In this document: positions 1 to 40,066 of the stretch, piece after piece | How positions within the stretch are numbered: position 1 is the stretch's first letter | Layout: each line of letters begins with the position of its first letter | Assembly: GCA_903827265.1 (NCBI GenBank) | Contig: CAIKHN010000004.1 | Coordinates: 1-40,066, forward strand | DNA: 40,066 nucleotides | From: Candidatus Uhrbacteria bacterium | Lineage (GTDB): Bacteria > Patescibacteriota > Patescibacteriia > UBA9934 | Direction of reading: 5' to 3' | Notes under the pieces: model-generated | What the model was told of the DNA's origin: nothing | Seen by the model: the letters and a program-made list of their open reading frames with translations, nothing else | The model's database searches: none | Translations under genes and position numbers: made by a program

Positions 1-162
1 AATCGCCTTGATGCGATCGGCGAGATCATCCGTTCCAGCCGCGGCATCACGGAGCAGTTGCCCCATGGAAAGCTGCGGGATCCCAAGGCGCGCCGCCAAA
101 ATCACCGCCTGCGTCCCCTTCCCGCATCCCTGTGGTCCGAGCAAAAAGATTCGATGGATCAT
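1..162 (-). CDS. adk: Adenylate kinase, N-terminal part (cut by window edge)
   Basis: The first 54 codons of an adenylate kinase are present; the gene runs off the left edge. Adenylate kinase interconverts ATP + AMP and 2 ADP in the cytoplasm. The P-loop GPQGCGKGT lies at residues 9-17, followed by the segment [13 protein letters not shown] that matches the AMP-binding region of the family (usual form lxhIStGdllR). It follows secY on the same strand, as in many bacteria, but an 86-nt gap with a 12-bp hairpin separates the two. No Shine-Dalgarno sequence precedes the ATG at 162. A related nucleoside monophosphate kinase cannot be excluded from so short a piece. Confidence 0.88.
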
Positions 163-184
163 AGGTAGAATACAGCCATAACAG

Positions 185-223
185 TACAGCCTCCGGGCTG
201 CTTTCGCAAAACCGGAGGCTGTA
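185..223. terminator. 12-bp perfect hairpin between secY and adk
   Basis: TACAGCCTCCGG (185-196) and CCGGAGGCTGTA (212-223) are perfect inverted repeats around a 15-nt loop. Neither strand carries a T-run after the stem, so it is not a standard intrinsic terminator. It may be an mRNA-stabilising or processing hairpin at the 3' end of the secY message. Confidence 0.4.
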
Positions 224-248
224 TAACTGCCGTAAACTTTGTCATCGA

Positions 249-1505
249 TTACACATCGTACGCACGCATCGTGAGCTGGGACTGAACCTGTTTCACGATG
301 TCGATAACCACCGAAACGACAATGATCATAGACGATCCACCGACTGCGAGGTTTTGGTTGCCGGTGAAGCCCTGAACAATGTTTGGAAGAATGGCGATGG
401 TTGCAAGGAAGAACGCACCAGAGAGCAACAAACGGTTCATTACCCACTGCAGGTACTTCGTTGTTTGCTCACCAGGACGTACGCCCGGAATGAATCCGCC
501 CTGCTTCTGCAAGTTCTCCGAAATTTGCTCTGGACGGAACACGATTGACGCGTAGAAGAATGTGAAGGCGAATACAAGAACAAAGTACAGCACCGCGTGA
601 ACAACGTTATTCTGGAAGGTAACCACCACCCACTGCGCGATATCGCGAATCACCTGTGTTCGTGCCTGAGTAAAGAACTGCGCCAACAACGGAGGAAGCA
701 CAACGATAGAGAGCGCAAAGAGAATTGGAATCATTCCACCGATGTTCAACCGAAGCGGCAATGACGATTGCACCTTGCCTGACGTCTGCCCACCACCACG
801 TGCATACTGCACCATAATGTTGCGCTGACCTTCAGTAACAACAACGACGCCAACAATAGTGACAACAGCGAGTGCGATGAAAAGCGCAATGCTCAAAATA
901 TCACCGGAAGTGTATGTTGCCGCAGCCTGCGCAATTGCTCCAGGAAGACCGGCCATAATACCCGCGAAAATGAGAAGCGAAATACCATTCCCCATTTTGC
1001 GTTCCGTCGCCAATTCACCAAGCCACATGAGGAATACCGTTCCAGCGGCCATGGAAATCAAGGCAAAGATCAGCTGGGTTCCCGTAAGATGAATGCCAAG
1101 CTGTTGCTGACTTTCAAGCAAACGCAGCACACCGTACCCTTGCAAGAACGCCAAAGGAACAGTTGCGAGACGCGTATAGCGACTAATTCGCTGACGACCT
1201 TGCTCTTCTTTCTGCAGTTCCTCCAAACTTGGGAAAATCATTCCCAAAAGCTGGAAGATAATCGAGGCGGTAATATATGGAGAGACGCCGAGTGCAACAA
1301 CAGAGAAGTTCTTCAGCGTTCCTCCGGAAAACATGTTCAAGATGCCCAAGAACTGGTTTCCTTCCAAAATGGAAGCAAGACCAGAGGCGTCAATTCCTGG
1401 CACAGGAATGTGTGCCGCAACGCGGAACACCACCACGACGAAAACGATGAACAGAAGTGCATTACGAAGCTCTGGAATGCGGAAGATGCGTTTCAAGGTT
1501 TCCAT
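249..1505 (-). CDS. secY: Protein translocase channel subunit SecY
   Basis: SecY is the pore of the SecYEG translocon, which exports unfolded proteins and inserts membrane proteins. The 418 residues match the usual SecY length (about 420-440) and show about ten hydrophobic segments, the N-terminal IPVPGID plug-region motif, the GGT...[12 protein letters not shown] segment of TM2, and the conserved VVVTEGQR...VQYARG cytoplasmic loop. It lies 21 nt after rplO at the end of the ribosomal-protein run, the usual spc-operon position, with adk next. The spacer has no Shine-Dalgarno sequence, so translation may be coupled to rplO. Confidence 0.97.
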
Positions 1506-1526
1506 ACAATGGGAAGAAGCAAGATG

Positions 1527-1964
1527 CTAAGCAGTTACCGTACCACCAGCCTTAGTGATTTTTTCTGCGGCCGCGACAGAAACTGTACAGTTCTTCACTG
1601 TGACCGCAACAGTAATTTCACCGTTACCAAGAATTTTCACTGGGAGTGTTTTGTCGAGAACCAATCCCTTTTTCACAAGGGTGACTGGAGTGACGTATTC
1701 ACCAGCAATATACTTTGATGCAATTGCCTGAAGATTCACCGCCTGTACTTTTGGAGCAAGCGATTTGAATCCACGCATCTTTGGCGTTGCGAGCATGAGG
1801 CTTCGCATACCAAGACGCTTCAAGCCACCAACACCAGAACGAGCGCTCTGACCTTTTTGACCGCGTCCTGCCGTGGTGCCGCGTGAGCCAAGTCCGCGAC
1901 CAACGCGACGCTTGCCCCGCTTTGCGCCGAATGCCGGGCGAAGGGTTGAAAGAGAAATACTCAT
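1527..1964 (-). CDS. rplO: 50S ribosomal protein uL15
   Basis: uL15 is a late-assembly protein of the large subunit that binds 23S rRNA. The 145 residues begin with the hallmark of the family: a flexible basic N-terminus with KRGKRRVGRGLGSRGTTAGR followed by GQKGQSARSG, then the globular C-terminal domain. The ATG is separated from the rpsE stop codon by one nucleotide (TAA-T-ATG), so rpmD (uL30), which normally sits here, is absent. Confidence 0.96.
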   Translation of the reverse strand: MSISLSTLRPAFGAKRGKRRVGRGLGSRGTTAGRGQKGQSARSGVGGLKRLGMRSLMLATPKMRGFKSLAPKVQAVNLQAIASKYIAGEYVTPVTLVKKGLVLDKTLPVKILGNGEITVAVTVKNCTVSVAAAEKITKAGGTVTA

Positions 1965-1965
1965 A

Positions 1966-2604
1966 TTAGGCGGTAATAACTGGAGCAGCTTCTGACTTGC
2001 GCAATGCGCTAAGAGCCAAGAACGTTGCCTTTGCGTTGTTAATTTTGTTGCTTGAACCCATCAACTTCGAAACAGCGTTTGGCACGCCAGCAAGTTCCAA
2101 CACCATACGTGTAGGACCGCCGCACTTGAGTCCGGTACCCTGTGGAGCAGGCTTCAAAAGGACAGCTGCAGCAGCGAACTTTCGCTCAACTGCGTGAGGA
2201 ATGGTTTCCTTCACGAGCGGAACAGTAATCATGTTCTTCTTTGCTTGACGGAATGCTTTTTCGACAGCCATTGCAACGTCGGCACCCTTTGCAACACCGA
2301 ATCCGACGCGACCACGACGATCACCAATAACCAAGCTTGCGCGGAAACGCATACGCTTTCCACCTTTGGTCACACGAGTCACGCGGGCAAGCTCGAGAAT
2401 CTTTTGTTCAAATTCACGTGGTTCGCGCTCATCACGACGTCCGCCGCGTGCGCCGCCCTTACCGCGAGAATCGCCTCCGCCTGGTCGATTACCACCCTGA
2501 CCTGGACGACCGCCGCGTCCTGCTGCACCACGATTGGCGCCAAATGCTGGTCGAGCCGCTCCGGCTGCTGCTACTGGTGCTGTTGTTTTTGGAGAGTCGG
2601 TCAT
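1966..2604 (-). CDS. rpsE: 30S ribosomal protein uS5 with RG/GG-rich N-terminal extension
   Basis: uS5 lies at the mRNA entry and decoding region of the small subunit and affects fidelity. The core begins near residue 63 (EFEQKILELARVTRVTKGGKRMRF) and includes the dsRNA-binding-like fold and the GxGLKCGGPTRMVLELAGV loop region. The protein has 212 residues against about 165 in E. coli; the excess is a low-complexity Ala/Gly/Arg N-terminus (about residues 12-60) with RGG-type clusters. The ATG follows the rplR stop after three bases (TAA-CCT-ATG) without a Shine-Dalgarno sequence. Confidence 0.96.
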   Translation of the reverse strand: MTDSPKTTAPVAAAGAARPAFGANRGAAGRGGRPGQGGNRPGGGDSRGKGGARGGRRDEREPREFEQKILELARVTRVTKGGKRMRFRASLVIGDRRGRVGFGVAKGADVAMAVEKAFRQAKKNMITVPLVKETIPHAVERKFAAAAVLLKPAPQGTGLKCGGPTRMVLELAGVPNAVSKLMGSSNKINNAKATFLALSALRKSEAAPVITA

Positions 2605-2607
2605 AGG

Positions 2608-2967
2608 TTAGAACTGAAGTCCGTTCGCGCGGCATGCTTCTGCAACCGCTGCGACACGACCGTGATAAAGATACGAACCGCGATCGAACGTTACCACCGA
2701 AATACCGGCAGCCTTTGCTGCTGCTGCAAGAGCGGCACCAACATTCGCAGCACGAACCAGAGGCTTATCTGCCTTTGGCATTTTCACATCAGACGCTGAG
2801 CACAATGTCTTGCCGATATCGTCGTTAACCAACTGTGCACTAATGTGCTTGCTGGAACGGAATACCGTAAGGCGAGGTCGCTCCGCAGTGCCATGAATTT
2901 TTGCGCGAGTACGGAGTGCGCGGCGCACTTTTCCGTGACGTTTCGCGAGGATATTCTTTCGCAACAT
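2608..2967 (-). CDS. rplR: 50S ribosomal protein uL18
   Basis: uL18 binds 5S rRNA together with uL5 and anchors it in the central protuberance. The 119 residues show the basic N-terminus (KRHGKVRRALRTRAKIHGT), then AERPRLTVFRSSKHISAQLVND and the C-terminal FDRGSYLYHGRVAAVAEACRANGLQF that closes most bacterial uL18 proteins. It is preceded by rplF after a 9-nt pyrimidine-rich spacer and followed by rpsE after 3 nt. Confidence 0.96.
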   Translation of the reverse strand: MLRKNILAKRHGKVRRALRTRAKIHGTAERPRLTVFRSSKHISAQLVNDDIGKTLCSASDVKMPKADKPLVRAANVGAALAAAAKAAGISVVTFDRGSYLYHGRVAAVAEACRANGLQF

Positions 2968-2976
2968 AGAGAGGGA

Positions 2977-3528
2977 TTATTCGCTCTTCGACGCCTTACC
3001 AGCCTTACGACGAATAATTTCGTCAGTATAGCGGAAACCTTTGCCCTTATATGGCTCTGGTTTTTTGTGTGAACGGATCTCTGCAGCGATCTTTCCAACA
3101 AGCGCAGCGTCTGCTCCGCTAATGGTAAGAACGTTCGCTTCGATCTTTGCGGCGATTCCTACCGGCAACACGAATTTTACTTCATGCGAAAAGCCGAGAG
3201 AAAGCACCAACGTGGTTCCCTGAAGATTCATCTTGAAACCAACGCCGTTCAACTCGAGGGCCTTTGCGTATCCTTCAGATACACCCTTTACCATCTGCGC
3301 GATAAGCGCACGCATGGTCCCCCAGATCGCACGGTCTTCGCGATCAGGATCAAGAACGGTAACGTTAATCTGCGAAACACCTTCTTCAGTGGAAAGCGTT
3401 GCGGCAGCGTGTGGATGAAGGACGAGCGAAAGCTCACCTTTTGGTCCCTTTGCGGTCACGGTGTTTTCCGCGATGGCCGCGGTAACACCTGCTGGCAAAA
3501 AGACTGGTTTTTTTCCAATGCGAGACAT
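2977..3528 (-). CDS. rplF: 50S ribosomal protein uL6
   Basis: uL6 sits near the sarcin-ricin loop and GTPase-associated centre of the large subunit. I chose the ATG at 3528 (MSRIGKKPVFLPAGV), which gives 183 residues, close to the usual 177; an upstream ATG would overlap rpsH. The two tandem uL6 folds are visible, and the C-terminal signature PEPYKGKGFRYTDEIIRRKAGK is complete. The start is one base from the rpsH stop (TAA-T-ATG). Confidence 0.96.
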   Translation of the reverse strand: MSRIGKKPVFLPAGVTAAIAENTVTAKGPKGELSLVLHPHAAATLSTEEGVSQINVTVLDPDREDRAIWGTMRALIAQMVKGVSEGYAKALELNGVGFKMNLQGTTLVLSLGFSHEVKFVLPVGIAAKIEANVLTISGADAALVGKIAAEIRSHKKPEPYKGKGFRYTDEIIRRKAGKASKSE

Positions 3529-3529
3529 A

Positions 3530-3925
3530 TTAGGAGATTTCGCAGATAAGCTCACCGCCCAAACGACGCTTGTACGCTTCCTTATTGGTCATTAATCCGT
3601 TTGGCGTCGAGAGAATCGAGAAGCCTTGTCCGGATCGCACGCTTCGCAAGTTGTCTGCCTTCACGTAAACGCGGAGACTTGGCTTGCTCTTACGAATAAT
3701 AGACGAGATTGTTGCTTCACCGGTTTCGCGATACGCAAGGCGAACGCGCAACATTGGTTTTGCACCATCCTGGTAGGTTTCAACAGCATCAAGACACCCC
3801 TCTTTTTCGAGGATCTTCGCCATTGCGAACTTCATTTTTGACATCGGCATCTCAACCTGTACCGCACGCGTCATGGACGCATTACGGATTCGGGTGAGCA
3901 TGTCGGAAATTGGATCGGTCATCAT
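3530..3925 (-). CDS. rpsH: 30S ribosomal protein uS8
   Basis: uS8 is a primary 16S rRNA-binding protein of the platform; in E. coli it also represses its own operon by binding spc mRNA. The N-terminus MMTDPISDMLTRIRNA and the C-terminal SILSTPNGLMTNKEAYKRRLGGELICEI are clear family signatures; 130 or 131 residues depending on which of two adjacent ATGs is used. An in-frame extension to 4060 overlaps rpsN and is rejected. The spacer from rpsN is TAA-TCCT-ATG. Confidence 0.96.
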   Translation of the reverse strand: MMTDPISDMLTRIRNASMTRAVQVEMPMSKMKFAMAKILEKEGCLDAVETYQDGAKPMLRVRLAYRETGEATISSIIRKSKPSLRVYVKADNLRSVRSGQGFSILSTPNGLMTNKEAYKRRLGGELICEIS

Positions 3926-3929
3926 AGGA

Positions 3930-4115
3930 TTACCAGCTTGCTTTTCGAATTCCCGGAATCTCACCAACGTTCGCAAGTTCACGGAAACAGATACGGCAGA
4001 GGCCAAAGGCTCGCATGAAGAAGCGCTTACGGCCACAGCGCCAGCATCGATGAACGACACGAGTGCTGAACTTTGGCTTCTTCGCCGACTTTGCGATTTG
4101 ATTCGTCGTTGCCAT
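3930..4115 (-). CDS. rpsN: 30S ribosomal protein uS14, zinc-binding type
   Basis: uS14 is a late small-subunit head protein. The 61-residue length and two CxxC pairs (Cys24/Cys27 and Cys40/Cys43) mark the short zinc-binding (type Z) form, unlike the ~100-residue zinc-free form. It lies between rplE and rpsH as in the standard spc order, with a 3-nt spacer from rplE. Confidence 0.96.
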   Translation of the reverse strand: MATTNQIAKSAKKPKFSTRVVHRCWRCGRKRFFMRAFGLCRICFRELANVGEIPGIRKASW

Positions 4116-4118
4116 AGC

Positions 4119-4667
4119 TTATTTCTGTTGCTTCGAAGCGAACGGGAATCCGATCGCTTTGAGAAGGGCGATGCCTTCTTCGTGGTTCTTTGCGGTTGTG
4201 GTGATGGTCACCTGGAGCCCATGGAGCGACTCCACTTCATCTGGGTGGATTTCTGGGAACGCGATGTGTTCCGTGAATCCGTAGTTGAAGTTCCCTTGGC
4301 TGTCGACAGCAGACTCGGGGATTCCGCGGAAGTCGCGGATACGTGCGAAGGCGATGTTCGTGAGCTTCGTGAGGAAGTCCCACATTCGCTTTCCACGAAG
4401 CGTCGCCATTACTCCGACCACCATGCCCTCACGAACCTTGAATCCTGCAATGGATTTCTTGGCTTTGGTGCGGACAGGCTGCTGACCGGTGATGCGACGG
4501 AAGGTCTCAACGACGACGTCAGCGAACTTGGCATCCTTTCCCTTCCCGAGACCTGCGTTGATCGTCACTTTTGTGATGACCGGCGTCTCGTGAATGTTGG
4601 TGTAGCCGAAGTCCTTGCGAAGCGCAGGACCAACGGTCGTTTTCATGTGTTCTTGGATATTCTGCAT
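4119..4667 (-). CDS. rplE: 50S ribosomal protein uL5
   Basis: uL5 binds 5S rRNA and contacts the P-site tRNA in the central protuberance. The 182 residues include the conserved segments TPVITKVTINAGLGKGKDAK, the basic GQQPVRTKAKKSIAGFKVREG, and FNYGFTEHIAFPEI, in the expected order and at family length (about 179). The start is one base past the rplX stop (TAG-T-ATG). Confidence 0.97.
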   Translation of the reverse strand: MQNIQEHMKTTVGPALRKDFGYTNIHETPVITKVTINAGLGKGKDAKFADVVVETFRRITGQQPVRTKAKKSIAGFKVREGMVVGVMATLRGKRMWDFLTKLTNIAFARIRDFRGIPESAVDSQGNFNYGFTEHIAFPEIHPDEVESLHGLQVTITTTAKNHEEGIALLKAIGFPFASKQQK

Positions 4668-4668
4668 A

Positions 4669-4992
4669 CTAGTCGATTTGGGTCACACCCTTCTTGGTTC
4701 GAAGGACGCGCACTTTTTGCTGTCGTCCATCTTTGGTGATGAATGCGTAGCCCACACGACCCTTTGCTCCACCTTCACCGATCACCGCAACACGCGATGC
4801 TGGAAGTGGTGCATTGAAGGTGACGCGCTGACCAGCGGCAGTCTTTCCTTTTGCCTTGATGTGTTTCACCGCCTGGTTCACGCCATCAATAACGACGAGC
4901 TCGCGGGTTGGGAACGTCTGAATGACCTTTCCCTCTTTTCCTTTATGTTTGCCCGCAATGACGCGGACATTGTCTCCGGTTTTGATTTTCAT
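4669..4992 (-). CDS. rplX: 50S ribosomal protein uL24
   Basis: uL24 starts large-subunit assembly and later lies by the exit tunnel. The N-terminal KOW motif (MKIKTGDNVRVIAGKHKGKEGKV) is at residues 1-23. The 107 residues match the family. The 9-nt spacer from rplN (TAG-TCCTCTCCT-ATG) is pyrimidine-only and thus the opposite of a Shine-Dalgarno sequence. Confidence 0.96.
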   Translation of the reverse strand: MKIKTGDNVRVIAGKHKGKEGKVIQTFPTRELVVIDGVNQAVKHIKAKGKTAAGQRVTFNAPLPASRVAVIGEGGAKGRVGYAFITKDGRQQKVRVLRTKKGVTQID

Positions 4993-5001
4993 AGGAGAGG
5001 A

Positions 5002-5373
5002 CTAGAGGACTTCAGGAGCAAGAGAGACGATCTTGGTGAACCCTTCTGCACGCAACTCGCGAGCGACTGGTCCGAAGATACGCGTTCCCTTTGGTTCCTT
5101 TGAAGCACGGTTAATGATGACGCCTGCATTTTCGTCGAAACGAATGTAGGAACCGTCCTTTCGGCGGACTTCCTTGCGTGTGCGTACAATCACGGCGTGA
5201 ACCACATCACTCTTTTTTACCATTGTGTGTGGCGAAGCCTTTTTGACGACTGCAGTAACCACGTCGCCCAAACGAGCGTACCGCTTTTTGTAGCCGCCGA
5301 GCACGCGAATGACTTGAAGTTGGTTTGCGCCGGTGTTATCGGCGACATTCATCATGGATCGATGTTGCAACAT
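5002..5373 (-). CDS. rplN: 50S ribosomal protein uL14
   Basis: uL14 forms part of the intersubunit bridge and the landing site of the silencing factor Rsf[21 protein letters not shown] is the recognisable start (usual: MIQ...L.VADNSGA), followed by RVLGG, then [15 protein letters not shown] and the C-terminal [13 protein letters not shown]. The 123 residues match the family. It is preceded by rpsQ with an 11-nt spacer. Confidence 0.97.
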
Positions 5374-5384
5374 ACAAAGTCTGG

Positions 5385-5681
5385 TTACGCTTTTGGCGTT
5401 GAAACAACGCGGAAGCGCTTTCGTGCAGAAAGCGGACGCGTCTCTTCAATAGTCACAGTGTCGCCCTCGTTTGCAGTCATCGCTTCGTCATGCGCCATGA
5501 ACTTAGTGCTGACGATGTAGCGTTTGCCGTACTTTGGGTGGATTACTGTACGGTCAATCCGTACGACAACCGTCTTTGGCGTTTTGTGCGCCGAAACAAC
5601 CACGCCAGTAAAACGGCGGTGCATTGTTGCTTTTTCAGCCTTTGGCTGTTCAGCTTTTGGTGATGTCTTTTTGGTTGCCAT
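5385..5681 (-). CDS. rpsQ: 30S ribosomal protein uS17
   Basis: uS17 is a primary 16S rRNA-binding protein with an OB fold. The core runs from [23 protein letters not shown] through [19 protein letters not shown] to the C-terminal motif [15 protein letters not shown] lysine/alanine-rich N-terminal extension of about 20 residues brings the length to 98, against about 84 in E. coli. The ATG is three bases past the rpmC stop (TAA-AGT-ATG). Confidence 0.95.
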
Positions 5682-5684
5682 ACT

Positions 5685-5879
5685 TTAGAGGCTTGTGATC
5701 GCGGAGCGCTGTGTCTCCAGGCGAGCAATACGTTTCTTGGTTCCGCGAACGGTACGAACCGCACGCAATTGACCAACGGAAAGTTTCAGGTTCATGTCGC
5801 GAAGTTTTGCGCGTTCCTCGGCAATCATTGCCGAGAGTTCTTTTGCGGAGAGTCCCGCGAATTCGTTTGGTGTAGACAT
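5685..5879 (-). CDS. rpmC: 50S ribosomal protein uL29
   Basis: uL29 is a small helical hairpin at the polypeptide exit, part of the docking site for SRP and trigger factor. The 64 residues show the family pattern: GLSAKELSAMIAEERAKLRDMNLKLSVGQL, then VRGTKKRIARLETQR. Its place between rplP and rpsQ is standard. The spacer from rplP is TAA-CGCGT-ATG. Confidence 0.94.
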   Translation of the reverse strand: MSTPNEFAGLSAKELSAMIAEERAKLRDMNLKLSVGQLRAVRTVRGTKKRIARLETQRSAITSL

Positions 5880-5884
5880 ACGCG

Positions 5885-6298
5885 TTAGTTTCGGCTGACA
5901 ATCTTGGTCTTCACTGGAAGCTTGTACGCAGCGAGACGAAATGCTTCTTGCGCGACTTCTGGAGTCACGCCGTCCATTTCGAACATCACTGTTCCTGCAC
6001 GCACCGGCGTCATGTAGTAGTCAACGCCACCCTTTCCTTTACCCATCGGCGCTTCAGCGCCGTGGTTTGTGACTGGGTGATCTGGGAAAATGCGGATCCA
6101 GATCTTTCCGCCGCGCTTAATGGCACGAGTCATGGCGCGACGCGCCGCTTCAATCTGCCGCGCAGTCACCCACGCCTCGGTAATTGCCTTCAGTCCAAAG
6201 GATCCAAAAGCAACATCCGTTTTTTGCGTCGCCAAGCGGTCGCCGGTTGTCCGACGCTTGTGCCACTTGCGGTATTTCATTTTTTTCGGAAGCAACAT
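5885..6298 (-). CDS. rplP: 50S ribosomal protein uL16
   Basis: uL16 organises the A-site and tRNA elbow contacts on the large subunit. [16 protein letters not shown] is the usual start, and the segments [29 protein letters not shown] and [22 protein letters not shown] are highly conserved. The 137 residues match the family exactly. The spacer from rpsC is 16 nt. Confidence 0.97.
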
Positions 6299-6314
6299 AC
6301 GAGGGGATCAATTC

Positions 6315-7034
6315 CTATGACCGTGCGCCGCGAGCTTGCGCGGGACGATGTTCTGCGGACTCAGTTTGTGCCTGTGCCTGTGTCTCGGCCGATGTACCGA
6401 ACACGTCGCCACGATAGATCCAGACCTTTACACCGATCACACCGAAGATCGTATTTGCACGAACGCGTGCAAAGTCGATATCTGCGCGAAGGTTGTGAAG
6501 TGGAATGCTACCGTTTGCGATTGTTTCGGTTCGTGCGATTTCTGATCCGTTCAAACGGCCAGACAGTGTGAGTTTCACACCTTTCGCTCCGCCCTTCATC
6601 ACACGCTCGATTGCCATTTTCATGGATCGACGGAATGGAAGACGCTGCTCAATTTCGCGGGCGATTTGATCGCCAATGATTTGCGCAGACATTGTTGGAC
6701 GAGTGACTTCTTCCACGTTGATGTTCAACGTGACGCGCTGTCCGCGGTAAAACTCTTTTGAGAGTTTCTTTTTCAGCTCTTCGATTCCTGCGCCAGCGCG
6801 ACCGATGATCACACCAGGCTTTGCAGCACGAATGGTGATAGTGACACGCTTTGGTGTGCGGTCGATTCCGATCGATTCAAGACCGACGTCGCGAAGGGAC
6901 TTTCGCAAGTATTCACGAATATTGACGTCTTCCTTGAGCGAAGAAACAAATTGCTTTCCGCGAGCGAACCACTTCGAGTCCCACGTATAAATCGTGGCAA
7001 GACGGAAGACTTTTGGATTGACTTTATGACCCAT
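6315..7034 (-). CDS. rpsC: 30S ribosomal protein uS3
   Basis: uS3 lies at the mRNA entry pore and takes part in helicase activity and mRNA binding. MGHKVNPKVFRL is the diagnostic N-terminus; a KH domain follows with the loop GVIIGRAGAGIEELKK (about residues 73-88), and the C-terminal domain includes GVKLTLSGRLNGSEIAR. The last ~25 residues (Gln/Ala-rich) are a poorly conserved tail. The ATG follows the rplV stop as TAA-CCT-ATG. Confidence 0.97.
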   Translation of the reverse strand: MGHKVNPKVFRLATIYTWDSKWFARGKQFVSSLKEDVNIREYLRKSLRDVGLESIGIDRTPKRVTITIRAAKPGVIIGRAGAGIEELKKKLSKEFYRGQRVTLNINVEEVTRPTMSAQIIGDQIAREIEQRLPFRRSMKMAIERVMKGGAKGVKLTLSGRLNGSEIARTETIANGSIPLHNLRADIDFARVRANTIFGVIGVKVWIYRGDVFGTSAETQAQAQTESAEHRPAQARGARS

Positions 7035-7037
7035 AGG

Positions 7038-7379
7038 TTAGGTGGTGATTTTTGGCGAGACCACAACGTGGATGTGCGACATTCGATGACGAATTGGTGT
7101 TGCACGACCCTGTGCACGTGGAGCAAACCGTTTAATCTTTGGACCTTCATCGACCCACGTCTTCACAACAACGAGCGTTCCAGCATCGAGCTTTGCGTTA
7201 TTCGTTGCGTTTGCAACTGCAGAGTTGAGTGCCTTTAACACTGCCTTTGCTGCAAGCTTTGGAGACACCATCAACTGGCGACGTGCTTCGTTCACCGACT
7301 TGCCACGAATCAACCCCACGACAAGACGAGTCTTGCGAGGTGCGATTCGGATAAATTTTGCGACCGCTTTGACTTCCAT
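7038..7379 (-). CDS. rplV: 50S ribosomal protein uL22
   Basis: uL22 lines the exit-tunnel constriction with a long beta-hairpin. I start at the ATG at 7379 (MEVKAVAKFIRIAPRKTRLV), which gives 113 residues, the family length; an extension to 7400 would overlap rpsS. The hairpin region KIKRFAPRAQGRATPIRHRMSHI is conserved and is where macrolide-resistance changes occur in other bacteria. Confidence 0.96.
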   Translation of the reverse strand: MEVKAVAKFIRIAPRKTRLVVGLIRGKSVNEARRQLMVSPKLAAKAVLKALNSAVANATNNAKLDAGTLVVVKTWVDEGPKIKRFAPRAQGRATPIRHRMSHIHVVVSPKITT

Positions 7380-7389
7380 AATATTTGGA

Positions 7390-7710
7390 CTAGCGAGCAA
7401 GTTTCTTTGCGGCTGGCGCTGCTGCCGGTGCCGCTGCAGGAGCTGCAGCTGCAGCCTTTCCTGCGTGGCGAACGAACTTTCGTGTCAGTGAGAATTCTCC
7501 GAGCTTGTGGCCAACCATGTTTTCCACAACGCGGACCTGAACAAATTCACGTCCATTGTGTACACCGAAGGTAAAACCGACCATCTCTGGAGTGATTGTT
7601 GATGAACGAGCCCATGTTTTGATCACGGTTTTGTCTCCTGCGCGAAGATTCGACACCTTCTTTGCAAGATTCTGATCGATGAATGGACCCTTTTTAAGAC
7701 TTCGTGGCAT
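7390..7710 (-). CDS. rpsS: 30S ribosomal protein uS19
   Basis: uS19 is in the small-subunit head and contacts uL5 and A-site t[15 protein letters not shown], the central [22 protein letters not shown] and [20 protein letters not shown] are all family hallmarks. About 20 residues of Ala/Pro repeats form a C-terminal tail that is not conserved and brings the length to 106. The start follows the rplB stop as TAA-TCCT-ATG. Confidence 0.97.
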
Positions 7711-7714
7711 AGGA

Positions 7715-8563
7715 TTACGCGTTACGCTTCACGTGCTGTCGGCGGCGAACAATGAACGCATTCGATGGCTTCTTGCTCTTTCGTGTCTTCACACCAAGGG
7801 CCTTCTTTCCAGTTGGCGTCTTTGGCGAAGGCATACCGATTGAGTTTCGAGCCTCTCCTCCTCCGTGTGGGTGATCAACTGGGTTCATCGCCTTTCCACG
7901 AACGGTTGGGCGAACGCTACGATGACGCATACGTCCAGCCTTTCCCCATCGGACCAAGCGCCAATCTGGATTGGACACGGTTCCGAGCGTTGCCATACAG
8001 GTCTTTGCAACCATGCGGACTTCTCCTGATGGAAGACGAAGCGTTGCACGCTCACCTTCAATTGCGAGAAGTTCTGCAGCGACACCAGCACCGCGAACCA
8101 TTTTTCCACCACGTCCAGGTTCAAGTTCAATGTTGTGAACCTGCATACCGACTGGAATTTTTTCGAGTGGGAATCGGTTTCCCATTGCTGGTTCACCGCG
8201 CTCAAGAGAAGAAACAATCGTCATGCCGACCGTGAGACCAAGAGGAGCAAGGATGTAGCGCTTTTCTCCGTCTGCGTAAGCAAGGAGAGCGATACGTGCA
8301 CCGCGGTTTGGATCGTATTCAATGGTTTGAACTTTTGCTGGAATATCGTACTTGTCACGCTTCCAATCGATCACGCGAATGTGGCGCTTTGCTCCACCTC
8401 CACGATGACGGACGGAAACGTGTCCCGATGCACCACGACCCGCCATCTGCTTCTGTGAAATCAAAAGCGATTTCTCTGGAGATGTCGACGTGACGTCGGC
8501 AAACGACTGAACGCTCGACTTGCGGCGTCCTGCAGTTGTTGGTTTGTATTGTTTAATTGGCAT
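7715..8563 (-). CDS. rplB: 50S ribosomal protein uL2
   Basis: uL2 is a core 23S rRNA-binding protein near the peptidyl-transferase centre and bridge B7b. I start at [14 protein letters not shown] (8563), giving 282 residues, close to the usual 273-276. The [18 protein letters not shown] segment and the universally conserved C-terminal [14 protein letters not shown] are present. Part of the usual GRNNxGRITVRHRGGGHK motif reads [18 protein letters not shown] here, a mild divergence. The spacer from rplW is 4 nt. Confidence 0.97.
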
Positions 8564-8567
8564 ACGC

Positions 8568-8966
8568 TTAGACAACAGATGCAAAGACGTCAATCGTCGT
8601 TCCTACTGGCAACGAGATCATCGCTTTCTTGAAACTCTTGAGATGACCATTCGACTTCCCAAAGTGCATTGCACGTGGGCGGACGGTGATCACGTTCACC
8701 TTTACTGGCGTTACTCCGTACAATTCTTTAAATGCCTGTTTCACTGCAACGCGCGTCGCAGAAAGCGATACGCGGAAGACCATCACATTGCTGCTTGAAA
8801 GCATTGCAGTCTTTTCGGTAACCATTGGCGCAAGAAGCGTGTCTGTCGCAAAACGTGAAAGTGACTTCAATGCTGGAGCAGCCGTTACTTCAGCTACTGC
8901 CTTTTTTGTTGTCTTCTTTGCTGGCTTCGCAACTACTTCACCTTCAGTTGTTGTTTTCTTTGGCAT
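8568..8966 (-). CDS. rplW: 50S ribosomal protein uL23
   Basis: uL23 sits at the tunnel exit and docks SRP and trigger factor. The core starts around residue 38 ([18 protein letters not shown]) and ends with the conserved [32 protein letters not shown] region. The first ~35 residues are a Lys/Thr/Ala-rich extension seen in many Patescibacteria-like proteins; total 132 residues. The ATG follows rplD as TAA-CGT-ATG. Confidence 0.95.
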
Positions 8967-8969
8967 ACG

Positions 8970-9602
8970 TTACGCGCTAAAGGTTTGGACCATCGACGCG
9001 ATGGCAGCTTTCGAAGCAACGATCGTTCGGTACTTTGCAGCATCGCGAACGTTCAAGCTCTGGGCGTGAATCGTTGTTGTTCGTGGCAAGTTCTTCGCCG
9101 CACGCTTCATGACGATGTCATCAGCGGTCACAACGATAAGTGCAGAGCCACGAGCACCAGGGAGCGCTGCGCGCATCTGTGCAACGAACTTTGTTTTTGC
9201 TTCTGGGAAACCGAAGTCTTCCACCGCAACAAACGCGCCATCTTGAAGCTTGTCAGTCAAGACCATCGCAAGCGCGGTGCGCTTCGTTTTCTTGTTCAGT
9301 TTTACCGAGAAGTTACGCTCAGCAAGCGGACCGTGCGTCACACCTCCACCCACCCAAATTGGTGAACGAGAAGATCCATGACGTGCGCGACCGGTTCCCT
9401 TCTGCTTCCATGGCTTCTTTCCACCTCCGGAAACCTGGCTGCGATCTTTCGTATGTGCCAAAACAACGCGAGCATTAGCGTCCTGTGCCACAATGACATC
9501 GTGAATGAGGTTGCTGTTTGGCTGCACCGCAAACAATGCGTCAGGCAACGTGACCGTGCCGGCGTCCGCACCTTTCCAATTGTAGAGTTTTACTTGAGCC
9601 AT
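8970..9602 (-). CDS. rplD: 50S ribosomal protein uL4
   Basis: uL4 lines the exit tunnel and in proteobacteria also represses its own S10 operon. The tunnel-loop signature is visible (GGGKKPWKQKGTGRARHGSSRSPIWVGGG, about residues 59-87), and the length of 210 is typical. Its first 13 nt overlap the end of rplC, and an AAGGA element inside rplC lies 5-6 nt before the ATG, one of the few Shine-Dalgarno-like sites in the run. Confidence 0.96.
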   Translation of the reverse strand: MAQVKLYNWKGADAGTVTLPDALFAVQPNSNLIHDVIVAQDANARVVLAHTKDRSQVSGGGKKPWKQKGTGRARHGSSRSPIWVGGGVTHGPLAERNFSVKLNKKTKRTALAMVLTDKLQDGAFVAVEDFGFPEAKTKFVAQMRAALPGARGSALIVVTADDIVMKRAAKNLPRTTTIHAQSLNVRDAAKYRTIVASKAAIASMVQTFSA

Positions 9603-10213
9603 ACATTTCCTTCAGTTGCGAGAATAGTCACGAGGCTTCCACGGCTGCCAGGGACTGCACCCTTAATTCCGATAATGTTCTTCTCCGTATCAATCGTCAT
9701 CACTTCGAGGTTCTTGACCGTGACACGATCGCTTCCCATTCTGCCAGCCATGCGCATGCCTTTAAACACGCGCTGGATACCACCGGCTCCGATGGAACCC
9801 GACTTACGCTCTTGGTCCTTGTGACCGTGCGTTCGTGGGTGACCATGGAATCCATGGCGCTTCACGACACCCTGGAAACCGCGGCCCTTTGAGGTACCAA
9901 CGATGTTCACAGTGTCACCGATAGTGAAGGCAGAAACAGTGATTGCGGTGCCGCGCTCTGCGGTTTCACCGTCTGCAAGAGGAAACTCTCGCAATGTTCG
10001 GAACGTTCCAAGATCTCCAGTCACACCAGCTTCCGCTTTTGTGACATTCGTGGTTTTGTCGAAACCGACAACCATCACTGAACGACCCTGTACATTGTTT
10101 CGAACCGCGACGACGACCGAAGGCTCTGCTTCAATCAACGTTACTGGGACAACCGATCCGTCTGGTCGGAAGACCTGTGTCATGGCGATTTTCTTTCCGA
10201 GAAGAACTTTCAT
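9590..10213 (-). CDS. rplC: 50S ribosomal protein uL3
   Basis: uL3 is an early-assembly protein whose loop reaches the peptidyl-transferase centre. The N-terminal LLGKKIAMTQVFRPDGSVVPVT and the central GTSKGRGFQGVVKRHGF...GHPRTHGHKDQERKSGSIG are hallmarks; the 207 residues match the family. It heads the long ribosomal run and is separated from rpsJ by 310 nt of structured leader. GAACGAAA lies just before the ATG and can pair with the upstream terminator tail. Confidence 0.96.
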   Translation of the reverse strand: MKVLLGKKIAMTQVFRPDGSVVPVTLIEAEPSVVVAVRNNVQGRSVMVVGFDKTTNVTKAEAGVTGDLGTFRTLREFPLADGETAERGTAITVSAFTIGDTVNIVGTSKGRGFQGVVKRHGFHGHPRTHGHKDQERKSGSIGAGGIQRVFKGMRMAGRMGSDRVTVKNLEVMTIDTEKNIIGIKGAVPGSRGSLVTILATEGNVWLK

Positions 10214-10272
10214 AGAATCTTTCGTTCATGCGCGAGGCAGAGGAACGGTATTAAGTAAGGGCCCTTTGAACG

Positions 10273-10308
10273 AAAAAACCAGAAGCTTCGCTTTCACGAA
10301 AAACTTCT
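10273..10308 (-). terminator. Attenuator-like terminator upstream of rplC
   Basis: On the minus strand AGAAG and CTTCT enclose an inner TTCG/CGAA pairing and are followed by GG and six T residues. This is the form of an intrinsic terminator, placed about 60 nt before the rplC start and after a candidate promoter, so it may act as an attenuator. Confidence 0.5.
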
Positions 10309-10349
10309 AGCTCAAAACACGGAAACGGTACTGCGCAGATGCGCAATGT

Positions 10350-10378
10350 TGTGTATTGAGTTTTTTTTGCGTTGAAAA
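10350..10378 (-). promoter_or_regulatory. Candidate promoter for the rplC operon
   Basis: On the minus strand TTTTCA (10373-10378), 17 nt, TACACA (10350-10355). The -10 resembles the TACACT box found before tuf, ndk, infB and murA. The leader to rplC would be about 130 nt. Confidence 0.35.
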
Positions 10379-10459
10379 GAGGTCTCCTGAACTCCGCACG
10401 AAGCATCAAGAAGGTTTTTCGCGAGCGAATCTATCTTCTCGGTTCGATGTAGGAGGCTT

Positions 10460-10518
10460 GCAGTGGAAACTGCGATGAAATCGTCTGTGAGAGATGATCT
10501 CGTCGCAGCTTCCACTGC
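10460..10518 (-). repeat. 16-bp inverted repeat after rpsJ
   Basis: 10460-10475 and 10503-10518 are inverted repeats (GCAGTGGAA, one G-T pair, CTGCGA) with a 27-nt loop. The stem begins five nucleotides past the rpsJ stop codon on the minus strand. No T-run follows, so it is probably a 3'-end stabilising or processing structure for the tuf-rpsJ message. Confidence 0.5.
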
Positions 10519-10523
10519 GTGAA

Positions 10524-10859
10524 TTACATTTTGATTTCGATGTCGACGCCGGCCGGAAGGTTCAAGCTCATCAGCGCATCGATCGTTCGTTCCGTTGGAG
10601 AAACGATGTCGATAAGACGCTTGTGAACACGCATCTCGTACTGATCGCGTGACTGCTTATCGATGAACGTTGAGCGGTTCACCGTAAAACGGCGAATCTC
10701 AGTTGGCAACGGCACTGGACCAAGAATTTCTGCGCCACTGCGTTCAGCCGTCTTGATGATGGTCTGAGTTGCGGTGTCGATCACCTTGTGATCATACGCA
10801 CGAATCTTGATACGAATGCGCTGTTTTACGTCTTCTTTTGTTTTTGCTGCGTCGGTCAT
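10524..10859 (-). CDS. rpsJ: 30S ribosomal protein uS10
   Basis: uS10 is in the small-subunit head and in other bacteria also serves as NusE in antitermination. [57 protein letters not shown] and the C-terminal [13 protein letters not shown] are clear family features; 111 residues. It follows tuf, separated by 73 nt with a hairpin, and is cut off from rplC by a 310-nt leader instead of being its close neighbour. Confidence 0.97.
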
Positions 10860-10887
10860 AGTGAAAAGGGCGATTTCTGAAACAGAG

Positions 10888-10915
10888 GAAGGCAGACGTT
10901 TTACGTTCTGCCTTC
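10888..10915 (-). terminator. Intercistronic hairpin between tuf and rpsJ
   Basis: GAAGGCAG (10888-10895) pairs with CTGCCTTC (10908-10915), extended by an ACGT/ACGT pairing with one bulge. On the minus strand the stem is followed by CTCTGTTTC, a weak tail, so partial termination or mRNA processing between tuf and rpsJ is more likely than full termination. Confidence 0.4.
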
Positions 10916-10932
10916 ATGTTCTTTTTCAAGAA

Positions 10933-12120
10933 TTATTCAATGATTTTTACAACGATACCTGCACCAACCGTTCGGCCACCCTCACGGATAGCAAAGCGCA
11001 TCTTCTCTTCGAGTGCGACTGGGTTGATGAGTGTCACGATGCCGTTCACCTTGTCTCCTGGCATAACCATCTCTGTGCCTTCTGGCAAGACGATTTCACC
11101 AGTCACGTCGGTTGTACGGATGTAGAACTGTGGCTTGTAGCCCTTGAAGAATGGCTTGTGACGTCCGCCTTCTTCCTTGGTCAAGGCGTAAATTTCAGCC
11201 TCGAACTTAGTGTGTGGCTTCACGGTGCCTGGTTTTGCAAGCACCTGACCGCGCTCAACGTCCTCTTTCTTCACACCGCGGAGAAGAACTCCAGCGTTGT
11301 CGCCAGCCATACCCTTGTCAAGTGACTTGTTGAACATTTCGATACCGGTCACCGTCGATTTGATGGTGTCCTTGATACCGACAATTTCTACTTCGTCTCC
11401 AACGTTACAGACACCGCGCTCGATACGACCAGTCACAACAGTTCCACGTCCTTCAATAGAGAAGACGTCTTCCACCGGCATGAGGAATGGCTTATCAAGA
11501 TCGCGAACTGGCTGTGGGATGTATGCGTCCAATGCTGCGAGCAAGTCGCGGATTGGCTGAGCTTCTGGGCCGGTTGGGTTCTCAAGTGCCTTCACGGAAG
11601 ATCCGCGAACCACTGGAACGTCATCACCAGGGAAATCGTACTTCTTCAAAAGATCGCGAACTTCCTGCTCAACGAGGTCGATAAGTTCTGGATCATCAAC
11701 CATATCAACTTTGTTCAAGTAGACGATGATTGAAGGAACACCAACCTGCTTTGCGAGAAGAATGTGCTCGCGAGTCTGTGGCATTGGACCGTCAGCAGCG
11801 GAAACGACGAGAATTGCGCCGTCCATCTGAGCAGCACCCGTGATCATGTTTTTCACGTAGTCTGCGTGTCCTGGACAGTCCACGTGTGCGTAGTGACGGT
11901 TTGCCGTCTCATATTCACAGTGTGCGGTCGAAATGGTGATACCACGCGCTTTGGATTCTGGCGCTTTGTCGAGGTCGTTAATACCCTTTGTTTGCGCCTT
12001 GTTTCCCATTGCGGCAGCCACTGCAAGCATTGCAGCGGTTGTGGTGGTCTTGCCGTGGTCGACGTGACCAATGGTGCCGACGTTCACGTGCGGCTTTGTC
12101 CGGTCAAACTGTTCTGCCAT
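10933..12120 (-). CDS. tuf: Translation elongation factor EF-Tu
   Basis: EF-Tu delivers aminoacyl-tRNA to the ribosome as a GTP complex. The 395 residues have G1 GHVDHGKT (18-25), the switch segment with [15 protein letters not shown]3 DCPGHADY, G4 NKVD, then domain 2 ([20 protein letters not shown]) and domain 3 ending [17 protein letters not shown]. It has its own strong promoter at 12199-12227 and an ~70-nt leader with a small hairpin, and heads a short tuf-rpsJ unit. It is separated from fusA by a four-gene island, unlike the usual str operon. Confidence 0.98.
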
Positions 12121-12139
12121 ACGAAGAAATTATGCGGGC

Positions 12140-12155
12140 ATTCCGTGTGCGGAAT
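12140..12155 (-). promoter_or_regulatory. Small hairpin in the tuf leader
   Basis: ATTCCG (12140-12145) and CGGAAT (12150-12155) enclose a 4-nt loop, about 20 nt before the tuf ATG. It could stabilise the leader or tune translation; no function is shown. Confidence 0.3.
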
Positions 12156-12198
12156 ACTCAGCGAGTGAGTGAGAGTTTCGGTAAATAAATGTGGCGAG

Positions 12199-12227
12199 AG
12201 TGTAGCAAAACCAGGAAAATCACGCAA
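12199..12227 (-). promoter_or_regulatory. tuf promoter
   Basis: On the minus strand TTGCGT (12222-12227), 17 nt, TACACT (12199-12204), with TGC directly before the -10 (extended -10). The spacing is ideal, and the -10 is the same as before ndk, infB and murA. Confidence 0.7.
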
Positions 12228-12247
12228 GTCCGCTTATGCACGGCAGG

Positions 12248-12736
12248 CTAATCGATCTGTTCCAGGTAGAACTCCTCCTCCCCTCCTTCGCCCCTACTTG
12301 ACTTCTTTTTAACGACTTCCTGAGGCTTTTCGACGATTTTCTCTTCCTCGTTTGTGACAGGCACCTCTTCTGGAGCCTGCCAAAGGCTCTTGAGCGCCTC
12401 CTCATCGATATCGGCTTCATCCGCAGCCTCCTCAGCGATTTCAGCGATCACCTCGTCGGAAAGCTCGATCATCGGATCCGCCTCTTCTTCCTCGAGCTCA
12501 ACATCGATCTCGGGCTCCTCCGACCGAGCCCCCCTCCGACTCCCCCCATAAATGGGTGGAGAGAAATCACCACTCTCTGCTTCCCCCGGCCCAAACGCCT
12601 GATCAATCAACGCCTCATACTCCTCCAACGGCAAAATCACCATCGGCTCGCCTCCCCCAGCCTCATCCGTCACAATCAACCGATCGCCGGTTCTCCGCGC
12701 CAATCGCAACAGTCGAGGAATATGATTGATCGCCAT
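12248..12736 (-). CDS. Acidic protein of unknown function
   Basis: I do not recognise a named family. The 162-residue product starts MAINHIPRLLRLARRTGDRL and carries a short N-terminal region (to about residue 45; PMVILPLEEYEAL) that faintly recalls Phd-type antitoxin N-termini. The rest is acidic, low-complexity Glu/Asp-rich sequence with a basic patch at 143-148. Residues about 58-70 (FSPPIYGGSRRGA) are encoded by a palindromic repeat shared with the DUF559 locus. A good promoter (TTGCCC, 17 nt, TAAGAT) ends eight bases before the ATG at 12736, which supports this start and predicts a near-leaderless mRNA. Confidence 0.7.
   Translation of the reverse strand: MAINHIPRLLRLARRTGDRLIVTDEAGGGEPMVILPLEEYEALIDQAFGPGEAESGDFSPPIYGGSRRGARSEEPEIDVELEEEEADPMIELSDEVIAEIAEEAADEADIDEEALKSLWQAPEEVPVTNEEEKIVEKPQEVVKKKSSRGEGGEEEFYLEQID
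12529..12561 (-). repeat. Palindromic repeat copy inside an acidic protein gene
   Basis: CTCCCCCCAT (12540-12549) and ATGGGTGGAG (12552-12561) form a near-perfect palindrome with an AA loop; next to it lies GCCCCCCTCCGA. On the minus strand the unit reads CCATTTATGGGGGGAGTCGG followed by AGGGGG, nearly the same as the copy at 37320-37349. It is translated in frame. Confidence 0.75.
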
Positions 12737-12744
12737 ATGCAGCC

Positions 12745-12773
12745 ATCTTAGGAAGAGATGCTCGAAAGGGCAA
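12745..12773 (-). promoter_or_regulatory. Promoter of the acidic protein gene
   Basis: On the minus strand TTGCCC (12768-12773), 17 nt, TAAGAT (12745-12750). The -10 ends eight nucleotides from the ATG, so the transcript would start at or within a few bases of the start codon. Confidence 0.55.
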
Positions 12774-12843
12774 GGGACCCATGGACGAATCATTGCTCGA
12801 CTGATAGCATCTACCGTTCGCAAACCCAGACCATGAGGACGCT

Positions 12844-13377
12844 ATGCGACTTCAGCCTGTCAGCCTCCGCGGTCGGAGGTTCGCGATTCAGCTTCGCGAG
12901 ATTGTCAATGAATTCGGTCGAGTTATCCCGTGGCTTGATGGAAGCGACGGTCTCCAATACGCCACAAACGGTGCTTACGTCGAAGACGAGCTATTCCGCC
13001 GTCTCGGAATCGAAGAAGGCGGGATCACGCCATACCAATTCGTCACCATCGATCGGTCGCACGAGTTCATTGGCGGCATCGTCGCGTTCGCCCGAACACC
13101 GGAACGTCTCGTCGATCACCGAAATATTGAGCTCATTGAGGCGCTCGAGGCTAACGGCGCGGGATACATTAGTTGTCTCCAGGTCCGTTTGTCTCACCGC
13201 GGGGATATGTACGGAAGCGCGCTCATGCGCCGTGCGCTCAACGCAGTTCGACGTGACTACGGCGCAGCATGGGGCGTCGTCTCCGATCCTCACCTGCTTC
13301 CATGGTACCGATCACTCGGAGCTCAAACGCCGAGTCCGATCGAAAACAAGGACGGACTCTGGATCGTGACATGGTAA
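12844..13377 (+). CDS. GNAT-family N-acetyltransferase
   Basis: A 177-residue protein with the GNAT layout: beta strands FVTIDRSHEFIGGIVAFA, then motif A (ISCLQVRLSHRGDMYGSALM, about residues 119-138) whose HRGxxYGSAL matches the acetyl-CoA pyrophosphate loop, and a C-terminal WGVVSDPHLLPWYRSLGAQ typical of motif B. The substrate cannot be told. It is transcribed opposite to its neighbours; GAGG lies five bases before the ATG, so it has a Shine-Dalgarno-like site, and TGATAGCAT at 12802-12810 may be an extended -10. A strong terminator follows directly. Confidence 0.75.
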   Translation: MRLQPVSLRGRRFAIQLREIVNEFGRVIPWLDGSDGLQYATNGAYVEDELFRRLGIEEGGITPYQFVTIDRSHEFIGGIVAFARTPERLVDHRNIELIEALEANGAGYISCLQVRLSHRGDMYGSALMRRALNAVRRDYGAAWGVVSDPHLLPWYRSLGAQTPSPIENKDGLWIVTW

Positions 13378-13387
13378 ACGTAACGAC

Positions 13388-13428
13388 ACGACCCCGAGCC
13401 ACGCAGGCCGGGGTCGTTCGCGTTTTAT
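13388..13428 (+). terminator. Intrinsic terminator of the GNAT gene
   Basis: ACGACCCCG (13388-13396) pairs with CGGGGTCGT (13409-13417), with CC/GG inside, followed by TCGCGTTTTATA. The tail overlaps the stop codon of the convergent kinase gene. A near copy ends the next plus-strand gene. Confidence 0.75.
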
Positions 13429-14027
13429 ACGGATACTTCTCGAACGACGATACAGTCCGCATCGAAATCTGATGCCGCACCATCAATGACAATGTCCGCC
13501 GATCGATCCGGACGGTGCTCTGCCATGTATTTCTTTGTATACGGAATCCAAACATTCTCCCACATTTGCCTCATCAATTCCCCATCGCGAGCGATACCAC
13601 GTTCAAGACGAACGCCGTCAGGGACATCGATCCAAATCGTTATATCATACGCATCACGAAACTTTTCTTGCGTCGAATATACGCCCTCAACAATTACATT
13701 CTGGTCCTCTCCAATCACAATCTCATCCTGAAGCGTTTTCAGTTTCCAGTCGTATGGTCGATATCGAATCTCGCGATCACCCCGAAGCGGGTCCAGGGCT
13801 TCTTTCTCAAATCGTTCCCAATGAAATTCGTTCTCCTCATCAGCAACGATCGGTTGATAGAAGTGATCCACTCGCACAATCCCGGCAGAAGGAATATATT
13901 CCAACATCTTCTCTGCGAACGTGCTCTTTCCCGAACCACCAAATCCATCAATCACAATCACACACCGATCCGGCTGATCAGCGCGATCCAAAAGCTCCTG
14001 AATAAATTGCTTGAACGTCTTTTTCAT
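13425..14027 (-). CDS. P-loop kinase of the uridine kinase type
   Basis: The 200-residue protein has a P-loop GFGGSGKST at residues 28-36, the acidic segment VRVDHFYQPI after it (the uridine kinase family has DxFY here), EGVYSTQEKFRDAYDITIWIDVP (Walker-B-like strand region) and a lid-type RGIARDGE. It probably phosphorylates a nucleoside or similar small metabolite; uridine is the best guess by resemblance only. The start at 14027 (MKKTFKQF) is supported by a promoter (TTGCAG, 17 nt, TACACC) ending nine bases upstream. It is flanked by plus-strand genes. Confidence 0.7.
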   Translation of the reverse strand: MKKTFKQFIQELLDRADQPDRCVIVIDGFGGSGKSTFAEKMLEYIPSAGIVRVDHFYQPIVADEENEFHWERFEKEALDPLRGDREIRYRPYDWKLKTLQDEIVIGEDQNVIVEGVYSTQEKFRDAYDITIWIDVPDGVRLERGIARDGELMRQMWENVWIPYTKKYMAEHRPDRSADIVIDGAASDFDADCIVVREVSV

Positions 14028-14036
14028 ATCCTCAAA

Positions 14037-14065
14037 GGTGTAACGTCTTGAGCTGCATTCTGCAA
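14037..14065 (-). promoter_or_regulatory. Promoter of the P-loop kinase gene
   Basis: On the minus strand TTGCAG (14060-14065), 17 nt, TACACC (14037-14042), nine bases before the ATG. Same form and spacing as the other near-leaderless promoters in the window. Confidence 0.5.
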
Positions 14066-14170
14066 CGCACAAGCCCGAGTCTCCGTGAAGATTCGGCGCG
14101 CATCGCCCCTACGTGATATCGCCACGCATGGGGTTTGTCTTTTCAAAATCGGCGATACGCCGTACTCTTT

Positions 14171-14187
14171 CTCCGCACACTACGGAG
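14171..14187 (+). promoter_or_regulatory. Hairpin covering the ribosome-binding site of the tautomerase-like gene
   Basis: CTCCG (14171-14175) and CGGAG (14183-14187) form a 5-bp stem with a 7-nt loop. CGGAG contains the GGAG that lies five bases before the ATG at 14193, so folding would hide it. CGGCG-ATA-CGCCG at 14149-14161 is a second small hairpin. Confidence 0.35.
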
Positions 14188-14192
14188 TGCTC

Positions 14193-14564
14193 ATGCCGCT
14201 CATCACAATCCACGGGATCCCGCCGGTCGATCGCCCTGACGAAATACACGGTCTCAAACAATCGGTGATCGTCGCGGCAGTAGCCGTGAAAAACATCGAG
14301 CTCAGCGGAAAACGGTTACTGGCAACATGTCCAGCAGACCGAGATACGCTCGAGACTGGAGACACGGTCATCGTGTCAGTCCAGGGCCTGTTCGACCGGC
14401 CATCCCGAAGCTACGCAGTCCGCGGAGAACTCTGCCAAGCAATCCTCGAGGTGGTACGCCAGTGGGTCGCGAAGCATCTCCCCCAGTGTACCTACATCGA
14501 GGTTCTCCTCGATCATCCATACGACAAACGCATGGGACATGCGGAGTGGCGAAAGGAAAGCTAG
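14193..14564 (+). CDS. Small protein, possibly tautomerase-like
   Basis: The 123-residue product starts MPLITIHGIPP. A proline directly after Met and a beta-alpha-beta pattern at 120-125 residues recall the tautomerase superfamily (catalytic Pro1), but no further catalytic residue can be assigned, so this is a suggestion. The start at 14193 has GGAG five bases upstream; an in-frame GTG at 14085 would add 36 residues without family support. A near copy of the GNAT terminator follows. Convergent with fusA. Confidence 0.5.
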   Translation: MPLITIHGIPPVDRPDEIHGLKQSVIVAAVAVKNIELSGKRLLATCPADRDTLETGDTVIVSVQGLFDRPSRSYAVRGELCQAILEVVRQWVAKHLPQCTYIEVLLDHPYDKRMGHAEWRKES

Positions 14565-14581
14565 AGAACGAAGACGACGAC

Positions 14582-14624
14582 ACGACTCCGGCTCCCACGA
14601 GAGAGCCGGGGTCGTTCGCTTTTA
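14582..14624 (+). terminator. Intrinsic terminator of the tautomerase-like gene
   Basis: ACGACTCCGGCTC (14582-14594) pairs with GAGCCGGGGTCGT (14603-14615) with one T-G pair, followed by TCGCTTTTAC. Outer stem and tail match the terminator at 13388-13428. Confidence 0.75.
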
Positions 14625-14638
14625 CACCAAACTAACAA

Positions 14639-14666
14639 CAAAACGACCTCTCTCGAGGCCGTTTTG
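14639..14666. terminator. Bidirectional terminator at the fusA 3' end
   Basis: CAAAACG (14639-14645) and CGTTTTG (14660-14666) with inner CCTC/GAGG form a stem with T-rich tails on both sides. It lies between the convergent tautomerase-like gene and fusA and can serve both. Confidence 0.65.
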
Positions 14667-14683
14667 CTTTTGTGATACTGAAT

Positions 14684-16771
14684 TTATTTTCCCTGACGTG
14701 CTTCGACGATGGTCTTTTGCACGTTGGTTGGCACTTCCATGTACTGACCGAATTCCATGGAATAGCTTGCGCGTCCTTGGGTCATGGAACGGAGTGACGT
14801 GGAGTAACCGAACATTTCTGCGAGTGGAACGAGCGCTTTCACGAACTTGATGTTTCCGCGATCACCCATTTCCTGAATCTGTCCGCGCTTTCCGTTCAAG
14901 TCGCCAACGACAGATCCCATAAATTCATCTGGAGTAACCGCCTCCACCTTCATCATCGGCTCAAGCAACACTGGTTTTGCATTCTTGACGGCTTCCTGGA
15001 ATGCCATGCTTCCTGCCATCTTGAAGGCCGCTTCGTTGGAGTCCACGTCGTGGTAGCTTCCGTCGAAAACGGTAACCTTGATGTTGATGAGTGGGAATCC
15101 TGCGATCGCACCGCGATCCATAGATTCACGTGCACCTTTTTCAATTGCCGGAATGTATTCGCGAGGAATGCTTCCACCCTTGGTTTCTTCAAAGAACTCG
15201 AAGTTCTTTGCGTCTTCGCCGGTGTTTGGCTCCACGCGCAACCAGCAATGTCCGTACTGACCACGTCCACCAGACTGCTTGATGTACTTTCCTTCACCTT
15301 CTGCAGCAGCACGAATCGTTTCACGGTACGCAACCTGTGGGCGACCCACGTTTGCCTCAACACCGTATTCGCGCTTCATGCGATCCACCATGATTTCCAA
15401 GTGGAGCTCTCCCATACCAGCAATAATCGTCTGGTTGGAATCTGGATCGGTGGAAACGTGGAACGTTGGATCTTCTTCCTTCAACTTCTGAAGTGCAACT
15501 CCCATCTTTTCCTGGTCGCTCTTTGTTTTTGGCTCAAGCGCCTGAGAAATAACAGGCTCTGGGAATGTGATGGACTCAAGAACGACTGGGTGATCTGCAT
15601 CACAAAGCGTGTGACCGGTCGCCGTGCTCTTCAAACCAACAGCTGCCGCGATTTCTCCAGCGAACACTTCTTCAACATCCTCTCGGCTGTTTGCGTGCAA
15701 GCGGACGATGCGAGAAATGCGCTCCTTGTCGCCAGTTGTTGTGTTCAATACGTACGTTCCAGCTTTGATCGATCCGGAGTACACACGGAAGAAGGCAAGC
15801 TTTCCAACGAACGGATCTGCAGCGATCTTGAAAGCAAGTGCAGCAAATGGTGCGTCGTCCTTTGGTGGGCACGCGATCAATTCTTCGTGATCATCTGGAT
15901 TAAATCCGGTGATCGGTGGAACGTCCAGCGGCGATGGCAGGTAGTCGACAACTGCGTCGAGCATCTGCTGAACGCCTTTATTCTTGAGGGCGGAGCCACA
16001 AAGAATTGGGAAGATCTTCAAAGACACAACTCCTTTACGAAGCGCAATCTTCAGTTCTGGAACTGGGATTTCTTCACCAGCAAAGAACCGATCGAGCAAT
16101 GCTTCGTCTTCAGCAACAATTGCCTCAACCAAGTTCTTGCGGTATTCCTCTGCCTTTTCTTTGTACTCATCTGGAATTTCGATTTCATCAACCACCTTGC
16201 CCATGTCGTCCTTATAAATGAACGCCTTGCGCAAAAGAAGATCGATAATTCCCACGAAGTTGCTTTCAGTACCAATTGGCAACTGTACTGGGTACGCGTT
16301 TGGCGCCAAGCGCTTACGAATGGAATCGACGTCCTTATAGAAGTCAGCACCGGTTCGATCGAGTTTGTTAATGAAACAGACGCGAGGAACTTTGTATTTG
16401 TCAGCCTGGTGCCAAACAGTCTCAGACTGTGGTTCAACTCCAGCAACACCGTCGAACACCGTTACGCCACCATCGAGCACGCGAAGTGAACGCTCCACTT
16501 CCACGGTGAAGTCCACGTGGCCAGGAGTGTCGATGATGTTAATACGGTGATCCTTCCAGAAACATGTGGTTGCAGCAGCTGTGATGGTGATACCACGCTC
16601 TTGTTCCTGCTCCATCCAGTCCATGGTTGCCTCACCTTCATGCACTTCACCAATTTTGTGTTTTTTTCCAGTGTAGTACAGCACGCGCTCCGTTGTGGTG
16701 GTCTTTCCCGCATCGATGTGCGCAATGATTCCAATGTTCCGAACTCGTTCCAATGGATAATCACGGTTCAT
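14684..16771 (-). CDS. fusA: Translation elongation factor EF-G
   Basis: EF-G drives translocation and, with RRF, ribosome recycling. The 695 residues are full length: G1 AHIDAGKT (17-24), switch [14 protein letters not shown]3 DTPGHVDF, G4 NKLD, domain II, and domains III-V with [33 protein letters not shown] and the C-terminal [16 protein letters not shown]. It lies 18 nt after rpsG in the rpsL-rpsG-fusA order. tuf does not follow; a four-gene island does. Confidence 0.98.
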
Positions 16772-16789
16772 AAAAGAAAGATCGAGGGT

Positions 16790-17257
16790 TTATCGAGCGA
16801 GGTGAGCGAACGCACGGTTTGCTTCTGCCATACGCTGAACGTCCAACTTCTTCTTGACGGCATCGCCTTCGTTCTTGGATGCTGCAATCAATTCCTCTGC
16901 GAGTTTCTCGCACATTGGACGGCCTTTCTTGCTGCGAGCAGCGACAAGGATCCAACGGTACGCCAACGCATAACGACGATCGCCGCGCACTGGCATTGGC
17001 ACCTGGTAGTTTGCACCACCGACGCGCTTCGATTTTACCTCGACAGCTGGCGTAACGTTCTTAATCGCGGTATCGAAAACTTCCAATGGATCAGCTTTCG
17101 TTTCCTCGGCGATGATCTCGAATGCATCGTACACAATGCCGCGAGCAATACTCTTCTTTCCACTTTCCATGACGTAATTGACTAACTTGGCAACCAAAAC
17201 GCTCCCGTATTTTGCATCAGGAGCGAGATTGCGCTTTGGAGCGGCTTTACCACGCAT
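16790..17257 (-). CDS. rpsG: 30S ribosomal protein uS7
   Basis: uS7 is a primary 16S rRNA-binding protein of the head and, in E. coli, represses the str operon by binding the rpsL-rpsG intergenic mRNA. I use the ATG at 17257 ([11 protein letters not shown]), giving 155 residues, the family length. Conserved parts include [35 protein letters not shown] and [15 protein letters not shown] 165-nt gap with a long hairpin precedes it. Confidence 0.97.
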
Positions 17258-17361
17258 ATTATATTTCTTTTGGCGACACCGTTTTGCTTCCCACGTGGAT
17301 GTGGTACTCGGCATCTATAAATTAATCCGAACGGATACTGACGAGGCTTTTCCATTCGAGC

Positions 17362-17404
17362 CTAGTTTCGATGCACGACGCAGTGTCATGATTCGGAACT
17401 AGGC
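17362..17404 (-). promoter_or_regulatory. Hairpin in the rpsL-rpsG intergenic region, possible uS7 autoregulatory site
   Basis: CCTAGTT (17362-17368) and AACTAGG (17398-17404) form the base of a stem extended by CGA/TCG; a smaller GGCC-ATTT-GGCC hairpin lies beside it at 17403-17414. The 165-nt gap is the widest in this operon and holds no gene. In E. coli the same interval carries the uS7 repressor site; the match here is by position and structure only. Confidence 0.4.
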
Positions 17405-17422
17405 CAAATGGCCAAGTCTTTG

Positions 17423-17866
17423 TTACTTCTTCTTCGCGCCGGCCTTTCCAGCCTTCGGACGCTTCGTTCCGTACAATGAACGGCTGCGATTACGGCCTTC
17501 GACACCTGCGGCGTCGTAACGACCACGGATGATGTGGTAACGGACACCTGGCAAGTCCTTCACGCGACCACCACGGATCATGACGATCGAGTGCTCCTGA
17601 AGATTGTGACCCTCGCCTGGGATGTACGCCGTGACTTCTGTTCCGTTTGAAAGGCGAACGCGGGCGATTTTACGCAAAGCCGAGTTTGGCTTTTTTGGAG
17701 TCATGGTGGTGACCTTCACACAAACACCACGCTTAAATGGTGCACCTTTGCGAAGAATCGTTTTCTTGCGATGCAAGGAATCCAAGGTGTACTGCATTGC
17801 TGGCGAAGCACTCTTGTTTTTCGCCTTTGTGCGTCCCTTTCGAAGTAATTGGTTAATTGTTGGCAT
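17423..17866 (-). CDS. rpsL: 30S ribosomal protein uS12
   Basis: uS12 is at the decoding centre. [12 protein letters not shown], the conserved [20 protein letters not shown] (lysine of the streptomycin-related loop present) and [32 protein letters not shown] are hallmarks. At 147 residues it has extra residues in the N-terminal third and a Lys-rich C-terminal tail. It heads the rpsL-rpsG-fusA unit with its own upstream promoter. Confidence 0.97.
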
Positions 17867-17911
17867 AGTCGTGCATTCCCGATCTGGGACGCCCTATTAA
17901 AAAGTAGCAAA

Positions 17912-17940
17912 AGCCTACCACAAGCCAAAAAATGGGTCAA
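17912..17940 (-). promoter_or_regulatory. Candidate rpsL promoter
   Basis: On the minus strand TTGACC (17935-17940), 17 nt, TAGGCT (17912-17917). An alternative is TTGGCT (17923-17928), 16 nt, with the extended -10 TGC-TACTTT (17901-17909), which shares TTTTGCTAC with the tuf promoter. Confidence 0.5.
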
Positions 17941-17954
17941 CGGAAGCCCTGTGC

Positions 17955-18518
17955 TTACAGGATCCCTTCCTCCTTTAACTTCGCCCGCATCACCTCCCAG
18001 CCAAGTTTCCGATGCGAAATGGCATTCTTTTCCTCCTTCGACATCTCGCCGTACGTCTTTTCCTGCCCGTCGAGGAGCACAAAGGGATCAAATCCGAATC
18101 CCCAGCCGCTAGACGGAGCACGTCCGGCCACAAATCTGCCGTGGACCTTGCCTTCGGCATAGAAAAACCGCGATCCGTCGGCGTACCCCACACCACAACG
18201 AATCGCCACCCGGTCGTTCCCAAGCTTTTCTGCAATTTCCACAGCGAGATCGTACCCAACATTATTCTGCCAAAACTTCACAAACGGGCCAGGGAATCCC
18301 TTCAGCACCTCAAGGTCCAATGAAACATCCTCCACAACAACCGGCGATCCGCACACCTTTTGTGCATACTCCGCCTTTGCTTTCACAATTTCCTCCAGCG
18401 AAAATGACTGAATCTCCGGCGTATCAATCGCCCTACTCTCAAGATCACTCATCTCCAAAATCATCCCCACCTCCAAAGCCTTATTTGGATTTCCAGTCAC
18501 GAGCGTCAGTGTTGGCAT
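17955..18518 (-). CDS. XTP/dITP (ITPA-type) pyrophosphatase
   Basis: Hydrolyses non-canonical purine nucleoside triphosphates (ITP, XTP) to monophosphates, cleaning the nucleotide pool. TLVTGNPNKALEV (residues 3-15) is the family N-terminus; VVEDVSLDLEVLKGFPGPFVKFW carries the metal-site region, and its PGPFVKFW resembles the eukaryotic/archaeal ITPA form (PGPYIKWF) more than the RdgB form. SSGWGFGFDPF is the usual substrate loop. 187 residues. GGAGGG lies five bases before the ATG, inside the end of the M50 gene, one of the best Shine-Dalgarno sites in the window. Confidence 0.88.
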   Translation of the reverse strand: MPTLTLVTGNPNKALEVGMILEMSDLESRAIDTPEIQSFSLEEIVKAKAEYAQKVCGSPVVVEDVSLDLEVLKGFPGPFVKFWQNNVGYDLAVEIAEKLGNDRVAIRCGVGYADGSRFFYAEGKVHGRFVAGRAPSSGWGFGFDPFVLLDGQEKTYGEMSKEEKNAISHRKLGWEVMRAKLKEEGIL

Positions 18519-18520
18519 AA

Positions 18521-19201
18521 TTACCCTCCAAAATACACCCCCAACAACCCGCCACACGACGAGCCGATCAAATGATCACAACCAAAATACGACGCCAATT
18601 GGATGAAATAGAATGGATCGTAGGGAGTCATGAGCGTGATGAGAACGAGGATGAGCATGATTTTTGGGCCGTTCATTTGTAGCCAACGCGCAAACCATTC
18701 GTAGCCAGTGCGATATGTAATGACGTCGACGAGTTTTGAACCGTCGAGCGGATGCACCGGAATAAGGTTGAACACCAAAAGTAAAAGATTCACGAGAACA
18801 GAAATAACGAGAAACGCGCCGAGCATCGTGTCCACACGAACAACGCCGGTCTCGAGGAATATTCGGAATAATCCTGCCGCGACAACGGCCATAATCAAGT
18901 TCGAGATCGGTCCAGCGAGTGCGATAAGTAGTCCGTCTTTCAATGGCGACTTCAAATTTCGTGGATCAAACGGCACCGGCTTTGCCCAGCCGAATCCAAT
19001 CGTAACAAGCATCAAAAATCCGAGCGGATCAAGATGCGCCAATGGGTTCAATGAAAGGCGACCAAACTTCTCTGCCGTATCATCACCGCGCCACTTCCCT
19101 ACAATCGCATGTGAAAACTCGTGAACCGTTAACGCAACAACAAGCGCCGTCAGCCAGACGAACGCGAGCATCGGCATAGTGAAGAAGAGTTGGAGCAACA
19201 T
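18521..19201 (-). CDS. Membrane metalloprotease, M50 (site-2 protease) family
   Basis: An intramembrane or membrane-bound zinc protease of 226 residues. HEFSH (27-31) in the first hydrophobic segment is the HExxH zinc site; NPLAHLDPLG and the C-terminal NLIPVHPLDGSK supply the third ligand (Asp of the DG motif). Several further hydrophobic segments follow. No PDZ or CBS domain is seen, so it belongs to the short S2P-like group. The start is one base after the murA stop (TAG-T-ATG); an upstream in-frame extension would overlap murA. Substrate unknown. Confidence 0.88.
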   Translation of the reverse strand: MLLQLFFTMPMLAFVWLTALVVALTVHEFSHAIVGKWRGDDTAEKFGRLSLNPLAHLDPLGFLMLVTIGFGWAKPVPFDPRNLKSPLKDGLLIALAGPISNLIMAVVAAGLFRIFLETGVVRVDTMLGAFLVISVLVNLLLLVFNLIPVHPLDGSKLVDVITYRTGYEWFARWLQMNGPKIMLILVLITLMTPYDPFYFIQLASYFGCDHLIGSSCGGLLGVYFGG

Positions 19202-19202
19202 A

Positions 19203-20498
19203 CTAGCTTGCGGTGACGTTCGCCCCAACCGCCTTGAGCTTGCCGTAGAGATCCTCGTATCCGCGTTCAAGATGTTCGAATCCGCTGAGTGTTGATTCAC
19301 CATCGGCGACCAATGCGGCGATAACGCACGCCAATCCGGCTCGGATGTCGAGCAGCTGCGTGGTTACACCGCGCAATGGCGTTGGGCCTTTAATAATCGC
19401 CGAGTGCTTATGGTTGTGATCTTTAAAACGACACGAAACTTCGCCCAGACATGTATCGAACAACGTCACATCGGCCCCCATTTCCTTCAGCACGTCGGTA
19501 TAACCAAAACGCTCTTCGTACACCGTTTCGTGAATCACTGATGTTCCCTCGGCCTGCGTCATTGCCACGAGGAATGGCTGCTGCCAGTCGGTCATAAATC
19601 CTGGATGTGTGTCAGTTTCGATTTGGATTCCCTTATACTTCGCTGCGCCCTTAAAAAGAATTCCGTTCTCGCGAACCTCGTAATCTCCCCCAATCAGTCT
19701 GACCGCGTTCAGGAACGTGATCATGTCGCGATGCACGGCGCCTTCACAGAAAATTTCGCCGCGTGTTGCAAGAGCCATACTCGCAAAGCTCGCCGCTTCC
19801 ATTCGATCTGCAACAACCGTGTGTTCACAACCGTGAAGTTTCTCAACGCCAATAATCTCGATGTGACGACCAGCACCAAGCTCGATGATAGCGCCCATCT
19901 TCTGGAGCATCATGATGAGCTCAATAATCTCCGGCTCGATTGCGGCATTCTTTACAACCGTACGTCCCTTCGCGAGAACACCGGCGAAAAGTGCAGTCTC
20001 CGTCGATCCCACCGACGGATATGGAAGATCGATAATCGCACCCTTCAACCCGTTCGATGCCTTCGCGTGGTAACCATCTGCATCGATTTCGATGACGGCG
20101 CCCATGCTTTCTAACAAATCGATGTGAAAATTCACTGGACGTGGACCAATCTTGTCTCCTCCGAGCGATGGCACAAATGCTTCGCCAGTACGATGAAGTA
20201 ATGGTGCGAGCGCCAAGATCGCCAAACGATTTTTCCGCGAAAGCGACATCGCCGACGAGGAACCAATCGCGGCAACACGAATCTTCAACGTGTGGTCGAT
20301 GAGATCGGTCGTTGCGCCAAGCGTGGTAACGAGTTCGCGAGCAATCTCCGACTCTTTCTGCAAAGGAATATTGTGCAACGTCACTTCCCCGTCCGTCAGT
20401 AAACTCGCAATGATCATTTTTGATGATGCGTTTTTTGATCCTGCAATCTTTACCGTTCCCTTCAGAGGTTTCCCACCAACGATTTTCATCATGTTCAT
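19203..20498 (-). CDS. murA: UDP-N-acetylglucosamine 1-carboxyvinyltransferase with Asp in place of the catalytic Cys
   Basis: MurA transfers enolpyruvate from PEP to UDP-GlcNAc, the first committed step of peptidoglycan synthesis. From the ATG at 20498 it has 431 residues. Lys22-Asn23 in GSKNAS and the TDWQQ segment match the active site. The loop GGDKIGPRPVNFH has Asp115 where E. coli MurA has Cys115, the residue alkylated by fosfomycin; Asp here is known from mycobacterial and chlamydial MurA and gives intrinsic fosfomycin resistance. The -10 TACACT ends ten bases before the chosen ATG; two further ATGs follow within nine bases. Confidence 0.95.
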   Translation of the reverse strand: MNMMKIVGGKPLKGTVKIAGSKNASSKMIIASLLTDGEVTLHNIPLQKESEIARELVTTLGATTDLIDHTLKIRVAAIGSSSAMSLSRKNRLAILALAPLLHRTGEAFVPSLGGDKIGPRPVNFHIDLLESMGAVIEIDADGYHAKASNGLKGAIIDLPYPSVGSTETALFAGVLAKGRTVVKNAAIEPEIIELIMMLQKMGAIIELGAGRHIEIIGVEKLHGCEHTVVADRMEAASFASMALATRGEIFCEGAVHRDMITFLNAVRLIGGDYEVRENGILFKGAAKYKGIQIETDTHPGFMTDWQQPFLVAMTQAEGTSVIHETVYEERFGYTDVLKEMGADVTLFDTCLGEVSCRFKDHNHKHSAIIKGPTPLRGVTTQLLDIRAGLACVIAALVADGESTLSGFEHLERGYEDLYGKLKAVGANVTAS

Positions 20499-20508
20499 AG
20501 ATAGTGGA

Positions 20509-20537
20509 AGTGTAACGGGAAAATGGAAAATTGAGAA
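20509..20537 (-). promoter_or_regulatory. murA promoter
   Basis: On the minus strand TTCTCA (20532-20537), 17 nt, TACACT (20509-20514), ten bases before the ATG at 20498. The upstream part lies just beyond the ndk terminator. Confidence 0.55.
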
Positions 20538-20540
20538 ACA

Positions 20541-20571
20541 AAAATCCCCCGAAGCCGAAGCTCGGGGGACT
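20541..20571 (-). terminator. Intrinsic terminator of ndk
   Basis: On the minus strand TCCCCCGA-GC-TTCG-GC-T-TCGGGGGA (stem with one bulged T) followed by TTTTTGTTT. Classic terminator between ndk and murA. Confidence 0.8.
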
Positions 20572-20580
20572 TTGAGGAAT

Positions 20581-21048
20581 TTAGATTCCTTCACCAAAGT
20601 GGAAACGATCGGTGAGCTTTTCGTAGGCGAAGAGTTCTTCGTCCTTGAAGAAGCGCTTAATTTCTACCGCCGCTGCCTCAAGAGAATCTGATGCGTGCAC
20701 CATGTTGCTTGGAACGTTCATGGAAAGATCCGCGCGGATGGTTCCGGCATCTGCCTTTCGTGGGTTTGTCGCGCCAACAACTTTGCGAACTTCATCGATG
20801 ATTTCAATACCTTCGTACACCACAGCAACAACCGGGGTTGAACGCATGTACTGCACCAATGATGGGAAGAATGGCTTGTCCTTAATGTGTCCGTAGTGCT
20901 CTGTGAGTGTTGCCTCGTCCAAGTGTGCCATCTTCATTGCGACCATCTTCAAGCCCTTGCGCTCGAATCGTCCCAATACTTCGCCAACTAATTCACGCTG
21001 TAATGCATCTGGCTTAATAAGTACCAATGTTCGCTGAATATCTGCCAT
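20581..21048 (-). CDS. ndk: Nucleoside diphosphate kinase
   Basis: Balances NTP and dNTP pools by phosphate transfer from ATP through a phosphohistidine. The 155 residues start MADIQRTLVLIKPDALQREL; the catalytic His118 is in NVPSNMVHASDS (family NxxHGSDS, here with Ala for Gly). ATNPRKADAGTIRADL is also conserved. Own promoter (TTGCCC, 17 nt, TACACT) and terminator make it a single-gene unit. Confidence 0.97.
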   Translation of the reverse strand: MADIQRTLVLIKPDALQRELVGEVLGRFERKGLKMVAMKMAHLDEATLTEHYGHIKDKPFFPSLVQYMRSTPVVAVVYEGIEIIDEVRKVVGATNPRKADAGTIRADLSMNVPSNMVHASDSLEAAAVEIKRFFKDEELFAYEKLTDRFHFGEGI

Positions 21049-21073
21049 AGGATTTGGGCTAAGATTTGCGGAG

Positions 21074-21102
21074 AGTGTAGTCGAAAAGCGGGAATTGGGC
21101 AA
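21074..21102 (-). promoter_or_regulatory. ndk promoter
   Basis: On the minus strand TTGCCC (21097-21102), 17 nt, TACACT (21074-21079). Identical hexamers to the infB promoter. The leader is about 18-20 nt, without a Shine-Dalgarno site. Confidence 0.65.
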
Positions 21103-21104
21103 AT

Positions 21105-23477
21105 CTAGTGAACGACGACAGCGTCACCGGCGACATCAACAAGAACATCGCCGACTTGATCCGTACGGAAAATCTGTGCACCAACCGATTCTAGACGGCC
21201 GATCGTGAATGGACTTGGGTGGCCGTAATGATTATCGGCGCCGACCGAGATGATCGCGATCTTTGGCTGAAGCATTTGGAGGAAATCGAGACTGGATGAT
21301 GTGTCGCTTCCGTGATGACCGACCTTAAGGACATCGACGTGACCGATCTCGCCGAGTTGGGATTCGACCTCGGCCTCTGTGTCGCCGGTGAACAACATTT
21401 TCTTCTCACCGACCGTGAGAAGCGTGACGATCGATCGGGCGTGAACGTTATCGGAATGAAGATCGGTGGTTGCATTGGGAGGCCAAAGGATTTGAAGGGA
21501 TGAGTCCGGTCCAAGGAACCTAGATTGCTTCGCTGCGCTCGCAATGACTGAAACTGAATCTGGTCGATTTTTAACTGCATCGAACGCCTCGGCCGATGGA
21601 GCCGAGTAGGCCATGCCGTTATCCACGATCTCATCGATGGAATAGGTGCCAATAAGTCCTATAAGACCGATGATGTGATCGGCGTGGGGATGAGTTGCGA
21701 TAACAACGCTCACATGTCGTTCCCATGGGAAACGGACGGTTGCGAGCTTCTCGAGCATACCGAATCGGGTTGGCCCACCGTCGATGACAATGTCGCGATC
21801 GGCGCCGTCCAAATAGATTCCGTCGCCCTGCCCAACATCGAACACCCACACATGAACACCTTTGGTATTCCATCGCTCAGCGTGTAAGCCGATGATACCG
21901 ATGTTCACGATGAAAAGTACGACGAAAGCGCCGATCATGAAGCGAATATGCTCCCAATGCCATGAATCGAGACTGCGCTCGAAGGCTGGATGAAGCTTAC
22001 GGATCATCGATGCAGCAGTCGCAAGCCCGATCATCGAAACAATCACCGCAATCGATGGCGGAATCGGAACTGAGGCAAACGGAATTCGAGCGAAGGCTCC
22101 AATAATGCCGGTCATCGTTACTAACGCCGTCCATGCCGGAAGCGCAATCCAAACACCGATCTGCGGCACGATCGATGAAATAAAAATCGATCCTGTGCCA
22201 AACGCCATCGCAAACGGAATGAACGGCAACACGAGCATATTCACGAACGGGGCGACAACCGAGAGTGAACCGAAAGAAACCAACGTAATCGGTAGGGTCG
22301 AGATTGTTGCTGCAAAAGTCGAGGCAAGCGATTCGCGAACGCCGAACGATGTCGGGATTCGTTTCAATATCGGGGCAATACGATCGGTAAGGACGATTAA
22401 ACCGATTGTGGCGGAGATCGAAAGCTGAAATCCAACATCATCGCGCAACAATCGCGGCTCGACGAGAAGCATGACGGCAACCGTGAGCGCGATGATGTTT
22501 CGCGGCGACGTGTGGCGACCGATGTGACGAGACGTAAGAGCAAGAACGCCCATCACTCCAGCACGAATCACCGCGGCACCAGCCCCGGCAATAATGACGA
22601 AGCCACCGATCATGAGGACAACAATTGGATATGCTTGTCGGCGATAGAGTCCGAGTGTCACGAGAAGAATCAACGCAAGATCGGCAACAACAGCGACGTT
22701 ATATCCGCTTGCTGCAACAATATGACTCGTGCCCGTTTCGCGGAACGCTGTCTTCCATGTTTCTGAAAATGAATTCTCCCCCATCAACAACCCGAGAAGG
22801 AGTGTCGCCTGCGGTTCTGGGAGAATCGATCGGATACGTTGGTCGACGAACGCGTGGATTGCGCCGATGCCCATGTAAAACGTGTCACTCATTGATGGCC
22901 CGGCTGGCGCAAACGTAAACGGCGCGTACGACACTCGGCAAATAGCGTAAATCGATTTCGCCGCAAGAAACCGGTCATACGCAAAACCATCAAACGGCTG
23001 AGGTTCTTCCAACGCACACGATGCACGAATCCTGTCACCGATTTTTCCCACCGAGGAGATCGGCGCATCGATGAGGATACGATCATCACGTCCAGGATTC
23101 GACGGCGCCTCGATCGATAACAGATCAACCGTATACGTCACGCCGTCATCCTTCAGATCTGCGCCGATAATTCGGCCCTCGACAACAACATTCTTCCCTA
23201 CTTCGTTCGCAATCGAATTCGCTCCAGGCCCAACGCTCCAATATCGCCCAGCACCAAGAAGGACGCCGATCGCAAACACCCCAACCAAAAGCGCCCGATC
23301 CCTTTTGGGAATCGAGCGCGTCAACCACAACAGCAATCCGAGACATCCGATCGTAACGATCACGATCAGCACAATCGGCAACCACGACGCAAAACCAATT
23401 CCCGTACCAATCCCAACACACGCAAAGAAAACGATCCAAGAAGGCGTTGCGGAGCAATTCAACATAGCTCCGACCAT
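21105..23477 (-). CDS. comEC: ComEC/Rec2-type DNA uptake channel
   Basis: ComEC carries single-stranded DNA across the inner membrane during natural transformation. The 790-residue protein has N-terminal hydrophobic helices, an OB-like soluble segment (about 80-190), the multi-helix Competence domain (GTSHIVAASGYNVAV is the hallmark), and a C-terminal metallo-beta-lactamase-like domain with THPHADH (HxHxDH) and KVGHHGSD. Residues about 643-652 (ASAAKQSR) are encoded by an inserted palindromic repeat. The true start may be the ATG at 23465, since TGG-TAGTAT upstream could be an extended -10 that includes the first ATG. No comEA or pilus genes are in the window. Confidence 0.93.
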   Translation of the reverse strand: MVGAMLNCSATPSWIVFFACVGIGTGIGFASWLPIVLIVIVTIGCLGLLLWLTRSIPKRDRALLVGVFAIGVLLGAGRYWSVGPGANSIANEVGKNVVVEGRIIGADLKDDGVTYTVDLLSIEAPSNPGRDDRILIDAPISSVGKIGDRIRASCALEEPQPFDGFAYDRFLAAKSIYAICRVSYAPFTFAPAGPSMSDTFYMGIGAIHAFVDQRIRSILPEPQATLLLGLLMGENSFSETWKTAFRETGTSHIVAASGYNVAVVADLALILLVTLGLYRRQAYPIVVLMIGGFVIIAGAGAAVIRAGVMGVLALTSRHIGRHTSPRNIIALTVAVMLLVEPRLLRDDVGFQLSISATIGLIVLTDRIAPILKRIPTSFGVRESLASTFAATISTLPITLVSFGSLSVVAPFVNMLVLPFIPFAMAFGTGSIFISSIVPQIGVWIALPAWTALVTMTGIIGAFARIPFASVPIPPSIAVIVSMIGLATAASMIRKLHPAFERSLDSWHWEHIRFMIGAFVVLFIVNIGIIGLHAERWNTKGVHVWVFDVGQGDGIYLDGADRDIVIDGGPTRFGMLEKLATVRFPWERHVSVVIATHPHADHIIGLIGLIGTYSIDEIVDNGMAYSAPSAEAFDAVKNRPDSVSVIASAAKQSRFLGPDSSLQILWPPNATTDLHSDNVHARSIVTLLTVGEKKMLFTGDTEAEVESQLGEIGHVDVLKVGHHGSDTSSSLDFLQMLQPKIAIISVGADNHYGHPSPFTIGRLESVGAQIFRTDQVGDVLVDVAGDAVVVH
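21522..21549 (-). repeat. Dispersed GATTGCTTCGC-type repeat inside comEC
   Basis: AGATTGCTTCGCTGCGCTCG, continuing GCAATGAC, is a partial palindrome (ATTGC...GCAAT). I recognise this sequence as a short repeat seen in many unrelated bacterial genomes; translated in this frame it gives the familiar IASAAKQSR peptide. It sits in frame between two parts of the metallo-beta-lactamase-like domain. Confidence 0.7.
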
Positions 23478-23513
23478 ACTACCAAATTTTCGTAAACATT
23501 AAGAAAACGCGAA

Positions 23514-23541
23514 GGCCCCGAACTGCGTACAGTCCAGGGCC
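23514..23541 (-). terminator. Terminator after the helical protein gene 23563-24642
   Basis: GGCCC (23514-23518) and GGGCC (23537-23541) with inner ACTG/CAGT form a stem of about 12 bp including wobble pairs; on the minus strand TTCGCGTTTTCTT follows. Confidence 0.6.
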
Positions 23542-23562
23542 CCGTGATGTCGTCGACGAACG

Positions 23563-24642
23563 TTACTCCTTCCTTCCCTCAATCGCGTACTGACGGACGA
23601 GCGCAAGCGCGCGAGCCTTGCGCGACGGATCACCCGCCGCCTGTACACGATGCATGTACTTCACCGCGGCATCGTAATCATTCACACGCCATTCAAGCGC
23701 CGTGAGTGTCACATCATACGCAAGCCTGACGGTCGTCATTGGAGCAGGCAACCGGTCCTCGCGCAGTACCCCAGCAAAGAATTGCGCGAGCCTTCCAAGC
23801 AGACCCTTCGACGGCGTATCGGTCCGCGTGGAAAGCCGGCCCCGAAGCCGCTCAACGATCGCGAGGAACAGCGGCGAATCGTATGGCACACCGCAGAGAA
23901 CATCCAGAGCCCTCTGCATCTGCTCTTCATCCGCCAACGGTTGAAACACGCTGTCCACAAGCGAATGACGAACACGGGTCTCGAATTCCGAGTATCGAAC
24001 CGCGACCCCGTAGATGCGCAGCCGCAGCTCGATGGACAGGCCTCCTGCGTGATCACCGGTCATCCCCACAAGCTTGCCGACCGCCTCGAACGGGTCGGAA
24101 ACTTTCTCGGCGAACATCACGAGCGTCGGTACGTCCATTCGACTGAGCGGCAGCATTTTCATAAGCGCGCTCTGCTTCTGTTCTGCAGTACTCGCACAGA
24201 GCACGAGTTCTTTGAGCTCGTCGATCGTCGTCGCTCTGTTCAGGGCGATCGAGTACAACTGTTCCTGAACTACATTCGGCGGCCCGTCAGTCTGTGCCCT
24301 TGCGTACGAGACGAATGGAAGAATACTCGCGAACGTCGGCCAACGGCTCGACGCTTCGAACGCCATCACCTGCGATATGAATTTCCATTGATGCGGACCG
24401 TCACCGAGATCGGCGAACATCGCCATCAGGTTCCGAACCGTCGGCGGGTCAGTGACACGCTCTGAACCGGAAGAACTGACGAACGGCACCATTCCGTCGA
24501 GGAACCGATAGAAGACCGAATCGTCGATCTCGGCATCTCCGTTGACGAGAAGGATTTCCGTCCAGGACAGCCCGCTGAAGTGGACGAGGTGAAGGTCAGC
24601 GGCGAAGTCGGCACGGGTGTAGCGAGGCGCGGGCGTTGTCAT
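23563..24642 (-). CDS. Protein of unknown function, mostly alpha-helical
   Basis: I do not recognise a family. From the ATG at 24642 (MTTPAPRYTRADF) it has 359 residues, no signal peptide and no clear membrane segment. The sequence is a series of amphipathic helices of about 30-40 residues, which could be a helical-repeat scaffold. GGAG eight bases before the ATG supports this start. It stands alone between a leuS terminator and its own terminator; coding on this strand is supported by the length and terminator placement only. Confidence 0.6.
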   Translation of the reverse strand: MTTPAPRYTRADFAADLHLVHFSGLSWTEILLVNGDAEIDDSVFYRFLDGMVPFVSSSGSERVTDPPTVRNLMAMFADLGDGPHQWKFISQVMAFEASSRWPTFASILPFVSYARAQTDGPPNVVQEQLYSIALNRATTIDELKELVLCASTAEQKQSALMKMLPLSRMDVPTLVMFAEKVSDPFEAVGKLVGMTGDHAGGLSIELRLRIYGVAVRYSEFETRVRHSLVDSVFQPLADEEQMQRALDVLCGVPYDSPLFLAIVERLRGRLSTRTDTPSKGLLGRLAQFFAGVLREDRLPAPMTTVRLAYDVTLTALEWRVNDYDAAVKYMHRVQAAGDPSRKARALALVRQYAIEGRKE

Positions 24643-24683
24643 GAGTGAATCTCCGCACACAGATTGACATATATCGAGCATAA

Positions 24684-24712
24684 CGAAAAGAGACGGCACA
24701 TCGGCCGCCTCT
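24684..24712 (-). terminator. Intrinsic terminator of leuS
   Basis: AGAGACGGC (24689-24697) pairs with GCCGCCTCT (24704-24712) with one G-T pair; on the minus strand TTTTCGTT follows the stem. Confidence 0.7.
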
Positions 24713-24726
24713 ATTCTTCGTAACGC

Positions 24727-27039
24727 TTACACCACAAAGTTCACCAATTTTCCCTTCACGACAATCACTTTCTTCGGCTCATCAACGACGTACTTTGCGA
24801 CATTCTCGTCAGCCCGCGCCGTCTTCACGATTATTTCTTCGACCTCATCGGCCGCAACAACAATGGTTCCGCGAAGTTTTCCATTCACTTGCACCGCCAT
24901 TTCTACGGTGTCATCCTTGAGCATCGATGCATCGGCAACAGGCCACTCCTGTTCCTCAACAAATCCTGTGCCGCCAAGCTGCTCCCACATCTCATTTGCG
25001 ACGTGTGGCGCGAATGGAACAAGAGTGCGCAAGAAGAGCCTTAGCGATTCCTTCGTGATTGCGCCCTTTTCCTGCACGACATTAACGAACATCATGAGTT
25101 GCGCAACAGCCGTATTGAATCCAAATCCCTCGATGTCGCCAGAAATCTTCGCGATGGTTTTATGCAGCATCTTCGTGACCTCGACGTCCTCAACATCGGC
25201 AATTTTCTCGCTCATGCGAATCGCTTTATCCAGGAATCGTCGAACGCCAATGACTCCGTTCGTGCTCCATGGAACCATCTCCTCAAACGGACCCATGAAC
25301 ATTTCGTACACACGAAGCGTGTCGGCGCCATGCTGACCAACGACTTCATCCGGGTTCACGACGTTACCCCATGACTTACTCATCTTGCGTCCATCCTCGG
25401 CGTTAATCATGCCGTGGCTGTGACGACGTGCGTATGGCTCACTGGTCGGAACGTATCCGCGGTCGAACAAGAACTTGTTCCAGAAGCGCGAATACAGCAA
25501 GTGAAGCGTCGTGTGCTCCATGCCACCGTTATAAATATCAATTGGCATCCACTGCTTTAGCGCCTCTTTTGATGCAAATTCTTTGTCGTTATGCGGATCG
25601 GTGTAGCGCAAGAAATACCACGAAGATCCCGCCCAGTTTGGCATCGTATCCGTTTCACGCTTTGCCGCTCCCCCACACTGAGGACATTTCGTGTTCACGA
25701 AGCTCTCGATGTTTGCGAGTGGCGACTCACCATTCTCTGTTGGCTGATAATTCTCAACATTTGGAAGCACAACTGGCAATTCTTCTGTTGGCACCGCAAC
25801 CCAACCATCCTTCTCACAATGCACCAACGGAATTGGTTCACCCCAGTATCGCTGACGAGAAAACACCCAGTCGCGGAGCTTGTATGTTGTTTTTTGACGA
25901 CCGCCGGTCTTTGCAACAGCTTCTTCAAAAGAAACAAGTGGTCGATCAACAATCGGCAGATTCATCGCCTCCGAGAATGCTCGATCACGCTCATCGTGCT
26001 GCGGCACCGCCATCACTGCGCCGGTTCCATAGTGGCCGAGAACGTAGTCAGCAATCCAAACCGGAACCGCTTCGTTGTTCGCAGGATTTGTAACAAACGC
26101 ACCAGTAAAAACGCCCGTCTTCTCTTTCGTATCATCACCACGTTCGATATCGGTTTTCGATTTTATGGATGCGACATATTCATCAACAGCCGCTCGTTGT
26201 TCATCGGAAACAATCGACGCAACCAACGGATGTTCTGGCGCAAGCACAACGTATGTCACTCCGAAGATCGTATCTGGACGAGTTGTAAATACGGTAATCG
26301 AATCTTCTAACCTCCCCTTAGCCCCCTCCTTCGTAAGGAGGGGGAAATCAATCTCCGCTCCTTCGCTTCGACCAATCCATTCTTCCTGTTGTTTCTTAAT
26401 CTTCGGCAAGTAATTCAAGCCCTCAAGATCGGACAATAAGCGATCGGCATACTTCGTAATTGCAATCATCCATTGCGACTTCAGCTTCTTTTCCACCGGT
26501 GTTCCACAGCGCTCGCATTTTCCAGCGATCACTTCTTCGTTCGCGAGTCCGCACAAATCTTTTGGACACCAATTAATCGCCATCTCGGTCTTGTACGCCA
26601 AGCCAGCTTTAAAGAATTCCAAGAACATCCACTGCGTCCATTTGTAGTACGCGGGATCGGTCGTGTTCACCTCGCGGGACCAATCGAAGCTAAATCCCAT
26701 GGACTGCAATTGGCGACGGAACGTGTCAATGTTGGTTTGCGTAAACGTTCCTGGATGATTTCCTGTCTTGATCGCGTAATTCTCAGCCGGCAAACCGAAT
26801 GCGTCCCAACCCATCGGGAACAACACATTCTTTCCTTCCATGCGTCGCTTTCGAGCAATGATATCAATCGCCGTATAGCTTCGCGGGTGACCGACGTGAA
26901 GGCCAGCACCCGACGGATATGGGAATTCCACGAGAAGATAGAACTTTTCCTTAGGAGAATCGTTCTTCGCCTCAAAAACATGGGCTTCCATCCACCGTTT
27001 CTGCCATTTCCCGTCTATCGATTGGTGATCGTACGACAT
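24727..27039 (-). CDS. leuS: Leucyl-tRNA synthetase
   Basis: Charges tRNA-Leu; class Ia synthetase. The 770 residues have the HIGH-type HVGH (48-51), zinc-knuckle cysteines (158, 163, 175, 178), the CP1 editing domain with TTRPDTIFG (252-260) and AVPQHDERD, and KMSKS at 552-556 (GRKMSKSWGN). Residues 232-244 (FPLLTKEGAKGRL), just before the editing core, are encoded by a perfect palindromic repeat not expected in the family. At 770 residues it is shorter than E. coli LeuRS (860), as is common in this radiation. It follows the helical protein gene at 27064 after 24 nt and probably shares its transcript. Confidence 0.97.
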   Translation of the reverse strand: MSYDHQSIDGKWQKRWMEAHVFEAKNDSPKEKFYLLVEFPYPSGAGLHVGHPRSYTAIDIIARKRRMEGKNVLFPMGWDAFGLPAENYAIKTGNHPGTFTQTNIDTFRRQLQSMGFSFDWSREVNTTDPAYYKWTQWMFLEFFKAGLAYKTEMAINWCPKDLCGLANEEVIAGKCERCGTPVEKKLKSQWMIAITKYADRLLSDLEGLNYLPKIKKQQEEWIGRSEGAEIDFPLLTKEGAKGRLEDSITVFTTRPDTIFGVTYVVLAPEHPLVASIVSDEQRAAVDEYVASIKSKTDIERGDDTKEKTGVFTGAFVTNPANNEAVPVWIADYVLGHYGTGAVMAVPQHDERDRAFSEAMNLPIVDRPLVSFEEAVAKTGGRQKTTYKLRDWVFSRQRYWGEPIPLVHCEKDGWVAVPTEELPVVLPNVENYQPTENGESPLANIESFVNTKCPQCGGAAKRETDTMPNWAGSSWYFLRYTDPHNDKEFASKEALKQWMPIDIYNGGMEHTTLHLLYSRFWNKFLFDRGYVPTSEPYARRHSHGMINAEDGRKMSKSWGNVVNPDEVVGQHGADTLRVYEMFMGPFEEMVPWSTNGVIGVRRFLDKAIRMSEKIADVEDVEVTKMLHKTIAKISGDIEGFGFNTAVAQLMMFVNVVQEKGAITKESLRLFLRTLVPFAPHVANEMWEQLGGTGFVEEQEWPVADASMLKDDTVEMAVQVNGKLRGTIVVAADEVEEIIVKTARADENVAKYVVDEPKKVIVVKGKLVNFVV
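26311..26344 (-). repeat. Palindromic repeat copy inside leuS
   Basis: CCCCCTCCTT (26322-26331) and AAGGAGGGGG (26335-26344) are a perfect 10-bp palindrome with a 3-nt loop, flanked by CCTCCCCTTAG (26311-26321). The unit is translated in frame as FPLLTKEGAKGRL. It belongs to the same GC-rich palindrome class as the copies at 12.5, 36.9 and 37.3 kb but has a different loop and flank. Confidence 0.75.
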
Positions 27040-27063
27040 ATGGCCCGTATCGTATCGGATTTC

Positions 27064-27966
27064 CTATTTCTTTTCCATTTCTTGTTCCGCCATCGTTGTT
27101 TTTGCCGCACGAACTTGTTGCAAGTCCTCAATACGATTCGCCGCATTTCCAAACAAAACTTTTGCACTATTTCCTCGCTGAATTTCCAAGTATCGCGCAA
27201 CCTCTAAACGCAATCCTTGGGATTCTGAACCGGCGACAAGACTTGGGTTTTCATCGAGGCTATCGGCGTATTCAATCATGTTCCATGCATTCACCGAAAG
27301 ATCCTCCGCACAATGTTCTAAACCGTTCTGCAACACATTATATCGAATAACGCCCTTCACTTCTGGATCATTCAGATGCTTCAGCGTTTGCAATGTCGCA
27401 TCAGCACTAAAATCGTTTGGATTTTCTTTGACGCGCTTTTCGAGATCCTTTTGCAGTGCTGGTAACGATCGCATGTCCGGCATCATCTTCCCCATTACTT
27501 CAAGAAAAAGTCCTCGCGCTTTTTGCATTCGCTCATTGCTTTCATCGCGATCCGCCTCATTCATTCCGTTAAGGCCGGCTCCTCGCATTTCGCCTGTAAA
27601 CACACCAGCGAGATGTGAAAGCCCAGTCGACACTTCCTGTACAGAAAAATCATCTGGAAATTCTAACGCATGTTCTAAATCCTCCCTCACCTGTTTGTGA
27701 TATGTATTCTGTATTTTCTTTTCCATGATTTCTGCCTTGTTTGCTGGAACTTTGTCCGACCGTAACTCATCGACCAATGTACGCATTTCTTGAACGCGGT
27801 CGTGCAATTGTTCTTTTTCTCTTTTTGTTACGGGTTTTTCTTGTGCTAACGGTTTTTCTAAAGACTCCTGCTTTTTATTACCCGCAATAATCTCTACTCT
27901 TTTTTGATTCGCAGAATCTTGCCGTAATTTTTCATCAGCCGAAGAAACAAATGGGCGTTCGATCAT
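27064..27966 (-). CDS. Protein of unknown function, helical, cytoplasmic
   Basis: No family recognised. From the ATG at 27966 (MIERPFVSS) it has 300 residues, charged and helix-rich, with a likely coiled-coil stretch in the Lys/Glu-rich first 90 residues and no signal peptide or membrane segment. An in-frame TTG three codons upstream is less likely. A candidate promoter (TTGCCC, 18 nt, TATCGT) ends nine bases before the ATG. It lies 24 nt upstream of leuS and probably shares a transcript. Confidence 0.65.
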   Translation of the reverse strand: MIERPFVSSADEKLRQDSANQKRVEIIAGNKKQESLEKPLAQEKPVTKREKEQLHDRVQEMRTLVDELRSDKVPANKAEIMEKKIQNTYHKQVREDLEHALEFPDDFSVQEVSTGLSHLAGVFTGEMRGAGLNGMNEADRDESNERMQKARGLFLEVMGKMMPDMRSLPALQKDLEKRVKENPNDFSADATLQTLKHLNDPEVKGVIRYNVLQNGLEHCAEDLSVNAWNMIEYADSLDENPSLVAGSESQGLRLEVARYLEIQRGNSAKVLFGNAANRIEDLQQVRAAKTTMAEQEMEKK

Positions 27967-27975
27967 ATGCGTCAA

Positions 27976-28005
27976 ACGATACCCTTGAACTTAAGGGGGG
28001 GGCAA
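27976..28005 (-). promoter_or_regulatory. Candidate promoter for gene 27064-27966 and leuS
   Basis: On the minus strand TTGCCC (28000-28005), 18 nt including a C8 tract, TATCGT (27976-27981), nine bases before the ATG. A second candidate further up is TTCACA, 18 nt, CATAAT at about 28034-28063. Confidence 0.35.
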
Positions 28006-28100
28006 GACGAGATGTACACAAGGTAAAATATTATGCACAAAGGTTAATTTTCCTGTGAACATTTTGTGAGTCATTCGTGGATAAATTAAAGAAAGTTTCA

Positions 28101-28129
28101 TTGACGGTTCGCTGTGATTGTGGTTCAAT
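28101..28129 (+). promoter_or_regulatory. Candidate promoter of a short RNA
   Basis: TTGACG (28101-28106), 17 nt, TTCAAT (28124-28129) on the plus strand. The next intrinsic terminator in this direction ends at about 28236, so a transcript of roughly 100 nt would result. No protein gene fits. Confidence 0.3.
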
Positions 28130-28182
28130 AAATACATCGGTTGTGGTGATTTTAACCATCATCAAATCCCGGTGTCGCAATC

Positions 28183-28236
28183 GCTCCCCACGCGAAAATC
28201 ATTCTTTGATTTTTCGCTGGGGAGCTTTTGTTTATT
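28183..28236 (+). terminator. Strong intrinsic terminator
   Basis: GCTCCCCA (28183-28190) pairs with TGGGGAGC (28218-28225), continued inside by GCGAAAA/TTTTCGC and TCA/TGA, about 18 bp in all with small bulges, followed by TTTTGTTTATT on the plus strand only. No protein gene upstream on this strand needs it, so it points to a short non-coding transcript. Confidence 0.65.
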
Positions 28237-28362
28237 CTGGAACTTTCTCATTTGCGTCGAGTTTGGGTGCGCGACAAGCAAATCTCGTGAGGCGTACCTC
28301 TTGGTACGTTGAACGAATTTGCGATGACGCAAGCCCAAAATCGGCCAAATAAAAAGTTCCAG
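28237..28362 (+). ncRNA. Candidate structured RNA with pseudoknot
   Basis: This 126-nt stretch is closed by perfect 10-nt inverted repeats CTGGAACTTT (28237-28246) and AAAGTTCCAG (28353-28362). Inside, TTGCGTC (28252-28258) pairs with GACGCAA (28326-28332); TTTGGG (28262-28267) pairs with CCCAAA (28334-28339), crossing the first pair and so forming an H-type pseudoknot; and 28278-28322 is a 17-bp hairpin with a TCTT loop (GCAAAT...ATTTGC at its base). I do not recognise the family. The strand is inferred from the tRNA and gene downstream; the inverted repeats alone do not fix it. Confidence 0.45.
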
Positions 28363-28378
28363 CCCATCGGGGCTTCGT

Positions 28379-28454
28379 GGGCCGATGATGGTAAAGGCAA
28401 CCATACCCGATTTGACACCGGGAATCACGAGTTCGATTCTCGTTCGGTCCACCA
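28379..28454 (+). tRNA. tRNA with atypical anticodon arm (isotype unresolved)
   Basis: A 76-nt cloverleaf: acceptor GGGCCGA pairs with TCGGTCC (one G-T), discriminator A and an encoded CCA; D stem ATGG/CCAT with GG in the loop; T arm ACGAG-TTCGATT-CTCGT perfect. The anticodon arm is CCCGA-TTTGACA-CCGGG with an A-C mismatch at the last stem pair. By strict geometry the anticodon is TGA (Ser) with C at position 37, but the 4-nt variable region does not fit tRNA-Ser; a one-base shift gives GAC (Val) with the normal T33 and A37. Val is the more likely identity, or the gene may be degenerate. Confidence 0.6.
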
Positions 28455-28470
28455 AACAGCCCCGACCACC

Positions 28471-28496
28471 AATCCCGCCGCACAATCGGCGGGATT
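28471..28496. terminator. 10-bp perfect hairpin between the tRNA and the rRNA methyltransferase gene
   Basis: AATCCCGCCG (28471-28480) and CGGCGGGATT (28487-28496) with a 6-nt loop. No T-run follows on the plus strand, so it may mark the tRNA 3' processing end or sit over the downstream promoter. Confidence 0.4.
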
Positions 28497-28497
28497 G

Positions 28498-28506
28498 TGC
28501 TACTAT
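28498..28506 (+). promoter_or_regulatory. Extended -10 promoter of the rsmB-type gene
   Basis: TGC-TACTAT ends seven bases before the ATG at 28514, the same distance as at infB. No convincing -35 is seen; the extended -10 may suffice. It predicts a leaderless transcript. Confidence 0.45.
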
Positions 28507-28513
28507 CTCGCCC

Positions 28514-29416
28514 ATGTCCTTCTCTCTCCCCCAAGACCTTATTGATCGGCTCGAAGAACAGTTTGGCGTTGCGAAAGCACGCCAGGCCGTAATGGGCATG
28601 ACGAGTCGCAACGTCACTCTTCGCGTCAACACGTTAAAATCCACCGACGCAGCGGTCATGGAAATCTTCCGTCAGGAATTGATTCAATTTGAACGTGCCA
28701 AGGGATTGCCGCATGCGTTCATCGTAAAGAATCGAAAGGCAAGGGAGCTTCTCGGCCACAAAATGTGCTTGGACGGCCTCGTGTATCTCCAAGGCCTGAC
28801 GTCGATGCTGCCGCCGATTGTGCTCGATCCAAAACCGAATGAATCCATCGCAGATTTTTGTGCGGCGCCAGGAAGCAAAACGAGTCAGATGGCGGCGACG
28901 GTCGGATCAACGGGAAATATTTCTGCCTTCGAGCCAAACTTTGTTCGATATCAAAAGCTGCACAACACGCTCAAAATCCAAGGAGCGGAATTCGTCAAAA
29001 CACAGCAAGTGGATTCAACGAAGCTCGGGGCGCTGATGCCCGAAGCGTTCGATAAGATTCTTCTCGACGTCCCCTGCTCTGCCGAAGGACGGATCGATGC
29101 GACCGACGACAGCTCATTTGAAACGTGGAACGACGCAACGCATGAGGCGTATCCAGAACTTCAGCGCCGATTATTTTCCTCGGCAGTTGCCGCGCTCAAA
29201 CCCGGCGGAATACTCGTCTATTCCACCTGCACCCTCGACCCAAACGAAAACGAACGAATGATTAATTGGGCGCTCGGCGAGTTCCCTGATCTCGTCGCAC
29301 AGCCAATCGATCTCCCATTCCCCGGAATTCTCCACAAAGAAACACAATCCGTCACCCTTTTGCCGACAAAGTTATACGAAGGATTTTTCGTCGCGAAGTT
29401 GAGAAAGGCTGTGTAG
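28514..29416 (+). CDS. rRNA/tRNA cytosine-C5 methyltransferase, RsmB/NOP2/Sun family
   Basis: A SAM-dependent m5C methyltransferase of 300 residues. Motif I is ADFCAAPGSKTSQMA (113-127); the two catalytic cysteines are Cys188 in DVPCSAEG and Cys239 in YSTCTLDPNENE. The N-terminal NusB-like domain of RsmB is missing, so it is a short Sun/NSUN-type member and the exact target base cannot be told. The start at 28514 is preferred because the in-frame upstream part runs through the tRNA gene. rarA follows after 4 nt. Confidence 0.9.
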   Translation: MSFSLPQDLIDRLEEQFGVAKARQAVMGMTSRNVTLRVNTLKSTDAAVMEIFRQELIQFERAKGLPHAFIVKNRKARELLGHKMCLDGLVYLQGLTSMLPPIVLDPKPNESIADFCAAPGSKTSQMAATVGSTGNISAFEPNFVRYQKLHNTLKIQGAEFVKTQQVDSTKLGALMPEAFDKILLDVPCSAEGRIDATDDSSFETWNDATHEAYPELQRRLFSSAVAALKPGGILVYSTCTLDPNENERMINWALGEFPDLVAQPIDLPFPGILHKETQSVTLLPTKLYEGFFVAKLRKAV

Positions 29417-29420
29417 AGAT

Positions 29421-30662
29421 ATGGACCTCTTCGACTCTGTCATCACCCAACCTTCCGCAAACACGCCACTGGCGGAACGAATGCGGCCAAGGACTCTTGA
29501 GGAATTCGAGGGTCAGCAGGATGTGGTTGGGCCGGGTTCGCCGCTGCACACGGCAATCGTAAGCGACGATGTTCCGTCGTTGATGCTTTGGGGTCCGCCG
29601 GGAACGGGAAAGACGACGCTCGCACGAATCGTCGCGACAATGACGAAAGCGCGCTTCGTTCCCTTCAGCGCGGTCGGGGGCAGCGTCAAAGATGTGCGGA
29701 CGATTATCGATCAAGCAGAAACCGATCGAAAATATTACAAACGAAAAACAATTTTGTTCGTTGATGAGATTCATCGCTTCAACAAAGCACAGCAGGATGC
29801 ATTTCTTCCGTCGGTCGAAAATGGAACAATCATTCTCATCGGCGCGACCACAGAAAATCCCTCGTTCGCCGTGAATGGCGCGTTGCTTTCGCGATCTCGC
29901 GTCATCGTCCTAAAGCAACTCGAACCAGAATCGATCGTGAAAATCTTGCAACGCGCAATCGAGGATAAAGAACTCGGACTCGGTAAAGAACATATTGTTA
30001 TCGACGACGACGCGATTGGCATGCTCGCAAACTTTGCGAATGGCGATGCGCGATCGGCGTTGAACACGCTTGATCTGGCGGTGAAGACTTCGAAGGGCTC
30101 GCAGATCACCACCGATCTCATCAAAACTGCGCTCGCGAAATCACATCTCCACTACGATAAAGACGGTGAGGAGCATTACAACATTATCTCTGCGCTGCAT
30201 AAATCGATGCGTGGGAATGATGCGAATGCAGCGCTGTATTGGATGGGACGAATGTTGTTATCCGGGGAAGATCCACGATATGTGACGCGTCGATTAATTC
30301 GATTCGCGAGCGAAGATATCGGTTTAGCCGATCCAAACGCTCTTGTCCAAGCTCTCGCAGCCCACGATGCTGCAGGATCGATCGGTATGCCGGAATGCAG
30401 CGTGAACATTGCACAATGCGTCGCCTACTTATCGAAAGCACCAAAGTCGAATGCACTCTACACCGCTTGGCAAGCAATCAACGACGACATTCAAAATCTT
30501 CCAAACGAACCCGTTCCGATCCATCTTCGCAATGCTCCAACGAAATTGATGAAAGACCTCGGCTACGGTAGGGGTTACAAATATACGCCGAACTTTAAGA
30601 ATGCAGACGATGCAAAACAGGATTATCTCCCAGAACGGTTAAAAAAGAAAAAATATCTTTGA
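29421..30662 (+). CDS. rarA: Replication-associated recombination protein RarA (MgsA), AAA+ ATPase
   Basis: RarA acts at stalled replication forks and binds SSB. The 413 residues carry Walker A GPPGTGKTT (58-66), Walker B FVDEIHRF, sensor region GATTENPSF, and the C-terminal MgsA tetramerisation domain (SEDIGLADPNALVQALAAHDA and FKNADDAKQDYLPE). Length is close to the family (about 420-450). It begins four bases after the methyltransferase stop (TAG-AGAT-ATG) and so is probably coupled. Confidence 0.95.
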   Translation: MDLFDSVITQPSANTPLAERMRPRTLEEFEGQQDVVGPGSPLHTAIVSDDVPSLMLWGPPGTGKTTLARIVATMTKARFVPFSAVGGSVKDVRTIIDQAETDRKYYKRKTILFVDEIHRFNKAQQDAFLPSVENGTIILIGATTENPSFAVNGALLSRSRVIVLKQLEPESIVKILQRAIEDKELGLGKEHIVIDDDAIGMLANFANGDARSALNTLDLAVKTSKGSQITTDLIKTALAKSHLHYDKDGEEHYNIISALHKSMRGNDANAALYWMGRMLLSGEDPRYVTRRLIRFASEDIGLADPNALVQALAAHDAAGSIGMPECSVNIAQCVAYLSKAPKSNALYTAWQAINDDIQNLPNEPVPIHLRNAPTKLMKDLGYGRGYKYTPNFKNADDAKQDYLPERLKKKKYL

Positions 30663-30664
30663 GG

Positions 30665-30733
30665 ATAAAAAGGAAAGCCGGCCGAGCTCTAGTCCCCCGC
30701 GAATCAAATCAAGCGGGGAACGAGCTCGGCCGG
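30665..30733 (-). terminator. Terminator of the candidate ncRNA
   Basis: CCGGCCGAGCTC (30678-30689) and GAGCTCGGCCGG (30722-30733) form a perfect 12-bp stem with inner CCCCGC/GCGGGG; on the minus strand CTTTCCTTTTTATC follows. No T-run follows on the plus strand, so it serves the minus strand, against rarA. Confidence 0.7.
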
Positions 30734-31050
30734 ACAGTACCGCACGGTGATGCAAAGGCCGCCTCCCCAGATGGCCAATGCTCCTGTGCGATGAGAAATT
30801 GCTGGCGTGTGCCGCCCGCCCGTGAACCAGTGTTCGAGGAGACGAGACGACCGGTGGATGTAGCGGACACGCCGAGCAATAAGTGAGAGGCTGACGGAAA
30901 CAAGAAAAGGGGAAAGCGTCACGAATCGTTCGCTCACGAACCCACAAACCCCGCCTCCGTCAGCTGCGAACACGAATGGATGGCCCCACAGCCCGAACAT
31001 TCGCGCTCGCGCAACAGCCAACCACGTACGAGGAGGACAGCTGTCAGCGC
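30665..31050 (-). ncRNA. Candidate ~385-nt structured non-coding RNA
   Basis: The 429-nt gap between rarA and the surface-protein gene has no convincing protein gene but has a complete RNA-gene layout on the minus strand: an extended -10 promoter at 31056-31064, strong stems, and a terminator at its end. Stems seen: the palindrome GACAGCTGTC (31037-31046); GCTGACGGA (30890-30898) with TCCGTCAGC (30956-30964); a 17-bp stem with one bulge per side, ATTGCTGGCGTGTGCCGC (30798-30815) with GCGGACACGCCGAGCAAT (30863-30880); and the terminator. I find no RNase P, tmRNA, SRP or 6S signature on either strand. Confidence 0.5.
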
Positions 31051-31055
31051 GAATT

Positions 31056-31064
31056 ACTATACCA
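31056..31064 (-). promoter_or_regulatory. Extended -10 promoter of the candidate ncRNA
   Basis: On the minus strand TGG-TATAGT, an extended -10 with 5 of 6 consensus bases, lies directly downstream of the surface-protein terminator. Start point near 31050. The -35 (CTGGCG at 17 nt) is poor. Confidence 0.5.
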
Positions 31065-31072
31065 AAATATCC

Positions 31073-31097
31073 AAAAAACGCCAGCAGGCAGCTAGGC
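31073..31097 (-). terminator. Intrinsic terminator of the surface-protein gene
   Basis: On the minus strand GCC-T-AGC (including the TAG stop codon) pairs with GCTGGC, followed by GTTTTTTGG. Short stem but clean T-run. Confidence 0.55.
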
Positions 31098-34000
31098 ACT
31101 CAACAAAGACGCGCGAGTTTTCAAAAGGGAACGATCGACGGTGATTGGCATACTGATGCCTTCCCCCATCGTGAATCGATTCATCATTGTCGGCGGAAGA
31201 TCGATGACGTAATCTGCCCAATTACTTCCGAACATTTCCTGTGCCACGAATTCGGACGCAATCCACCGAAGTGTCGTTACCCCATCAAGCGATTCCAAAA
31301 GGTAAACACGCGGATCTGATTGTATTTTTACAAGCACAGTACCAACGTTTGGAAGCATTGGTGAACCGATAGGAATTTCTGGAAGCGTTGCACCACTCAC
31401 GGTGACAACCTGCGAAAAATCTCCGTACGTTAAGAACGTTTGAGCATCGAAAAACGGTCGGCGCGTTCCGTCAGTATCAACAAAGTACACGGTCGGCGAA
31501 GCATCGACACGAATGTACTGCCCAGTTGTTACTGGCGTAATATTTTCGGCCTTTCCTGTAAACGGCGAAACGCCAGTTCCTCCGGTTACGACCGAAACTC
31601 CAGGAATCATCTCCGTTGGCGTGACCGGCGGTACCGTAGGTTCCGCAGTGGACGGCGAGGAAGCGCCAGCGCACGTAACCGTAAAGACCGCGTCAGATTC
31701 GTCCGAAGCGAGATACGTCACTAAATCGCCGCCACGAACAAACACCTGAACCGTTTTTGAGGTAATACACGGAATAGTCCAAACGTACGCGCCAATATTT
31801 GGAATATCTCGAGCAATGGTCGTCTTTGTTTTTCCGGAGTCTGTCGAGTACGTCAGGATAACCGCCGGAAGCGCAGCATCGTTCGTTGAGGTCCAGCGAA
31901 TGTTCGTCGAACTTCCGCCAACAAAAGTCTCTCCGCCATTTGGCGAGCTCAATGTTATCGTTGGAACAACAAGGCCCGTCGTTGGAGACGTCGAAACTGA
32001 CGACGAATGACGGCTCGCAGTAATAAACGTTGCGGGATGCGCCAGTTCACCAATACCGCTCAACGCTCCGGCGAACGGGATGCCTGCAGTGTCTGTTGCT
32101 GCTGTGACGTACCACGAATACGTAGTAAACGGCGCCAACGGTGCAGTGTGTGCAATGGTTACGACGGTATTCCCCGACGACCACGTCTCGCTTACGCCGG
32201 ACATAACCGGACTCGTAACGTACGCGAGCGTTGCAGTATTTACTGGTTCGCTAAACGTAATCACGAGCGACGCTGTACTCGAAACTGAACTCACGCCATT
32301 CACCGGCGAAAATGTAAGAGCGATAGGGCCAGAAGCGTCAGTCGCCGTTGCCGACCCTGACGTCGTGGCGTTTGCAGACGTATCACTCACACTGCCGACG
32401 AGCGTCACAAGTGGCGTAATTGCAGTATCGCCAAGCGAACCCTCGGTCAGAATGATTGTTACAACACCGGCAGACGTTTCCGATGCGCTAGTGACAGTGT
32501 ATCCCGCAACAGTAAAATCGGCGCCGGAAACCGTAGAACCATCAAGATCTTTCGAGAACGTCACGACAATTTTATCGATGTGTCCATCGGAATCCGCATC
32601 GCCCGTTACTGCAGAAACTACACTTGCGACCGACTGCGTCGTCGAACTGGATGTTGCGCTGAAATCGGAAACAGAAATCGCCGATGAATCGCTGTCGTAT
32701 GCCTCGACCGCAAAATAATACGTTGTATTCGGCGTGAGGCCTGTGACTGTTCCCGATGTCACGCTTCCGGCGAATGTTGCTGTTGATGTTAGTGCATCAG
32801 ATGCGGTTCCGTATTTAACGTAATATCCCGCAACCGTTGCTTCATACGGAACTAAACTCGTCCAGTTTACCGTTGCCTGTCGAGCCGTCACCGACGAAAT
32901 GCTCGTGAGCGTTGGCTGCATGAACGATAACGCCTGAATGCGAGCGATACGAACATACCCCGTTGCATTTGGATGGACCGTTCCGGTGTATTCCCCAACG
33001 TGATGAATGTTGGTTGGGTTGTACCAGTCCGCACCTCCTTGGAGTCCAAGCGATGCACGTAACGTGTCAATTACTGGAAGATATTGCAAAACGTATGTGC
33101 TGTCTGCACCACCGGACCCCGTACGACCGTCATAGTTCGGATAGTTCAAATAAATCTGTGACGCCGACGCGCCGTACGTTGTTGTTAAGGTATTAATCAA
33201 CGACGTCATGTTCGACTCGTACGTTGACGATGAGACGCCGACGTTTGCATCGTTCACACCAAGTGTAATAACCCACTTATTTGGAGCAAGCGCGTTCTGG
33301 CGGGACGTCCACGCCGCATCAATCACGGTCGATACGTAATTGGACGACTTAATTCCTGCATAACCTTCGTTCATCAAAAACACAGGATACCCGTAGTACG
33401 TCGCAAGCTTATCGTTAAGATCGGTCAAGAAACTTTCTTTGTATGTTCCGTTAAATGAACCATGTTGCGGGAACTGACGGTTATCTGCCGACACTGTTCC
33501 GGAATCTCCGTCGAGCCAACTGGAAACTGTACCAGCATCAATGGTTCCACTGACACCTTCCGTCACGCTATCTCCAATGAATGTAATAATATCGCCAATA
33601 CCAACGCCAGTGCGCGTATCGTGAGAATCGGTGCCGCCAAAACGCGTTACTCCGTCCGCCTGAAGCGAATACGCATCGAGCGTGTATGTTCCTTTCGCAA
33701 GGCCAGTGAACGAAGCGGAATACGGAGCAGAGAGGTCAATTAATGTCTGCTGGCTACCCAAGCCTTCGTTCAAAACAAATTCCACACCACCACCCGATGG
33801 AAGAATTCCTGTTGTTGCCGTCACCGACAGCGTTGTCGATGTTTGAATGTATGGAATGTAGATCGTTCCTCCGCCGTCGACGATTGCGAGCGTTGCAACA
33901 TCCGTCGCCCCGGCAACCGCGGCTGCAGGCGAAGAAATCGTCACAACAGGCGTCGATCCATACACGTACACGTCATCGAACGACCCCGTTTCTGCCGAAT

Positions 34001-35837
34001 TGGACTTTCCAAGCGCAAACGACCCTGAGCTGTATGTCGCGCTCGTGTCAGTGTAGGAAATTTGTGGAACCGCCGGACGCTCTGTCCCTGCTTTCCAAAT
34101 GTACAAACTCAACACAGCCTGGTTTGATCCGTTATCGATCGCTGATGCTTCGACGTTATACCAGACACTCGCCTCTTGCGGTGGCGCAGCGGTACTCGTC
34201 GCAAGGGTTGTAATGCTCGAGCCGGCCGTTGTGACGCTCAACGTCCACGTATCACCACTGTGCCAAAACACATAACCCGCGCTCGCACTCGACTGCTGTC
34301 GCAACCAAATTTGCCCAGCGTTATTGCTTGCCGCACTTGCCTGATATTTTGCGGTAACAATTTGGTTCGCAAGCTGGATGCTACTGTTCGTGATTTTGTT
34401 TGTATAAAAATCCGGCGTACTTGCAGTACCACTCACTGCACGGTTACTCGAGATGTCTGCCGCCGCCCAAGTACCGCCCAAAATAGACCAACCGTTTTGC
34501 CCTGCGATCGTCGCAACCGTCGATGACGTAAACGGATCACTAAACGCTGATGCGTACGGTACTTGTCGTAAATATAAAGGAGTTCCGTATGCGCCAACAT
34601 TGTCGTACGGGAACAGCGTGTAGTAATAGGTTGTGCCATTTGTGAGGCCGCTATGTGTTGTACTGCTCGTTGCACCAGAACTTCCCGTCACGCTCGCAAG
34701 AAGCGATCCATCTGATGTCGATGTTGGATACGCGCTCGTGCTGTACCGGACCATGGTTCCAGCGTAGTTCGTGTACGTTGGATTGGTCCATGAAAGCGCA
34801 ATGGCACTATCAGCCGGTGTTGCGGTCGCAAGTGAATCACCAATATTTCCGTAATAAGTAATGTTATCGAATTCTGCAACGGTTGTTCCGGTTTTTCCAA
34901 CGGAAAATACACCCTGCGCAAAGCGATTAAATGTGTCGGTGTATGTCACGGTTGGCGTCGACGGCTTCGCGCTTCCACGCGCCCACACATATCCATTCAA
35001 CACCACCTGACCAGACGAATTGTTTACCGCGGAAAATTCAACCGTGTACCACGTCGCCGAAGAAATCGCGAACGAAGTGGCGCCGAGCGTTGTCTGTGCA
35101 GCTCCAGTCGTCGTTTTATACGCAATACGTGCCTGACCACCGGTAAACCATAAAAAATATCCGCCCGCATCTCCCGTCGATGACCCGGCACGCAAAAATG
35201 CCTGACCCGGCGATGACGTCGTAGAGCCTTTCCAATCGTAACGGACCATTTGATCAGTGTATCTCGCAGCATTACCACCGTTGAGTACACGATACAAATG
35301 GAAACCGAGGTTATCGCTTCCACTTTGCAACGTCTGCTCCCCCGCGGTATCGATAACGTTCCATGTGCCGCTCACTGTTGCCCATCCATTCTGACCATTC
35401 ACCGCCGCAACGCTGTCGCTTTCAAAATCCTCTGTAAATTGCGCAGCCATGACATACTGCTGAGCATTCACCGCTGCACTATATTCCGGCGTGACGTTGT
35501 GTGAAAACAATGAAAAGTAATATGTCGTATTGTTTGTCAGGCCGCTCACAGTAAGCGAACTCGTTCCGCTTGCAACACCAGCAACATCGCTCGCAAGCGT
35601 TCCGTCAGATGTTGTCGTAGGAAATGCTGTTGTGCTGTATCGCACCATTGTTCCAGTGAAACCCGCGGTTGCAGGGTTCGACCACGACAATGACACCTGA
35701 CCACTCGCGGCTAATGGGACGACTTTTGTCACGACTGCTGGAGCTGCCGCGAATACCGTTGATGTCCAGAGCATCATTCCACAAAACGCAAAAACGATAC
35801 TTTTCAAGTACGACGGAAGTCTAAAACGAAAAGACAT
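31092..35837 (-). CDS. Giant secreted surface protein with Fn3, laminin-G-like, SGNH hydrolase and Patescibacteria C-terminal modules
   Basis: 1581 residues, Thr/Ser/Ala-rich. A signal peptide (1-31, ending VFAAAP) is followed by two copies of a Fn3 + jelly-roll unit (about 35-330 and 335-630; GTMVRYSTTAFPTTTSDG against GTMVRYSTSAYPTSTSDG), a beta-domain (635-745), an SGNH/GDSL hydrolase domain (745-970; Ser757 in GDSVTEG, Asn862 in GVND, His955 in VHPN), a further Fn3 (975-1065), two Ig-like domains (1075-1280), a SPNGGE domain (1292-1392) and a C-terminal module with YFVDTDGTRRPF and SDPRVYLLE, common at the ends of Patescibacteria surface proteins. The Asp of the usual DxxH before the catalytic His is Gly952. 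Likely a cell-surface adhesin or esterase. A perfect TATAAT lies 24 nt upstream. Confidence 0.85.
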   Translation of the reverse strand: MSFRFRLPSYLKSIVFAFCGMMLWTSTVFAAAPAVVTKVVPLAASGQVSLSWSNPATAGFTGTMVRYSTTAFPTTTSDGTLASDVAGVASGTSSLTVSGLTNNTTYYFSLFSHNVTPEYSAAVNAQQYVMAAQFTEDFESDSVAAVNGQNGWATVSGTWNVIDTAGEQTLQSGSDNLGFHLYRVLNGGNAARYTDQMVRYDWKGSTTSSPGQAFLRAGSSTGDAGGYFLWFTGGQARIAYKTTTGAAQTTLGATSFAISSATWYTVEFSAVNNSSGQVVLNGYVWARGSAKPSTPTVTYTDTFNRFAQGVFSVGKTGTTVAEFDNITYYGNIGDSLATATPADSAIALSWTNPTYTNYAGTMVRYSTSAYPTSTSDGSLLASVTGSSGATSSTTHSGLTNGTTYYYTLFPYDNVGAYGTPLYLRQVPYASAFSDPFTSSTVATIAGQNGWSILGGTWAAADISSNRAVSGTASTPDFYTNKITNSSIQLANQIVTAKYQASAASNNAGQIWLRQQSSASAGYVFWHSGDTWTLSVTTAGSSITTLATSTAAPPQEASVWYNVEASAIDNGSNQAVLSLYIWKAGTERPAVPQISYTDTSATYSSGSFALGKSNSAETGSFDDVYVYGSTPVVTISSPAAAVAGATDVATLAIVDGGGTIYIPYIQTSTTLSVTATTGILPSGGGVEFVLNEGLGSQQTLIDLSAPYSASFTGLAKGTYTLDAYSLQADGVTRFGGTDSHDTRTGVGIGDIITFIGDSVTEGVSGTIDAGTVSSWLDGDSGTVSADNRQFPQHGSFNGTYKESFLTDLNDKLATYYGYPVFLMNEGYAGIKSSNYVSTVIDAAWTSRQNALAPNKWVITLGVNDANVGVSSSTYESNMTSLINTLTTTYGASASQIYLNYPNYDGRTGSGGADSTYVLQYLPVIDTLRASLGLQGGADWYNPTNIHHVGEYTGTVHPNATGYVRIARIQALSFMQPTLTSISSVTARQATVNWTSLVPYEATVAGYYVKYGTASDALTSTATFAGSVTSGTVTGLTPNTTYYFAVEAYDSDSSAISVSDFSATSSSTTQSVASVVSAVTGDADSDGHIDKIVVTFSKDLDGSTVSGADFTVAGYTVTSASETSAGVVTIILTEGSLGDTAITPLVTLVGSVSDTSANATTSGSATATDASGPIALTFSPVNGVSSVSSTASLVITFSEPVNTATLAYVTSPVMSGVSETWSSGNTVVTIAHTAPLAPFTTYSWYVTAATDTAGIPFAGALSGIGELAHPATFITASRHSSSVSTSPTTGLVVPTITLSSPNGGETFVGGSSTNIRWTSTNDAALPAVILTYSTDSGKTKTTIARDIPNIGAYVWTIPCITSKTVQVFVRGGDLVTYLASDESDAVFTVTCAGASSPSTAEPTVPPVTPTEMIPGVSVVTGGTGVSPFTGKAENITPVTTGQYIRVDASPTVYFVDTDGTRRPFFDAQTFLTYGDFSQVVTVSGATLPEIPIGSPMLPNVGTVLVKIQSDPRVYLLESLDGVTTLRWIASEFVAQEMFGSNWADYVIDLPPTMMNRFTMGEGISMPITVDRSLLKTRASLLSA

Positions 35838-35860
35838 AGATCTCAGGTGAATACCTGCAA

Positions 35861-35866
35861 ATTATA
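35861..35866 (-). promoter_or_regulatory. -10 box of the surface-protein gene
   Basis: On the minus strand a perfect TATAAT, 23 nt before the ATG at 35837; the -35 is weak (TGGTGT at 17 nt). The short leader contains CAGGT-ATTC-ACCTG, a 5-bp hairpin, and no Shine-Dalgarno site. Confidence 0.5.
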
Positions 35867-35895
35867 CACCTCGTACGCCACAAACACCATGGTAT

Positions 35896-36822
35896 TTATT
35901 TCTCCTGAGACTCGATCCACCGTTCCGCATCAAGTGCCGCCATACAACCAGTCCCAGCTGCAGTAACCGCCTGACGATACACGTGATCCGCAACATCGCC
36001 ACACGCAAAAATGCCCGGAATATTGGTCGCAGTCGACTTTGAGGGAAGCACAATATAACCCTTCTCATCGAGATCGATGAGGCCTTTAAAGATTACTGTG
36101 TTCGGCTTGTGACCGATTGCCATAAAAATTCCATCGCACGTGATGCTTCCCTCTTCGCCACTAACGACATTTCGTGTTCGAAGACTCGTGACGTGATCGT
36201 CGCCGAGAATCTCTTCAACCGTCGTATTCATGACAAGCGCAATCTTTGGATTATTTTTGGCCTTATCAATCATGATTTTTGATGCACGGAACTCCTCACG
36301 ACGATGCACGATGGTCACTTTATTTGCGAATCGTGTAAGAAACGTCGCTTCTTCCATTGCGGTGTCTCCCCCGCCAACCACCACAATCTCTTTGCCACGG
36401 AAAAAGAATCCATCACAGGTTGCACACGCAGAAACACCTTTTCCTTGAAGTCGCTCTTCCCCAGGAACGCCAAGCCACATCGCGGATGCACCCGTCGCGA
36501 TAATCACCGCCTTTGACTGAATCGATCGCGTTGCGGTTTTGATGGTGAATGGGGATGAAACTCCGATGATTTCAGTCACGACGTCATCGATCATTTCTGT
36601 TCCAAAACGAAGCGCTTGCTTCTTTAACTTTTCCATCAGCTCAGATCCAAGCACACCATCGGCCTCACCCGGCCAGTTCTCTACTTCCGACGTAAGCGTC
36701 AACTGCCCGCCAGGCTGTAAACCAGCAATCATTGTTGGTGAAAGATTCGCACGCGCAGCATAAATCGCCGCAGTATACCCCGCAGGACCAGAACCAATAA
36801 TCACGACGTTTTGAATTTCCAT
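35896..36822 (-). CDS. trxB: Thioredoxin reductase
   Basis: FAD flavoenzyme that reduces thioredoxin with NAD(P)H. The 308 residues have the FAD motif GSGPAGYTAAIYAARA (10-25), the redox pair Cys133-Cys136 in ACATCDGF, the nucleotide-binding GGGDTAMEEA, and the C-terminal FACGDVAD. Pairs functionally with trxA, 560 nt upstream, though a DUF559 gene lies between them. TGA-TAAACT, an extended -10, ends ten bases before the ATG, so trxB may have its own near-leaderless transcript. Confidence 0.96.
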   Translation of the reverse strand: MEIQNVVIIGSGPAGYTAAIYAARANLSPTMIAGLQPGGQLTLTSEVENWPGEADGVLGSELMEKLKKQALRFGTEMIDDVVTEIIGVSSPFTIKTATRSIQSKAVIIATGASAMWLGVPGEERLQGKGVSACATCDGFFFRGKEIVVVGGGDTAMEEATFLTRFANKVTIVHRREEFRASKIMIDKAKNNPKIALVMNTTVEEILGDDHVTSLRTRNVVSGEEGSITCDGIFMAIGHKPNTVIFKGLIDLDEKGYIVLPSKSTATNIPGIFACGDVADHVYRQAVTAAGTGCMAALDAERWIESQEK

Positions 36823-36832
36823 AGTTAGGAAA

Positions 36833-36841
36833 AGTTTATCA
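36833..36841 (-). promoter_or_regulatory. Extended -10 promoter of trxB
   Basis: On the minus strand TGA-TAAACT, ten bases before the trxB ATG; no good -35. Similar to the TACACT boxes elsewhere. Confidence 0.35.
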
Positions 36842-36900
36842 TGAGTCTGACGAAACCTTTATCTCTTTAATGCCCCCTCCGACTCGACTGATCCACGGCC

Positions 36901-37380
36901 TCACCGAACTCCTCCCCCGACCCCTCCATAAATGGAGGGGAGAACATCAGCAATACGCTTCAAGGCTTCTTTATGACGCATGATGACGACATGATTTGGT
37001 ATTCTCAAAACAATGTAGCTAGCATCTTCAAGGTATTTTTGACGTTCGTGGTCGTAACGCCGCACTTCGATTTCATCGTGGATCGCGCCATCAAGTTCAA
37101 CGACGAGCTTGTATTGATTGCAATAAAAATCGACGATAAACGGCCCGATGCCATGTTGTCGTCGAAATTTTAATCCTTGAGATTGTTTTGACTTCAATGA
37201 CATCCAGAGAATCCTCTCCGCAACAGTCTCCTCTTTTCGCAAAATCCGTCGTTGATCCTTCAGAACTGAATATCCCCAGATCCGATCTCCAGCAACACGA
37301 ACCGTTAGATCGATATCCTCTCCCCCATTTATGGGGGAGTCGGAGGGGGAGTTCTGTCCAGGATCTTTCTGGTCTGTCAT
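36901..37380 (-). CDS. DUF559 endonuclease-like protein whose two ends are built from palindromic repeats
   Basis: 159 residues. The core (about 55-145) is a DUF559 domain of the Vsr-like PD-(D/E)xK class: LKFRRQHGIGPFIVDFYCNQYKLVVELDG with the acidic D and E-x-D residues, then the helix DHERQKYLEDASYIVLRI. Real activity is unknown. The first ~25 residues (NSPSDSPINGGE) and the last 14 (LPSIYGGVGGGVR) are encoded by inverted copies of one palindromic repeat. It starts four bases after the trxA stop (TAA-AGTC-ATG). It looks like a mobile insertion between trxA and trxB. Confidence 0.85.
   Translation of the reverse strand: MTDQKDPGQNSPSDSPINGGEDIDLTVRVAGDRIWGYSVLKDQRRILRKEETVAERILWMSLKSKQSQGLKFRRQHGIGPFIVDFYCNQYKLVVELDGAIHDEIEVRRYDHERQKYLEDASYIVLRIPNHVVIMRHKEALKRIADVLPSIYGGVGGGVR
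36910..36940 (-). repeat. Palindromic repeat, copy at the DUF559 3' end
   Basis: CCCCTCCAT (36921-36929) and ATGGAGGGG (36932-36940) with an AA loop, flanked by CTCCTCCCCCGA. In inverted orientation to the copy at 37320-37349. A further fragment, CCCCCTCCGACTC, lies at 36873-36885. Confidence 0.8.
37320..37349 (+). repeat. Palindromic repeat, copy at the DUF559 5' end
   Basis: CTCCCCCAT (37320-37328) and ATGGGGGAG (37331-37339) with a TT loop, followed by TCGGAGGGGG. Nearly the same as the copy at 12529-12561. Confidence 0.8.
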
Positions 37381-37384
37381 GACT

Positions 37385-37696
37385 TTAGAGGTGTCGTGCA
37401 ACGCGCTCGGCGAAAACGTCTTTCGTCATTGCTCCGGCAAACTGCTCAACCACTGCTCCGCCTTTCATCACCATGAATGTTGGAATGGAAAGAACGTTGT
37501 ATCGCTGCGCCAAGTCTGGTGCGTCGTCGACATTGACCTTTACAACGAGAACTTCTGGATGTTCATTGCCGTACGCCTCAATGGTTGGCGCCATCATTTT
37601 GCATGGTCCGCACCACGGAGCCCAGAAATCAATCACGACCGGCGACGATGATTGCAACACGACCGCGTCAAAGTTCGATGAGTTGAGTTCTTGCAT
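37385..37696 (-). CDS. trxA: Thioredoxin
   Basis: General thiol-disulfide reductant. The 103 residues match the family; the active site WCGPC is at 28-32 in VVIDFWAPWCGPCKMM, with the cis-Pro loop SIPTFMVMKGG. It follows infB after 18 nt and is followed by the DUF559 gene after 4 nt; trxB, its reductase, is next. Confidence 0.97.
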   Translation of the reverse strand: MQELNSSNFDAVVLQSSSPVVIDFWAPWCGPCKMMAPTIEAYGNEHPEVLVVKVNVDDAPDLAQRYNVLSIPTFMVMKGGAVVEQFAGAMTKDVFAERVARHL

Positions 37697-37714
37697 AGAA
37701 GAAATTATCGATGA

Positions 37715-39748
37715 CTACTTTGCACCTTCAACGCTGAGCGTTCGAGCATGCAGCTCTTCGGTGTAGGCTTCAAGGATATCGCCAATTTCAACTTTTGTCT
37801 TGCCCACAAAACTCAATCCACAGTCTTGGCCTGCGAGCACGTCTTTTACTGCAGATTTTCCGCTTTGCAGTGCCTCGATTTTTCCTTCACCCATAATTTT
37901 TCCATCGCGAAGCACACGAACCGTCACACCAGGAAGAAGCTTACCCTTCTTCACCTTTGCGCCAACAATGTGACCTTTATCGGTCTTCTTAAAGAGCGCA
38001 AGGACCTCGGCAACACCAACGTCGGTGTAAATCTTTTCTGAAGGAATCAATTTCTTTAAACGATCAACGGTGTTCTCAAACAACTTATAAATAACAGAAT
38101 ATTCCTCGACGGCAACATGCTTATCACGAGCAAGCTCGTGTGCAGCAGGCGTCGGCTTTACGTTAAACGCAAGCACCACTGCATTCGCCGCCTCAGCGCG
38201 CAACACTTCAGCGTCAGTGACGTTTCCAAGACCCTTTCCGACAATCGTCAAACCAACGTATGGATTATCAATCTTCTCGAGCATACCGATGATTGCCTCA
38301 AGAGATCCCAACATGTCGGCCTTCACGAAGACGTTCAACACCGCCTTGCTGCCGTCTTCCTTTACCTCTTCCTCCGTTTGATTTGTTGCCTTAACGGTCA
38401 TTTGGCCAACGGCACTCTTTTTCGTTGCCTGCGACTTGATGGTTTCAAGTTCATTAGCACTTTCTGGAACTTCCAAAATATCACCAACAGAAGGCGCCTC
38501 TTTAAAGCCAAGAATCATGACCGGCGTTGATGGAGGGGCTTCCTTTATCGCTTTACCGTCGAACGCTTTCATTGCGCGAACACGGCCGTAGTTTACGCCG
38601 CGAACCGACAAAATATCAGAAGCGTGGAGCGTTCCTGCTTGAACGATAATTGTCGCAACCGGTCCTTGTCCCTTATCAACGTGACTTTCAATAATCGTTC
38701 CAACGGCTTTACGGTTTGGGTTTGCAACAATGTGCTCCTTCTCCAGATCTGCAACCAATAAGACCATGTCCAAAAGTTGATCGATATTTTGTCCGGTCTT
38801 CGCAGAAACTGGAACACAAATCGTCTTTCCTCCCCAGTCCTCAGGCGTTAATCCGAGCTCACCGAGTTGGCTCTTTACAAGCTCGATGTTCGCTCCAGGT
38901 TTATCCATTTTGTTAATAGCGACAACGAATGGAAGATGTGCGGCTTTAATAATATCGATCGCCTCACGCGTTTGTGGACGCATGCCGTCATCGGCGGCGA
39001 TAACAAGAATTGCGACGTCGGCAACCTTTGCACCACGCGAACGCATGACGGTAAACGCTTCGTGACCAGGAGTATCAATAAACGTTAACATCTTTCCATT
39101 CTTTTCCACCTGATATGCACCAATGTGCTGAGTAATGCCTCCCGCTTCCGTATCGATAACACGCGTTTTACGAATGGTATCCAAAATAAGCGTCTTACCG
39201 TGGTCGACGTGTCCCATAACAACAATCACCGGTGGACGTGCGGCTAAATTCTCGATGTGATGCGATTCTTCTTCCTTCACTTCCGCCATGCGATCTGCAG
39301 CACGAGTGTCGACGGATTCGTCAACCGATTCCATTGGTTCGGTAATGAATCCAAGATCTTCTGAGACAATCGACGCCGTTTCATAGTCGATGCGCTCGTT
39401 CAAACTCGCCAAAATACCAGCCTTCATGAGCTCCTGCATGACTTTTGCAACCGGCATGTTGAGGGCAACCGCAAACTCGCGCACCGAAAGCGTTGGCGGA
39501 ATCTTCACCTTTGGCGCATCGCCAGACTTCACTTTCTCTTTCAAAAGCATTTGCGCCTTCTGGTTCTCCATCTTTTGTTGGAGGTATTGGCGCTTCTTGT
39601 AGTCTTGCCACGCGTTCATGATGCGTCCGGCATCACGATCAGGGATTTTGATGGCCTTGCCACCAATGTCAAAACCAAGCTCTGGAAGCTTGGAACGCAA
39701 TTCTTCAGTAGAAACCCGCAAGCGGCGGGCAAGTTCAGAGATGTTCAT
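37715..39748 (-). CDS. infB: Translation initiation factor IF-2
   Basis: IF-2 places initiator fMet-tRNA on the small subunit and promotes subunit joining. From the ATG at 39748 (MNISELARRLRV) it has 677 residues: a short N-terminal IF2_N domain (1-50), a second IF2_N-like region (about 85-135), the G domain with G1 GHVDHGKT (179-186), GGITQHIG, DTPGHEAF, NKMDKPG and SAKTGQN, and domains II-IV. An upstream in-frame ATG is rejected because the promoter (TTGCCC, 17 nt, TACACT) overlaps it and ends seven bases before 39748, predicting a leaderless mRNA. No nusA or rbfA partner is in the window. Confidence 0.97.
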   Translation of the reverse strand: MNISELARRLRVSTEELRSKLPELGFDIGGKAIKIPDRDAGRIMNAWQDYKKRQYLQQKMENQKAQMLLKEKVKSGDAPKVKIPPTLSVREFAVALNMPVAKVMQELMKAGILASLNERIDYETASIVSEDLGFITEPMESVDESVDTRAADRMAEVKEEESHHIENLAARPPVIVVMGHVDHGKTLILDTIRKTRVIDTEAGGITQHIGAYQVEKNGKMLTFIDTPGHEAFTVMRSRGAKVADVAILVIAADDGMRPQTREAIDIIKAAHLPFVVAINKMDKPGANIELVKSQLGELGLTPEDWGGKTICVPVSAKTGQNIDQLLDMVLLVADLEKEHIVANPNRKAVGTIIESHVDKGQGPVATIIVQAGTLHASDILSVRGVNYGRVRAMKAFDGKAIKEAPPSTPVMILGFKEAPSVGDILEVPESANELETIKSQATKKSAVGQMTVKATNQTEEEVKEDGSKAVLNVFVKADMLGSLEAIIGMLEKIDNPYVGLTIVGKGLGNVTDAEVLRAEAANAVVLAFNVKPTPAAHELARDKHVAVEEYSVIYKLFENTVDRLKKLIPSEKIYTDVGVAEVLALFKKTDKGHIVGAKVKKGKLLPGVTVRVLRDGKIMGEGKIEALQSGKSAVKDVLAGQDCGLSFVGKTKVEIGDILEAYTEELHARTLSVEGAK

Positions 39749-39755
39749 GGCCAAG

Positions 39756-39784
39756 AGTGTACTCGATGAACCGCTTTGGGGCAA
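39756..39784 (-). promoter_or_regulatory. infB promoter, leaderless position
   Basis: On the minus strand TTGCCC (39779-39784), 17 nt, TACACT (39756-39761), then CTTGGCC and the ATG. Transcription would start at or one base from the start codon. Hexamers are identical to the ndk promoter. Confidence 0.65.
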
Positions 39785-39785
39785 G

Positions 39786-39809
39786 TCACGTTGTTCGCGA
39801 ACGACGTGA
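39786..39809. promoter_or_regulatory. 24-bp near-perfect palindrome next to the infB promoter
   Basis: TCACGT, T, GTTCGCGAAC, G, ACGTGA: only the single positions at 39792 and 39803 break the symmetry. It abuts the infB -35 and ends six bases before the divergent ATG at 39816. It has the form of an operator for a dimeric regulator, or of a hairpin in the short divergent leader. Confidence 0.4.
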
Positions 39810-39815
39810 GGAGAA

Positions 39816-40066
39816 ATGGCTGAGGATTGCGCAAAATACTCTCAAGCTATACATTTCAACTACACCCACGAGGTTCAATTGCCCACCGAAAACTGTGTCT
39901 GCGGACAACAAGCTGGACGTACCTGTCCTGTGCACCCTGACCGCCCCGTCGAGTTCCGCACGATCAACGGACCGCCACTGCCGGATGGCGCAGAGGTTCC
40001 GTGGGTCGATCCCGAAGACGACGGACTCGATCAGGACTGGGAAAATCAGATCGCTGCTCGCGCCGA
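39816..40066 (+). CDS. Unknown protein, start only (cut by window edge)
   Basis: An open reading frame from ATG at 39816 runs to the window end (83 codons): MAEDCAKYSQAIHFNYTHEV..., with a Cys-rich CVCGQQAGRTC segment at about residues 28-38 that might bind metal, then Pro/Asp-rich sequence. GAGGAG lies two bases before the ATG. No family recognised. Divergent from infB. Confidence 0.5.
   Translation, partial: MAEDCAKYSQAIHFNYTHEVQLPTENCVCGQQAGRTCPVHPDRPVEFRTINGPPLPDGAEVPWVDPEDDGLDQDWENQIAARA

Follow-up and report, generated by a model that had tools for sequence, protein, structure and literature searches.

A predicted structured non-coding RNA behind trxB in one genus of Candidatus Uhrbacteria

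Introduction

Two groups of described bacterial RNAs come closest to the locus reported here. One is represented by Staphylococcus aureus RNAIII, whose C-rich loops act as seeds (PMC2837412). The other comprises RNAs of the GOLLD, ROOL and OLE type, which are held together with the help of A-minor contacts (PMC12286853). In the literature that we searched, no lineage-specific regulatory RNA had been described for Uhrbacteria.

Here we analysed a stretch of 40,066 nucleotides of a Candidatus Uhrbacteria genome (NCBI GenBank assembly GCA_903827265.1, contig CAIKHN010000004.1), termed the window throughout. Its minus strand very probably encodes a structured non-coding RNA about 380 nt long, with a predicted transcript that spans about 31049 to 30668. 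The four other genomes of the genus are denoted G001 to G004.

Results

The predicted RNA of about 382 nt (30668-31049, minus strand) lies in an intergenic gap of 429 nt, which extends from the stop codon of rarA at 30662 (29421-30662, plus strand; MgsA_C and AAA matches) to a minus-strand surface-protein ORF of 1581 aa (31092-35837; fn3, Big_5 and a sub-threshold GDSL match). The GC content at the RNA locus is 58%, compared to about 48-55% in its surroundings. The interval between rarA and trxB gathers insertions: the 1581-aa fn3/Big_5 protein in the window (interval 30662-35896) and an ABC-transporter-like gene in G001 and G004 (L002, L098; G004 annotated by eye). Elsewhere in the window, a predicted tRNA-Ser(TGA) at 28379-28454 overlaps the mechanical start of a RsmB/F methyltransferase ORF at 28385, and the true start of this ORF is probably located downstream of that position.

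A sequence-only reading of the locus had proposed that the RNA possesses its own promoter, which held up in part: the extended -10 element TGG-TATAGT is present (31056-31064, minus strand), with a transcription start expected near 31049, but it comes without a -35 match and a consensus scan gave no promoter. The motif TTT(C/G)GTATA is common to the window and the G004 homologue, and TTTCGTGTAGTAT is present in G001. The intrinsic terminator proposed in the same reading (30678-30733, minus strand) was confirmed as a perfect inverted repeat, of which the 12-bp stem (30678-30689 with 30722-30733) encloses a variable inner extension and is followed by CUUUCCUUUUU; the U-rich tail CUUUCCUUUU (30668-30677) is the predicted transcript end, according to the sequence and the four-genome alignment. 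In all four genomes the terminator stem is kept, while its inner part differs with paired changes. For the terminator assigned to the upstream gene, a 5-bp stem was indeed found, but shuffles of the region yield 1.5 such sites by chance.

The minus strand folds with an energy of -193.8 kcal/mol, compared to -149.0 +/- 6.0 kcal/mol for shuffled sequences (z -7.45, none of 100 as good), and with a z of -5.5 once the terminator hairpin is left out. The homologues described below fold with z values of -4.8 (G003), -5.9 (G001) and, for the two halves in G004, -6.4 and -3.2. In the window, the predicted domains follow the order H1-H2-H3-K-H5-terminator, all on the minus strand. Hairpin H1 (31010-31049) bears the loop CCUCCUCGUA, present in two genomes, and has a counterpart in G004 at L002:2447-2485. 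H2 (30966-31010), with a 13-bp stem, stems from the predicted fold alone, and H3 (30889-30966), with a 16-bp stem formed by GCUGACGGAGG and UUUCCGUCAGC, has a G004 counterpart at L002:2346-2423. The K hairpin (30796-30883) is closed by the base AUUGC...GCAAU and carries the apical loop UCUCCU at about 30837-30842. Hairpin H5 (30735-30793), whose helices show covariation across four genomes, ends in the invariant tip CUGGGGAG and is followed by the linker GGUACUG. Two stems had been singled out from the sequence before: the long near-perfect one (around 30798-30815 with 30863-30880) was recovered as the base of the K hairpin, whereas a long-range stem of 9 bp does not stand out in the best fold.

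Homologues were found in three of the four other genomes of the genus (G001, G003 and G004), in each case on the same strand as trxB and immediately 3' of it. In G003, where the locus was reached via the neighbouring rarA, the RNA lies directly between rarA and trxB. It follows trxB directly in G001 and G004 as well, while in the window a surface-protein gene of 4.7 kb lies between the two; save for this one gene, the RNA adjoins trxB in all four testable genomes. A covariance model of the 3' domain (R1), built from the window and G003 alone, matched G004 with an E-value of 4e-20 and, independently, G001 with an E-value of 9e-10. G002 cannot be judged because its contig ends inside trxB (C19:3-707), and the covariance model found no match elsewhere in that genome.

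The candidate RNA has so far been found in one genus of Candidatus Uhrbacteria and has no match in Rfam. Outside the genus, 73 genomes of the order and 381 of the class yielded no homologue, only weak matches that were mainly terminator-like. Four such weak extra matches came from a second model (R2) run over the 381 class genomes; all four, including the three that aligned at full length, mainly cover the GGCCG terminator-like part, do not keep the H5 tip and were rejected. In a genome of the neighbouring genus g3 (G018), rarA and trxB converge about 41 nt apart without the RNA, and in the family's other genera no counterpart was found downstream of trxB. In one of these genera (G005, L114), a promoter-like pair TTGACT-TATGTT and hairpin-rich sequence were observed 3' of trxB, and the RNA model did not match there. 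Plain DNA similarity recovered pieces in G004 only, plus a weak match in G007 that is probably spurious. An exact motif scan of the contig database gave 55 matches, of which only two, both from Uhrbacteria, fit the model well and the rest were chance-like; two matches of a pattern scan in IMG/VR were not homologous by the model, and blastn against phages and plasmids gave no match.

The 3' domain shows strong covariation, and H1 shows covariation as well. In the 3' domain (H5 plus terminator), two-sided changes occur in 15 of 37 base pairs across four genomes, a value reached by none of 500 shuffles, although fitting the alignment to the model inflates covariation somewhat (R1 itself was built without G001 and G004). 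In the same four genomes 96.5% of the pair cells are standard, and pairing falls to about 40% if the partners are slid by one column. Between the window and G004, five of nine H1 pairs changed on both sides, all pairs are kept and the loop is nearly identical. The 5' half of the RNA is poorly conserved.

A transcript from the plus strand was considered and rejected by the strand comparison of consensus folds and by the G-U pairs. Consensus folding gave -43.8 with a covariation term of -3.6 for the minus strand, compared to -27.6 and -0.1 for the plus strand; in each of the homologues, too, the minus strand gives the better fold. Furthermore, G-U pairs make up 24 of 137 paired cells on the minus strand; read from the plus strand, these cells would be mismatched. 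The structure is thus under selection on the minus strand, at a fixed place behind trxB and without a shared protein frame.

Alongside this conservation, local alignments of the four sequences provisionally point to rearranged hairpins. The K hairpin, recognised by its base AUUGC...GCAAU and its motif UCUCCU, is located at the 5' end in G001 and G004 instead. In G004, a TIGR00730-like gene (L002:1767-2306; 94.6 bits, just under the cut-off of 96.35) lies on the same strand between the H3 and H5 domains, and therefore the RNA may be split in two there. This gene is trailed by a GC-rich hairpin of its own.

A search of the whole window against 4227 Rfam families returned nothing at the gathering score, and at a relaxed threshold two unrelated chance matches were obtained, to the terminator stem only (E 0.095 and 0.15). 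RNase P RNA and tmRNA are of similar size, near 380-400 nt, and their exclusion in the sequence-only reading proved right, as both are encoded elsewhere in the same genome. The RNase P RNA (RF00010) is located on a different contig (C2:30913-31326) and its covariance model had no match at the locus; the tmRNA (RF00023) was found at C3:72846-73244, and at the locus neither ARAGORN (which also sought tRNAs) nor the Rfam tmRNA model reported one. With 97.8 bits, the RNase P RNA (G000:C2:30913-31326, L021) falls narrowly short of the gathering score set by Rfam (100), and in this it resembles diverged RNase P RNAs that have been reported from CPR (PMC8172020).

Two motifs hardly vary among the homologues, UCUCCU in K and CUGGGGAG in H5, and they are complementary to each other. 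The K loop and its flanks (CGUCUCCUC) are identical in four genomes; the apical stem is kept in the window, G003 and G004, where UCUCCU forms the hairpin tip, but not in G001. A duplex of the K and H5 loops was predicted at -15.2 kcal/mol in the window, -10.5 in G001 and -11.0 in G004. A random 10-mer reaches the strength of the window duplex against H5 with p 0.0023, and among the about 380 10-mers in the RNA about one partner that strong is expected by chance. The pairing lacks covariation support because neither loop varies, and it is suggestive only.

Discussion

Taken together, the absence of an Rfam match and of a shared reading frame, along with the covariation, supports a lineage-specific non-coding RNA, as had been proposed from the sequence alone. 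Because no homologue turned up in the order and class genomes searched outside the genus, we take it for a fast-changing RNA family in which, by the provisional alignments, hairpins have moved or been interrupted. Which function this RNA might have is a matter of lower confidence. We tentatively favour, at somewhat less than even confidence, a free-standing RNA gene with its own predicted promoter and intrinsic terminator that would act by base pairing. Slightly more tentative still is the fuller picture of an independent regulatory RNA whose C/U-rich loops may pair with G-rich RNA and in which the G-rich loop may mask them. The pyrimidine-rich loops (UCUCCU in K, CCUCCU in H1) would be held open on rigid stems as seeds and might pair with purine-rich stretches of other RNAs. 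The G-rich H5 tip CUGGGGAGG might kiss the K loop, which would either act as an on-off switch for the seed or lock the fold.

An unlikely alternative to this base-pairing regulator is a structural or protein-binding RNA, namely a scaffold or self-assembling particle like OLE, ROOL or GOLLD, in which the kiss of K and H5 would occur within or between copies. The RNA is long, multi-hairpin and equipped with two invariant complementary loops, and its conserved 3' and variable 5' domains follow a pattern described also for GOLLD. However, it is shorter than GOLLD, many members of which exceed 800 nt (PMC12286853), it finds no match in Rfam, and it is A-poor (13% A), with 72% of the unpaired bases in the window being pyrimidines, mostly U and C. 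Such U/C-rich unpaired bases would fit antisense pairing better than a scaffold built on A-minor contacts.

Still less probable, in our view, is an RNA directed at the ribosome, which would tune initiation either by pairing GGGGAGG of H5 with the 16S rRNA 3' end or by mimicking that end with its CCUCCU loops. The 16S rRNA 3' end CACCUCCUUU, located with the Rfam SSU model, is intact and keeps CCUCCU, the loops match both sides, and Shine-Dalgarno sequences are rare: SD-like stretches precede 4 of the 31 ORFs in the window under a mechanical choice of ORFs. Yet a match to a motif of only 6 nt can easily arise by chance. For the base-pairing regulator favoured above, the scarcity of SD-like stretches speaks against a simple SD-blocking role, although the 16S rRNA keeps CCUCCU. 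Likewise, AGGAGACG, which is complementary to K, occurs before ATG 5 times in the window's genome compared to 6 in the control, and no targets of the pairing are therefore visible. Two further observations concern start regions: many ORF starts in the window read ...T-ATG, and in G004 the pattern AGGAGACG-N(2-12)-ATG occurs 9 times compared to once for the reversed pattern, an excess that the remaining four genomes of the genus do not show.

One might speculate that the locus represents a new RNA class, in which a switchable kiss between C/U-rich and G-rich loops governs translation in an organism that has largely abandoned Shine-Dalgarno sequences, and in which hairpin modules move or are broken up by gene insertions between species; we regard this as a long shot.

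We consider it about equally doubtful that the RNA is a structured 3' UTR of trxB, or in the window of the surface-protein gene, which protects or processes that mRNA. It always shares its strand with trxB and directly follows it in three of four genomes, but it stays intact in the window despite the 4.7-kb gene in between, several homologues have a -10-like element in front of it, and its elaborate fold far exceeds a terminator.

Finally, a small protein gene, whether the 131-aa minus-strand ORF at 30704-31099 or else a short frame that follows the SD-like GGGGAGG in H5, is highly improbable and already contradicted by the alignments: although a frame is open in the window and start codons follow GGGGAG in three of four homologues (read by eye), the ORF has no Pfam match, the ORFs of the homologues are unrelated and broken by indels of 1-2 nt, and substitutions follow base pairing rather than codons, which bears out the earlier claim of a gap without a credible protein gene. 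H5 as a Shine-Dalgarno sequence with start codon was dropped because the frames in the window and G004 run without a stop up to the terminator and G001 lacks a start.

The locus thus offers a covariation-backed RNA at a fixed place within a genome reduced to about 0.95 Mb. Between species of a single genus, this RNA changes fast enough to display the rearrangement and interruption of an RNA gene. It is also a ready target for metatranscriptomes.

If compared to known systems, the base-pairing regulator that we favour is most similar to S. aureus RNAIII and the sRNAs with UCCC motifs, which likewise are long, multi-hairpin RNAs with conserved C-rich hairpin loops (PMC2837412); here, UCUCCU is identical in four genomes and forms a hairpin tip in three of them, and the loop CCUCCUCGUA is kept in two. 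In contrast to RNAIII, the RNA described here has no Rfam match, no shared reading frame was found in it, and it belongs to a genome in which Shine-Dalgarno sequences are rare. With GOLLD, ROOL and OLE it has in common an elaborate fold and possible kissing loops, and with GOLLD also the conserved 3' and variable 5' domains (PMC12286853). It had no match in the phage records searched, and it differs from these RNAs by being shorter than GOLLD, A-poor, without a counterpart in Rfam and encoded on the chromosome beside trxB.
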